From: Bacteroidota bacterium
Lineage (GTDB): Bacteria; Bacteroidota; Bacteroidia; Bacteroidales; JAAUTT01
Assembly (NCBI GenBank): GCA_021779665.1
Contig: JAJYAG010000046.1
Coordinates: 1-39,352, forward strand
Length of the DNA: 39,352 nucleotides
Direction of reading: 5' to 3'
Positions 1 through 39,352 of this stretch are shown piece after piece. Each line of letters begins with the position of its first letter. The stretch's first letter is position 1. The notes below the pieces were generated by a model. That model ran no database searches and was not told where the DNA came from. It saw nothing but the letters and a program-made list of their open reading frames with translations. Both the position numbers and the translations under genes were made by a program.

Positions 1-1
1 T

Positions 2-619
2 ATTGTTTCAACACGTGTATTAAAGCCACATTGGGCCGTTTTATGGGCTGCACTTTTTAATTTTATTGCCTTTTTATTTTTTGGTGTACATGTTGCAACA
101 ACCATTGGTACCGATGTCAACCGGTATAAACTTGCAATGGCATTCCTGCTTACCACACGTGGCTTTCCGCAAATTTACTATGGTACTGAAATTATGATGA
201 CAGGCGATAAAAGTAAGGATGACGGGTACATCCGCCAGGATTTCCCAGGTGGCTGGCCCGGAGATTCCCGAAGCGCATTTACCAGTCAGGGCCGAACCGA
301 ACTTGAAAACGACGCTTTCAATTTCACAAAGAAACTGTTGAACTGGAGAAAGCAAAATCCCGTTATCCACACAGGAAAGCTTATGCACTATCTCCCATAC
401 GATAATTGTTATGTTTTTTTCCGTTACAACGACCAGAAAAAAGTAATGGTAATTCTGAATAACAATAACTCGCAATCGAGAAAACTTGATACCAGCCGGT
501 TTGCCGAAATGTTAAAAGACTACAGTACTGGTTACGAGGTAATCTCGGGAAAGAATATTGACAACCTTAATTCAATTGAAATAAGTGCCAAATCGGCAAT
601 GATCATTGAGTTAAAATAA
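2..619 (+). CDS. Chimeric partial ORF: PiT phosphate-transporter fragment fused to GH13 amylase C-terminus
   Basis: The frame is open from base 2, so the 5' end lies outside the window. The first ~36 codons (2-109) encode IVSTRVLKPHWAVLW followed by a hydrophobic helix, the hallmark N-terminal region of PiT-family inorganic phosphate transporters. From about base 113 it switches without a stop to the C-terminal end of a GH13 alpha-amylase/neopullulanase: LTTRGFPQIYYGTEI (beta-7/beta-8 region), FPGGWPGD, then a beta-sandwich-like tail ending at a TAA. The GH13 catalytic acids on beta-4, beta-5 and the beta-7 Asp would lie upstream and are absent, so the amylase part cannot be active as written. 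A transporter helix joined to a cytosolic or periplasmic hydrolase tail makes no biological sense. I read this as a rearrangement or an assembly join. A good terminator follows the stop. Confidence 0.75.
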   Translation: MVSTRVLKPHWAVLWAALFNFIAFLFFGVHVATTIGTDVNRYKLAMAFLLTTRGFPQIYYGTEIMMTGDKSKDDGYIRQDFPGGWPGDSRSAFTSQGRTELENDAFNFTKKLLNWRKQNPVIHTGKLMHYLPYDNCYVFFRYNDQKKVMVILNNNNSQSRKLDTSRFAEMLKDYSTGYEVISGKNIDNLNSIEISAKSAMIIELK

Positions 620-651
620 GAAGTTCATTTTTAGTTTATAGTTACGTTGAG

Positions 652-679
652 AAGATGGCTGTAATGGCCATCTTTTTTT
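652..679 (+). terminator. Rho-independent terminator after the GH13 fragment
   Basis: AAGATGGC (652-659) pairs with GCCATCTT (667-674) around a 7-nt loop and runs into seven T's (673-679). It lies 33 nt after the GH13 stop codon, so the end of that gene is a genuine transcription end. Confidence 0.85.
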
Positions 680-769
680 GTTTTATAGCGAACGGTGCTC
701 TTGCTAAACAAACATGCTGAATTAATGTTATTAGAGTAATATAAGTTCGATTAAATCTTTTAAATACAT

Positions 770-915
770 GATAATAAGGTTAAAATGACACAGGTATTTA
801 TTCTACTAAGGTTGGCGGAATTGAGAAATAAGGTTCTTCTTTCTGAAAACCTTATTTGTAGTCGTTTTTAAACCTTAGTACAAAAGATATAGAAAGGGAT
901 ATTAACCTTATTATC
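770..915. repeat. Three nested inverted repeats built on TAAGGTT/AACCTTA
   Basis: Three perfect inverted repeats share one centre: 770-783 with 902-915 (14 bp), 804-813 with 871-880 (10 bp), and 826-835 with 848-857 (10 bp). Every left arm contains TAAGGTT and every right arm AACCTTA, so there are six copies of one heptamer, three in each orientation. The unpaired stretches between stems are nearly equal on the two sides (20/21 and 12/13 nt). A weaker outer pairing (744-751 with 946-953, one G-U) may extend it. The whole fills the 371-bp gap between the GH13 fragment and the methyltransferase gene, where I see no gene. It could be a structured RNA, a multi-site operator or the remnant of a small mobile element. 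Confidence 0.7.
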
Positions 916-990
916 TTATTTTAATTATGTTACAGAATTTCTTAGATTGAACTCACGTTAGAATACTAATTTGTAACTAAAAACCATGAG

Positions 991-1617
991 ATGAAAACAT
1001 TATCAGCCACTTCTACTATTCTCATAATACTTTTTTCAGTTAGCTTAACAGCTCAAACAGTAAATAATCCCAAACTGGACAAACAGGTAAAAGATTTCCT
1101 GGCGAGCATGCAGAACAGCTGGAGCGACTGGAATGTTCCCGAATCGGACGGGCAGTTGCTGTATGATATCATTGTAAAAAATAATTACAAAACTGCTGTA
1201 GAAATTGGCACTTCCACGGGGCATTCCGGAATATGGATTGCCTGGGCACTGAGCAAAACAGGCGGCAAGCTTATTACCATTGAAATAGACCAGGACCGCT
1301 ATAAAGAGGCTCTGGCAAACTTCGAAAAAGCAGGACTAAAAAATTATATAGATGCCCGCCTTGCAGATGCCCACAAACTTGTGCCCGAATTGAAGGGCCC
1401 GATAGATTTTGTATTCAGCGATGCCGACAAAAGCTGGTATATTCAATATTTTAAGGATATGGATCCCAAATTAAAGGTTGGCGGCTGTTTTGTTACCCAT
1501 AACGTAAACCGGAATACAAATTATGGCTTCTACGAATATGTAAGCAAACTTCCTAATTACAAAACTACCCTTGACAATAATGGTGCGGGGATAGCCATAA
1601 GTTATAAAACCAAATAA
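991..1617 (+). CDS. Predicted exported O-methyltransferase-like protein (class I SAM fold)
   Basis: 208 residues. Residues 1-22 form a clear signal peptide (basic start, hydrophobic core, cleavage near TAQ-T). The rest matches the class I methyltransferases related to catechol/caffeoyl-CoA O-methyltransferases. The SAM-binding glycine motif is AVEIGTSTGHSG (69-80), followed by the acidic end of strand beta-2 (ITIEID, 95-100) and the DFVFSDADKSWY segment that carries metal or substrate ligands in this family. Length fits the family once the signal peptide is removed. An exported SAM enzyme is odd because SAM is cytoplasmic. Either the hydrophobic start is an anchor or the fold has another use. 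The start ATG at 991 is the only one that keeps the signal peptide. Substrate unknown. Confidence 0.8.
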   Translation: MKTLSATSTILIILFSVSLTAQTVNNPKLDKQVKDFLASMQNSWSDWNVPESDGQLLYDIIVKNNYKTAVEIGTSTGHSGIWIAWALSKTGGKLITIEIDQDRYKEALANFEKAGLKNYIDARLADAHKLVPELKGPIDFVFSDADKSWYIQYFKDMDPKLKVGGCFVTHNVNRNTNYGFYEYVSKLPNYKTTLDNNGAGIAISYKTK

Positions 1618-1699
1618 ACTGTTGCGAGAAAAAATAATAATCGGGAAAACATTTTGTCTAAAAATGCCTTTAGATAAAATCAACTGTGACAAAATGGTG

Positions 1700-1707
1700 T
1701 AGTTTTG
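1700..1707 (+). promoter_or_regulatory. Bacteroidetes -7 box TAGTTTTG
   Basis: Exact match to the Bacteroidetes sigma-ABfr -7 consensus TAnnTTTG, 18 nt upstream of the ATG at 1726. I see no good -33 TTTG at the usual distance. Its position argues against a TTG start at 1705, which would lie inside the box. Confidence 0.5.
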
Positions 1708-1725
1708 CGCGTCAAAAATTTCAGA

Positions 1726-2352
1726 ATGAAACCTACGATAGAAGAGCTTAAGGGAGAAAAAGGATATCAGCACGTTTTAACGGTGCCTTTTGATAAACTT
1801 TTGCCTTTTTTGTTCGAAAACATGAAGCCCAATACCAAAACCATGGGATTCTTTTACTTCTTCCTGCTCTTATGCGCTCTTTCGGTCCTGACCTTCCTGT
1901 TCCAGCCAGGTTATACTTTTGCGCAGCTTTTCTGGTTTGGTCTGGCAGGATTTGTATCTTCGTTTACAATCATGGTCCCACTGCATGAATTATTGCATGG
2001 CATCACTTTCAAAATTTTCAAAGCTGAAAAACTTAAGTATGGCAAAGACCTGAAGCAGATGATGTTTTACGTTACTGCCGACAATTTTGTAATGAACAGA
2101 AAGGAATTCTCCATTCTGGCTTTAATGCCCTTTGCCGTTATCACACTATTCTTGCTTTTACTGGAATTGATTTTGCCCCATAATTACATCTGGTTCTTCC
2201 TTTCGGCAATTTTCTGGCATGCAACCATGTGTATCGGCGACTTTGCCATGCTTGCATTTTTCGAGAAGTTCAACTACCTCGAATTATTCACCTTCGACGA
2301 TGCCAAACAAAAAATCACTTATTTCTACTGCAAAAGCCCGGATAATTTTTGA
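1726..2352 (+). CDS. DUF3267-type membrane zincin metalloprotease-like protein
   Basis: 208 residues with four or more hydrophobic segments (about 41-60, 65-86, 124-146, 154-175). HELLH (87-91) is an HExxH zinc-protease signature at the end of a membrane helix, as in the DUF3267 'putative zincin peptidase' family. A GDFAML segment near residue 180 may give the third ligand. This suggests an intramembrane or membrane-bound metalloprotease, but no substrate can be named. I chose ATG 1726 over an in-frame TTG at 1705 because the TTG overlaps a perfect -7 box. The TGA stop directly abuts the stop codon of the convergent chemoreceptor gene, with no intervening base. Confidence 0.75.
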   Translation: MKPTIEELKGEKGYQHVLTVPFDKLLPFLFENMKPNTKTMGFFYFFLLLCALSVLTFLFQPGYTFAQLFWFGLAGFVSSFTIMVPLHELLHGITFKIFKAEKLKYGKDLKQMMFYVTADNFVMNRKEFSILALMPFAVITLFLLLLELILPHNYIWFFLSAIFWHATMCIGDFAMLAFFEKFNYLELFTFDDAKQKITYFYCKSPDNF

Positions 2353-3894
2353 TTATTTGAAAAACGACACCAGCTCTTTAAGCTTTTCGGCCTGACTGTT
2401 TAACTCATCAGCCCGCGAAGCCAGATGTTCGGCTGAGGCTGCATTTTGCTGCACAACTTCACTTAATTGCTGCAAAGCATTGCTCACCTGATTCGAGCCT
2501 GAGCTTTGTTCCTTACCCGAAGCAGCAATCTCCTGCACAAGCTTGGATGTTCGTGTAATTTCAGGAACCAGAAGTTCCAGCTTCCCTCTTGCTTCTTCAA
2601 TAAACTTCACTCCATTATCGGATACTTCATTTATTTCAACAGCAGCAACTTTACTTTTTTCGGCTAATTTCCTCACTTCGGTGGCTACCACCGCAAAACC
2701 TTTACCGTGTTCTCCGGCACGGGCAGCTTCAACTGCAGCATTTAATGCCAGCAGGTTGGTTTGGAAAGAAATATCGGTAATGATGCTTATTTTCCCAGCT
2801 ATATTTTGCATGGAAGTTACTGCACTCGCCATAGCATCGTGGGTAATCTGAATACCATCAGTAGTTTTCCGGGCAATGCCTTCAGTTTCGGTGGCATTTA
2901 TGGTGCTTTGCTCAATCCCGGCAGTAATCTGTTCCATCGTAGCCGAAACTTCTTCGGTGGACGAAGCTTGTTCGCTGGCACCGCTTGAAATATTCTCCGA
3001 AGAATTTTTGAACTCCCGGCTGATCTTCAGCATCAGCGAAGCGCTCTTTGAAATCTGGGTACTTATATCCTTCAGAGTCCCGATCATATGAACCAGAGCT
3101 TTGTTTAACTGAGCAATTTCATCATCGTACGCCTCATCCATAGCGAGGGAAAGATTTCCGTTCGACACCTCATTGGTCTTAAAAATAGCTTCTTTCAGAG
3201 GATTTACAATACTCTTGTATATGATGTAAACTAAAGGCAGAATTGCTGCCAAAATGAGCACAATAAAAATGATTACGCTGGTTGTTGTTTTCGAGACCTG
3301 ATTTTTTATCTCACTTTCCAGCGCTGTTTTGGCATCCTGAATGTTATCAATATAAATTCCGGTACCAATCCACATTTCGGTTCCGGGAATCATTTCGGAA
3401 TACCCAAGCTTAGGCTGATCGCCTTTGTTGGGTTTTGGGAAAACATATTCCACAAACCCGCCTCCACTCCTCGCCTGCTTATCGAGTTCCTGAACAAAAT
3501 AAATTCCGTTAACATCCTTTGTCTGGGCCAGATCCTTACCCACTGATTCGGGTTTAATAGGCAAGGCAACGTTCACAGTACCCTTATAAATAAAATAGTA
3601 CCCGGAACTATCGGCTTCGAACCTGATTTTATCAACAGCAGCGCGTAAAACAATTTCTAAACTGTCAGCAGGAATGTTCTGTATCAGCTTTCCTAAAGAA
3701 TTGCTCATAGAATGTACGGCTACTTTCAGTTTTGATTTTTGCAACTCCATTAACCTCGTCTGAATAGCTTCAGTTGAATGCATTCTTGTTTTTCTGAATC
3801 CATTCAGAAATAAAGAAGTGGTGATAATCATCAAGACTAAAAAGATCCCGACAATAAAGAAAAGGCGGTGAGTAATTTTGAATTTTCGGATCAT
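2353..3894 (-). CDS. Methyl-accepting chemotaxis protein with a single Cache sensor
   Basis: 513 residues. Topology: TM1 about 11-31, a periplasmic sensor of ~170 residues with the sCache_2-like pattern (GYYFIY, then [14 protein letters not shown]), TM2 about 204-226, a HAMP domain, then a long helical signalling domain. The hairpin tip is recognisable: [20 protein letters not shown] followed by [11 protein letters not shown], which binds CheA and CheW. Such receptors usually detect small carboxylates or other metabolites. No che genes are in the window, so this is an orphan receptor, and the specificity is unknown. It is convergent with the DUF3267 gene, stop against stop. It probably has its own promoter, since the Lrp gene upstream ends 109 nt away. 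Confidence 0.93.
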
Positions 3895-3927
3895 AGGTAT
3901 AAAGTTAGCTTTTATTAAATTTAACTA

Positions 3928-3943
3928 ATTTAGACTAAATCTA
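3928..3943 (-). promoter_or_regulatory. Palindrome and near-consensus -7 box upstream of the chemoreceptor gene
   Basis: ATTTAGACTAAAT (3928-3940) is a perfect 6-1-6 palindrome. On the minus strand it overlaps TAGATTTA (3943-3936), one base from TAnnTTTG. It lies 34-49 nt upstream of the ATG. In AT-rich DNA this may be chance. Confidence 0.3.
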
Positions 3944-4003
3944 AAAGCTTTTACCTCTAAAAATCCGGAAAAAAGGAATTTTTAATACCTTGTTAATCTG
4001 AAA

Positions 4004-4462
4004 TTAAACCGGCAGCTGGCGTTTAATGCTTTCTTCGAGGGAGATGAAGGTTTCGGTACGAGAAATCCCTTGTATGGCCTGCAACTTTTCAGTAAGAATT
4101 TCTTTCAGGTGCTCGTTGTTACGGGCATATAGTTTTATAAGAATAGAATAGTTTCCTGTTGTATAATGAGCCTCCGTAATTTCCAGAATTTGCTCGAGTT
4201 GTTTCGAAACTTCGTGGTACATACTGGCCTTTTCAAGAAAAATTCCAATGTAAGCACAAGTTTGGTAGCCAACTTTAATAGGATCGAGAATAAATTCGGC
4301 ACCCGAAATTACCCCTATTCTGATCAATCGTTGCACCCTCTGATGAACAGCGGCTCCTGAAACACCACATTCACGCCCGACTTCCAGGAAAGGAGTACGG
4401 GCATTTTTCTTGATTATTGAAAGTATTTTACGATCAAGACTGTCTATCTGAAAATTTTCCAT
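4004..4462 (-). CDS. Lrp/AsnC family transcriptional regulator
   Basis: 152 residues, the usual length of the family. The N-terminal winged helix-turn-helix opens with the signature LDRKILSIIKKNARTPFLEV and continues with a recognition helix in GVSGAAVHQRVQRL. A C-terminal RAM (ACT-like) ligand-binding domain spans about 65-145 (TCAYIGIFLEK, then EAHYTTGNYSILIKLYARN). These proteins bind DNA as dimers or octamers and respond to amino acids or other small effectors. Likely autoregulated. Targets cannot be read here. The neighbouring MscS and Ddl genes are on the same strand, upstream, with 90 nt between the MscS start-side neighbour and this gene. Confidence 0.93.
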   Translation of the reverse strand: MENFQIDSLDRKILSIIKKNARTPFLEVGRECGVSGAAVHQRVQRLIRIGVISGAEFILDPIKVGYQTCAYIGIFLEKASMYHEVSKQLEQILEITEAHYTTGNYSILIKLYARNNEHLKEILTEKLQAIQGISRTETFISLEESIKRQLPV

Positions 4463-4520
4463 GGGTGCAATTCCTTTACATTCTTAAATTAAAAGCGGGC
4501 TTAAAGTTAATTTTTTTAAG

Positions 4521-4528
4521 CAAAAATA
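4521..4528 (-). promoter_or_regulatory. -7 box TATTTTTG upstream of the Lrp gene
   Basis: The minus strand reads TATTTTTG, matching TAnnTTTG exactly, about 60 nt upstream of the Lrp/AsnC start codon. A TTG lies 14 nt further upstream, closer than the usual 19 nt, so the -33 element is uncertain. Confidence 0.45.
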
Positions 4529-4552
4529 AAAACAGCTAAAAACAATAAATGT

Positions 4553-5764
4553 TTATTTCATGCGCATATCATTTCCTGTAGGTGCCTGGAATATTTTCAA
4601 ATCAAAATCCTTCATCTTTGCTAAAAAGTGTTCAAAAATAAAAGATTGGTTCTTTTCGAAAGGTATTCCTGCCTTTTCCTTCAGAAATGCAACGTACTGA
4701 ACTGAAATTCCATTTCCACCCTCCGTAGTAGTAATGGTGGACAGAATGGTCATATTTGAATTGGTAACCGGGAAATTCCTTAAATATTCCTCAATATAAT
4801 ATCTGAAGATAGTCAGATTTGTAAACTGATTTTCTTTAAAGGTTTCAAAAAAGCCACGGAGTAATGGTATTTCTTTGAATTTTGCAATCATCTCCTCGTC
4901 GCAGAAACGAACGGTATTGACATCCACATTAAACACCTTCTTAATGCGGCGGCCTTCAGACTGTTCCATACCTCTCCAGTTGGTAAACGATTCTGAAACG
5001 AGCGCATATGTGGGTATTGTGACAATTGTTTTATCCCAGTTCTGAACCTTAACAGTTGTAAGTGAAATATCAATCACGGTACCATCGGCCTTTTTTGCTG
5101 GCATTTCGACCCAGTCGCCCGGTTTTAACATATCGTTTGCCGAGAGCTGAATACTGGCTACCAGTCCAAGAATTGTATCTTTAAAAACCAACATTAAGAC
5201 CGCAGCCATAGCTCCTAAACCTGTAAACAGATTCTTAGCAGGAGTACCCGTCAGAATTGAAATGACTACAATAACAACAATTACGTACAGAATGATTTTT
5301 ACTACCTGAATATATCCTTTGATGGTTCTTTCCTTGGAAACAGGAAGTGTAAGGTATATTTCGTGCAATGCATCAAGAAACGAAAGCAGCACAAGCAGGG
5401 AAATGATAACCATGTAAACCAGGCAGAGTGTCTGCACAAGAGACATAAATCCCGGATAAGCTGCCAAAGGCAGCTTAACAGCATGATAAATTACTGCAGC
5501 AGGAGCAATGAGCGATAACCGGTTAAAGACTTTTCTCTCAAAAATAATATCATCCCAGGTAGTCTTGCTTTTTTTCACCATCAGGTGCAGTGCTCCAAGA
5601 ATAATGCGTTTGGCTATAAAATTGGCCATCCATGCCAATAATATTATAACCAGAATTACGACTGTTATTTTAAAGATATCAGCAAAATATGCCGATATGC
5701 CCCAATCAATTAACTGCTGTTTTAATAATTCGAGATATGCAAGGTATTGTTCGTACTGCTTCAT
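4553..5764 (-). CDS. MscS-family mechanosensitive ion channel (YbdG/MscM-like)
   Basis: 403 residues. Several membrane helices occupy the N-terminal half (about 25-50, 80-135, 150-175). The pore-lining and beta-domain region follows: LFTGLGAMAAVLMLVFKDTI, LVASIQLSANDMLKPGDWVE, DGTVIDISLTTVKVQNWD, IVTIPTYALVSESFTNWR. This is the conserved MscS core, and the C-terminal extension is like that of the larger YbdG type. It releases solutes when membrane tension rises. The gene lies 68 nt downstream of ddl on the same strand, so the two may be co-transcribed, pairing cell-wall synthesis with turgor control. That functional link is inference. Confidence 0.92.
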   Translation of the reverse strand: MKQYEQYLAYLELLKQQLIDWGISAYFADIFKITVVILVIILLAWMANFIAKRIILGALHLMVKKSKTTWDDIIFERKVFNRLSLIAPAAVIYHAVKLPLAAYPGFMSLVQTLCLVYMVIISLLVLLSFLDALHEIYLTLPVSKERTIKGYIQVVKIILYVIVVIVVISILTGTPAKNLFTGLGAMAAVLMLVFKDTILGLVASIQLSANDMLKPGDWVEMPAKKADGTVIDISLTTVKVQNWDKTIVTIPTYALVSESFTNWRGMEQSEGRRIKKVFNVDVNTVRFCDEEMIAKFKEIPLLRGFFETFKENQFTNLTIFRYYIEEYLRNFPVTNSNMTILSTITTTEGGNGISVQYVAFLKEKAGIPFEKNQSFIFEHFLAKMKDFDLKIFQAPTGNDMRMK

Positions 5765-5832
5765 ACTATACTTTCAAAAATTTCCGCGAAAATAAAATAA
5801 ATTAGATTTTGTTTTGGCCTGATATTAAAATT

Positions 5833-6813
5833 TTATGCTCTGCTTAAAGCATCCTCTATCAGCATGGTTATAGCCTCTTTCATCGAAATATCCTTTGCTT
5901 TGATCATTCGCGGAATAATGGATGCTTCTGTCATTCCCGGAACTGTATTTACTTCAAGGAAATACAGTTTTTCATCCTTGATGATATAATCGATACGCAC
6001 AACGCCGCGACAAAATAATTTATCGTAAATGAGAGCAGAGGTTTTTTCGCATGCTTCCCATATATGTTGAGGAATGCGGGCAGGAATAATTTCATCGGCC
6101 ATGCCGCTGGTATATTTGGCTTCGTAATCGAAGAATTCCTTTTTGCTTACAATTTCGGCAATAGGAAGAACCTGCATTTTACCAAGAGTTTTTATAACTC
6201 CGCAGGTAACTTCGGTTCCCTTTATAAATTCTTCGACAATCACTTCCGAGTCGTGTTCCAGCGCGGTGCGAATCGCGCCTTCCATTTCAGCTTCCGAAGA
6301 AATTTTTGAAGTACCGCAACTGGAACCTCCGTTATTAGGTTTGATAAAACATGGCAACCCCAGATATTTAACTACTTCAGCAGTGTTAACAACATCGTTT
6401 TTATGAAAGATAAGTCCCTTGGCCATATAAACTCCGTAAGGAGCCAGATAATGCTTTGTGGCAAATTTATTGAAGGTCAAAGAAGAAGTCATGACTCCGC
6501 AGGTAGTGTAAGGGAGCCCGATAAGTTCAAAGTACGATTGCAATTTTCCATCTTCGCCTGGTGTTCCGTGAATTCCAACCAAAGCGCAGTCGAATTTCGT
6601 CTTTTTCCCATTGTAGGTAACAGAAAAATCGTTTTTGTCGACTTCCACCTCAGCTCCATCCATTTTGGCCGTCCACTGCATACCTTTCATGTGTATAAGT
6701 ACCGGACTGTATTTTGTTCTGTCGATTTGTGAAAATAACTGGTTGCCGCTTTTAATCGAAACTTCGTACTCGCCGGAATCGCCACCGGCAACAATGGCTA
6801 TATTTTTGATCAT
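5833..6813 (-). CDS. ddl: D-alanine--D-alanine ligase
   Basis: 326 residues, normal for the family. It joins two D-alanines with ATP for peptidoglycan precursors, in the cytoplasm. Visible ATP-grasp signatures: GIHGTPGEDGKLQSYFEL (family signature 1), PCFIKPNNGGSSCGTSKI (ATP-binding loop), IVEEFIKGTEVTCGV, and the metal-binding end FLEVNTVPGMTEASIIPRM (signature 2). The N-terminal VAGGDSGEYEVSIKSG is the substrate-loop start. ATG 6813 is immediately before the first beta strand. mscS follows 68 nt downstream in the same direction. The 456-bp region upstream contains two small hairpins but no other gene. Confidence 0.96.
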   Translation of the reverse strand: MIKNIAIVAGGDSGEYEVSIKSGNQLFSQIDRTKYSPVLIHMKGMQWTAKMDGAEVEVDKNDFSVTYNGKKTKFDCALVGIHGTPGEDGKLQSYFELIGLPYTTCGVMTSSLTFNKFATKHYLAPYGVYMAKGLIFHKNDVVNTAEVVKYLGLPCFIKPNNGGSSCGTSKISSEAEMEGAIRTALEHDSEVIVEEFIKGTEVTCGVIKTLGKMQVLPIAEIVSKKEFFDYEAKYTSGMADEIIPARIPQHIWEACEKTSALIYDKLFCRGVVRIDYIIKDEKLYFLEVNTVPGMTEASIIPRMIKAKDISMKEAITMLIEDALSRA

Positions 6814-6913
6814 AATTGATATAATTGGGTTAAGAAGAAAATCAGAAAACGGGCACCAAGATACTAAATTGTGGAGCGAAGAGAAAATGTTCGGAAAAGA
6901 ATATGTTTTAAAT

Positions 6914-6982
6914 AGCCAGGATGAATTCTTATTCGTGCATTCCTGGCATTAATCCCTCAAAATTGTCCGTTATCGAACGGGC
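6914..6982. other. Two hairpins in the region upstream of ddl
   Basis: GCCAGGA and TCCTGGC pair around about 19 nt (roughly 6916-6949). GTCCGTT (6965-6971) pairs with AACGGGC (6976-6982) around ATCG, with one G-T. They lie 100-170 nt upstream of the ddl start on its transcribed side. They could be in a long leader, or be unrelated. Confidence 0.35.
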
Positions 6983-7164
6983 ATGTTCTTTTATGTTACA
7001 CTTTGGGTCATATATGAATATACTACAAAATGGTGTATTTTAAAGTTAATCAGATGTTTACAAATTGTGGCACAAGGATTGTATTATTTGATCATATAAC
7101 AATGAAAAAATACTCATACATATAAAATTAGTTAGTAGTAGTTAGTTTAATAGTTATTCAACTA

Positions 7165-7200
7165 AAAAGGCAGTCCTGTGAAGCACTGCCTTTTAAATTT
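7165..7200 (+). terminator. Orphan terminator-like hairpin
   Basis: AAAAGGCAGT (7165-7174) and ACTGCCTTTT (7185-7194) form a 10-bp stem, followed by AAATTT. No gene on the plus strand precedes it for several kilobases, and on the minus strand nothing enters from the right because the next gene is plus-oriented. It may close an unannotated small RNA in 6985-7165 or be a relic. Confidence 0.55.
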
Positions 7201-7257
7201 TATATGGGTACCATTAAATTTTTCAACTTCTTCAGTCAATTTCATTCTACGATTTTT

Positions 7258-7265
7258 TAAGTTTG
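7258..7265 (+). promoter_or_regulatory. -7 box TAAGTTTG abutting the start codon
   Basis: TAAGTTTG matches TAnnTTTG exactly and ends 4 nt before the ATG at 7270. If it is used, transcription would begin at or within a base or two of the start codon, giving a leaderless or nearly leaderless mRNA. No TTTG is seen at the -33 position, which lowers confidence. Confidence 0.4.
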
Positions 7266-7269
7266 GGGA

Positions 7270-8289
7270 ATGAAATCTCCCAAACTGAGCATATTATTGC
7301 TTCTTTTGTTTGTATGTTCATGCAAACAAGAGACTTCACGGGCATTTTATTATTGGAAATCAGTTTACAAAATATCTTCTTCTCAGGAAAAGACCCTCTC
7401 CGATCTGAAAGTTACCAAATTGTATATTCGTTTTTTCGATGTGGACTGGAACGAATCGGCCGGATTGGTAACGCCCAAAGCAAAAATCCGTTTTTTAGAG
7501 AAACCATCAGGAAATTTTGAGATTATACCTGTAGTTTACATTGTAAATCGCTCTCTTCAGAAAATCAAAGCGCAACAGGTAACAGCAATGGCTTCTAATA
7601 TTTTAAAACTAACGAATGAAATAGCTGAAAACAACAACCTCTCTTTTAGTGAATTTCAATTAGATTGCGACTGGACCGAAAGCACCCGGGAGAATTACTT
7701 CGCCTTACTGGAAACAATAAAAAACAATCTGGCACCAAAGAAGATAATAATTTCAGCAACTATCCGGTTACATCAGGTAAAATACCAGCAAATTACAGGG
7801 GTTCCACCTGTGGATCGTGGAATGCTGATGTACTACAACATGGGAAAAATAAATACCGACCCGGCAAACAATTCCATATTCAACCAGGACGATGCAGCAA
7901 AATATATCGATTACATTCCCGGTTATCCATTAAAACTCGATGCCGCCCTGCCAGCATTTTCATGGGGAATCCATATCCGCAAAGGCAATATAATTGAGCT
8001 TTTAAACAATATGGCTACTGGAGATTTTATTAATAAAGGTGAATTCATCAAATCAGAAAATAACATTTATATTGCACAAAAGTCGTTCTTTTACCGTGGT
8101 TACTACTTTATGGAAGGCGACGAGGTTAAAATTGAAGAAACCAGCCCAAAAGAGTGCCATGCAGCAGCAAAACAGCTTAAAAGCAAACTTAATTCAGCAG
8201 GAACCGTAGCTATATATCATCTCGACTCTTTAATATTTTCCCGATATGAAAAACAGGATTTCGAAAAGGTTTTTAATTACTATCGTTAG
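7270..8289 (+). CDS. Lipoprotein with TIM-barrel-like (DUF3142/glycoside-hydrolase-like) domain
   Basis: 339 residues. The start is a lipoprotein signal with lipobox LFVCSC, so the mature protein would be anchored through Cys17 or Cys19. The rest resembles the DUF3142-type alpha/beta barrel: LYIRFFDVDW (about 52-61), EFQLDCDWTESTRENYFALL (about 127-146) and IIISATIRLHQV. The acidic clusters on strand ends (FDVDW, LDCDW) would line a barrel pocket. Family assignment is tentative and no activity is established. The stop lies 44 nt inside the next gene, which has its own signal peptide, so the two are translationally coupled and probably work together at the cell surface or in the periplasm. Confidence 0.7.
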   Translation: MKSPKLSILLLLLFVCSCKQETSRAFYYWKSVYKISSSQEKTLSDLKVTKLYIRFFDVDWNESAGLVTPKAKIRFLEKPSGNFEIIPVVYIVNRSLQKIKAQQVTAMASNILKLTNEIAENNNLSFSEFQLDCDWTESTRENYFALLETIKNNLAPKKIIISATIRLHQVKYQQITGVPPVDRGMLMYYNMGKINTDPANNSIFNQDDAAKYIDYIPGYPLKLDAALPAFSWGIHIRKGNIIELLNNMATGDFINKGEFIKSENNIYIAQKSFFYRGYYFMEGDEVKIEETSPKECHAAAKQLKSKLNSAGTVAIYHLDSLIFSRYEKQDFEKVFNYYR

Positions 8290-10513
8290 CAGTGTATTAA
8301 CGGTAGCCACCGTAATTGTATTTGCCTGCGCCGGAGGTGACGATTTCAGCGATTTTTACAAGTCGTTTTTTGCACCCGAAACAAGTCATACCGATGAAGC
8401 AAAACCTTTTTACCGCTCTTTTCAGACTTTTTACGGAAGCCAGTATTTTTACGATGCCATTCACGAACTGGACTCCACCAACCTCGACGAGTGGAAAACA
8501 TTTTTCAACACCAAAGTTACCGGTAAGGACCTGAATTATATCGTTTACCAATCGCGCATCGGCGAAATAGATACATGCATATTTTATCTGAAGAACAACT
8601 CCTACCCTATCAAACCTTATCTTAAGAAAAATTCAGTTCTTGCGTTCGAAGACAAGAACCTGATTCGTGAATTCCTCTTCTATCTTGGTTTTGCAAAACG
8701 TTGTGAACCTTTCGCAACCTATACCCGTGAATGGTGGAGCGACGATAACAGCAACGATCCCCGGTTGGACACAGCTTCCATGCGGAAACTTCTCACCGGA
8801 GGAAAAAAATCCCTTCTGAATGCCAAATCGCCTTTCCTTAAAGAGAGATACGCTTTTCAGGTCACCCGGTTATATTACCAAATGGGGCTCTACGACGGGT
8901 GTATCTCCTTTTACAACGATAACAAAGCACTTTTCGCATCACAAACATCGTTGCCTTACAGAGCTTTGGGATATGTTGCCGCATCCTACTATAAGCTCGA
9001 AATGTACAGTCATGCCAACTACATCTACGCACAACTTTTCGATAAATGTGAGGTGATGAGAAAAACCAGCTTCCTGAGTTTTCACCCCCAGGACGAAGAA
9101 GATTGGAACGAAGCCTTGGATATGACTAAAACCTCCCGCGAAAAAGAAGTGCTGTGGCAATTGCTAGGAATTTATGCCGATCCGGTGCGCGCCATGAAAG
9201 AAATTTATGCCCTGAATCCAAAATCGGACCTGCTCGACCTGCTTGTAGCAAGAGCCGTAAATATTAACGAAGAAGAATTTATACCCGGCGATTACTACGG
9301 AGACAATGAGAATGCCAGTTACATGCTCATTAAAAAGAATGTGGATACAGAATTGCTGAGTTTTAGTGAGCAACTGGCAGCAGCAGGTAAAACAAATAAA
9401 CCTTATTTATGGAACCTGGTTGCAGGGTATCTGCAGCTGGCGCAAGGCAACTATAAACAATCGGAGAAATTTTTATCGAAAGCCGAATTGTTATCAAAGG
9501 GAGATAAACTTGTAACCGAGCAAATCAGGTCATTTCGGATTATGAATAAGGTAGAAGAATACCTCAAACCCGATCCGAAGACTGAAGAAGCACTTACCAA
9601 AGAGTTAAGCTGGATAGAAAAGGAAGATCAGGAACCCGAATTAAGGGCCGGAGGTATTTTATACTGGGCCTTAAGCCGGCTTGGCGAAAAGTACCGGAGC
9701 TGGGGAGACTCCGTTAAAGCTCAGTGCCTGGATTACAGGCAAAATAAAAACTTCTATTACAACCCACAGAACATGGAAGCTTTAATTGCTTTTATGGATA
9801 AACCTGCAAAAACCAACTTCGAAAAGTTTATTCTGACGCATCATCCTTATTCCAGGGAGGATCTCTTTAATTATAAGGCAATCGTACTAATATATCAGTA
9901 TAAATTCAGGGAAGCGCTGGCCATGTTCGATGCATGCAAAGGCTCGGGCGACGGAGCTTTGCTTGCCGATCCGTTCATTATCCATATCAACGATTGTCAC
10001 GATTGCGATTACATTTCCCCTAACGGCGACTCGTACACATCGTACACTTTGGTTCAGAAACTGATTGAACTGGAGGACAAAGCCGTTAAGGATTCTAAAA
10101 ATGCAGCACGGTACTACTTCCAAATTGCCAATGGCTTATACAACATCACTTATTTCGGCAATGCTCATCATGTTTTCGCATCGGAATTAATAGACCTGAG
10201 CGTTGGTTATTTCTATTTTGATGCCGCCGAAGTAACGCAATACTACCCTTATCTCGACTGTCGCAAAGCCATGGAATACTATCAGAAAGCTATGAATGCA
10301 TCTGCTGATAAGGAATTCAAAGCCAAGTGCTGCTTTATGGCGGCAAAATGTGAGCAAAATCAATACTTTATTTCACCTGAATTCAGTTACGACCGTTCCA
10401 TACGTTCGGGAGTATTTTTCAGGCAATTGAAAACAGATTACCCCAAAACAAAATACTACCAGGAAATCATCAAGGAGTGCGGTTATTTCAGAAAGTTTTT
10501 GGGCATGAAATAG
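8246..10513 (+). CDS. Large exported helical-repeat (TPR-like) protein
   Basis: 755 residues. The N-terminus is a signal peptide with VFACAGGDD near residue 28, a possible but imperfect lipobox. The remainder is mostly helical with TPR/SEL1-like periodicity: aromatic-rich helix pairs such as YYKLEMYSHANYIYAQLF, LVAGYLQLAQGNYKQSEKFL, KAMEYYQKAMNASADKEFKA. I know similar Bacteroidetes proteins only as uncharacterised. The gene overlaps the preceding lipoprotein gene by 44 nt, which suggests co-translation and a shared complex. The function is unknown. Scaffolding at the cell envelope is a guess from the fold. Confidence 0.75.
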   Translation: MKNRISKRFLITIVSSVLTVATVIVFACAGGDDFSDFYKSFFAPETSHTDEAKPFYRSFQTFYGSQYFYDAIHELDSTNLDEWKTFFNTKVTGKDLNYIVYQSRIGEIDTCIFYLKNNSYPIKPYLKKNSVLAFEDKNLIREFLFYLGFAKRCEPFATYTREWWSDDNSNDPRLDTASMRKLLTGGKKSLLNAKSPFLKERYAFQVTRLYYQMGLYDGCISFYNDNKALFASQTSLPYRALGYVAASYYKLEMYSHANYIYAQLFDKCEVMRKTSFLSFHPQDEEDWNEALDMTKTSREKEVLWQLLGIYADPVRAMKEIYALNPKSDLLDLLVARAVNINEEEFIPGDYYGDNENASYMLIKKNVDTELLSFSEQLAAAGKTNKPYLWNLVAGYLQLAQGNYKQSEKFLSKAELLSKGDKLVTEQIRSFRIMNKVEEYLKPDPKTEEALTKELSWIEKEDQEPELRAGGILYWALSRLGEKYRSWGDSVKAQCLDYRQNKNFYYNPQNMEALIAFMDKPAKTNFEKFILTHHPYSREDLFNYKAIVLIYQYKFREALAMFDACKGSGDGALLADPFIIHINDCHDCDYISPNGDSYTSYTLVQKLIELEDKAVKDSKNAARYYFQIANGLYNITYFGNAHHVFASELIDLSVGYFYFDAAEVTQYYPYLDCRKAMEYYQKAMNASADKEFKAKCCFMAAKCEQNQYFISPEFSYDRSIRSGVFFRQLKTDYPKTKYYQEIIKECGYFRKFLGMK

Positions 10514-10538
10514 CGTTGTGACACTTCCGGAGCACCAT

Positions 10539-10557
10539 CAGGAATAACCTATTCCTG
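10539..10557. terminator. Hairpin between convergent genes
   Basis: CAGGAATA (10539-10546) and TATTCCTG (10550-10557) form a perfect 8-bp stem with a 3-nt loop. It lies 26 nt after the TPR-like gene's stop and overlaps the stop codon of the convergent DUF4405 gene. There is no T tract, so it is a possible bidirectional terminator. Confidence 0.45.
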
Positions 10558-11127
10558 TGATGCCATTTTCCGGGTGATGGAAATAATCCATTTGAATCGC
10601 TGCACAATATGGATTAATATTAATATCATCAGCACTATCCCGAGCCGGAAATGGATCTCGCCCATTTCAAACTCCCGCGGAACAAGATGAAAAAACATCG
10701 AAAATCCGGAAATTACCATCAATGTGAAAACTAACACTGTTAATGCAAGTAATTTGCTGTTACGCAGCCGGAACTTACCAATCACCGTTTTGAACCAGTT
10801 CCAGTGAAGATAAATATGAACTACCATAAGGGTTAAGAAAAGTAAGGCCCAGATTTGATGTGCCGCTTCCCATCCTCCTTCTTCATGATTTTCTATCTCT
10901 TCCAGAGGAGCTGAGTGAATCTCCTCTGAATCATTTTCATGGTGCCTGTTATGGTTTTCCAGGCTTGCAAAATGCCCCTCTTGCTCAATATGCGCGGAAA
11001 ATCTGCCTTCTTCGCTGTGTTCATCTTCTAAGTGAAGCTGGAGTCCGCTTATAAAAAGAATAATTACCACTGGAATAGAGGCTATGCTTCCCCAGTATTT
11101 TACTGAACGTTTTGTTGATGTTTCCAT
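10549..11127 (-). CDS. DUF4405-type membrane cytochrome-like protein with His/Glu-rich loop
   Basis: 192 residues from ATG 11127. An in-frame upstream start at 11199 would overlap the regulator gene and adds an implausible 24 residues. About four TM helices are seen: 10-28, 89-108, 123-143, 157-175. Helix-borne histidines (HQIWALLFLTLMVVHIYLHW, SMFFHLVPRE, HFRLGIVLMILILIHIVQR) fit the DUF4405 b-type cytochromes, which pass electrons to extracytoplasmic flavin or haem proteins. Between TM1 and TM2 is a loop of about 60 residues packed with His, Glu and Asp, unusual for the family and possibly metal binding. It is the last gene of the operon with the PepSY-like protein, kinase and regulator. 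Confidence 0.7.
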   Translation of the reverse strand: METSTKRSVKYWGSIASIPVVIILFISGLQLHLEDEHSEEGRFSAHIEQEGHFASLENHNRHHENDSEEIHSAPLEEIENHEEGGWEAAHQIWALLFLTLMVVHIYLHWNWFKTVIGKFRLRNSKLLALTVLVFTLMVISGFSMFFHLVPREFEMGEIHFRLGIVLMILILIHIVQRFKWIISITRKMASQE

Positions 11128-11170
11128 ATTGTAAGTTTTAATTTTTGTAAGATTGAATTGATTAGCTGAT

Positions 11171-11932
11171 TCACGCACCGAACCATGCCTTGAATTCACC
11201 GATACGAGCCTTGCTTATAAGTATCTTCTCAGAAAAAGGAACCTTAAGATTAACCGAAAGCCTGTTATTAAACCAGAGGTCGATATCGTGAACTGCTTTT
11301 CTGGAAATAATATACTGCCTGTTGGCCCGGAAAAAATCATCCGGGTTGAGCATCTCAGCGAGTTCTTCCAGATTATTCTCAAAGCGCAATATCCTGTTAT
11401 CGAAGGTTAAGGCTTTCACAATTCCGGTATCAATGTACAAACAGGCTAACTCATCTGCCTTAACAGGAATAAGTTTATCGCCCTTTACAGGCAGCAGAAA
11501 ATGTGTTTTATACTTGGTTTGGTTCTTAAAAGTGTTTATCAGATTATGCAATGCCGTTTGCATCGAGCCTGCACTGGTGAGATTTTTTAGTTTCTGAAGT
11601 GCATTTTTGACATCATCAATTTCAATTGGTTTTAACAAATAATCGATACTGTTCACTTTAAAAGCCTTTAAAGCATACTCGTCGTAAGCAGTTGTAAAAA
11701 CTACGGGACATAAGATGTTTACATGCCTGAAAATTTCGAAAGCCAGTCCATCTGCCAGATGGATATCCATAAAAATAATATCTGGTTGTGGATTTTCTTT
11801 AAACCATTCCACCGCACCGGAAATTGATTCGAGTTCTTCAACAACCCGGATGCCGCCTGTTTCATCAAGTATCTGCCTCAAATGTTTTACGGCAAGTATT
11901 TCATCTTCAATTATAATGGCTGTCATATTCAT
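11171..11932 (-). CDS. LytTR-family response regulator
   Basis: 253 residues. The N-terminal receiver domain has the acidic pocket (EDE, 9-11), phospho-acceptor D56 in IIFMDIHLADG, and the T/K switch residues (FTTAYDEYALKAF, YLLKPI). The C-terminal LytTR DNA-binding domain runs from about 145 (FLLPVKGDKLIPVKADELAC to the C-terminus, with FFRANRQYIISRKAV). It is the partner of the adjacent LytS-type kinase: the kinase stop and this start overlap as ATGA (11929-11932). Likely it controls this operon or its membrane proteins. A second ATG at 11926 is equally possible as the start. Confidence 0.94.
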   Translation of the reverse strand: MNMTAIIIEDEILAVKHLRQILDETGGIRVVEELESISGAVEWFKENPQPDIIFMDIHLADGLAFEIFRHVNILCPVVFTTAYDEYALKAFKVNSIDYLLKPIEIDDVKNALQKLKNLTSAGSMQTALHNLINTFKNQTKYKTHFLLPVKGDKLIPVKADELACLYIDTGIVKALTFDNRILRFENNLEELAEMLNPDDFFRANRQYIISRKAVHDIDLWFNNRLSVNLKVPFSEKILISKARIGEFKAWFGA

Positions 11933-12978
11933 TTTATTAAAGGCACCTCAACTTTAAAGTGGTTGTTTTCACGACTTATCGTAATTTCCCGGCCAATTAA
12001 CAACATAAACTGCTTCGAGAGATTTGAAAGTCCTATCCCGGTGCCATCCTGTGGAGTTAATTTCATCTGAATTGGGTTAATAACCTTCAGTGTATCTTCT
12101 GGTGTAACCTGAATAGAGATTGTTAAAGGATTTTTCCTGCTTATTTCATTATGCTTAATGGCGTTTTCAACTAAAGTCTGAATTGTCAGAGGAGGTATTT
12201 TGAATAATAAGTGGCTTTCGGGAATGTGGGTTTGCACTGTAAGATTTGTATCGAAACGCATCTTTATTAAAAAAAGATACGACTCCATAAAGTCCATTTC
12301 TTCCTTTAAGGTGACAAGCCGTTTCTCGTTACTTTGAAGCGTATACCTGAGCGCTTTCGAAAGACTGTTCACATAATTCTGAGCAATATCAGGGGCCTCT
12401 TTAATCAAAATTTTAAGAGCTGTAAGTGAATTAAAAAGGAAATGCGGGCTCAGCTGGTTTTTAAGCGATTCGAACTGACTTTGCAGGGCTTCCCTGCGCA
12501 AAGTCTCATTCTCAAGGGTAACGGTCTGCTTTTGGAATATCAGCCTTATTATCAGCACACTTCCTATTACAAGTGCCGACACAAAAAAATTTCGGATGTC
12601 GAATTCCTCCCGGTGACCACGAACCCACGGCTGAGGATCTAAAATCTCCTTGACAGAATAAAAGAGGTGGTTTAAAATAGTGACCGATGAAAACGTCAGG
12701 ATCACAGACAGAAAAATCCTCAAAATGTGCAGTCTCTCGTGCTTTTGAACAGGCAAAAGAATAAAGAAGTTAAGTGTAAACATCAGAAGTGCCACCAGGA
12801 ATGTAATAAAAAGTTCCATTCCGAGATGCGTAAAGCTAATCATGAAATGATGCCGGTGTTCAGCACTTTCATAATTGAACAGATAGTTTACCACCAATGG
12901 AAAATGAAGCGTTATTGCTATTGCGGCCGACAGCAAAGCTGCTATTCTGAAGTATTTCCATTTTCCTTCCTTCTCCAT
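11929..12978 (-). CDS. LytS/YehU-type sensor histidine kinase
   Basis: 349 residues. Four hydrophobic segments (about 12-34, 52-76, 84-106, 129-148) make a membrane-embedded sensor without an obvious ligand domain. The His_kinase (PF06580) motif is SQFESLKNQLSPHFLFNSLT with H179 as the phosphorylation site. The ATPase domain follows with the N box TLVENAIKHNEIS and the G box GIGLSNLSKQF. Such kinases often sense membrane state or a membrane partner. The PepSY-like protein encoded 20 nt upstream is a good candidate partner. Its gene is translationally coupled (ATGA) to the response regulator. Confidence 0.93.
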   Translation of the reverse strand: MEKEGKWKYFRIAALLSAAIAITLHFPLVVNYLFNYESAEHRHHFMISFTHLGMELFITFLVALLMFTLNFFILLPVQKHERLHILRIFLSVILTFSSVTILNHLFYSVKEILDPQPWVRGHREEFDIRNFFVSALVIGSVLIIRLIFQKQTVTLENETLRREALQSQFESLKNQLSPHFLFNSLTALKILIKEAPDIAQNYVNSLSKALRYTLQSNEKRLVTLKEEMDFMESYLFLIKMRFDTNLTVQTHIPESHLLFKIPPLTIQTLVENAIKHNEISRKNPLTISIQVTPEDTLKVINPIQMKLTPQDGTGIGLSNLSKQFMLLIGREITISRENNHFKVEVPLIK

Positions 12979-12998
12979 AGCAAATTAATTACATTGTT

Positions 12999-13511
12999 TT
13001 ACAACCAAACCAAAATAAAAGCAATTACGAGTCCCGATCCGGTAAGAAGCAGACTCCTTTTAAATACCCGGGTTCCTTTTTTATACATCCAGAAAGAGGA
13101 AATTGCCAGGAAAATAAGAGATACTCCAAAAATAATATTTATCCAATGGATGGGTTTCCCACTCGCTGCCTTGTGCATAGAAAAGAACTTCTCGAGAAAT
13201 TTTGGTGTTTCCTGGGTTATATAATCTACGTGACCGCTTGTTTTATCGTAATTTCCACCATTGAAAAACACAATATTACCCTCGTTCTTTAAAATTTTAA
13301 AATCATGAATTCGCAGCATTTTACCCAACTCTGCAGGTTCAAGGTTGGGAGCAAGAACATTATGCACATTTACTTCATACTTTAGAAAACCAGTATCGCG
13401 GTAAGTTAAAATAATTCCACTTAAAGCGTAAATAATTACGAACCCAATTACTAAATATCCAATATCGCGATGCAATAACCGCATGTAATAATTAAAAGAT
13501 TTCTTTTCCAT
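12999..13511 (-). CDS. PepSY-associated transmembrane protein
   Basis: 170 residues from ATG 13511 (an in-frame GTG at 13517 falls inside a palindrome). TM helices lie at about 18-38, 120-138 and 148-168, with an extracytoplasmic middle segment. The start YYMRLLHRDIGYLVIGFVI and GKPIHWINIIFGVSLIFLAI carry the helix histidines typical of PepSY-TM proteins, which relate to haem- or flavin-linked electron transfer across the membrane. First gene of the operon PepSY - kinase - regulator - DUF4405 (gaps 20 nt, -4 nt, 43 nt). The same two membrane families are known in flavinylation-associated electron transfer loci, but no FMN-binding protein is present here. Confidence 0.7.
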   Translation of the reverse strand: MEKKSFNYYMRLLHRDIGYLVIGFVIIYALSGIILTYRDTGFLKYEVNVHNVLAPNLEPAELGKMLRIHDFKILKNEGNIVFFNGGNYDKTSGHVDYITQETPKFLEKFFSMHKAASGKPIHWINIIFGVSLIFLAISSFWMYKKGTRVFKRSLLLTGSGLVIAFILVWL

Positions 13512-13512
13512 A

Positions 13513-13529
13513 ATCACAATTTTTGTGAT
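13513..13529 (-). promoter_or_regulatory. Operator-like palindrome at the operon start
   Basis: ATCACAA-TTT-TTGTGAT is a perfect 7-3-7 inverted repeat ending 1 nt before the PepSY-like gene's ATG. Just upstream on the minus strand is TATATTTA, one base from the -7 consensus TAnnTTTG, and it overlaps the palindrome's outer end. A protein bound here would block transcription or initiation. Confidence 0.55.
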
Positions 13530-13700
13530 AAATATAATGGAGAGGTTCGGGGTGCTGGTAAAAACCCGGGCGAAACTTCCAAATTCGGATGTGAAGCTGC
13601 ATTTCGGGCCACTGAAATTTCTGTTCTGATTGAAGTTTTACAAAAAATTATAAGGCTTCAGCCAGAAACCTCATTTATGTTTTATGAAATGGTAGTGTTG

Positions 13701-14177
13701 CTAAGCCTGATTCTTCCTGTCCTTTATTTGTTTACGCATGACCATGAATATTAAAACCATTGCTAATAAAGGAGCTACCGTCATCCAAAAATTATCCGAT
13801 TGAAGGCCCGGCTCAATAACCGCTAATTCAGGCTTGTCGGGATTATAGTGTACCGTTACAAAAGCATTGACCGGGTATTCTTCAACCTTTGCCTTTGCCC
13901 ATTCTGATGTTCCCCGTGCTGCAGTAGCTTTGAGTTTTTTGCCCGTAAATTCCTTTTGATTTACAGTGTAGGTATAGGTTACTTCGGCAACATACTTGGT
14001 ACTTTTACCCGATGGACGTATAACGTTCGACGAAATTACCGTTCCCTGCACAACAGGCCAGTTCTTGGAATCAACAGCCTTATAAAAACCGATAGAACCA
14101 ACTATCAGCCATGCCAGAAACATGGCCAAAAAAATTACAAAAACCCAAATAACTGATTTTGGAGACGATTTTTCCAT
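13701..14177 (-). CDS. DUF3592 membrane protein
   Basis: 158 residues. TM1 is about 10-33 and TM2 about 128-146. Between them is the DUF3592 beta domain: WPVVQGTVISSNV, then VAEVTYTYTVNQKEFTGKKL, then VTVHYNPDKPELAVIEPG. The PxxV(x)G start and YNP..P end are the family signature. The domain probably sits outside the membrane. No function has been established for the family. It stands alone with 60 nt to the next minus-strand gene upstream, so it may share its transcript. Confidence 0.85.
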   Translation of the reverse strand: MEKSSPKSVIWVFVIFLAMFLAWLIVGSIGFYKAVDSKNWPVVQGTVISSNVIRPSGKSTKYVAEVTYTYTVNQKEFTGKKLKATAARGTSEWAKAKVEEYPVNAFVTVHYNPDKPELAVIEPGLQSDNFWMTVAPLLAMVLIFMVMRKQIKDRKNQA

Positions 14178-14239
14178 GTTAGTTTTATTAGTTAGTACGA
14201 CTCAAAGTTGTTGTTTTGCTGATGCAGTATTCCACCCAT

Positions 14240-14689
14240 TTAACGAACTACCGCATGTGGCTGCAATGGATGCTTACTTGCATGATTCTGAAGCAAATCT
14301 ATTAAATATTCCGGAGTAAATTCATTGTATTTTTCATTTAATTCATCAAGTACATGCTGGTCGGGCATTTTATAACCTAATCCTGAGCAAACCTCGTGGA
14401 TGAAATCCATGTCGTCAAAATCACGGAAATCGCATAGCAAATGTAGATTATCATCGGGCATAAGGGTGAAGTTTTTTAAAACAATCCACTCCATAATTTC
14501 GTCGTATGCTATTTCAGCAATTTCAGGATCATACCCGCGCGCTTCAAAATAAATTACAAAATCGTCTTTTGTAAATCGCGAACGAGTTTTATTAATCTTT
14601 CTCAGTTTTACTTTCAGAGAATTCCTTTGAATATAGATGAAAAAAGGAACCAACAACACAAACCCAACAATAAAGGTAATAAACTTCAT
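14240..14689 (-). CDS. Hypothetical single-pass membrane protein
   Basis: 149 residues. A single N-terminal hydrophobic segment (3-20) serves as anchor or uncleaved signal. The cytosolic-looking remainder is acidic and helical: FTKDDFVIYFEARGYDPEIAEIAYDEI, LMPDDNLHLLCDFRDFDD, and a C-terminal PEYLIDLL. The LPDD...DDMDFI pattern recalls the acyl-carrier-like small domains (for example DUF1493), but I cannot confirm this. No family name is assigned. It lies between DUF3592 and PRC-barrel genes on the same strand. Confidence 0.6.
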   Translation of the reverse strand: MKFITFIVGFVLLVPFFIYIQRNSLKVKLRKINKTRSRFTKDDFVIYFEARGYDPEIAEIAYDEIMEWIVLKNFTLMPDDNLHLLCDFRDFDDMDFIHEVCSGLGYKMPDQHVLDELNEKYNEFTPEYLIDLLQNHASKHPLQPHAVVR

Positions 14690-14818
14690 AGGAAGGAAAT
14701 TATTTTATAAATATACCCAATTTCAGGAGTAATTCACAAAACGATACAGTTAATTTTATCTGATTATTAATAAATTAAATACCGTTAGAATATTTTAACA
14801 CCCCTTCCCCTGAACACA

Positions 14819-14856
14819 ACAACGACTCCAGACAAAATAAAGCCCGGAGTCGTTGT
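14819..14856 (-). terminator. Long hairpin after the PRC-barrel gene
   Basis: ACAACGACTCC (14819-14829) and GGAGTCGTTGT (14846-14856) form a perfect 11-bp stem with a 16-nt loop. It starts 16 nt beyond the PRC-barrel stop codon. No T tract follows on the minus strand, so termination strength is uncertain. Confidence 0.6.
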
Positions 14857-14871
14857 ATGGAGTATCATTAA

Positions 14872-15636
14872 CTAATGAGAATATTCCTGAATAACGGGTT
14901 GATTATACCAATAACCTTCCCTGTTGTAGTGCCTGAAAAGCTGATCTTCGAATTCTCTCGAAATTACCAGGTCTTCATAATATTCCGGTGCCTGTTTTAT
15001 TGCATCGCGTGTGAGGTTAACAAAAACCTTCGATTCGTCCCAGCTGATGCACTCTATCCACTCAGGCGATATCAAAACCTTTTTACCGGGTACCCAGTCC
15101 TTGGTATCAACAATTAAGTACCGGATGGCCCAGGATTCATCATCGATAATAAAATCGTCGACATGGCCAATATCACCATCATTGGCATGAATATCATGGT
15201 CATCTACAACACTTGTGCGTCGCAAGGTTGAATTCCATGAGTCTTCGCCAAGATTATTACCCCAGCTATTCCTTTCGCGTATTAATGAGGATTGAGCACC
15301 CCACATGTTTGGTCCACTCCTGTACGAAGGTGTGCCATAATAACTGGAATAGTTCGATTCATCTTCAGCCGAAATTTTATCTTCATCGAATTCCGGACTG
15401 TCCATGATCTGCTCCTTGGTAAGATCGATGTTGATGGCTTCTTTTTCGTAATCGACCGACTGCATTAAATATGGAGAAATCATGATCTTTTTACCGGTGA
15501 ACAAAGTTCCGGTATTGGCAATTAAATAGCGGACTGCCCAGAATTTATCATCGAAGATAAATTCTTTCACATTGCCAATTTCACCATCAATTCCGCTTAA
15601 TTTATATCCTTTTAATTCTTTTGCCTTAACTAACAT
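14872..15636 (-). CDS. Double PRC-barrel domain protein
   Basis: 254 residues made of two PRC-barrel repeats: about 3-75 (GIDGEIGNVKEFIFDD, FWAVRYLIANTG, GKKIMISPYLM, INIDLTKEQI) and about 150-225 (NDGDIGHVDDFIIDD, SWAIRYLIVDT, GKKVLISPEWI, VFVNLTRDAI), joined by a Ser/Tyr/Asn-rich linker. PRC-barrel proteins are often stress-induced and appear in photosynthetic reaction centres and RNA metabolism. The role of this soluble two-domain form is unknown. Unusually for this window it has a strong Shine-Dalgarno (AAAGGAG, about 8 nt before ATG), suggesting high translation. A hairpin terminator follows. Confidence 0.88.
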   Translation of the reverse strand: MLVKAKELKGYKLSGIDGEIGNVKEFIFDDKFWAVRYLIANTGTLFTGKKIMISPYLMQSVDYEKEAINIDLTKEQIMDSPEFDEDKISAEDESNYSSYYGTPSYRSGPNMWGAQSSLIRERNSWGNNLGEDSWNSTLRRTSVVDDHDIHANDGDIGHVDDFIIDDESWAIRYLIVDTKDWVPGKKVLISPEWIECISWDESKVFVNLTRDAIKQAPEYYEDLVISREFEDQLFRHYNREGYWYNQPVIQEYSH

Positions 15637-15795
15637 AACATACTCCTTTCCTTTTAGGGTTACCGAATTATGTGTATCAAGTTATTTCACGGCAATCCGG
15701 TTGTGCTTTTCATTGTCAAAACCGGACGCCGGTTATTAAACTTAAAATCAGGAACAAAATTAAGCCATTGAGCCGGGGAGCTCATTACACATCTT

Positions 15796-15825
15796 TTTGA
15801 AAAGATTACATTATTCGTACTTTTG
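15796..15825 (+). promoter_or_regulatory. Promoter of the SRPBCC gene
   Basis: TTTG at 15796-15799, an 18-nt spacer, and TACTTTTG at 15818-15825 match the Bacteroidetes -33/-7 promoter (TTTG, TAnnTTTG) with nearly ideal spacing. The start codon is 47 nt downstream. Confidence 0.7.
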
Positions 15826-15871
15826 CCTGACTCATTTAGTTTTTGGGTGTTATATTCAAAAATAAGATATT

Positions 15872-16336
15872 ATGAAACCACTGCAAATAAATCAGTCAAT
15901 ACAGATCGCCCGGTCTCAGCAGGATGTTTTCCAGGCAATTGTTAATCCTCAGGAGATGTCCAATTACTTTATTTCCTCCGGATCGGATATTATGGAAGGT
16001 GGTAAAACCGTTCGTTGGAAATTTCCTGAATTTGATTTTACATTTGATGTAAAAGTAGTTAATGTAATCCCTGGCGAGCTTGTATCTTTTGAATGGGATG
16101 GCGCTGAAGGAAAATCAACCCTGGTTGAAATCAACCTGATTAAGGTAAATGAAACCCAAACTCTGGTGAAAGTAACTGAAGGAGAGTTACCTGCCGATGA
16201 ATCAGGCATAAACTGGCTTGCTCAAAATTCAGGAGGTTGGGCCAACTTTTTAGCCTGCATGAAAGCATACCTGGAATATGGTATTAACCTGCGCCGGGGC
16301 GCCTTTGACTTTATGAAACAACCTCCATCATCCTAA
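15872..16336 (+). CDS. SRPBCC/AHSA1-family protein
   Basis: 154 residues, full length for the family. The fold signature is visible: IARSQQDVFQAIVNPQEMSNYF at the start, a GGKTVRWKFPEF strand, VVNVIPGELVSFEWDG, TLVKVTEGELP, and the C-terminal helix GGWANFLACMKAYLEYGINL. AHSA1-type START proteins bind hydrophobic ligands or act as co-chaperones. The ligand here is unknown. A near-consensus promoter lies 47 nt upstream. The stop overlaps the convergent helicase gene by 9 bp. Confidence 0.9.
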   Translation: MKPLQINQSIQIARSQQDVFQAIVNPQEMSNYFISSGSDIMEGGKTVRWKFPEFDFTFDVKVVNVIPGELVSFEWDGAEGKSTLVEINLIKVNETQTLVKVTEGELPADESGINWLAQNSGGWANFLACMKAYLEYGINLRRGAFDFMKQPPSS

Positions 16337-18253
16337 TAATTCAAATGCACTTCTGTAGCCGCCCGTTTCGTTAACATAATCCAGCAGTTTATCATAAAAC
16401 GGATCGCTGCAAATGGTAGCGCTATCGCCAATGATCACGAGCTTTTTCCGGGCACGGGTCATGGCGACATTCATCCGGCGTATATCGGAAAGGAAACCAA
16501 TTTCGCCTTTCTCGTTCGACCGTACAAGGCTTATGTAAATAATATCCCGCTCCTGCCCCTGAAAAGAATCGACTGTATTAATACTCAGGTTTTCAGATAT
16601 CTGCGGGGGAACAGCATCTGACCCCGACAATGAATTCTGCAGAAAAACAACCTGAGCCTTGTACGGCGAAATAATACCCGTATCGGCAACATCTTCAAGA
16701 ATATTCAAAGATTCCAGCTGATTAATATAAGCGATAAAATGTTTAGAAAGCAAACCTGCTTCCTCCTGATTACTCAAACTATGCGTTTCCTTATCTTCCT
16801 GCTCAAAAAATCCACAACCGGCAGTGTCAATAAATTCCAAAGCAATATCTTCAGGGAACAACTTTCGTGCTGCAACCGCCGGATTGGCCATAAGCTGATT
16901 GTTATAGAACTGCCTGCTCGAAAAATTCATAATGTCGGTATTCATTCTATACTGTTCCGTAAGCATTACGTCGGCCTTATTGCGTTTAATTGCTTTTTCG
17001 AAAAGCGTGATATTCAACCCGGCAATTGCAGCCTTATACGATTTAATTGTCGGTGGCAACTGACAATGATCGCCGGCGAAGATTACCCTTTCGGACTTGA
17101 TAATGGGTATCCACGTGGCAGGTTCCAGTGCCTGAGCTGCTTCATCAATAAAAACAGTACTGTACTTTTTGCCTTTCAGGGCATAGCTGTTGGCTCCAAC
17201 CAGCGTACTTGCAATTACACGGGCTTTGGAAATAATATCGTTCGAGATAAAAAATTCGAGTTGTTCGGCCTCATCCTTTAACCTATCGGCTTCAGCATAG
17301 AGAAGTTTCCGCTGCTGTCTTTCTTCAAACCCAAAGTTGCGCTTGTATTTCTGGGCCATACTTCGAAACTCTTCGGCCTTTTTCTTTACATCTTTCAGCT
17401 CTTTATAATAAGTATGATGTGCAATGCGGGCGTCGAGTGTTTTACTGAGCAAATCCTGCGTAACACGCGCCGGGTTTCCTATCCTCAGCACCTCAACCTG
17501 CTTTTCGCTGAGCTTTTCCACTAAAAGATCGACAGCGGTATTGCTGGGGGCACACACAAGTATTTGTTCTTCTTGCTTCAGAACCTCTATAATCGATTCA
17601 ACAAGTGTTGTAGTTTTGCCGGTTCCCGGAGGACCGTGGATAATAGCAACATCCCGGGCGGTGACAACCAGGTTCAATGCTTTGTTCTGACTCTCGTTCA
17701 AGGTCTCTAAATGGATAGCTGTGTTTGGATAAAAACTGGCAGCCTCTTCTCCAAGCAAAATCTCTTTCAATTTATTAATACGCGCTTCTTTGGTGGAAAG
17801 CAAATAATTAACAGCGCTTTCCATCTCGCGGTACGAAATTTCGTCGAATAAAAGGTGGACTCCCAGGTAACCGCGGTAAATCCAGTCAGGAAGATCGTCA
17901 GCATTCAATGTAATCAGCATTTCCTGTTCCTTCACCATGTTTACCACACCGTTTACCGAATCTTCTTCATGTTTATTGGAGGCGTTTGAAAACAACCTGA
18001 TGGGTTTACCTGATTGAAAAAGATGAGATTCCTGGTGTTCCCGGGGCCTTGATATCCTTACAAGCAACCTCTCGCCCGAATCGAAGCTTGTTTTTTCAAT
18101 TCGCACCGGATACCAGCAAAGCCCTTCTTTTCGCCTCTGCACCAGCGAGGTGCCCGACATTTTAAAATTATACTGAGCTAATTCTTCGTCCTTTTCCTGT
18201 TTTAAAAGCGCACGAAGGGCTATTAATTCTTCTTCTATATTTGAGTATGTCAT
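16328..18253 (-). CDS. Superfamily 1 DNA/RNA helicase (IGHMBP2/Upf1-like)
   Basis: 641 residues. N-terminal beta-barrel region (about 25-130), then the AAA/helicase core. Motif I is AIIHGPPGTGKTTTLVESI (about 204-222). Motif Ia covers ILVCAPSNTAVDLLVEKL. Motif II is VFIDEAAQALEPATW (DEAA box). Motif III is FAGDHCQLPPTI. Motif V is INTVDSFQGQERDIIYISLV and motif VI is NVAMTRARKKLVIIGD. This matches the Upf1-like Smubp2 helicases, which unwind nucleic acids 5' to 3' and act in the cytoplasm. All ATPase motifs look intact. The gene is monocistronic and convergent with the SRPBCC gene. Many Bacteroidetes carry one such helicase and it is not by itself a defence gene. Confidence 0.93.
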   Translation of the reverse strand: MTYSNIEEELIALRALLKQEKDEELAQYNFKMSGTSLVQRRKEGLCWYPVRIEKTSFDSGERLLVRISRPREHQESHLFQSGKPIRLFSNASNKHEEDSVNGVVNMVKEQEMLITLNADDLPDWIYRGYLGVHLLFDEISYREMESAVNYLLSTKEARINKLKEILLGEEAASFYPNTAIHLETLNESQNKALNLVVTARDVAIIHGPPGTGKTTTLVESIIEVLKQEEQILVCAPSNTAVDLLVEKLSEKQVEVLRIGNPARVTQDLLSKTLDARIAHHTYYKELKDVKKKAEEFRSMAQKYKRNFGFEERQQRKLLYAEADRLKDEAEQLEFFISNDIISKARVIASTLVGANSYALKGKKYSTVFIDEAAQALEPATWIPIIKSERVIFAGDHCQLPPTIKSYKAAIAGLNITLFEKAIKRNKADVMLTEQYRMNTDIMNFSSRQFYNNQLMANPAVAARKLFPEDIALEFIDTAGCGFFEQEDKETHSLSNQEEAGLLSKHFIAYINQLESLNILEDVADTGIISPYKAQVVFLQNSLSGSDAVPPQISENLSINTVDSFQGQERDIIYISLVRSNEKGEIGFLSDIRRMNVAMTRARKKLVIIGDSATICSDPFYDKLLDYVNETGGYRSAFELLG

Positions 18254-18392
18254 TTCAATTTTCCTGATAATTCAAATAAACTTTATTTTTTTTACTTTAT
18301 AATTGTACGAGAGGAATTTTTCACAACCAATAGCAGGGATTTTCCTAATCGACGATTTTTTATTAACTTAATTCTAAATTCAAATTCATTCA

Positions 18393-20168
18393 ATGTACAA
18401 GGTGTTCCGATACAAGAAAGTAATATATATGATTGTTGTAATTGCAGTTATTACTTTCCTGTTATCTTCTGTTTCAATTATCCTGCTTTACAATAACACC
18501 AAAAAGAATATAAAAAACAGACTTACTGACATTGTTGAAAGAGAACGTTTTTTTGCCCTGAGTATTTTAAAAGATAACACCAGCAACGAATTTCATATAC
18601 TCGAGCATATAAAAGATACCACTACTTTAGGGAAATACGGTGAAATAACAATTTTACGGAAGGATAAGGATAGTATTGAAATATTAATGTCGTCCAAAAA
18701 AATTAATCTGCGATATAAAACCCATGAAAGAAATTTAGCAGGAACCTCCTTTTATAAATCAGCCCATAACGAATCGGGGTTTATGACAGATATTGACCTG
18801 AAGGGTAAAAAAATATTTGCGGCATATACTTATGTTGAACCCTTAAACTGGGGAATTGTAGCCCAAATCTCGGCTTGGGAAACCAGCAAGCCGTTTATTA
18901 AAACCTTACTCCTGGTTCTGTTTTTAACCATTTTTTTAGGTTCAGTCTCTACCATTGTCCTTTTTAAAATGACCAATCCCATTATTGACGATCTTAAAAA
19001 AAACCAGCAATTATTAATTAAGGCCAAAGAAGAAGCTGAAGAAAGTGAGAAACAGCTTATAAAAGCACAAAAAACCTCTAAAACAGGTAACTGGATATGG
19101 TTCTTTGAAGACAACCGGGTTTGGTGGTCCGATGAAGTGTACAGGATTTTTAACCTCGAAAAAAGTAACTTTACAGGAAACCTGGATGAAATAATTAAGG
19201 CCTCCATCCATCCTGATGATATTAAAACTGTGGAACAGTCCAACCTCTCGGTTCTCCGGAATAATAAGCCCATTCCTGTGGAATATAGAATTCTGAATGG
19301 CGATGGTACATTTAAGTATGTTTATGCCGTGGCTGATGAGATTGTACTTGATAAAGAAGGGAATAAAAAATGCCTTACAGGAATTGTCAAAGATATTACG
19401 GATTACAAACACATTCAGCTGGAACTGATTAAAGCAAAGGAAGAGGCCGAACAAAGCAACAAACTTAAAACTGCTTTTCTTCAGAATATGAGTCATGAGA
19501 TCCGCACTCCAATGAATGCGATTATGGGCTTCGCTGAATTATTGCCCCACGAATTTGGCAACCAGCAAAAACTCGAAAAATATACTACCATCATAAATCA
19601 GCGATGTTCCGATTTGCTCGATATCATCAATGGTATCCTGAATGTTGCCCAGATAGAATCGGGTTTGTTGCCGGTTCATGTCGGCCAATGCCAGTTAGGT
19701 CAATTAACAAACGAGCTTTATGATCTTTTTAAGGAATACCAAAGAAAACAAAACAAGCAGCACATCAATTTCAAAGTTCGAACCTATGATATTTCAGAAG
19801 ATACCATCATATATACCGACGTTGTAAAATTAAAGCAGATACTCATCAATTTAATCAGCAATGCTTTTAAGTTTACCGATCAGGGGTTTGTGGAATTAGG
19901 AATTAAGATGGTCAACAGCGATGAGTTGCTATTCTCGGTGTCCGACAGTGGTATTGGAATTCCTGAGGAGAAAAAAGATTACATTTTCGAAAGATTTGCA
20001 CAACTGGAATCGATGTCGGGCAGATTATACGGCGGAACGGGCCTCGGACTCTCCATCGTGAAAGGATTGGTAGGCCTTTTAAATGGCAAAATATGGCTGG
20101 AGTCGGAGGTAAAAAAAGGAACAACCTTCTATTTTACTTTACCGTTGCAGAATAACAAGAAAAATTGA
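18393..20168 (+). CDS. Cache-PAS sensor histidine kinase
   Basis: 591 residues. TM1 about 12-33, a periplasmic Cache-like domain about 40-165, TM2 about 169-190, a coiled coil (200-226), a PAS_3 domain (about 227-340, WWSDEVYRIFNL then IVKDITDYKH), HisKA with H368 in FLQNMSHEIRTPMNAIMGF, and a HATPase with NLISNAFKFTDQGFVE, DSGIGIPEEKKDYIFERF and GGTGLGLSIVKGL. No receiver domain is attached and no response regulator gene adjoins it, so it is an orphan kinase. It is the last gene before the accessory region: the next genes are convergent and of different composition. Confidence 0.93.
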   Translation: MYKVFRYKKVIYMIVVIAVITFLLSSVSIILLYNNTKKNIKNRLTDIVERERFFALSILKDNTSNEFHILEHIKDTTTLGKYGEITILRKDKDSIEILMSSKKINLRYKTHERNLAGTSFYKSAHNESGFMTDIDLKGKKIFAAYTYVEPLNWGIVAQISAWETSKPFIKTLLLVLFLTIFLGSVSTIVLFKMTNPIIDDLKKNQQLLIKAKEEAEESEKQLIKAQKTSKTGNWIWFFEDNRVWWSDEVYRIFNLEKSNFTGNLDEIIKASIHPDDIKTVEQSNLSVLRNNKPIPVEYRILNGDGTFKYVYAVADEIVLDKEGNKKCLTGIVKDITDYKHIQLELIKAKEEAEQSNKLKTAFLQNMSHEIRTPMNAIMGFAELLPHEFGNQQKLEKYTTIINQRCSDLLDIINGILNVAQIESGLLPVHVGQCQLGQLTNELYDLFKEYQRKQNKQHINFKVRTYDISEDTIIYTDVVKLKQILINLISNAFKFTDQGFVELGIKMVNSDELLFSVSDSGIGIPEEKKDYIFERFAQLESMSGRLYGGTGLGLSIVKGLVGLLNGKIWLESEVKKGTTFYFTLPLQNNKKN

Positions 20169-20267
20169 AAAACCGAGGTTAGGATGATGAGAAAAGTGTT
20201 CATATCGCAATGGGTTCTTTTTGGGAGTATGTCGCATATTTTTCCTATGCTTGCTTACCTTTTTCCA

Positions 20268-20960
20268 TTATTCAATATCTGCGATGTTTTGGATTAGTTG
20301 CATAATAATTTCAGTAGCTTCCTCTTCTGAACCATAAGGCAAAGCACTTTCTATTCCTTCGGTTAATCCTTCATTTTTCAAAAGCTTGGAACATTCTTCT
20401 TTCAAATACGCTTTTACACTTTCATTTGCATTGCTTATATTTTCGAGTAGTTTCGAGCAATTATCCAGCATGTAAATGATGTCTTCAAAATCATGGCTTT
20501 GTCGTAAATCAGAACCACCACGTCCTTTATGAGCTTCTATCTTAGCAGCTAAATAATATTCAGGTGGAAACACAAAAATTTCTGTTCCATCTGGAAGTGT
20601 TTTTGAAATCTTGTTTTCAATTCCTTCATCATACCACATATTGCTAAATCCCAGCACATCAGAATCAGAAGGCATAACATCAACTAAAATATCCTGATAA
20701 ACCCATCTGCAAATTGGAGCTCCTTTTGAAGTGTCATTTGCAAAACCTAAAGCTCTTAAATCATCTTCTAATTTTGCATGAGCAGTCTTTGAACGTAGTT
20801 CAATTACACAATCAATGTCAAGCGTTGGTCTAATATTAGATAATTCAGGATTACTTGCGTACAATTCAGCAACAGCACCTCCCACAAATACCATATCTTC
20901 TTTCAAAGTACCCAAACCATTTGCCACTGTTTGTAGCATCGAAATATTGGTATTAGGCAT
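20268..20960 (-). CDS. AbiEii-like nucleotidyltransferase (toxin-like)
   Basis: 230 residues. The MNT-type active site is visible: FVGGAVAELY with the GG at 27-28, T46-x-D48-x-D50 in RPTLDIDCVIEL, and a third acid at D94 in ILVDVMPSD. Further family features are PPEYYLAAKIEAHKGRGG followed by SHDFEDIIYML. The pattern is that of proteins annotated as nucleotidyl transferase AbiEii/AbiGii toxin family. In AbiE systems the nucleotidyltransferase is the toxin and its partner a DNA-binding antitoxin. The start overlaps the upstream winged-helix gene by 8 nt, so the two are coupled. Toxicity and substrate (tRNA in related MenT enzymes) are inference. All three catalytic acids are present. Confidence 0.85.
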   Translation of the reverse strand: MPNTNISMLQTVANGLGTLKEDMVFVGGAVAELYASNPELSNIRPTLDIDCVIELRSKTAHAKLEDDLRALGFANDTSKGAPICRWVYQDILVDVMPSDSDVLGFSNMWYDEGIENKISKTLPDGTEIFVFPPEYYLAAKIEAHKGRGGSDLRQSHDFEDIIYMLDNCSKLLENISNANESVKAYLKEECSKLLKNEGLTEGIESALPYGSEEEATEIIMQLIQNIADIE

Positions 20961-21474
20961 GTCTTAATCGTTTTTCAAGTTCTTCTTTAGCAATGTTTAT
21001 TTCTCTAACTTTTCCCACCCGAATAGTATCTGCAATTACCAATAGTTCATAAAATAATTTATCTTCTTGCACAATTTGAGGGATAGATTTAAAAAGTGGT
21101 TCAATAGCTTGTCCTCGATGAGTTCCTTTAGCACTTGACCAAACATAAACGTCAGAACCACTTGAAATATGCTCTTTGATTGGCGATGCAGAATGAGCAG
21201 TGGGTATCCCTTTTACAATTGCACCTGGTTGTGTAGGGAACACATATTGGAGACCATAGATTAAAAAATCGACAAAGGAATTAATATTTACTTTTCGCTT
21301 TTTTGAATCAATCAAGCCAGCAATCTTGCATCTATTCAACACCTCTGATATTTCAGACGGACTTATTTTTAATGCTTGAGCTAAATCGGAGTTATACCAG
21401 TCATCATGCTTTAAAGCTATGATTTTCAATAAAACTACAATATCTTGGGGACGCATCCCATTATGCTTTTTCAT
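20953..21474 (-). CDS. Winged-helix regulator partnered with the nucleotidyltransferase (antitoxin-like)
   Basis: 173 residues from ATG 21474. A TTG start at 21489 is in frame but lies within the operator palindrome. The N-terminal third is a winged helix-turn-helix: DIVVLLKIIAL, WYNSDLAQALKISPSEISEVLNRC, GLIDSKKRKVN. The C-terminal part has a conserved-looking FPTQPGAIVKGIPTAHSASP block and a helical tail (LFYELLVIADTIRVGKVREI). I recall similar proteins next to AbiEii-like enzymes, annotated only as regulators or hypothetical. It differs in length and C-terminus from classical AbiEi. Its own promoter and palindrome just upstream imply negative autoregulation, as in toxin-antitoxin operons. 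Confidence 0.75.
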   Translation of the reverse strand: MKKHNGMRPQDIVVLLKIIALKHDDWYNSDLAQALKISPSEISEVLNRCKIAGLIDSKKRKVNINSFVDFLIYGLQYVFPTQPGAIVKGIPTAHSASPIKEHISSGSDVYVWSSAKGTHRGQAIEPLFKSIPQIVQEDKLFYELLVIADTIRVGKVREINIAKEELEKRLRHA

Positions 21475-21487
21475 ACTCAATATTTTC

Positions 21488-21506
21488 AATTCGCGATTCG
21501 CGAATT
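21488..21506 (-). promoter_or_regulatory. Operator: perfect 9-1-9 palindrome before the regulator gene
   Basis: AATTCGCGA-T-TCGCGAATT, 13 nt upstream of the ATG at 21474 and just downstream of the predicted transcription start. Its CG-rich core stands out in AT-rich surroundings. It is the likely binding site of the winged-helix protein. Confidence 0.75.
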
Positions 21507-21515
21507 ACGAATAGT

Positions 21516-21543
21516 CAAATATATAAAATTAAACTGAGAACAA
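21516..21543 (-). promoter_or_regulatory. Promoter of the regulator/nucleotidyltransferase operon
   Basis: Minus strand: TTG at 21543-21541, a 17-nt spacer, then TATATTTG at 21523-21516, an exact -7 match. It overlaps the last codons of the phosphatase gene, so the pair has its own promoter. The operator begins about 10 nt downstream. Confidence 0.7.
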
Positions 21544-22188
21544 CTTTCTTGAATACAATTCAATTGCTGTCAATTTTCCGTATCCTGCTTTTTCTTTATA
21601 AACACAGCCTGTATCAATGTTTATTACTTGCTTATTCTCATCTATTTGCTTCTCACAGTACTCAATTGTAATTGGTCTGTGTCCATGTATAATTGTCCTT
21701 TCAACAAGCAAAGGATTAAAATATTCAACTTGACTTTTCCATACCATTGAATAAGTATCCTCAAATGGGTTCAATATTTTGTCATCATATCCTGCATGAA
21801 CAAACAGGTAATCTTCGATTGAAAAATAACTCTTAAGATTTCTGAAAAAATCAAGATATTTAGGAGGGATATCCTTTATCGAGCTAATACCAAAACTTTT
21901 CAGTGTTTCGTCACCTCCATTCTGAATCCATTTTGGCTTATTCTTTTCGTCTTCATATGCTTCAAGAAGTAATAATTCGTGATTTCCAATCAATGGAATG
22001 ATATCGTAACCTTTTTCTTGTAAGCCAATAATGTAATCAACAACCTCTTTGCTCTTATCTCCACGGTCAATATAGTCTCCCAACAAAATAAGTTTATCAT
22101 TTATGTCAAGTTGGATTTTACTTTCAACTAATTCTTTTAAAGAATCAAAACATCCGTGAATATCACCGATGGCAAAGAGTCGTTTCAT
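21529..22188 (-). CDS. PrpE/ApaH-like metallophosphatase
   Basis: 219 residues from ATG 22188, the start that puts MKRLFAIGDIHG at the N-terminus. An in-frame ATG at 22224 would add 12 residues before the usual first strand. The calcineurin-like metal-binding motifs are complete: GDIHG, GDYIDRG, GNHELLLL, FVHAGYDD, and IIHGHRP. This is the PPP-type family of serine/threonine phosphatases and diadenosine tetraphosphatases. The substrate could be phosphoprotein or Ap4A. A TAAATTTG -7 box lies about 100 nt upstream (22293-22286, minus strand). It sits between the nucleotidyltransferase pair and the IS110 element, but I see no functional tie to either. Confidence 0.88.
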   Translation of the reverse strand: MKRLFAIGDIHGCFDSLKELVESKIQLDINDKLILLGDYIDRGDKSKEVVDYIIGLQEKGYDIIPLIGNHELLLLEAYEDEKNKPKWIQNGGDETLKSFGISSIKDIPPKYLDFFRNLKSYFSIEDYLFVHAGYDDKILNPFEDTYSMVWKSQVEYFNPLLVERTIIHGHRPITIEYCEKQIDENKQVINIDTGCVYKEKAGYGKLTAIELYSRKLFSV

Positions 22189-22285
22189 ATAAGCCAATGT
22201 TTTGAGGGTTTGTAGAAATTGCACTCTTTTTCAAATTTGGGCCGAACTTCAATCAACTGAGACTATATTTTCACTCTGTTTTTTT

Positions 22286-22293
22286 CAAATTTA
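22286..22293 (-). promoter_or_regulatory. -7 box TAAATTTG upstream of the phosphatase gene
   Basis: Exact TAnnTTTG match on the minus strand, about 100 nt before the ATG at 22188. No clear -33 element. Confidence 0.4.
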
Positions 22294-22347
22294 TAATCAG
22301 GTTGTTTCTGTGTAACTCGGTCTCTTAGCCATGCACTTAACATCCTA

Positions 22348-22481
22348 ATATCACCAATTGATATATCCGTTATACATTAATAATGATGGTCCCGAGTGTT
22401 CTTCTTTATGATGATATGCGGCATTAGGCTTTGTTCCGTTAGATTTATGTTGTGCTAATTAGCACCAATATACAAAATTCC
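22348..22481. repeat. Island direct repeat, copy 1
   Basis: About 134 bp, repeated in the same orientation at 27184-27320. The core 22392-22454 matches 27231-27293 over 63 bp with one mismatch. The 27 bp after it differ at two positions. This copy carries a perfect palindrome GTGCTAATTAGCAC (22452-22465) that is imperfect in copy 2. It is non-coding as far as I can see. Confidence 0.9.
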
Positions 22482-22487
22482 ACCGAT

Positions 22488-22510
22488 AAGCTGAATTTGC
22501 AATTCAGCTT
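22488..22510. repeat. Hairpin left of the IS110 element
   Basis: AAGCTGAATT, loop TGC, AATTCAGCTT: a perfect 10-bp stem. Same architecture as the hairpin at 24114-24136 on the other side of the transposase gene, with two compensating base-pair changes in the stem. Confidence 0.7.
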
Positions 22511-22587
22511 GTTGTATCTGAAAATTTGTAATTTTAATTTTTTGTTGATTTATCATACAGAAGATTTTGTTGCTTGTGTTATGCGGA

Positions 22588-22621
22588 TTGCAAACTTAGC
22601 GTAAGCGGTCTCGTATGTTTG
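22588..22621 (+). promoter_or_regulatory. Promoter for the IS110 guide-RNA candidate
   Basis: TATGTTTG (22614-22621) is an exact -7 match. A TTG at 22588-22590 gives a longish 23-nt spacer. The predicted start falls at the first nucleotides of the folded region, 240 nt before the transposase ATG. Confidence 0.55.
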
Positions 22622-22622
22622 T

Positions 22623-22758
22623 ATGGAAAATGGAACGACCTTTTATTAACGTTGTTTGTTTGTAAATAGGTTCGGAAAAGGATAGAAGAACTCAAGGCGG
22701 TCAGATACGCATTGCGATATCGTTCGGTGAGAAATAGTCTCTATCCTTTATTTTCCAT
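22623..22758 (+). ncRNA. Candidate IS110 bridge RNA
   Basis: Two perfect stems nest and stack: 22623-22631 with 22750-22758 (9 bp) and 22677-22686 with 22740-22749 (10 bp), contiguous on the 3' side. Within the inner stem, CTCA (22691-22694) can pair with TGAG (22727-22730), leaving internal-loop strands of the sort that carry guides in bridge RNAs. A 45-nt branch lies between the two 5' strands. Position (upstream non-coding region of an IS110 transposase), size (about 136 nt plus flanks) and the preceding -7 box all fit a bridge RNA that specifies target and donor. The fold was worked out by eye. Guide matches were not established. Confidence 0.6.
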
Positions 22759-22864
22759 CAAGTTTGAACAAAGTACCTAGGGATATGAAAAAAGCATCAT
22801 AATCTCGAATAAATTCACGAGACAAGACTGTATGGAAGATTCCGATAACTTAAAATAGTTAGTT

Positions 22865-23887
22865 ATGAAAACGACATACTTAAAACAAAATATCGGAAGT
22901 GATATTTCGAAAGATGACTTTAAATGCTCATTTTCCGCATTAACCAATCAACTTGATATAGTAACTATTGGAGCTAAGACTTTCCCAAATTCATCCAAAG
23001 GCTTTATTGATTTGTTAGAATGGATTAAGGCAAAGGGACAAGCAGAAGCTAGCCTTACTTTTACTTTGGAAGCTACAGGTGTCTATTATGAAGCTTTGGC
23101 ATATTTCCTGATTGATCATGGATATTCCCTTTATGTTGTTTTACCTAATCAATCCAAGAAATATGCAGAAAGTTTTGGTACTAAGTCAAAGACCGACAAA
23201 ATAGATGCTAAAATTTTGTCCAAAATGGGCATTGAACGCAAGTTATTGCCCTGGCAGCCGTTAAGTACAAATCTTCTAAAGCTAAAACAGCTCACAAGGG
23301 AAAGAGAGGCTATTGTCCAAGAGCGGATTATGGTAAATAATCAGCTACATGCATATAAGCATCAGGGAAAGATTAATTCTAATTCCATAACACGTTCACA
23401 AAAGCGTATAACATTTTTCAATGACCAAATAAAAGAAATTGAAAGAGAAATAGCTCAGATCGTGAAGCAGGATAAAAAACTCCAACAAAAATTAAATAAC
23501 CTCCAAACCATCCCAGGAGTTGGTTTAATTACGGCTGTTATTATTGTAGCAGAAACCAATGGTTTTGCCAGCATAAAGAGCATTAAACAATTAACAAGTT
23601 TTGCCGGATTAGACATTCAAATAGCCGAATCTGGTTTGTGGAAAGGGAAGAGCAGAATAAGCAAAAAAGGCAATAGTCATATTCGAAAAGCCTTGTACTT
23701 TCCAGCATTTACCAAAATTAAATTTGATAATCAAACACATAAATACTATGAAAAATTGAAAGTAAAAAAAGCTAAACCCATGATTGCTGCAGTAGCCGTA
23801 CAAAGAAAACTTCTGGGCCTAATTTACACGCTTTGGAGAAAGAACGAAGACTTTTTCCCAGACCATAATCAGTCTTCAGCAGCTTAA
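22865..23887 (+). CDS. IS110-family transposase (DEDD recombinase)
   Basis: 340 residues and apparently intact. The N-terminal RuvC-like DEDD domain shows GSDISKDDF (D13), TLEATGVYYEAL (E69) and SKTDKIDAKIL (D111, D114). A coiled-coil linker covers about 140-210. The C-terminal Transposase_20 domain has TIPGVGLITAVIIVAE, TSFAGLDIQIAESG and the KGKSRISKKGNSHIRKAL region, which contains the conserved serine zone. IS110 transposases use an RNA guide from the element's non-coding end to join donor and target DNA. The 5' non-coding stretch here folds accordingly. No frameshift or stop was found, so the element could be active. Confidence 0.95.
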   Translation: MKTTYLKQNIGSDISKDDFKCSFSALTNQLDIVTIGAKTFPNSSKGFIDLLEWIKAKGQAEASLTFTLEATGVYYEALAYFLIDHGYSLYVVLPNQSKKYAESFGTKSKTDKIDAKILSKMGIERKLLPWQPLSTNLLKLKQLTREREAIVQERIMVNNQLHAYKHQGKINSNSITRSQKRITFFNDQIKEIEREIAQIVKQDKKLQQKLNNLQTIPGVGLITAVIIVAETNGFASIKSIKQLTSFAGLDIQIAESGLWKGKSRISKKGNSHIRKALYFPAFTKIKFDNQTHKYYEKLKVKKAKPMIAAVAVQRKLLGLIYTLWRKNEDFFPDHNQSSAA

Positions 23888-23928
23888 AAGACATCAGGGA
23901 ATGAGGAGCATAAGACCTTCCTTTGGCT

Positions 23929-23980
23929 TTGCCCGGTAGGGCAAGAAGAAAAAAGTAGTGGAAACAAATGTCTCCACTAC
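23929..23980 (+). other. Two hairpins downstream of the transposase gene
   Basis: TTGCCC-GGTA-GGGCAA (23929-23944) and GTAGTGGA paired with TCCACTAC (23955-23980). A 13-bp direct repeat CCTTCCTTTGGCT appears at about 23916 and 24017. The tail of 23888-24176 is otherwise without a gene. It may be the IS right end, or a second RNA region as in IS1111-type elements. Confidence 0.45.
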
Positions 23981-24113
23981 ACAAGATAGACTTCAGTTGA
24001 ACGAATCGCATGGAGCCTTCCTTTGGCTGAAACAAAATTACAAAAAGTTCTAATAAAATTTGGAATTTAACACAGTACCTCACGAACGGCAGTGAGTAAT
24101 CCTGCAATGTTTC

Positions 24114-24136
24114 AAGCGGATTTGCAAAATCCGCTT
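24114..24136. repeat. Hairpin right of the IS110 element
   Basis: AAGCGGATTT, loop GCA, AAATCCGCTT: a perfect 10-bp stem, of the same type as that at 22488-22510. It also lies 41 nt beyond the stop of the HEPN-like gene on the minus strand and could terminate it. Confidence 0.7.
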
Positions 24137-24176
24137 AGCGCTTCGATTTAGATTTACCGCTTATCTGGGGCTTTTT

Positions 24177-24902
24177 TCATTCATTTATTAGGTGTTGTTT
24201 TAATTCATCAATGAGTGTTATTAGAGAAGTCAATGAATAATCAATATTCTCAACAATCTTTTTAGATTTAGTAAAATTACCAATGCCAAAATTAAGATAT
24301 CTCTTACCCTCCTCTTCGGTAATATTGATTCTGTAATCAGATATTGTTGGGGTAAATCGGTGGGCAAATCCATTTCGAAATTCAGAAGCAACTTTTGTAG
24401 CCTTTAGAAAAGCCATTGATGAATCTTTAACTTTTACTTCATTGATTTTCCTGATAAAATCCTCATTAAAATGCAACTTGTTTTCTTTAATATTGATTTT
24501 GTAATATAGCCTTATGATTTGTGCTATTATGTCACGAGATGAAAAAAAGTAATAATAAAAGATCTCAGCAAAATAATCAAACTGCAATCTATTAACAATC
24601 TCGAGGTGAGAGCAATTTGAATAATCATCATTAAACCCACGCTTGTAGCTTGTTAACATAAAAATGTATGTCTCTTTTAGAGTTCCAAAGCGGTTAAGTA
24701 AACAATTATCCCACCAATAAAGATTCTCCTTTTTCAATGCATCATCAAAAGATAATTCATCATTAATTAATGATTCTAATCCACTTTTGTATTTGAAGCC
24801 AAATGAAGTTAATGTAGGATAATTCTTTATAACTTCCTTTCTTTCATCCAAAGAAGGATATTTATAATCATCCGCTTTTATTATAATCTCTTTTTTACTC
24901 AT
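24177..24902 (-). CDS. HEPN-like domain protein (Cthe_2314-like), possible RNase effector
   Basis: 241 residues, AT-rich coding sequence. The helical centre (YFAEIFYYYFFSSRDIIAQIIRLYY) and the R176-NGFA-H181 motif, an RxxxxH, fit HEPN domains, in particular the Cthe_2314-like group. HEPN proteins with this motif are often RNases in toxin-antitoxin and phage-defence systems, but some are inactive scaffolds. No nucleotidyltransferase antitoxin adjoins it: the nearest partner is the 78-residue gene 56 nt upstream on the same strand, probably in the same transcript. Assignment rests on motif and predicted helices only. Confidence 0.6.
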   Translation of the reverse strand: MSKKEIIIKADDYKYPSLDERKEVIKNYPTLTSFGFKYKSGLESLINDELSFDDALKKENLYWWDNCLLNRFGTLKETYIFMLTSYKRGFNDDYSNCSHLEIVNRLQFDYFAEIFYYYFFSSRDIIAQIIRLYYKINIKENKLHFNEDFIRKINEVKVKDSSMAFLKATKVASEFRNGFAHRFTPTISDYRINITEEEGKRYLNFGIGNFTKSKKIVENIDYSLTSLITLIDELKQHLINE

Positions 24903-24958
24903 TCTTTTTCATGGATTTCTGAGACAAAATCATTCCTATTAGCATTATTTTGCTAAAG

Positions 24959-25195
24959 TTACATGCCTAATAGACTTCTGACGAGTTCTTTGTTTTCATC
25001 AGAGGCTTCAAATAAAAGGCGTTCCTTAACTTCTAAGCTTAATTGATCAGCTGATAATGTACTCTTCAAATTCGAACCTCCTGGATAAATATGTTTGTCA
25101 TATTCATGTAAAATTTCACCAGAATCATAAAGTGTATAATCATCATCAAGTACTCCATTCTTCATCCGATGAGAAACTGAAATAATTTTTTTCAT
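24959..25195 (-). CDS. Small hypothetical protein
   Basis: 78 residues. A beta-rich start (KIISVSHRMKNGVLDDDYTLYDSGEILHEYD) is followed by a helical end (LSLEVKERLLFEASDENKELVRSLLGM). No family recognised, though small proteins of this shape are frequent in Bacteroidetes accessory DNA. It starts the two-gene unit with the HEPN-like protein and could be its antitoxin or an adaptor. That is inference from position only. An attC-like inverted repeat separates it from the NACHT gene upstream. Confidence 0.6.
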   Translation of the reverse strand: MKKIISVSHRMKNGVLDDDYTLYDSGEILHEYDKHIYPGGSNLKSTLSADQLSLEVKERLLFEASDENKELVRSLLGM

Positions 25196-25239
25196 GTCTA
25201 TATAAATTAGTTAGCTGAGTAATTGTTTTTTTAGCCTTG

Positions 25240-25372
25240 CATCCAACGTTGATGGTATGATGTCGTGCGGGATTACGAGGCAAAAACCTATCAGTTTACA
25301 CCGACTTTTTTAAAAGCCAAAATCGCCCGTATACCTCTAAGACCCGCATGCACTATACTATGTGTTGGCATG
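25240..25372. repeat. attC-like imperfect inverted repeat between accessory genes
   Basis: Arms 25240-25271 and 25343-25372 pair imperfectly: CCAAC with GTTGG at the ends, GTAT with ATAC, TGCGGG with CCCGCA, and further in GAGG with CCTC after symmetrical 5-nt loops. The left end ATCCAAC fits RYYYAAC of integron attC sites. The right GTTGGCA misses GTTRRRY by one base. It fills the 180-bp gap between the NACHT and 78-residue genes, at the 3' end of the NACHT gene, where an attC would sit in a cassette. No integrase is in the window. Confidence 0.5.
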
Positions 25373-25375
25373 TGT

Positions 25376-27109
25376 TTATATTAAGCTAATTATATCACAG
25401 TCACTTTTTTCTTCATTACAAACATTTTTTTGGATTTCGGCAATCCATTTAAATCCATTTTCACAAAACATATTATATGTTTCTTCTACTTTTATAGGGT
25501 CAACTTCTTTACTTTCTGGGGGAATTTGAAAATACTCTCTGTTTCTACCACCCACAATAATTATTGTGGGCCTAGCGTTGTGCGAAAAATCCCTATGGAT
25601 ACTTTCTACTCTTAATGAATTTTGTAGAACATACGTTGTAGTAAGGAAAACTTTAATAAAAATATCATACTTATCGTCAATTGTTTTAATTTCATTTCTT
25701 TGAATTCGGACAAACTGTTCCTCAAGTAATGGAATTGCTATATTTAAAACTACAGAATTGTAAGTTTGTTCCGACAACAATGATATAAAATGATGATTGT
25801 CTATAACATAAAACCATCGCTTTTCTATAATACTTTTTATTTTATTTAATATTATAATTTTATTCGATTCACTAACATTACTTATATAATTTGCGGCAAA
25901 GTATTCCTGTAAAGACCTATGAGGAAACGTATATTCTACTCCTTCTTTATTTAAGATACCAATTGCAACTTGTAAGTCCTCTATAAGTTTTTGGTCATCA
26001 AACTTTATATTATTCTTTTTTTCTTTTATAAAATTGAGTTTAGATTCGATATATTCTGATTGAAAAAGAAATTTTTCATCAAAATAAGAGATAAAAGAAA
26101 ATAGCTTTAATACTTCTTCAAATCCTTCTTTAGATAAGCCACTCTGTTTTTCTCTTACATATGACAATTTTGACACACTATCATGTACAGAATATAATGT
26201 ATCAAAAACTTGTTTATAAAAATCACTCCGTTTTTGAGGTATTTCAGAATAGGATTGAAATGTTAAAATAAACATTGATAAAAGTAGTGGGTTACTTAAA
26301 AATGCTTTATAAGAACTTCCTTCAATTTGAGAAATTGCTTTAATTATTTTTTCAGTTAATTCATTTTCGGAAGCCGGCAACTGTTTTTTCACAAACGCAG
26401 GTATCTCACCGTCTAACAATTCACACACAATATAATTTGTGAACAATGGTAGTGTATCAATATTTGTATACGGTCTTGATGTAATTAGATAATAATTACT
26501 AGGGTATTTTCCTACAAACCTATCAACATCATTTGTGATGGTTTCTTTTTTTGTTGAATTTATCTCGTCATAACCATCGAGAAAGAATATAAAAGCACCT
26601 GAATTTAACAATCTATCAATAATCTCCTTTGAAAACCCCAATTTTAAAAATAAGAAAATTTCATCAATAATATAATCTGTCAAATTACTTTTATATTCGT
26701 TTAAATACCTCAATTCAACTTTTATTGGAATTTTAAATTTTAACTCTACAGAATTAATAAATAAATATTTAACAATAGTACTTTTCCCACTACCAGCATT
26801 ACCAATTAAAGTAATATAATTTGTTTTTTTAAATAATCCAGATACATTTTCAGTCGATATTCTTTTTATCTTTTTATCATAATACTGTGAATTATTATAC
26901 GGAACTATATGCAACGGCAGATAGAAATCAGTTAATTTGACTGGTTCAGAACGATGTAAAAGAGTCTTTGCAAAGAAATTCTTTTTATATTCAATTGTTT
27001 GATATTCTAAAATTCTATTTTTTGCAATTTGCTTTAATTCATTTCCTAAACCTTTTATCAAACTATTGATTGGTGATTCTAAAAAATCCTTGAATTCAGA
27101 AAGTTCCAT
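25376..27109 (-). CDS. NACHT-domain STAND NTPase, likely phage-defence protein
   Basis: 577 residues, strongly AT-rich. An N-terminal helical region (1-95) precedes the NACHT ATPase: Walker A LIGNAGSGKSTIVKY (about 101-115), Walker B FIFFLDGYDE (173-182), the arginine-containing YLITSRPY (207-214), and SNPLLLSMF (272-280). The winged-helix end carries FPHRSLQEYFAANYI (395-409), typical of NACHT modules. A C-terminal part of about 165 residues lacks obvious leucine-rich, TPR or WD repeats. Compact bacterial NACHT proteins of this size (bNACHT) protect against phages. Neither the N-terminal nor the C-terminal part is a recognised effector to me. It lies inside the direct-repeat-bracketed island as a single gene. 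Confidence 0.9.
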   Translation of the reverse strand: MELSEFKDFLESPINSLIKGLGNELKQIAKNRILEYQTIEYKKNFFAKTLLHRSEPVKLTDFYLPLHIVPYNNSQYYDKKIKRISTENVSGLFKKTNYITLIGNAGSGKSTIVKYLFINSVELKFKIPIKVELRYLNEYKSNLTDYIIDEIFLFLKLGFSKEIIDRLLNSGAFIFFLDGYDEINSTKKETITNDVDRFVGKYPSNYYLITSRPYTNIDTLPLFTNYIVCELLDGEIPAFVKKQLPASENELTEKIIKAISQIEGSSYKAFLSNPLLLSMFILTFQSYSEIPQKRSDFYKQVFDTLYSVHDSVSKLSYVREKQSGLSKEGFEEVLKLFSFISYFDEKFLFQSEYIESKLNFIKEKKNNIKFDDQKLIEDLQVAIGILNKEGVEYTFPHRSLQEYFAANYISNVSESNKIIILNKIKSIIEKRWFYVIDNHHFISLLSEQTYNSVVLNIAIPLLEEQFVRIQRNEIKTIDDKYDIFIKVFLTTTYVLQNSLRVESIHRDFSHNARPTIIIVGGRNREYFQIPPESKEVDPIKVEETYNMFCENGFKWIAEIQKNVCNEEKSDCDIISLI

Positions 27110-27183
27110 ATAATTATGTTTATTATTATTCTATTTGTCCTACATATTGTTGAAGTCTTTCTTAAATGCTTGCCAACATACTT

Positions 27184-27320
27184 ATATCACCAATTGGTGA
27201 TATATCCGTTATGTCATTAACAAAATTATTCCGAGTGTTCTTCTTTATGATGATATGCCGCATTAGGCTTTGTTCCGTTAGATTTATGTTGTGTTAATCA
27301 GCACCAATATACAAAATTCC
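27184..27320. repeat. Island direct repeat, copy 2
   Basis: About 137 bp, the direct repeat of 22348-22481. It carries the perfect 20-nt palindrome ATATCACCAATTGGTGATAT (27184-27203), degraded in copy 1. It lies just upstream of the NACHT gene start. Apart from this repeat and the hairpin after it, the 406 bp between the NACHT and cusB-like genes hold no gene that I can see. Confidence 0.9.
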
Positions 27321-27343
27321 CGATTTGGCGACTCCAAACCGGG
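27319..27343. terminator. Hairpin after repeat copy 2
   Basis: CCCGaTTTGG pairs with CCAAAcCGGG around a 5-nt loop, with one A-C mismatch. Copy 1 is likewise followed by a hairpin of different sequence at nearly the same distance. Function uncertain. Confidence 0.4.
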
Positions 27344-27515
27344 AGGTATTATTGATTACTTTTTTCAAAAAAGGTAGTATCCAGCCCCGGGTACGGGAGA
27401 AAAAATGGAAACACCTGTGCTAACCTTCTTTCCTTAAGATTAACGAAAAGTGTTGTTAGGTTTTAGATATTTGAGAAAACACGAAGACAAACGGAGAAGC
27501 CTTGCCGAACTGATT

Positions 27516-29297
27516 TTAAAATTTTATGGTTTCCTTTACCTCCCCGCAGGTTAACATTTCGTCTCCAAAATACGGGTTTAGAATCGGTTCTGTTTTGCTC
27601 AGCCAATAGGCGCCCTTGTCGTTATTTGCCATTGGACAAAACTGATAATAAACCGTTTTACCACTTAAACCAAATGTCTTGACAGTTTGATAGAAATAAG
27701 TATTAAAACTTGAAAATACCACACGCTGTTGTTCCAGGTTCGGGGCTTTTTCTATTTTGCTTATCTCATTATCGAGTTTACCGGCAAGATCCATCCACCG
27801 GTCATGTTCTTTCTCGGGAACCAGACTCATGTCAATTTTAGAAAGGGATTGATGAACTTTGGCAGCAGTCTTCTTCACTTCGGCGGCATTGCTTTTCACA
27901 AAAGCATCCTTCATGAGGGTATAATTATCGAACACTTCATTCAATTGCTTTTTAAAACTTGCGCTTACCTCAACCGGTTTTGAAGGCGTTTTGCCCATTT
28001 CACTATGATTATGACCCGACATTGCTTCGCCGTCTTCGGTGTTCATCATACTTGGTTTGCCTTCCAGCTGGGCAGCAGCGTCGACACTAAAAGCGCCCTG
28101 GGTAACAATTTCTTCACCTTCAGCCAGGCCATTTACAACCACATAACTGTTCCCAAGAACAGGACCAATTTCAATTTCGCGGAGTTTGAAAACAGGATCT
28201 TCACTTTCGGGAACTTTCACATAAACAATAGACCGTTTTCCTGTCCATAGCACTGCCGAACGAGGAATGATGAAATTATTCCGGTATTCGGCAAGGTTGG
28301 CATTTACCATTCCGGTGGCAAACATTTCGGGTTTTAACCTGCCATTCCGGTTATCAACTTCAACCCGGACTTTGGAGACTCTTGTGGCCGGATCGATTAC
28401 CGGATCGATAAAGGTAATGTTTCCGGTAAAAGTCTGCCCCGGAACCGCCTGAACTGTAAAGGATATTTTATTGCCCTCGTTGAGAAAAGGAAGATCAGTC
28501 TCATAAGCATCGAATAAGGCCCAGACTTTGGACAAATCGGCGATTTCGTATAAAACCGTTCCCTGCGAAATATAATCGCCGCTGTTTACTCTCCGGGCAG
28601 TTACAACCCCGGTTGTGGTTGAATAAACTTCAAAGTTGGTCTTTATTTTTCCCGAACTTTCAATAGCCGCAATTTGCGCTTCGGACAGTTTCCAGAAACT
28701 CAGTTTTTCTTTAACAGCTTCGTAAATTTCAGGCTGAGTATCCCTGGTTTTTATGGCTTCAAAAAATTCCTGCTGTGCTGTGATCAGCTCCGGTGAATAA
28801 ATAACAGCCAGAACCTGTCCTTTTTTGATGGTTTCGCCAGTAAAATTTACCATCAGCTTTTCTATACGTCCGGGAACATGAGCCACCAGACTTTGTAAAA
28901 GACGTTCGTCCTGCTGAATTTTACCATACAAACGCACTTCTTTTTCAGGTTTCTGCTTGCTTACTATGGAAGTAGAAACATTAGCCAACGCAGCAGCTTC
29001 CTTGGTAAAGTGAACAGCAGCCGGATCAACAACGGCATCGCTCTTATTCAGAGGAATCAGATCCATACCGCAGATAGGACATTTCCCCGGCTTCTCCATC
29101 CTGATCTGCGGATGCATGGAGCATGTCCAGACAGTTGCTTCGGCTGTTTCTGATGCGTGATTGTGTTTTTCTTCGCTTTTCTCAGGAGAATGGAAGAACA
29201 ACCATCCCAAAAATAGACCTCCCAGAATAAAGAGTCCGTACTTTAAGTATTTGTTATTGAATACATTTTTCATATTACTGGTATTTTCTGATTGCAT
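27516..29297 (-). CDS. cusB: CusB-type RND efflux periplasmic adaptor with heavy-metal-binding domain
   Basis: 593 residues. An N-terminal anchor (about 19-36) is followed by a His-rich stretch and the heavy-metal-binding domain: TCSMHPQIRMEKPGKCPICG (about 58-77). Then come the membrane-fusion barrel and lipoyl hairpin (LVAHVPGRIEKLMVNFTGET, IKKGQVLAVIYSPEL), the beta-barrel regions (WALFDAYETDLPFL, VSKVRVEVDNRNG), and a C-terminal DUF3347 domain with FCPMANNDKGAYW. It links the inner-membrane pump to the outer-membrane channel and may hand over Cu(I)/Ag(I). Its ATG overlaps the TolC-like gene's TAA as TAATG, so translation is coupled. Last gene of the operon. Confidence 0.94.
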   Translation of the reverse strand: MQSENTSNMKNVFNNKYLKYGLFILGGLFLGWLFFHSPEKSEEKHNHASETAEATVWTCSMHPQIRMEKPGKCPICGMDLIPLNKSDAVVDPAAVHFTKEAAALANVSTSIVSKQKPEKEVRLYGKIQQDERLLQSLVAHVPGRIEKLMVNFTGETIKKGQVLAVIYSPELITAQQEFFEAIKTRDTQPEIYEAVKEKLSFWKLSEAQIAAIESSGKIKTNFEVYSTTTGVVTARRVNSGDYISQGTVLYEIADLSKVWALFDAYETDLPFLNEGNKISFTVQAVPGQTFTGNITFIDPVIDPATRVSKVRVEVDNRNGRLKPEMFATGMVNANLAEYRNNFIIPRSAVLWTGKRSIVYVKVPESEDPVFKLREIEIGPVLGNSYVVVNGLAEGEEIVTQGAFSVDAAAQLEGKPSMMNTEDGEAMSGHNHSEMGKTPSKPVEVSASFKKQLNEVFDNYTLMKDAFVKSNAAEVKKTAAKVHQSLSKIDMSLVPEKEHDRWMDLAGKLDNEISKIEKAPNLEQQRVVFSSFNTYFYQTVKTFGLSGKTVYYQFCPMANNDKGAYWLSKTEPILNPYFGDEMLTCGEVKETIKF

Positions 29298-30727
29298 TAA
29301 TTCACTTCACTATTCGCCATTAACCGTTTTAGCCAGGCAACGGCGGTATTATAATCTGTAAGCGCTTCAATTCTTTTCATTTCAAAATCGAGTGTTTGCT
29401 GCCTTATTGCCAGAATATCGCTCAGGCTCGCACTTGCCGAAGATGAAGAAAAGCTTTTAATCATGATATCGAGTGATTTTTGGGCAAGCTGACTCTGATT
29501 TTTATAAAGTTCTATCCGTCTACCGGCATCCTGGTATGCCTGAACCGCTTCATAGTATTCGGTTTGTAAAGAATTAGCCGTTGCTTGTATGCCTTGTTCC
29601 GCAGCTGTTTTCAGCAAGTCGGCTTCCTTCTGCATCGATTTATATTTTTTACGGTAAATAGGTAAAGTAACTTTTACCATAGGCATAATCATATCTTCAC
29701 CATTCATAGGCGAAGTCGACATTTCGTTCTTATTGATCAGGGTATAATTTAAGCCCAGGCCCACCATCGGATAACCCATCCTAGTAACCATCCGCTTGCG
29801 GGCTTCGAGCGATTGCTGCTCGTATTGCAGCATATTGATCATCGGATTCCGGGCCAGCATCGTATCCGATATGGAAGCAAGGGATATCCCGGTCTGCTGC
29901 ATGATTAAGGAATCGGGTAACGAAACCGAAGTTTGCGGAGGTCTGTTCAGAAAAGCATTGAAACGGGCAACTACAGTGCTGCGTTGATTCTGAAGCAAGG
30001 CGATACTGTTTTCAAGGTTGGCAATCTCTATCTGAATGCGATATAAGTCTGATAACCCCGTTCCTCCCGATGAACCCATGGGCGCTGAGGACATGGAGGG
30101 AGAAACTGCCGGAGTGGTGCTGTTATTGTTTCCACCCATACCGCCCATTCCCTGTGAAGCCGGAGCAGCAGAAGATCCGGTAGTTCCACCGGTGTTATTA
30201 ACTGACGAAGATGGAACGCTTCCTGAAGGAGCCGATTTATACCTTACCAGAGAAATTCGTTCGAGGGTTCTCAGAATAGCAAGATTCTTTTCAGAAATGC
30301 GTATGTTTTCATGAATCCGGTGAAGCTCGTACCACGTTCGCTGAACATCGTAAAAAACCTGCAGTTTGGCATCGCGCATCGATTCGAATCTGGCATTTGC
30401 CATCAGGCTCATTTCATCTTTCGAATTCTTTAAAACACCAAACCAGGGAAACATTTGCATCAACTGAATTTCGGCCACCTGGTTCCCTCCTATCAGCTCC
30501 ATAGGACTAAGAAATATTCCAACGTTCAGCTCCGGATCTGATAAACTGCCCGCCTGAGGAATTTTTTGCAACGCTGCCTGATATTCATAGAATTTTTGCT
30601 GAACTCCGGGATTATTTCGGGCCGCAATACCTAAATATTCCATAAGGGAATCAGGCTGTTGAGCAGACAAATTGCTTAATCCGGCACAAACGGAGAGTAT
30701 TATCAGAAATATTTTTACAGACTTCAT
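29297..30727 (-). CDS. TolC/CusC-family outer-membrane efflux protein
   Basis: 476 residues. A signal peptide covers 1-22 (cleavage at SAQ). Two outer-membrane efflux repeats follow (about 25-235 and 235-470) with the alpha-helical barrel patterns AARNNPGVQQKFYEYQAALQ and SLEARKRMVTRMGYPMVGLG. There is no lipobox cysteine, unlike E. coli CusC. Between about residues 165 and 225 is a low-complexity Gly/Ser/Met/Asn insertion (GMGGMGGNNN and similar). It forms the outer-membrane exit duct of the CusABC-type pump. It starts 2 nt after the pump gene stop and shares TAATG with the adaptor gene. Confidence 0.92.
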   Translation of the reverse strand: MKSVKIFLIILSVCAGLSNLSAQQPDSLMEYLGIAARNNPGVQQKFYEYQAALQKIPQAGSLSDPELNVGIFLSPMELIGGNQVAEIQLMQMFPWFGVLKNSKDEMSLMANARFESMRDAKLQVFYDVQRTWYELHRIHENIRISEKNLAILRTLERISLVRYKSAPSGSVPSSSVNNTGGTTGSSAAPASQGMGGMGGNNNSTTPAVSPSMSSAPMGSSGGTGLSDLYRIQIEIANLENSIALLQNQRSTVVARFNAFLNRPPQTSVSLPDSLIMQQTGISLASISDTMLARNPMINMLQYEQQSLEARKRMVTRMGYPMVGLGLNYTLINKNEMSTSPMNGEDMIMPMVKVTLPIYRKKYKSMQKEADLLKTAAEQGIQATANSLQTEYYEAVQAYQDAGRRIELYKNQSQLAQKSLDIMIKSFSSSSASASLSDILAIRQQTLDFEMKRIEALTDYNTAVAWLKRLMANSEVN

Positions 30728-30729
30728 AA

Positions 30730-33700
30730 TTACTGATTATTAGGTTCAACAGCACTAACTTTTTTCCGGGTAACCGCCCATTCTCTCCACATAGCCTGAA
30801 AAAGCGGAACAACAAAAATGGTCATCACCTGAATGATCATACCCCCAAAAGTCGGAATAGCCATGGGGACCATAATATCAGCTCCTTTTCCTGTTGATGT
30901 AAGAACAGGTAAAAGGGCTATTACTGCAACCGCTGTCGTCATCATTGCCGGACGCACACGCTTCTTTCCTGCAGTAACTACGGCTTCGCGAACTTCGCTT
31001 ACAGTGGATGGTTTCCGTTCTTCAAAAACCTGATGAATATAAGTACCCATGATCACGCCATCGTTCGTGGCTATCCCGAACAAGGCAATAAATCCGACCC
31101 ATACCGCCACACTTAAATTGATAGGATGCATCTGGAACATATCGCGGATATTGATTCCTGCTATCGAGAAATTCATGAACCAACCCTGACCGTAGAGCCA
31201 CAGCATTATAAAACCACCGGCAAAAGCTACAAACACGCCCGAAAAGTGTATGAAGGAAGCTGTTACAGTTTTAAACTGAAAGAACAACAGGAGAAAGATC
31301 AGGACCAGGCTCACCGGAATCACAATTGCGAGACGTTTGGTAGCCCTGATCTGCAGCTCATAATTACCGGCAAATTTATAAGTCACACCCGGATCGACAG
31401 CGATTTCACCAGCAGCAATTTTATCCTGCAGAATTTTTGAGGCTTCCTCAACCACATCAACCTCCGCCTTTCCTTCAATTTTATCGAAAATCACATAACC
31501 TACCAGAAAAGTATTTTCGCTTCGGATCATCTGTGCCCCGCGGGTGTAGCCAATATCGGCAACTTCGCCCAAAGGAACCTGTGCGCCATTCATCGCAGGT
31601 ATAAGAATACGTTTCAAATCCTCGGGATTATCGCGTAATTCACGTGCATATCTCACGCGGATGGGGAAACGTTCACGCCCTTCAACCGAGTTAGTTAAGG
31701 CCATTCCGCCCACAGCAACCTGCAAAACTTCCTGAACATCGCTGATATTCATTCCATAGCGGGCCATTGCCTCTCTTTTGAGATTTAACTCAATATAGGG
31801 AGCACCCACGGCGCGGTCGTAAAACACAGAAGAGGCTTTTACCGATGGAACATGTTTGAGTGCCTGTTCGAATACCATACCAGCTTTTTCAATAGTCTCC
31901 AAATCGGGACCGTATATTTTAAGGCCCATAGGAGCACGCATCCCGGTAGAAAGCATCACAAGCCTTGTTTCGATGGGTTGTAACTTAGGTGCAGAGGTCA
32001 GACCCGGAATATTGGTAACTTTTACAATTTCGTTCCAGATGTCGCTGGGGTGCTTAATATGAGGTCTCCACTGGCGGAAGAAATCGCCACGGGAATCTGC
32101 AACCAGACTATCAGCATTTACCACCCTGAAACCATTTTTTGCCGGATTATACTTTGTGCCACTCCTAAAAATGAAATTTCCGTCACCGTCGACTTTAAAG
32201 CGTTTTCGATGGCCATTTTCATCTAAAATATATTCAGGCCGGTAATTGATTGTATTTTCAAACATTTGTACAGGTGCCGGATCCAATGCTGAATTAACCC
32301 TCCCCCATTTTCCTACGGCAACTTCAACCTCCGGAATTGCATTTAGCCGCTTATCAAGAGTTTCGATGTAATCCAGATTTTTCTCGATGCTCGAATGAGG
32401 CATACTGGTTGGCATCAACAAATATGATCCTTCGTTGAGCGAGGGCATAAATTCCTTTCCTGTTCCTGGAAAAGCATTTACAGGCCCTTGCCATAAAGCG
32501 GTCTGCCTGAAAGTTTTCCAACCAGCCTTTTCAAAACCCGTTGCAACAAATCCAAAGAGGCGGTCGAATCCCTGCCAGATGAGAACACCAAAAAACAGTG
32601 TAAATGCAGGAAGAATCAGAAATTTCCACTTATTGCGCAATCCCCATCGGAGAATGGGCTCATAAAAATGAACCATCGACATAAGGACTGAAAGTATAAG
32701 GGCAACTATTCCGGCAACAAAAATAAAGTTCAAAAATGTGCTGTTATGGGCGCCTAATGGCAACCACTCTATCGACAGGTAATAAACCGCCACCAGCAAA
32801 GTAATTCCAATATTGATGTAGTTTGGATATTCCTTTTTCTCATGAGGCCAGCGCGAAGCCATCAGATTATTAATTCCTACAGCTATAAGTGCTAATGCTG
32901 GTAAAGTGTGCCAAAAGATGAGAAACAAAAATCCACCGGCAATCAAAATTCCGTTAAACACCTTTCGGATTTTTCTTGTATCGAAACGGACATTGAAAAA
33001 TATATGAACAAGCGTTGGCAGCACAACAATACCCAGGATGAAAGCCGACAGCAAAGCGAACGTTTTTGTAAATGCCAGCGGATGAAACAACTTACCCTCG
33101 GCAGCTTCCATGGCAAAAACAGGGAGAAAGCTCACAATGGTAGTGGCTATGGAAGTAACCACGGCATCGCGCACTTCAGTAGTTGCCTTGTATATTACCG
33201 ACATCAGCTGCTTCCCTCGGATTCCATGGTTTTCGGGCATTTCAAGATGTCGCAGGATATTCTCAACATCCACAATACCAATGTCGACCATAACACCAAT
33301 GGCGATTGCGATTCCCGAGAGGGCAACAATGTTGGCATCAACGCCAAAAAGATGCATCAGTATAAAAGTCATCAGAACTCCAATGGGAAGCAATCCTGCC
33401 ACAATAAACGAAGCCCGCAGGTTTAACACAAGTACTATGATGACGATGATGCTGATTAAAATTTCGTGCGACAGCGCAGATTCGAGCGTCCCGATGGTTT
33501 CTTTTATCAAGCCGGTTCTGTCGTAAAAAGGCACTATAGTAACTTTGGAAATACTTCCATCAGCTAATGTTTTTTGTGGTAACCCGGCTTCAAGTTCCTT
33601 TACTTTTTCTTTCACATTGCCAATTACTTCCATCGGATTTGAACCATAACGGGCCACCACAACTGCACCAACGGCTTCTGATCCCGATTTGTCGAGCCCA

Positions 33701-34575
33701 CCCCGGCGGGTTGCGGGACCGTACGATACTTTAGCAACATCCTTAATGCGCACCGGAACATTGTTTCTGACGGCAATTACAGAAGCCTCAAGATCTTCAG
33801 GACTTTTTACATAACCCAAACCTCTGATGATATATTCAACATTGTTGAGTTCGATAGTTTCTGCACCAATATCGAGGTTGCTTTTCCGAACAGCATTCAT
33901 CACATCCATTACAGAAACATTGAAAGCTTTTAATGCTTCGGGGTTCAGGTCAATCTGATATTCCTTTACAAAACCACCCACGGAAGCAACTTCCGACACA
34001 CCTTCAGCTGCAGAAAGGCCATATTTAACGTAGAAATCCTGAATAGTTCGCAATTCCTGAGGATCCCAGCCACCTTTAGGTTCACCGGTTTTGGGATCAC
34101 GACCTTCCAGCGTATACCAGAAAATTTGTCCCAGGGCCGTAGCATCAGGCCCCAATGTTGGAGAAACGCCCTGAGGCAAAGTGCCCGAGGGTAATGAGTT
34201 TAATTTTTCGAGAATACGGGATCGACTCCAGTAGAACTCAACTTCGTCCTTAAAAATTATATAGATAAACGACATGCCAAACATGGAAGTGCTCCGGATG
34301 GTTTGAACACCCGGTATTCCCAGCAACGCTGTGGTAAGCGGATATGTAATCTGATCCTGAATATCTTTAGGTGAACGCCCCATCCATTCGGTGGCAACAA
34401 TTTGCTGATTATCGCCAATATCGGGAATGGCATCTACCGGAACCGGATCGCGGGGCAATGAACCTGTTTTCCAGCTGAAAGGTGAATAAACCACGCCAAA
34501 CGCTATAAAAGCTATGAGAAAAATAAAGGTAACCAGCCGGTTCTCCAGGAAATATTTGACAAGTCGGTTAAACAT
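30730..34575 (-). CDS. cusA: CusA/CzcA-family heavy-metal efflux RND pump
   Basis: 1281 residues, about 200 more than E. coli CusA. The start is typical: TM1 in RLVTFIFLIAFIAFG, DAIPDIGDNQQIVATEW and GIPGVQTIRSTSMFGMSFIY. The proton-relay region includes GIAIAIGVMVDIGIVDVENI with the RND Asp/Glu residues, and the second half repeats it (VGFIALFGIATNDGVIMGTY). The porter domain includes KEFMPSLNEGSYLLMPTSMP, as in the heavy-metal efflux subfamily. Extra membrane segments and loops lie around 530-660 and 750-880, the usual enlargement in Bacteroidetes. It expels metal cations, probably Cu(I)/Ag(I) given its partners, using the proton gradient. Metal specificity is inference. Confidence 0.95.
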   Translation of the reverse strand: MFNRLVKYFLENRLVTFIFLIAFIAFGVVYSPFSWKTGSLPRDPVPVDAIPDIGDNQQIVATEWMGRSPKDIQDQITYPLTTALLGIPGVQTIRSTSMFGMSFIYIIFKDEVEFYWSRSRILEKLNSLPSGTLPQGVSPTLGPDATALGQIFWYTLEGRDPKTGEPKGGWDPQELRTIQDFYVKYGLSAAEGVSEVASVGGFVKEYQIDLNPEALKAFNVSVMDVMNAVRKSNLDIGAETIELNNVEYIIRGLGYVKSPEDLEASVIAVRNNVPVRIKDVAKVSYGPATRRGGLDKSGSEAVGAVVVARYGSNPMEVIGNVKEKVKELEAGLPQKTLADGSISKVTIVPFYDRTGLIKETIGTLESALSHEILISIIVIIVLVLNLRASFIVAGLLPIGVLMTFILMHLFGVDANIVALSGIAIAIGVMVDIGIVDVENILRHLEMPENHGIRGKQLMSVIYKATTEVRDAVVTSIATTIVSFLPVFAMEAAEGKLFHPLAFTKTFALLSAFILGIVVLPTLVHIFFNVRFDTRKIRKVFNGILIAGGFLFLIFWHTLPALALIAVGINNLMASRWPHEKKEYPNYINIGITLLVAVYYLSIEWLPLGAHNSTFLNFIFVAGIVALILSVLMSMVHFYEPILRWGLRNKWKFLILPAFTLFFGVLIWQGFDRLFGFVATGFEKAGWKTFRQTALWQGPVNAFPGTGKEFMPSLNEGSYLLMPTSMPHSSIEKNLDYIETLDKRLNAIPEVEVAVGKWGRVNSALDPAPVQMFENTINYRPEYILDENGHRKRFKVDGDGNFIFRSGTKYNPAKNGFRVVNADSLVADSRGDFFRQWRPHIKHPSDIWNEIVKVTNIPGLTSAPKLQPIETRLVMLSTGMRAPMGLKIYGPDLETIEKAGMVFEQALKHVPSVKASSVFYDRAVGAPYIELNLKREAMARYGMNISDVQEVLQVAVGGMALTNSVEGRERFPIRVRYARELRDNPEDLKRILIPAMNGAQVPLGEVADIGYTRGAQMIRSENTFLVGYVIFDKIEGKAEVDVVEEASKILQDKIAAGEIAVDPGVTYKFAGNYELQIRATKRLAIVIPVSLVLIFLLLFFQFKTVTASFIHFSGVFVAFAGGFIMLWLYGQGWFMNFSIAGINIRDMFQMHPINLSVAVWVGFIALFGIATNDGVIMGTYIHQVFEERKPSTVSEVREAVVTAGKKRVRPAMMTTAVAVIALLPVLTSTGKGADIMVPMAIPTFGGMIIQVMTIFVVPLFQAMWREWAVTRKKVSAVEPNNQ

Positions 34576-34620
34576 AATCTTCTTTTTTATTCCTTAATTA
34601 ATGAATTACTGACGTTTTCC

Positions 34621-34676
34621 AAAGCCGGCAACTGAGCCTTTCAAAGCCAGAAAGGCTCAGTCACTTTTACGGCTTT
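34621..34676 (-). promoter_or_regulatory. Double hairpin between the HMA and pump genes
   Basis: The inner stem ACTGAGCCTTTC (34631-34642) pairs with GAAAGGCTCAGT (34650-34661): 12 bp, 7-nt loop. The outer AAAGCCG (34621-34627) pairs with CGGCTTT (34670-34676). No T tract follows, so it may be an attenuator, a processing site or an RNA stabiliser that sets the ratio of small chaperone to pump. Confidence 0.7.
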
Positions 34677-34695
34677 CATCCATTTAGCAAGATGC

Positions 34696-35028
34696 CTATT
34701 TTCTGTACTTGCAGCAGCCTGGCAACTTGGCATAAGCAGCATCGTCACCTTTAACTTTTTCGGTATCGTAACCAACAGCGGCAATTTTCTTCTGAATGTC
34801 CTCATTCTTAATTTTAGAAGAATCGTACGATACTGTCATAACTTTGGTGTTTTTGTTCCATTCAGCCTTGGTTACACCATCAACTTTAGCGGCTTTTTCA
34901 ATTTTTGCCTTACACATTTCGCAATTACCCGATACTTTAAAAGTTTCGGTCTTTGGGGTTTGGGCATAGGAATTTAATCCCACAAATACTGCTAACAGAG
35001 CAGTAATAATGAATTTTACTGATTTCAT
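34696..35028 (-). CDS. Exported HMA-domain metal-binding protein
   Basis: 110 residues. Signal peptide 1-22 (cleavage after YAQ). An HMA ferredoxin-like domain covers about 28-95, with the metal site GNCEMCKAKIEKA (C36 and C39) in place of the usual MxCxxC. A second cysteine pair, C105-C106, is at the C-terminus (GCCKYRK). Being periplasmic, it likely buffers or delivers Cu(I) or a related ion to the CusABC-type pump encoded next, 120 nt downstream. A strong double hairpin in that gap could let the small protein be made in excess. Confidence 0.9.
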   Translation of the reverse strand: MKSVKFIITALLAVFVGLNSYAQTPKTETFKVSGNCEMCKAKIEKAAKVDGVTKAEWNKNTKVMTVSYDSSKIKNEDIQKKIAAVGYDTEKVKGDDAAYAKLPGCCKYRK

Positions 35029-35164
35029 GTTTAAAAAATTTAATAATTAAAAATTCTGATATTTTGATTATCGGAACAGCTTTCGCTCCAAAGCAGGCCA
35101 TAACAGTTTCGGGAATGAAACTATCCTGAAGCCTGAATACATTAATAGTTCAAACCCCAAACAA

Positions 35165-35203
35165 GAGTAAAAAAGTTACTCCCTGGGCATTAACTCTTAA
35201 TGC
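35165..35203 (-). other. Paired hairpins after the HYC_CC_PP-type gene
   Basis: GCATTAA-CTC-TTAATGC (35187-35203) and GAGTAA-AAAAG-TTACTC (35165-35181). The second contains a T run on the minus strand. They lie 9-47 nt beyond the stop codon and may partly terminate transcription within the operon. Confidence 0.45.
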
Positions 35204-35211
35204 TGGAATTC

Positions 35212-35634
35212 TCAAATACGGTAAATGCAGATATCGGCCAGATCGACTGAACTGGCCAGGAGAAGATAAGGAGGCGAGACTCCGGAATTATCAGATAAAT
35301 TAAAATATGCAGGAGTGAGAACTACACGAACAGGAATAAAAATATCCTGAAGAAGGTTTTTCGTAACCTCGGGGATTTTAAAAATTGAAATATTTTCGTA
35401 ATTCAGATTAACAGCGTAGGCATCAACTGTATTTTTACAGCAATTCGTACTATAAACCTCGGGATTGGGGCAGTCTTCCTGATCGTCTGCTTCCATACCA
35501 CAGGAAGCTTTAGCGCCGCTAAAAGAAACTTTCTTTGAAACTACTTCTCCACCGCAAAAATGCGTAGCAATGCTGAAATGCATCCCGGAAGCCAGGATGA
35601 AAACTGCAAAAATTATGGAGAACGCTTTTTTCAT
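35212..35634 (-). CDS. HYC_CC_PP-type exported cysteine protein
   Basis: 140 residues. Signal peptide about 1-24. The three defining spots of the Bacteroidetes HYC_CC_PP family are present: H25-F-C27 (Phe in place of Tyr), C65-C66 in STNCCKN, and PP in GVSPPYLL. Further cysteines at 45, 55 and 134. The family is uncharacterised. Its regular company with HMA proteins and metal pumps, seen again here, and its Cys/His content suggest periplasmic metal binding or sensing. It is the first gene of the metal efflux operon, directly behind a TATATTTG box. Confidence 0.8.
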   Translation of the reverse strand: MKKAFSIIFAVFILASGMHFSIATHFCGGEVVSKKVSFSGAKASCGMEADDQEDCPNPEVYSTNCCKNTVDAYAVNLNYENISIFKIPEVTKNLLQDIFIPVRVVLTPAYFNLSDNSGVSPPYLLLASSVDLADICIYRI

Positions 35635-35670
35635 GATGTCTGATACGAATTCATGTCAAAAATTGTTATG

Positions 35671-35678
35671 CAAATATA
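35671..35678 (-). promoter_or_regulatory. -7 box TATATTTG of the metal efflux operon
   Basis: Exact TAnnTTTG match on the minus strand, 37 nt upstream of the first gene's ATG. No clear TTG at the -33 distance, which would fit a promoter that needs an activator. I see no metal-responsive regulator gene next to it. Confidence 0.6.
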
Positions 35679-35764
35679 AGACTAAAAGATCTTTAATTTT
35701 GTGAAAAATAGTTAATTTTTACAAAAGGGGGTAGATTAAAGGGTCGGACCGTGGTAATGCTTCC

Positions 35765-38700
35765 TTAAATCAATCGTGTCCCGTCAAGCGTGAAGTAAAA
35801 AGTTGAGCCTTTCCCCACACCTTCGGATTCGAACCAAACTGTTCCGCCATGCACTTCCACAATACGTTTCACCAAAGCAAGTCCTATCCCGGTACCTTCG
35901 GTGCTGTTGTCGAGTTTTTCGAATAATCCAAAAAGCTTATGATGATATTTGGGATCGATGCCCGACCCGTTATCCCGTACAAACATGATAATCTGATCTT
36001 TATTCGTCCCATCAGGAAAAGCTCCAATTTCGATCAGCGGATGAGGCTGACTTCCCATAAATTTAGCCGCGTTATCAATAAGATTCTGGTATAGCTGAAT
36101 TAACCGCTGCATATGTCCGAAAAGCATAACCGGAGGCCCGGAAAATTTAACCTCGATGTTGGTTTGCAGCATCTGGCCTGCCAACAAGTCGAGTACTGTC
36201 TGAGCAACTTCTCTTAGCGGAACTTCTGTTTTCGACACTTCTTTTCTTCCTATTCTCGACAATTCCAACAACTCATCCAGTAATTTGCCCATCCGGTCCA
36301 CAGCATTCTGAATAAATGAAACGTCCTTATCCTGTGCCTCCACATCATTTAGCGCAATATCTTCCTTGAGATACGATGTAAAAGATTTAATTGTGACCAG
36401 CGGACTCTTCAAATCGTGCGACACGGTATAAATAAACCTAGTCAGTTCTTCATTTTTCTGTTTAAGCTCATGTTCTATCTTCTTTTGCTCGGTTATATCT
36501 TCTAAAACAGTTGCGAACTGGCCCTTTTTGGGTGAAATAACATTGATAATAAAATGTTTGTTTATACCCGGGAAGCTTGTCTCGAAACGAAAAGGTTGCC
36601 TGCTTCGGGCTACATTTATAAATTCCCCGAAATATTGCAGTTGATCATTCCGGGTTATATCATGGGCATAGAATTCATTTTGAGTTTCGAAAACCGGGAA
36701 TTGCCTGTATGCAGGGTTTGCATCAATAAGACGATAATTGTCAGTAATGTTTTCATCAGATGTTACTTCGTACAAAGCAACACCTTCGGTTATATTCTCA
36801 AATAACGACCGGAATTTTTCTTCGCTTTCGCGGAGTGCTTCCTCGGCCATTTTTCTATCGGTAATATCAGCAACAATACCTGTCATTCTCAAAGGCTTAC
36901 CCTCAGCACTATAAAGCACCCTTCCCCGGGGACCAATCCAATGAACAGAACCGTCAGGCCACTTAATTTTTGCATCGTATTCGAGCACACCGGTTTCAAT
37001 AGCACGGGCTACAGCATTTCTCACAACATGGTGATATTCCGGGAAAATATGCTTCACAGAGATTTCATACGACCATTCCGGCTGAGGTTCACTGTAGCCA
37101 AATATCTGATCGTGACGAAAAGAATGAATTGCCACACCTGTTTCAATATCAAAATCCCAGGTGCCAAGATCGGCCGATTCAATTACAGTGCGATACCTTT
37201 GCTCACTTTCCATTAGTTCCTGCATCAACTTCCTGCTCTCTGTAATATCCTGCCAGCCCATTACGCCTCCCGTGATTTTTCCGTCTTTATTCAATATAGG
37301 CGCAGAATTGCAAAGAACAGGAATTTTTTTCCCATCAGAACGGGTGATAATCCATTCTTCATTCCGAATTACCTCACCCTTCTGAACAGTGCGGCCTAAG
37401 GGGAGATCTTCAATTCTTGCCGGTGTTACGCCATCCATGTAATAAATCCCCCATGATTCAGTGTGATCCTCGACCGTATAGCCCACAATAGCTTCAAAAG
37501 GCTTTTCAATCAAATCGCGGCCATACCGGCTCACCATCCGAATCTTCGCATCGGGAGCATCGGCAATTGTTATTCCCATAGGAATATACTCCATCAAAGC
37601 CTGAAGTATATTCTTACCTTCTTCAGCATTTTTCAATGCTTCGCGAAGTCTGTCGTCCGTAAGCTTTCGTTCGTTAATATCCTTTACGGTTCCGATTGAA
37701 CGTAAATGTTTCCCTTCAGCATCGCGTATTGCCGATACCGAGATCTGCACCCAAAACTTAGTTCCATCTTTTTTCTGGTAGCGCTTTTCGTAATTCAGAA
37801 TATTATAATTGCCCTTATGAAGATTATTATATAAAAACTGGCTGTGCTCCCTGTCTTCCGGGGCAGTAACTTCAATCATGGTTTTAGCCAGAAGTTCGTC
37901 CTGCGAATATCCCAGAATTTCGCACACCTTATTGTTAACCAAAATAAACCTCATTTCGGTATCAAGTTCAACAATACCAATGGCAGCGTTATTGAAAATG
38001 CCGGCAAGTCTTTGTTCGCTGCTCCGTAATATTTCTTCATTTTTTCGCTGTTCATGAATATCAGTGCTGGTTCCAAACCAAAGTTGTATCTCTCCGTGTT
38101 CGTCGGGAACAGGCGACGCCAATGATAAAAACCACCTGTATTCACCGGTTTTGCTGCGCATCATATAAGTCTCCTTCCAAACACGGCCTTCATTTATTGC
38201 CTGCTGAAAACTTTTAAAAACACTTTCGGATTGGTTGGGATCATTTACGATTACATGCCCTCCGTTTTGCATTTCCTCCAGACTCACTCCGGTATAATCG
38301 TACCAGCGTTTATTAAACCACAAAGGTTTTCCGGTTTTATCGGATATCCATGCCATTTGAGAAATGTTATCGGCCAAAAGCCTGAATCTTAATTCGCTTT
38401 CGCGGAGCGCCCTTTCGACTTTTTTTCTTTCCGAAATATCTTCAACCGTCCCAATCGAATTTATATGGCGTCCGACCGAATCGTAAACTCCCGAAACAGT
38501 AACATGAACCCACAGCGCCGAGCCGTCCTTTTTTAAATACCGCTTCTCATATTTATGAATTCTGGTGGCTCCTGTATGAATGCCTTTGTTTACATAATCG
38601 CTTTTATCGCGGTCTTCGTAAAATGTGATATCGTTCACTGTTTTGCCCAGAAATTCTTCAAGAGAATAGCCCAGCATCTGACAAATACGCTCGTTTACAT

Positions 38701-39352
38701 TTATAAACCTGTCCTGGTTATCAACTTCCACTATACCTATGGCTGCATTGTTAAAAGTGGCGCGTAATCGCTGTTCATTCTTTTTTAATGCTTCTTCCAT
38801 AATTTTCCTATCGGAGATATCGGTAAGTAACCCCAGAATACAGACAACATTTTTCTGATTGTTGTACATTGGAGAAGCCGATAACATAGCCCATAAAAAT
38901 GAACCGTCCTTTCTGATATATTTTTGCTCATAGACATCTTTTGCACCTTTTGTGCGTTTTCCCAGGTTATTCTGAGCTATAGCTTTACCTTCCTCATCCA
39001 GAAAATCCAAAGCACTGCGTCCAATCATCTCATCAATACGATACCCCAGCATATCAGCCATCCGCTGGTTCAGAAAAATGGTTTTTGCATTCAAATCCGA
39101 AATCCACACCCCTTCATTGGCTGTTTCCACAATTTGTCTGAAAATATCTGTATTATCACCAAAAATTTCATTAAAAGCATTGTCAGAAGCTCTGTAACTC
39201 TCCTTCAGCCTGGCTTCCTCTTCCTGCAAATGATTAAGTTCATTCTGAAGTTTCAGAATTTCACTTCTTAAACTGGCAATCCGGGTTTGTTTAGTATCTT
39301 CAGATTTCATATCTAAATCCCTATTTAAGAATTTTATTGATGCAAAGCTCAT
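35765..39352 (-). CDS. Large multi-PAS sensor histidine kinase (start uncertain, at window edge)
   Basis: Up to 1195 residues. A coiled coil (about 20-55) precedes seven PAS domains at roughly 66-185, 192-315, 320-440, 447-570, 580-705, 712-835 and 845-965. HisKA follows, with the phosphorylated His in FIYTVSHDLKSPLVTIKSF, then HATPase motifs (LYQNLIDNAAKFMG, VRDNGSGIDPKYHHKLFGLF, GTGIGLALVKRI). No membrane segment, so it is cytosolic. PAS 2 and PAS 4 are nearly alike (both begin with FNNAAIGIVE). The frame is open to the window edge. ATG 39310, with AGGGA about 8-12 nt upstream, is a likely start, but ATG 39352 or an earlier one is possible. No receiver domain or adjacent regulator. Confidence 0.92.
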   Translation of the reverse strand: MSFASIKFLNRDLDMKSEDTKQTRIASLRSEILKLQNELNHLQEEEARLKESYRASDNAFNEIFGDNTDIFRQIVETANEGVWISDLNAKTIFLNQRMADMLGYRIDEMIGRSALDFLDEEGKAIAQNNLGKRTKGAKDVYEQKYIRKDGSFLWAMLSASPMYNNQKNVVCILGLLTDISDRKIMEEALKKNEQRLRATFNNAAIGIVEVDNQDRFINVNERICQMLGYSLEEFLGKTVNDITFYEDRDKSDYVNKGIHTGATRIHKYEKRYLKKDGSALWVHVTVSGVYDSVGRHINSIGTVEDISERKKVERALRESELRFRLLADNISQMAWISDKTGKPLWFNKRWYDYTGVSLEEMQNGGHVIVNDPNQSESVFKSFQQAINEGRVWKETYMMRSKTGEYRWFLSLASPVPDEHGEIQLWFGTSTDIHEQRKNEEILRSSEQRLAGIFNNAAIGIVELDTEMRFILVNNKVCEILGYSQDELLAKTMIEVTAPEDREHSQFLYNNLHKGNYNILNYEKRYQKKDGTKFWVQISVSAIRDAEGKHLRSIGTVKDINERKLTDDRLREALKNAEEGKNILQALMEYIPMGITIADAPDAKIRMVSRYGRDLIEKPFEAIVGYTVEDHTESWGIYYMDGVTPARIEDLPLGRTVQKGEVIRNEEWIITRSDGKKIPVLCNSAPILNKDGKITGGVMGWQDITESRKLMQELMESEQRYRTVIESADLGTWDFDIETGVAIHSFRHDQIFGYSEPQPEWSYEISVKHIFPEYHHVVRNAVARAIETGVLEYDAKIKWPDGSVHWIGPRGRVLYSAEGKPLRMTGIVADITDRKMAEEALRESEEKFRSLFENITEGVALYEVTSDENITDNYRLIDANPAYRQFPVFETQNEFYAHDITRNDQLQYFGEFINVARSRQPFRFETSFPGINKHFIINVISPKKGQFATVLEDITEQKKIEHELKQKNEELTRFIYTVSHDLKSPLVTIKSFTSYLKEDIALNDVEAQDKDVSFIQNAVDRMGKLLDELLELSRIGRKEVSKTEVPLREVAQTVLDLLAGQMLQTNIEVKFSGPPVMLFGHMQRLIQLYQNLIDNAAKFMGSQPHPLIEIGAFPDGTNKDQIIMFVRDNGSGIDPKYHHKLFGLFEKLDNSTEGTGIGLALVKRIVEVHGGTVWFESEGVGKGSTFYFTLDGTRLI

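What the first reader, a model, noticed from the sequence alone, without database searches (positions are those of the whole stretch)
22588..22758. Bridge-RNA candidate with its own promoter in the IS110 left end
An exact -7 box (TATGTTTG) starts a region with two perfect stacked stems (9 and 10 bp) and an internal loop, directly upstream of an intact IS110 transposase. This fits the recently described RNA-guided IS110 recombination and could give a new bridge RNA from Bacteroidetes.
Basis: partly seen in the sequence, partly recalled or inferred. Interest (0 to 1): 0.65.

Follow-up and report, generated by a model that had tools for sequence, protein, structure and literature searches.

The report
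Bridge RNA of a Bacteroidota IS110
A jumping gene in what looks like a Bacteroidota bacterium carries a guide RNA of the known "bridge RNA" kind: one loop matches the site where it sits and the other matches its own ends, and the RNA's promoter seems to become complete only when the element has excised and closed into a circle.

Summary
The finding is real but misdrawn. The window holds an IS110 element (22610-24080, 1469 bp) whose left end encodes a bridge RNA, about 22625-22840. Across 17 elements (relatives 35-73% identical in transposase) the RNA has a target loop and a donor loop; 31 of 32 counted pairs show compensatory changes, and 89.7% of cells pair against 66.3% in shuffles. Guides fit their own element's target and ends better than other elements' (0 of 100000 permutations). 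The window's rebuilt target scores 12 of 15, reached at 1 of 78673 window positions. A covariance model finds held-out Bacteroidota relatives and none of six IS110 loci from other phyla. Corrections: 22588-22609 is host DNA; the interval omits nearly all of the donor loop; the 9-bp stem joins the wrong partners; the promoter is not the left end's own. A -33 TTG lies in the right end, 20 nt from the -7 box on the circle, in 15 of 17 elements. Weak points: the window's right target guide is 5 of 7, and no transcript data exist. New member of a known kind. Unexplained: a conserved right-end module.

The parts
22610..24080 (+). IS110 element, core CT to core CT (1469 bp counting one core)
   Evidence: Homology to L012 starts and ends abruptly here; CT cores at 22610-22611 and 24079-24080
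22588..22609 (+). Left target flank (host DNA, outside the element); LT = AAGCGGT then CT
   Evidence: Outside the region shared with L012 apart from the target-like last letters
24081..24095 (+). Right target flank, RT = CT|CACGAACGG
22614..22621 (+). -7 promoter box TATGTTTG (TAnnTTTG)
   Evidence: Sequence; exact TAnnTTTG in 10 of the 17 elements, variants starting TAT in the other 7 (left ends were located by eye through this box, so its presence is partly by construction); consensus from PMC7366714
24059..24062 (+). -33 TTTG in the right end, 20 nt from the -7 box on the circle
   Evidence: TTG at exactly 20 nt in 15 of 17 circle junctions; TTG at 18-22 nt in 3 of 17 integrated left junctions (L030 has too little flank to test)
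22625..22840 (+). Bridge RNA, approximate extent (start and end inferred; CM match 22638-22838)
   Evidence: no transcript data
22636..22674 (+). 5' stem-loop (single-sequence fold only)
   Evidence: not recovered in the 17-sequence consensus
22677..22749 (+). Target-binding loop; outer helix 22677-22685/22741-22749, inner hairpin 22704-22710/22714-22721 with bulged A 22717
22695..22702 (+). Left target guide AGGCGGTC (7 of 8 match LT AAGCGGTC)
22725..22731 (+). Right target guide CGGTGAG (5 of 7 complementary to RT)
22750..22840 (+). Donor-binding loop; base helix 22755-22758/22832-22835 (in this copy extendable to 22750-22758/22832-22840), helix 22762-22765/22825-22828, inner hairpin 22780-22787/22798-22806
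22770..22778 (+). Left donor guide AAAGTACCT (right-end tip is ACAGTACCT)
22817..22821 (+). Right donor guide ACGAG (pairs with left-end tip CTCGT); 22822 is the handshake-guide position
22865..23887 (+). IS110 recombinase; D13, E69, D111, D114 and S256 proposed as counterparts of the IS621 DEDD + S residues
   Evidence: PF01548 and PF02371, NF033542, ISCro4/IS621 homology. E69, D111, D114 and S256 align to ISCro4 there; D13 lies outside that alignment and is assigned by motif (positions)
23888..24078 (+). Long right end with conserved module: repeat A 23890-23928, leftward terminator-like hairpin 23955-23980, repeat B 23989-24028

Best explanation
The left end of this IS110 element encodes a bridge RNA. 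Inferred working: the recombinase excises the element as a circle; joining right end to left end brings a -33 TTTG to a -7 TATGTTTG at 20-nt spacing and so builds a Bacteroidota-type promoter. This transcribes an RNA of about 215 nt that binds the recombinase. Its first internal loop pairs with the target (GCGGTCT|CACG) and its second with the element's own joined ends (AGTACCT|CGTAT). The recombinase then exchanges strands at the shared CT core. Shown here, by sequence comparison: anatomy, covariation of helices, guide-target and guide-donor matching, and the split promoter. Not shown: transcription, RNA-protein binding, circle formation, activity.
For: Helices: 31 of 34 predicted pairs compensatory; 89.7% of cells paired vs 66.3% shuffled, 158 double-change cells vs 55.9, slid controls 43-48%. 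Guides, anchor-free scan of the whole left end: own sequences beat permuted partners for LT, RT and LD (0 of 20000 each) and RD (2 of 20000); own best or tied in 11 of 16, 10 of 17, 15 of 17 and 16 of 17. At anchored positions: LTG 6.44 of 8 vs 3.56, RTG 6.24 of 7 vs 3.44, LDG 6.88 of 8 vs 5.78, RDG 4.88 of 5 vs 4.27, each 0 of 100000. The left-end tip and the RDG match exactly over 5 nt in 15 of 17 (CTCGT/ACGAG 7, CTCAT/ATGAG 5, CTCCT/AGGAG 3); the other two need one G-U pair. Window alone: 12 of 15, reached at 1 of 78673 positions and 0 of 4069 CT positions. Handshake position of the donor loop 12 of 17, p 0.001. Five copies of one relative all sit in [AG]GGCTGTCT|AAAAAGG, as its guides predict. 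CM finds 8 of 16 held-out loci (7 distinct elements), including the 5 Bacteroidota plasmid elements fetched, and none of the 6 loci from other phyla. Promoter.
Against: The window's RTG is only 5 of 7 and L012's only 3 of 7; the weakest LTG is L021 with 4 of 8. In the anchor-free scan the window's left end matches another element's LT or RT as well as or better than its own (LT 9-mer 7 own, 8 best other; RT 6 own, 7 best other), although its own best LT, RT and LD matches fall on the proposed guides; for RD the scan reports another place with 5 of 7, and by hand count the RDG ties at 5 of 7, so the right donor guide rests on 5 nt. The second handshake position is not significant (9 of 17, p 0.07). 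The 5' stem-loop was not recovered as consensus. Anchors for searches were chosen by eye after some matches had been seen. The 17 elements are related, so counts are not independent. No RNA or activity data exist here.
Confidence: 0.95

Rival explanations
1. The structured region is a 5' UTR regulatory leader of the transposase mRNA (attenuator or translation control), not a guide RNA.
For: It lies directly upstream of and in the same sense as the ORF; the single-sequence fold is ordinary (z about -2; -1.6 for the longer stretch).
Against: A leader would not track the flanking host DNA from element to element or the element's own tips. Dual use as guide and leader is not excluded.
Confidence: 0.03
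2. The bridge RNA exists but this copy is decayed: the ORF is intact, but guide mismatches (RTG 5 of 7) mean it no longer moves. (Compatible with the main explanation of what the region is.)
For: Single full copy in the assembly; RTG 5 of 7; the integrated copy lacks a TTG at the usual spacing (nearest at 23 nt).
Against: ORF intact with the expected catalytic motifs; LTG 7 of 8; both cores and both promoter halves present; flanks may have drifted after insertion.
Confidence: 0.25
3. The reader's two-stem fold (9 + 10 bp stacked) is the functional RNA structure.
For: Both helices are real complementarities in this copy and lie in its minimum-energy fold; with G-U pairs the first extends to 12 bp.
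Against: No common helix at that place in relatives; its 3' arm belongs to a covarying helix with 22832-22835; its 5' arm starts two bases after the -7 box, so part of it would lie upstream of the start site (start position inferred).
Confidence: 0.03

Closest known systems
IS621 bridge RNA (E. coli IS110 group; PMC11208160 sections 4-7 and 12 read, PMC11208158 passages)
   Same: Left-end RNA upstream of the recombinase; two internal loops with LTG/RTG and LDG/RDG; CT core in the pairings; promoter rebuilt at the circle junction; recombinase homologous over residues 37-331.
   Different: Promoter is the Bacteroidota TTTG/TAnnTTTG type instead of sigma-70; right end about 190 nt with an extra module; no Rfam family matches the region.
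ISCro4 recombinase (PDB 9t56)
   Same: Best solved homologue, E 3.7e-30.
   Different: Distant protein; its RNA was not compared here.
seekRNA of ISEc21 (IS110) and ISEc11 (IS1111) (PMC11187229, passages)
   Same: Same concept under another name: noncoding-region RNA guides target choice; promoter formed at joined ends.
   Different: Elements studied in E. coli; in ISEc11 (IS1111) the noncoding region is downstream of the transposase gene, here upstream.

Membership tests
IS110-family bridge RNA element | DEDD recombinase with PF01548 and PF02371 | tested here: met
   D13/E69/D111/D114/S256 positions (four aligned to ISCro4, D13 by motif)
IS110-family bridge RNA element | RNA in the left end (IS110 group), LE longer than RE | tested here: met
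   LE 255, RE 191 nt; LE longer than RE in 17 of 17 (some stop positions and the right end of L020 are estimates)
IS110-family bridge RNA element | Two stem-loops with internal loops, conserved by covariation | tested here: met
IS110-family bridge RNA element | 5' stem-loop before the target loop | tested here: inconclusive
   Present in the single-sequence fold, not in the consensus
IS110-family bridge RNA element | First loop matches target, second matches element ends | tested here: met
   window's RTG only 5 of 7
IS110-family bridge RNA element | Shared core dinucleotide at both ends | tested here: met
   CT at both ends in 17 of 17, though placement at CT was a requirement of the script; independent support from the L012 homology limits
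IS110-family bridge RNA element | Promoter reconstituted on the circle | tested here: met
   By sequence only: 15 of 17
IS110-family bridge RNA element | RNA expressed, bound by recombinase and needed for recombination | not testable with these tools
   Needs bench work
IS1111 group | RNA in the right end and subterminal inverted repeats of 7-17 bp | tested here: not met
   Bridge RNA is in the left end. No inverted repeat of 12 nt or more joins the two ends; shorter ones were not tested

The most novel reading that the evidence does not exclude
The subgroup with a long right end carries a second noncoding component. Two repeats (A and B), which tend to agree within an element while differing between elements, flank a hairpin that reads as a leftward intrinsic terminator. 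It could shield the element from host antisense transcription, or give a second RNA that regulates the recombinase or works with the bridge RNA.
Probability: 0.15. Interest if true: 0.55.

Novelty: new member of a known kind. Interest (0 to 1): 0.38.

Why it matters
It gives a full bridge-RNA anatomy with guide-target evidence for a Bacteroidota clade whose members aim at different sites, and so natural guide/target pairs for a programmable recombinase. The -33/-7 promoter that forms only on the circle, at a fixed 20-nt spacing, is comparative support for a -33 element in Bacteroidota (one study quoted in PMC7366714 could not identify it), and it suggests why the guide RNA would be made mainly by excised circles.

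Tried and rejected
Rejected: the 9-bp stem as functional; an IS1111-type right-end bridge RNA. Led nowhere: Rfam, no match at gathering score over the window or at E up to 1 over 22560-24120; viral contigs, no relative; the 23-nt empty site in the own genome, none with up to 3 mismatches; a 16-nt version with up to 2 mismatches, 1 match but also 1 in the reversed control; a consensus fold of the right-end module, none convincing; sigma-70 promoter scan, 6 found against 5.4 expected; a pattern over the 71 fetched loci, none. A second handshake test was not significant.

Rows dropped before the 17-element counts: L044/L013 (one element by its sequence, 5' part of the left end missing, stop in the ORF of L044), L046 (duplicated left end, right end unclear), L031 (no left end seen), L014-L017 (distant), L019 (24% paralogue), four further copies of L024 (L032-L035), and L006-L008 (right end only). 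Plasmid hits came later and were kept out of the model on purpose; of the 10 Bacteroidota records among the 20 listed, 5 were fetched. L030 has only 3 nt of left flank and was left out of LT tests (n = 16) but kept elsewhere (n = 17). L020 (right end 8 nt after the inferred stop) and L025 (atypical box) have uncertain ends; L028's LTG anchor was probably misplaced and was left as scored.

Full report
What is there. The transposase at 22865-23887 is a 340-aa IS110 recombinase (PF01548 E 1.6e-26, PF02371 E 3e-22; NCBIfam NF033542 'IS110 family RNA-guided transposase', 202 bits against a cut-off of 140). Its solved homologues are the ISCro4 (E 3.7e-30) and IS621 (E 3.4e-29) recombinases. The nearest relative found is L012 (73% aa, Bacteroidales MAG CP070654.1). 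DNA alignment of the two runs from 22604 to 24081 and stops on both sides. With a CT core, as in IS621, the ends are 22610-22611 and 24079-24080.

Comparative set. Protein searches of 395 genomes of the class (13 with a match at E 1e-60, own included), 393 of the order (3 at 1e-75, own included), 5 of the family (1 at 1e-50, own only) and 395 of the phylum (6 at 1e-75, own included) gave relatives (the samples overlap). From these and the genome-contig hits, 17 elements, the window's included, with recognisable left and right ends were kept; dropped rows are listed under Tried and rejected. The ends were located by eye through the left TAT box and a right [CT]AG[AT]A[CT]CT tip, so those two motifs are partly by construction.

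RNA structure. A de novo consensus fold of the 17 left ends gave 34 pairs, 31 with changes on both sides. Counting 32 of those pairs (two lone pairs removed): 89.7% of cells paired against 66.3 +/- 1.3% in shuffles; 158 double-change cells against 55.9; slid controls 43-48%. Helices: target-loop outer (80.9% paired), target-loop inner with a bulged A (98.3%), donor-loop base (85.3%), donor-loop outer (94.1%), donor-loop inner (91.9%). The 9-bp stem of the finding is not among them; its 3' arm belongs to the donor-loop base, pairing with 22832-22840. The 5' stem-loop appears only in the single-sequence fold.

Guides. In a scan of the whole left end without anchors, own target and donor sequences fit better than those of other elements (LT, RT, LD 0 of 20000 permutations; RD 2 of 20000), with own best or tied in 11 of 16, 10 of 17, 15 of 17 and 16 of 17. 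For the window the best own LT, RT and LD matches fall on the LTG, RTG and LDG, but some other element's LT (8 against 7 of 9) and RT (7 against 6 of 8) fit its left end better, and the 7-nt RD match is a tie at 5 of 7 between the RDG and another place. At anchored positions: LTG own 6.44 of 8 against 3.56 (own best or tied 15 of 16), RTG 6.24 of 7 against 3.44 (16 of 17); LDG 6.88 of 8 against 5.78 and RDG 4.88 of 5 against 4.27 (16 of 17 each). The anchors were set by eye after some matches had been seen. Weak cases: L021 (LTG 4 of 8), L012 (RTG 3 of 7), the window and L026 (RTG 5 of 7). The joined target of the window scores 12 of 15 with its guides; one of 78673 positions of the window and its complement reaches this, and none of the 4069 CT positions. 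A nucleotide at the IS621 'handshake' place of the donor loop (PMC11208158, passages) is complementary to target position 7 in 12 of 17 (mean of permutations 6.9, p 0.001); the mirror position in the target loop is not significant (9 of 17, p 0.07). Five copies of the L024 element in one genome share [AG]GGCTGTCT|AAAAAGG at their targets, matching that element's guides.

Held-out test. A covariance model from the 17 found 8 of 16 other loci: five Bacteroidota plasmid elements (L049-L053, 5 fetched of 10 such records listed), L046, and the truncated L013/L044 (one element). It missed Deinococcus, Sphingobium and the four Ktedonobacteria loci, the distant paralogue L019, and L031. Among 16 right-end loci it also found L062 (94 bits) and L066 (35 bits). 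In the own genome it finds only this copy.

Promoter. The sigma-ABfr consensus is TAnnTTTG at -7 and TTTG near -33 (PMC7366714, one passage read; PMC4747536, two passages, -7 only). TAnnTTTG is exact in 10 of 17 elements. Joined as a circle, TTG lies exactly 20 nt before the -7 box in 15 of 17 (not L020, L027). In the integrated state a TTG at 18-22 nt occurs in 3 of 17 (L030 untestable), against a background of 0.116 per site; the window's own is at 23 nt. So the promoter is split between the two ends and, by sequence, usually complete only in the circle, as reported for IS621 with a sigma-70 promoter (PMC11208160, sections 4-7 and 12 read; passages).

Target. Palindrome-containing repeats seen elsewhere in the genome lie on both sides of the insertion. 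A search for CTTAGCGTWAGCGGTCTCACGA with up to 3 mismatches gave 2 matches elsewhere in the own genome (0 and 3 mismatches) and 2 (3 mismatches) in one of the four other genomes of the genus, with no match to the reversed control (5 genomes). The W was put in after the first of these copies had been seen, so its exactness is by construction, and the shorter pattern that first found it did no better than its control (1 and 1). That copy lies between ORFs. This is modest support for a dispersed intergenic target, which would fit the preference of IS110 elements for repeats stated in PMC11208160.

Right end. The 191-nt right end holds two diverged repeats (A 23890-23928, B 23989-24028) and a hairpin (23955-23980) that scans as a leftward terminator (1 found, 1.5 expected by chance, so the scan alone proves nothing). 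By eye a run of A precedes this hairpin in 8 of the 9 loci where that stretch is held in full (not L065). A DNA search with the L012 right end matched 16 of 393 genomes of the order, own included, some only in short stretches. Of the further loci with alignments over 100 nt, L062 carries a full element, L059 a frameshifted fragment, L058 and L065 no homologue of this transposase in the stretch held, and L060 and L063 begin at contig ends. In 6 of 8 loci where the end of both repeats can be read, A and B end in the same three letters although loci differ (not L012, L063; by eye). No convincing common fold was found, so function is open.

Novelty. The listings of five library searches showed no paper on a Bacteroidota bridge RNA (searches listed in full, one review; two searches listed 20 of 206 and 12 of 47). 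The words bacteroid, flavobact and porphyromonas are absent from the main texts of PMC11208160 and PMC11187229. The large covariation sets of PMC11208160 may include such elements; their supplements were not read. I rate it a new member of a known kind with a clade-typical promoter.

Noticed in passing
23888-24078: Conserved long right end: repeats A and B around a hairpin preceded on the + strand by a run of A, which would read as an intrinsic terminator on the - strand; similar right ends occur in other genomes of the same order.
   Followed up: partly
L006, L007, L008 (ends of three contigs of the same genome): Right ends of another related IS110 element at three places, all followed by the same right target CTTTTTGGG; its inner part was not found in the assembly searched.
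   Followed up: partly
L058: A complete copy of the right-end module without a homologue of this transposase in 3.2 kb, so possibly a remnant or a non-autonomous derivative.
   Followed up: partly
L024 and L032-L035: Five copies of one IS110 element sit in the same short target; the flanks resemble the end of another insertion sequence (this resemblance is recalled, not tested).
   Followed up: no
22480-22545 and 24098-24165: Palindrome-containing intergenic repeats on both sides of the element, with similar stretches elsewhere in the genome.
   Followed up: partly
24177-24902 (-) and 25376-27109 (-): A HEPN-domain protein (PF18730) and a protein with NACHT/STAND matches below the curated cut-offs lie next to the element; possibly a defence-like neighbourhood.
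   Followed up: no
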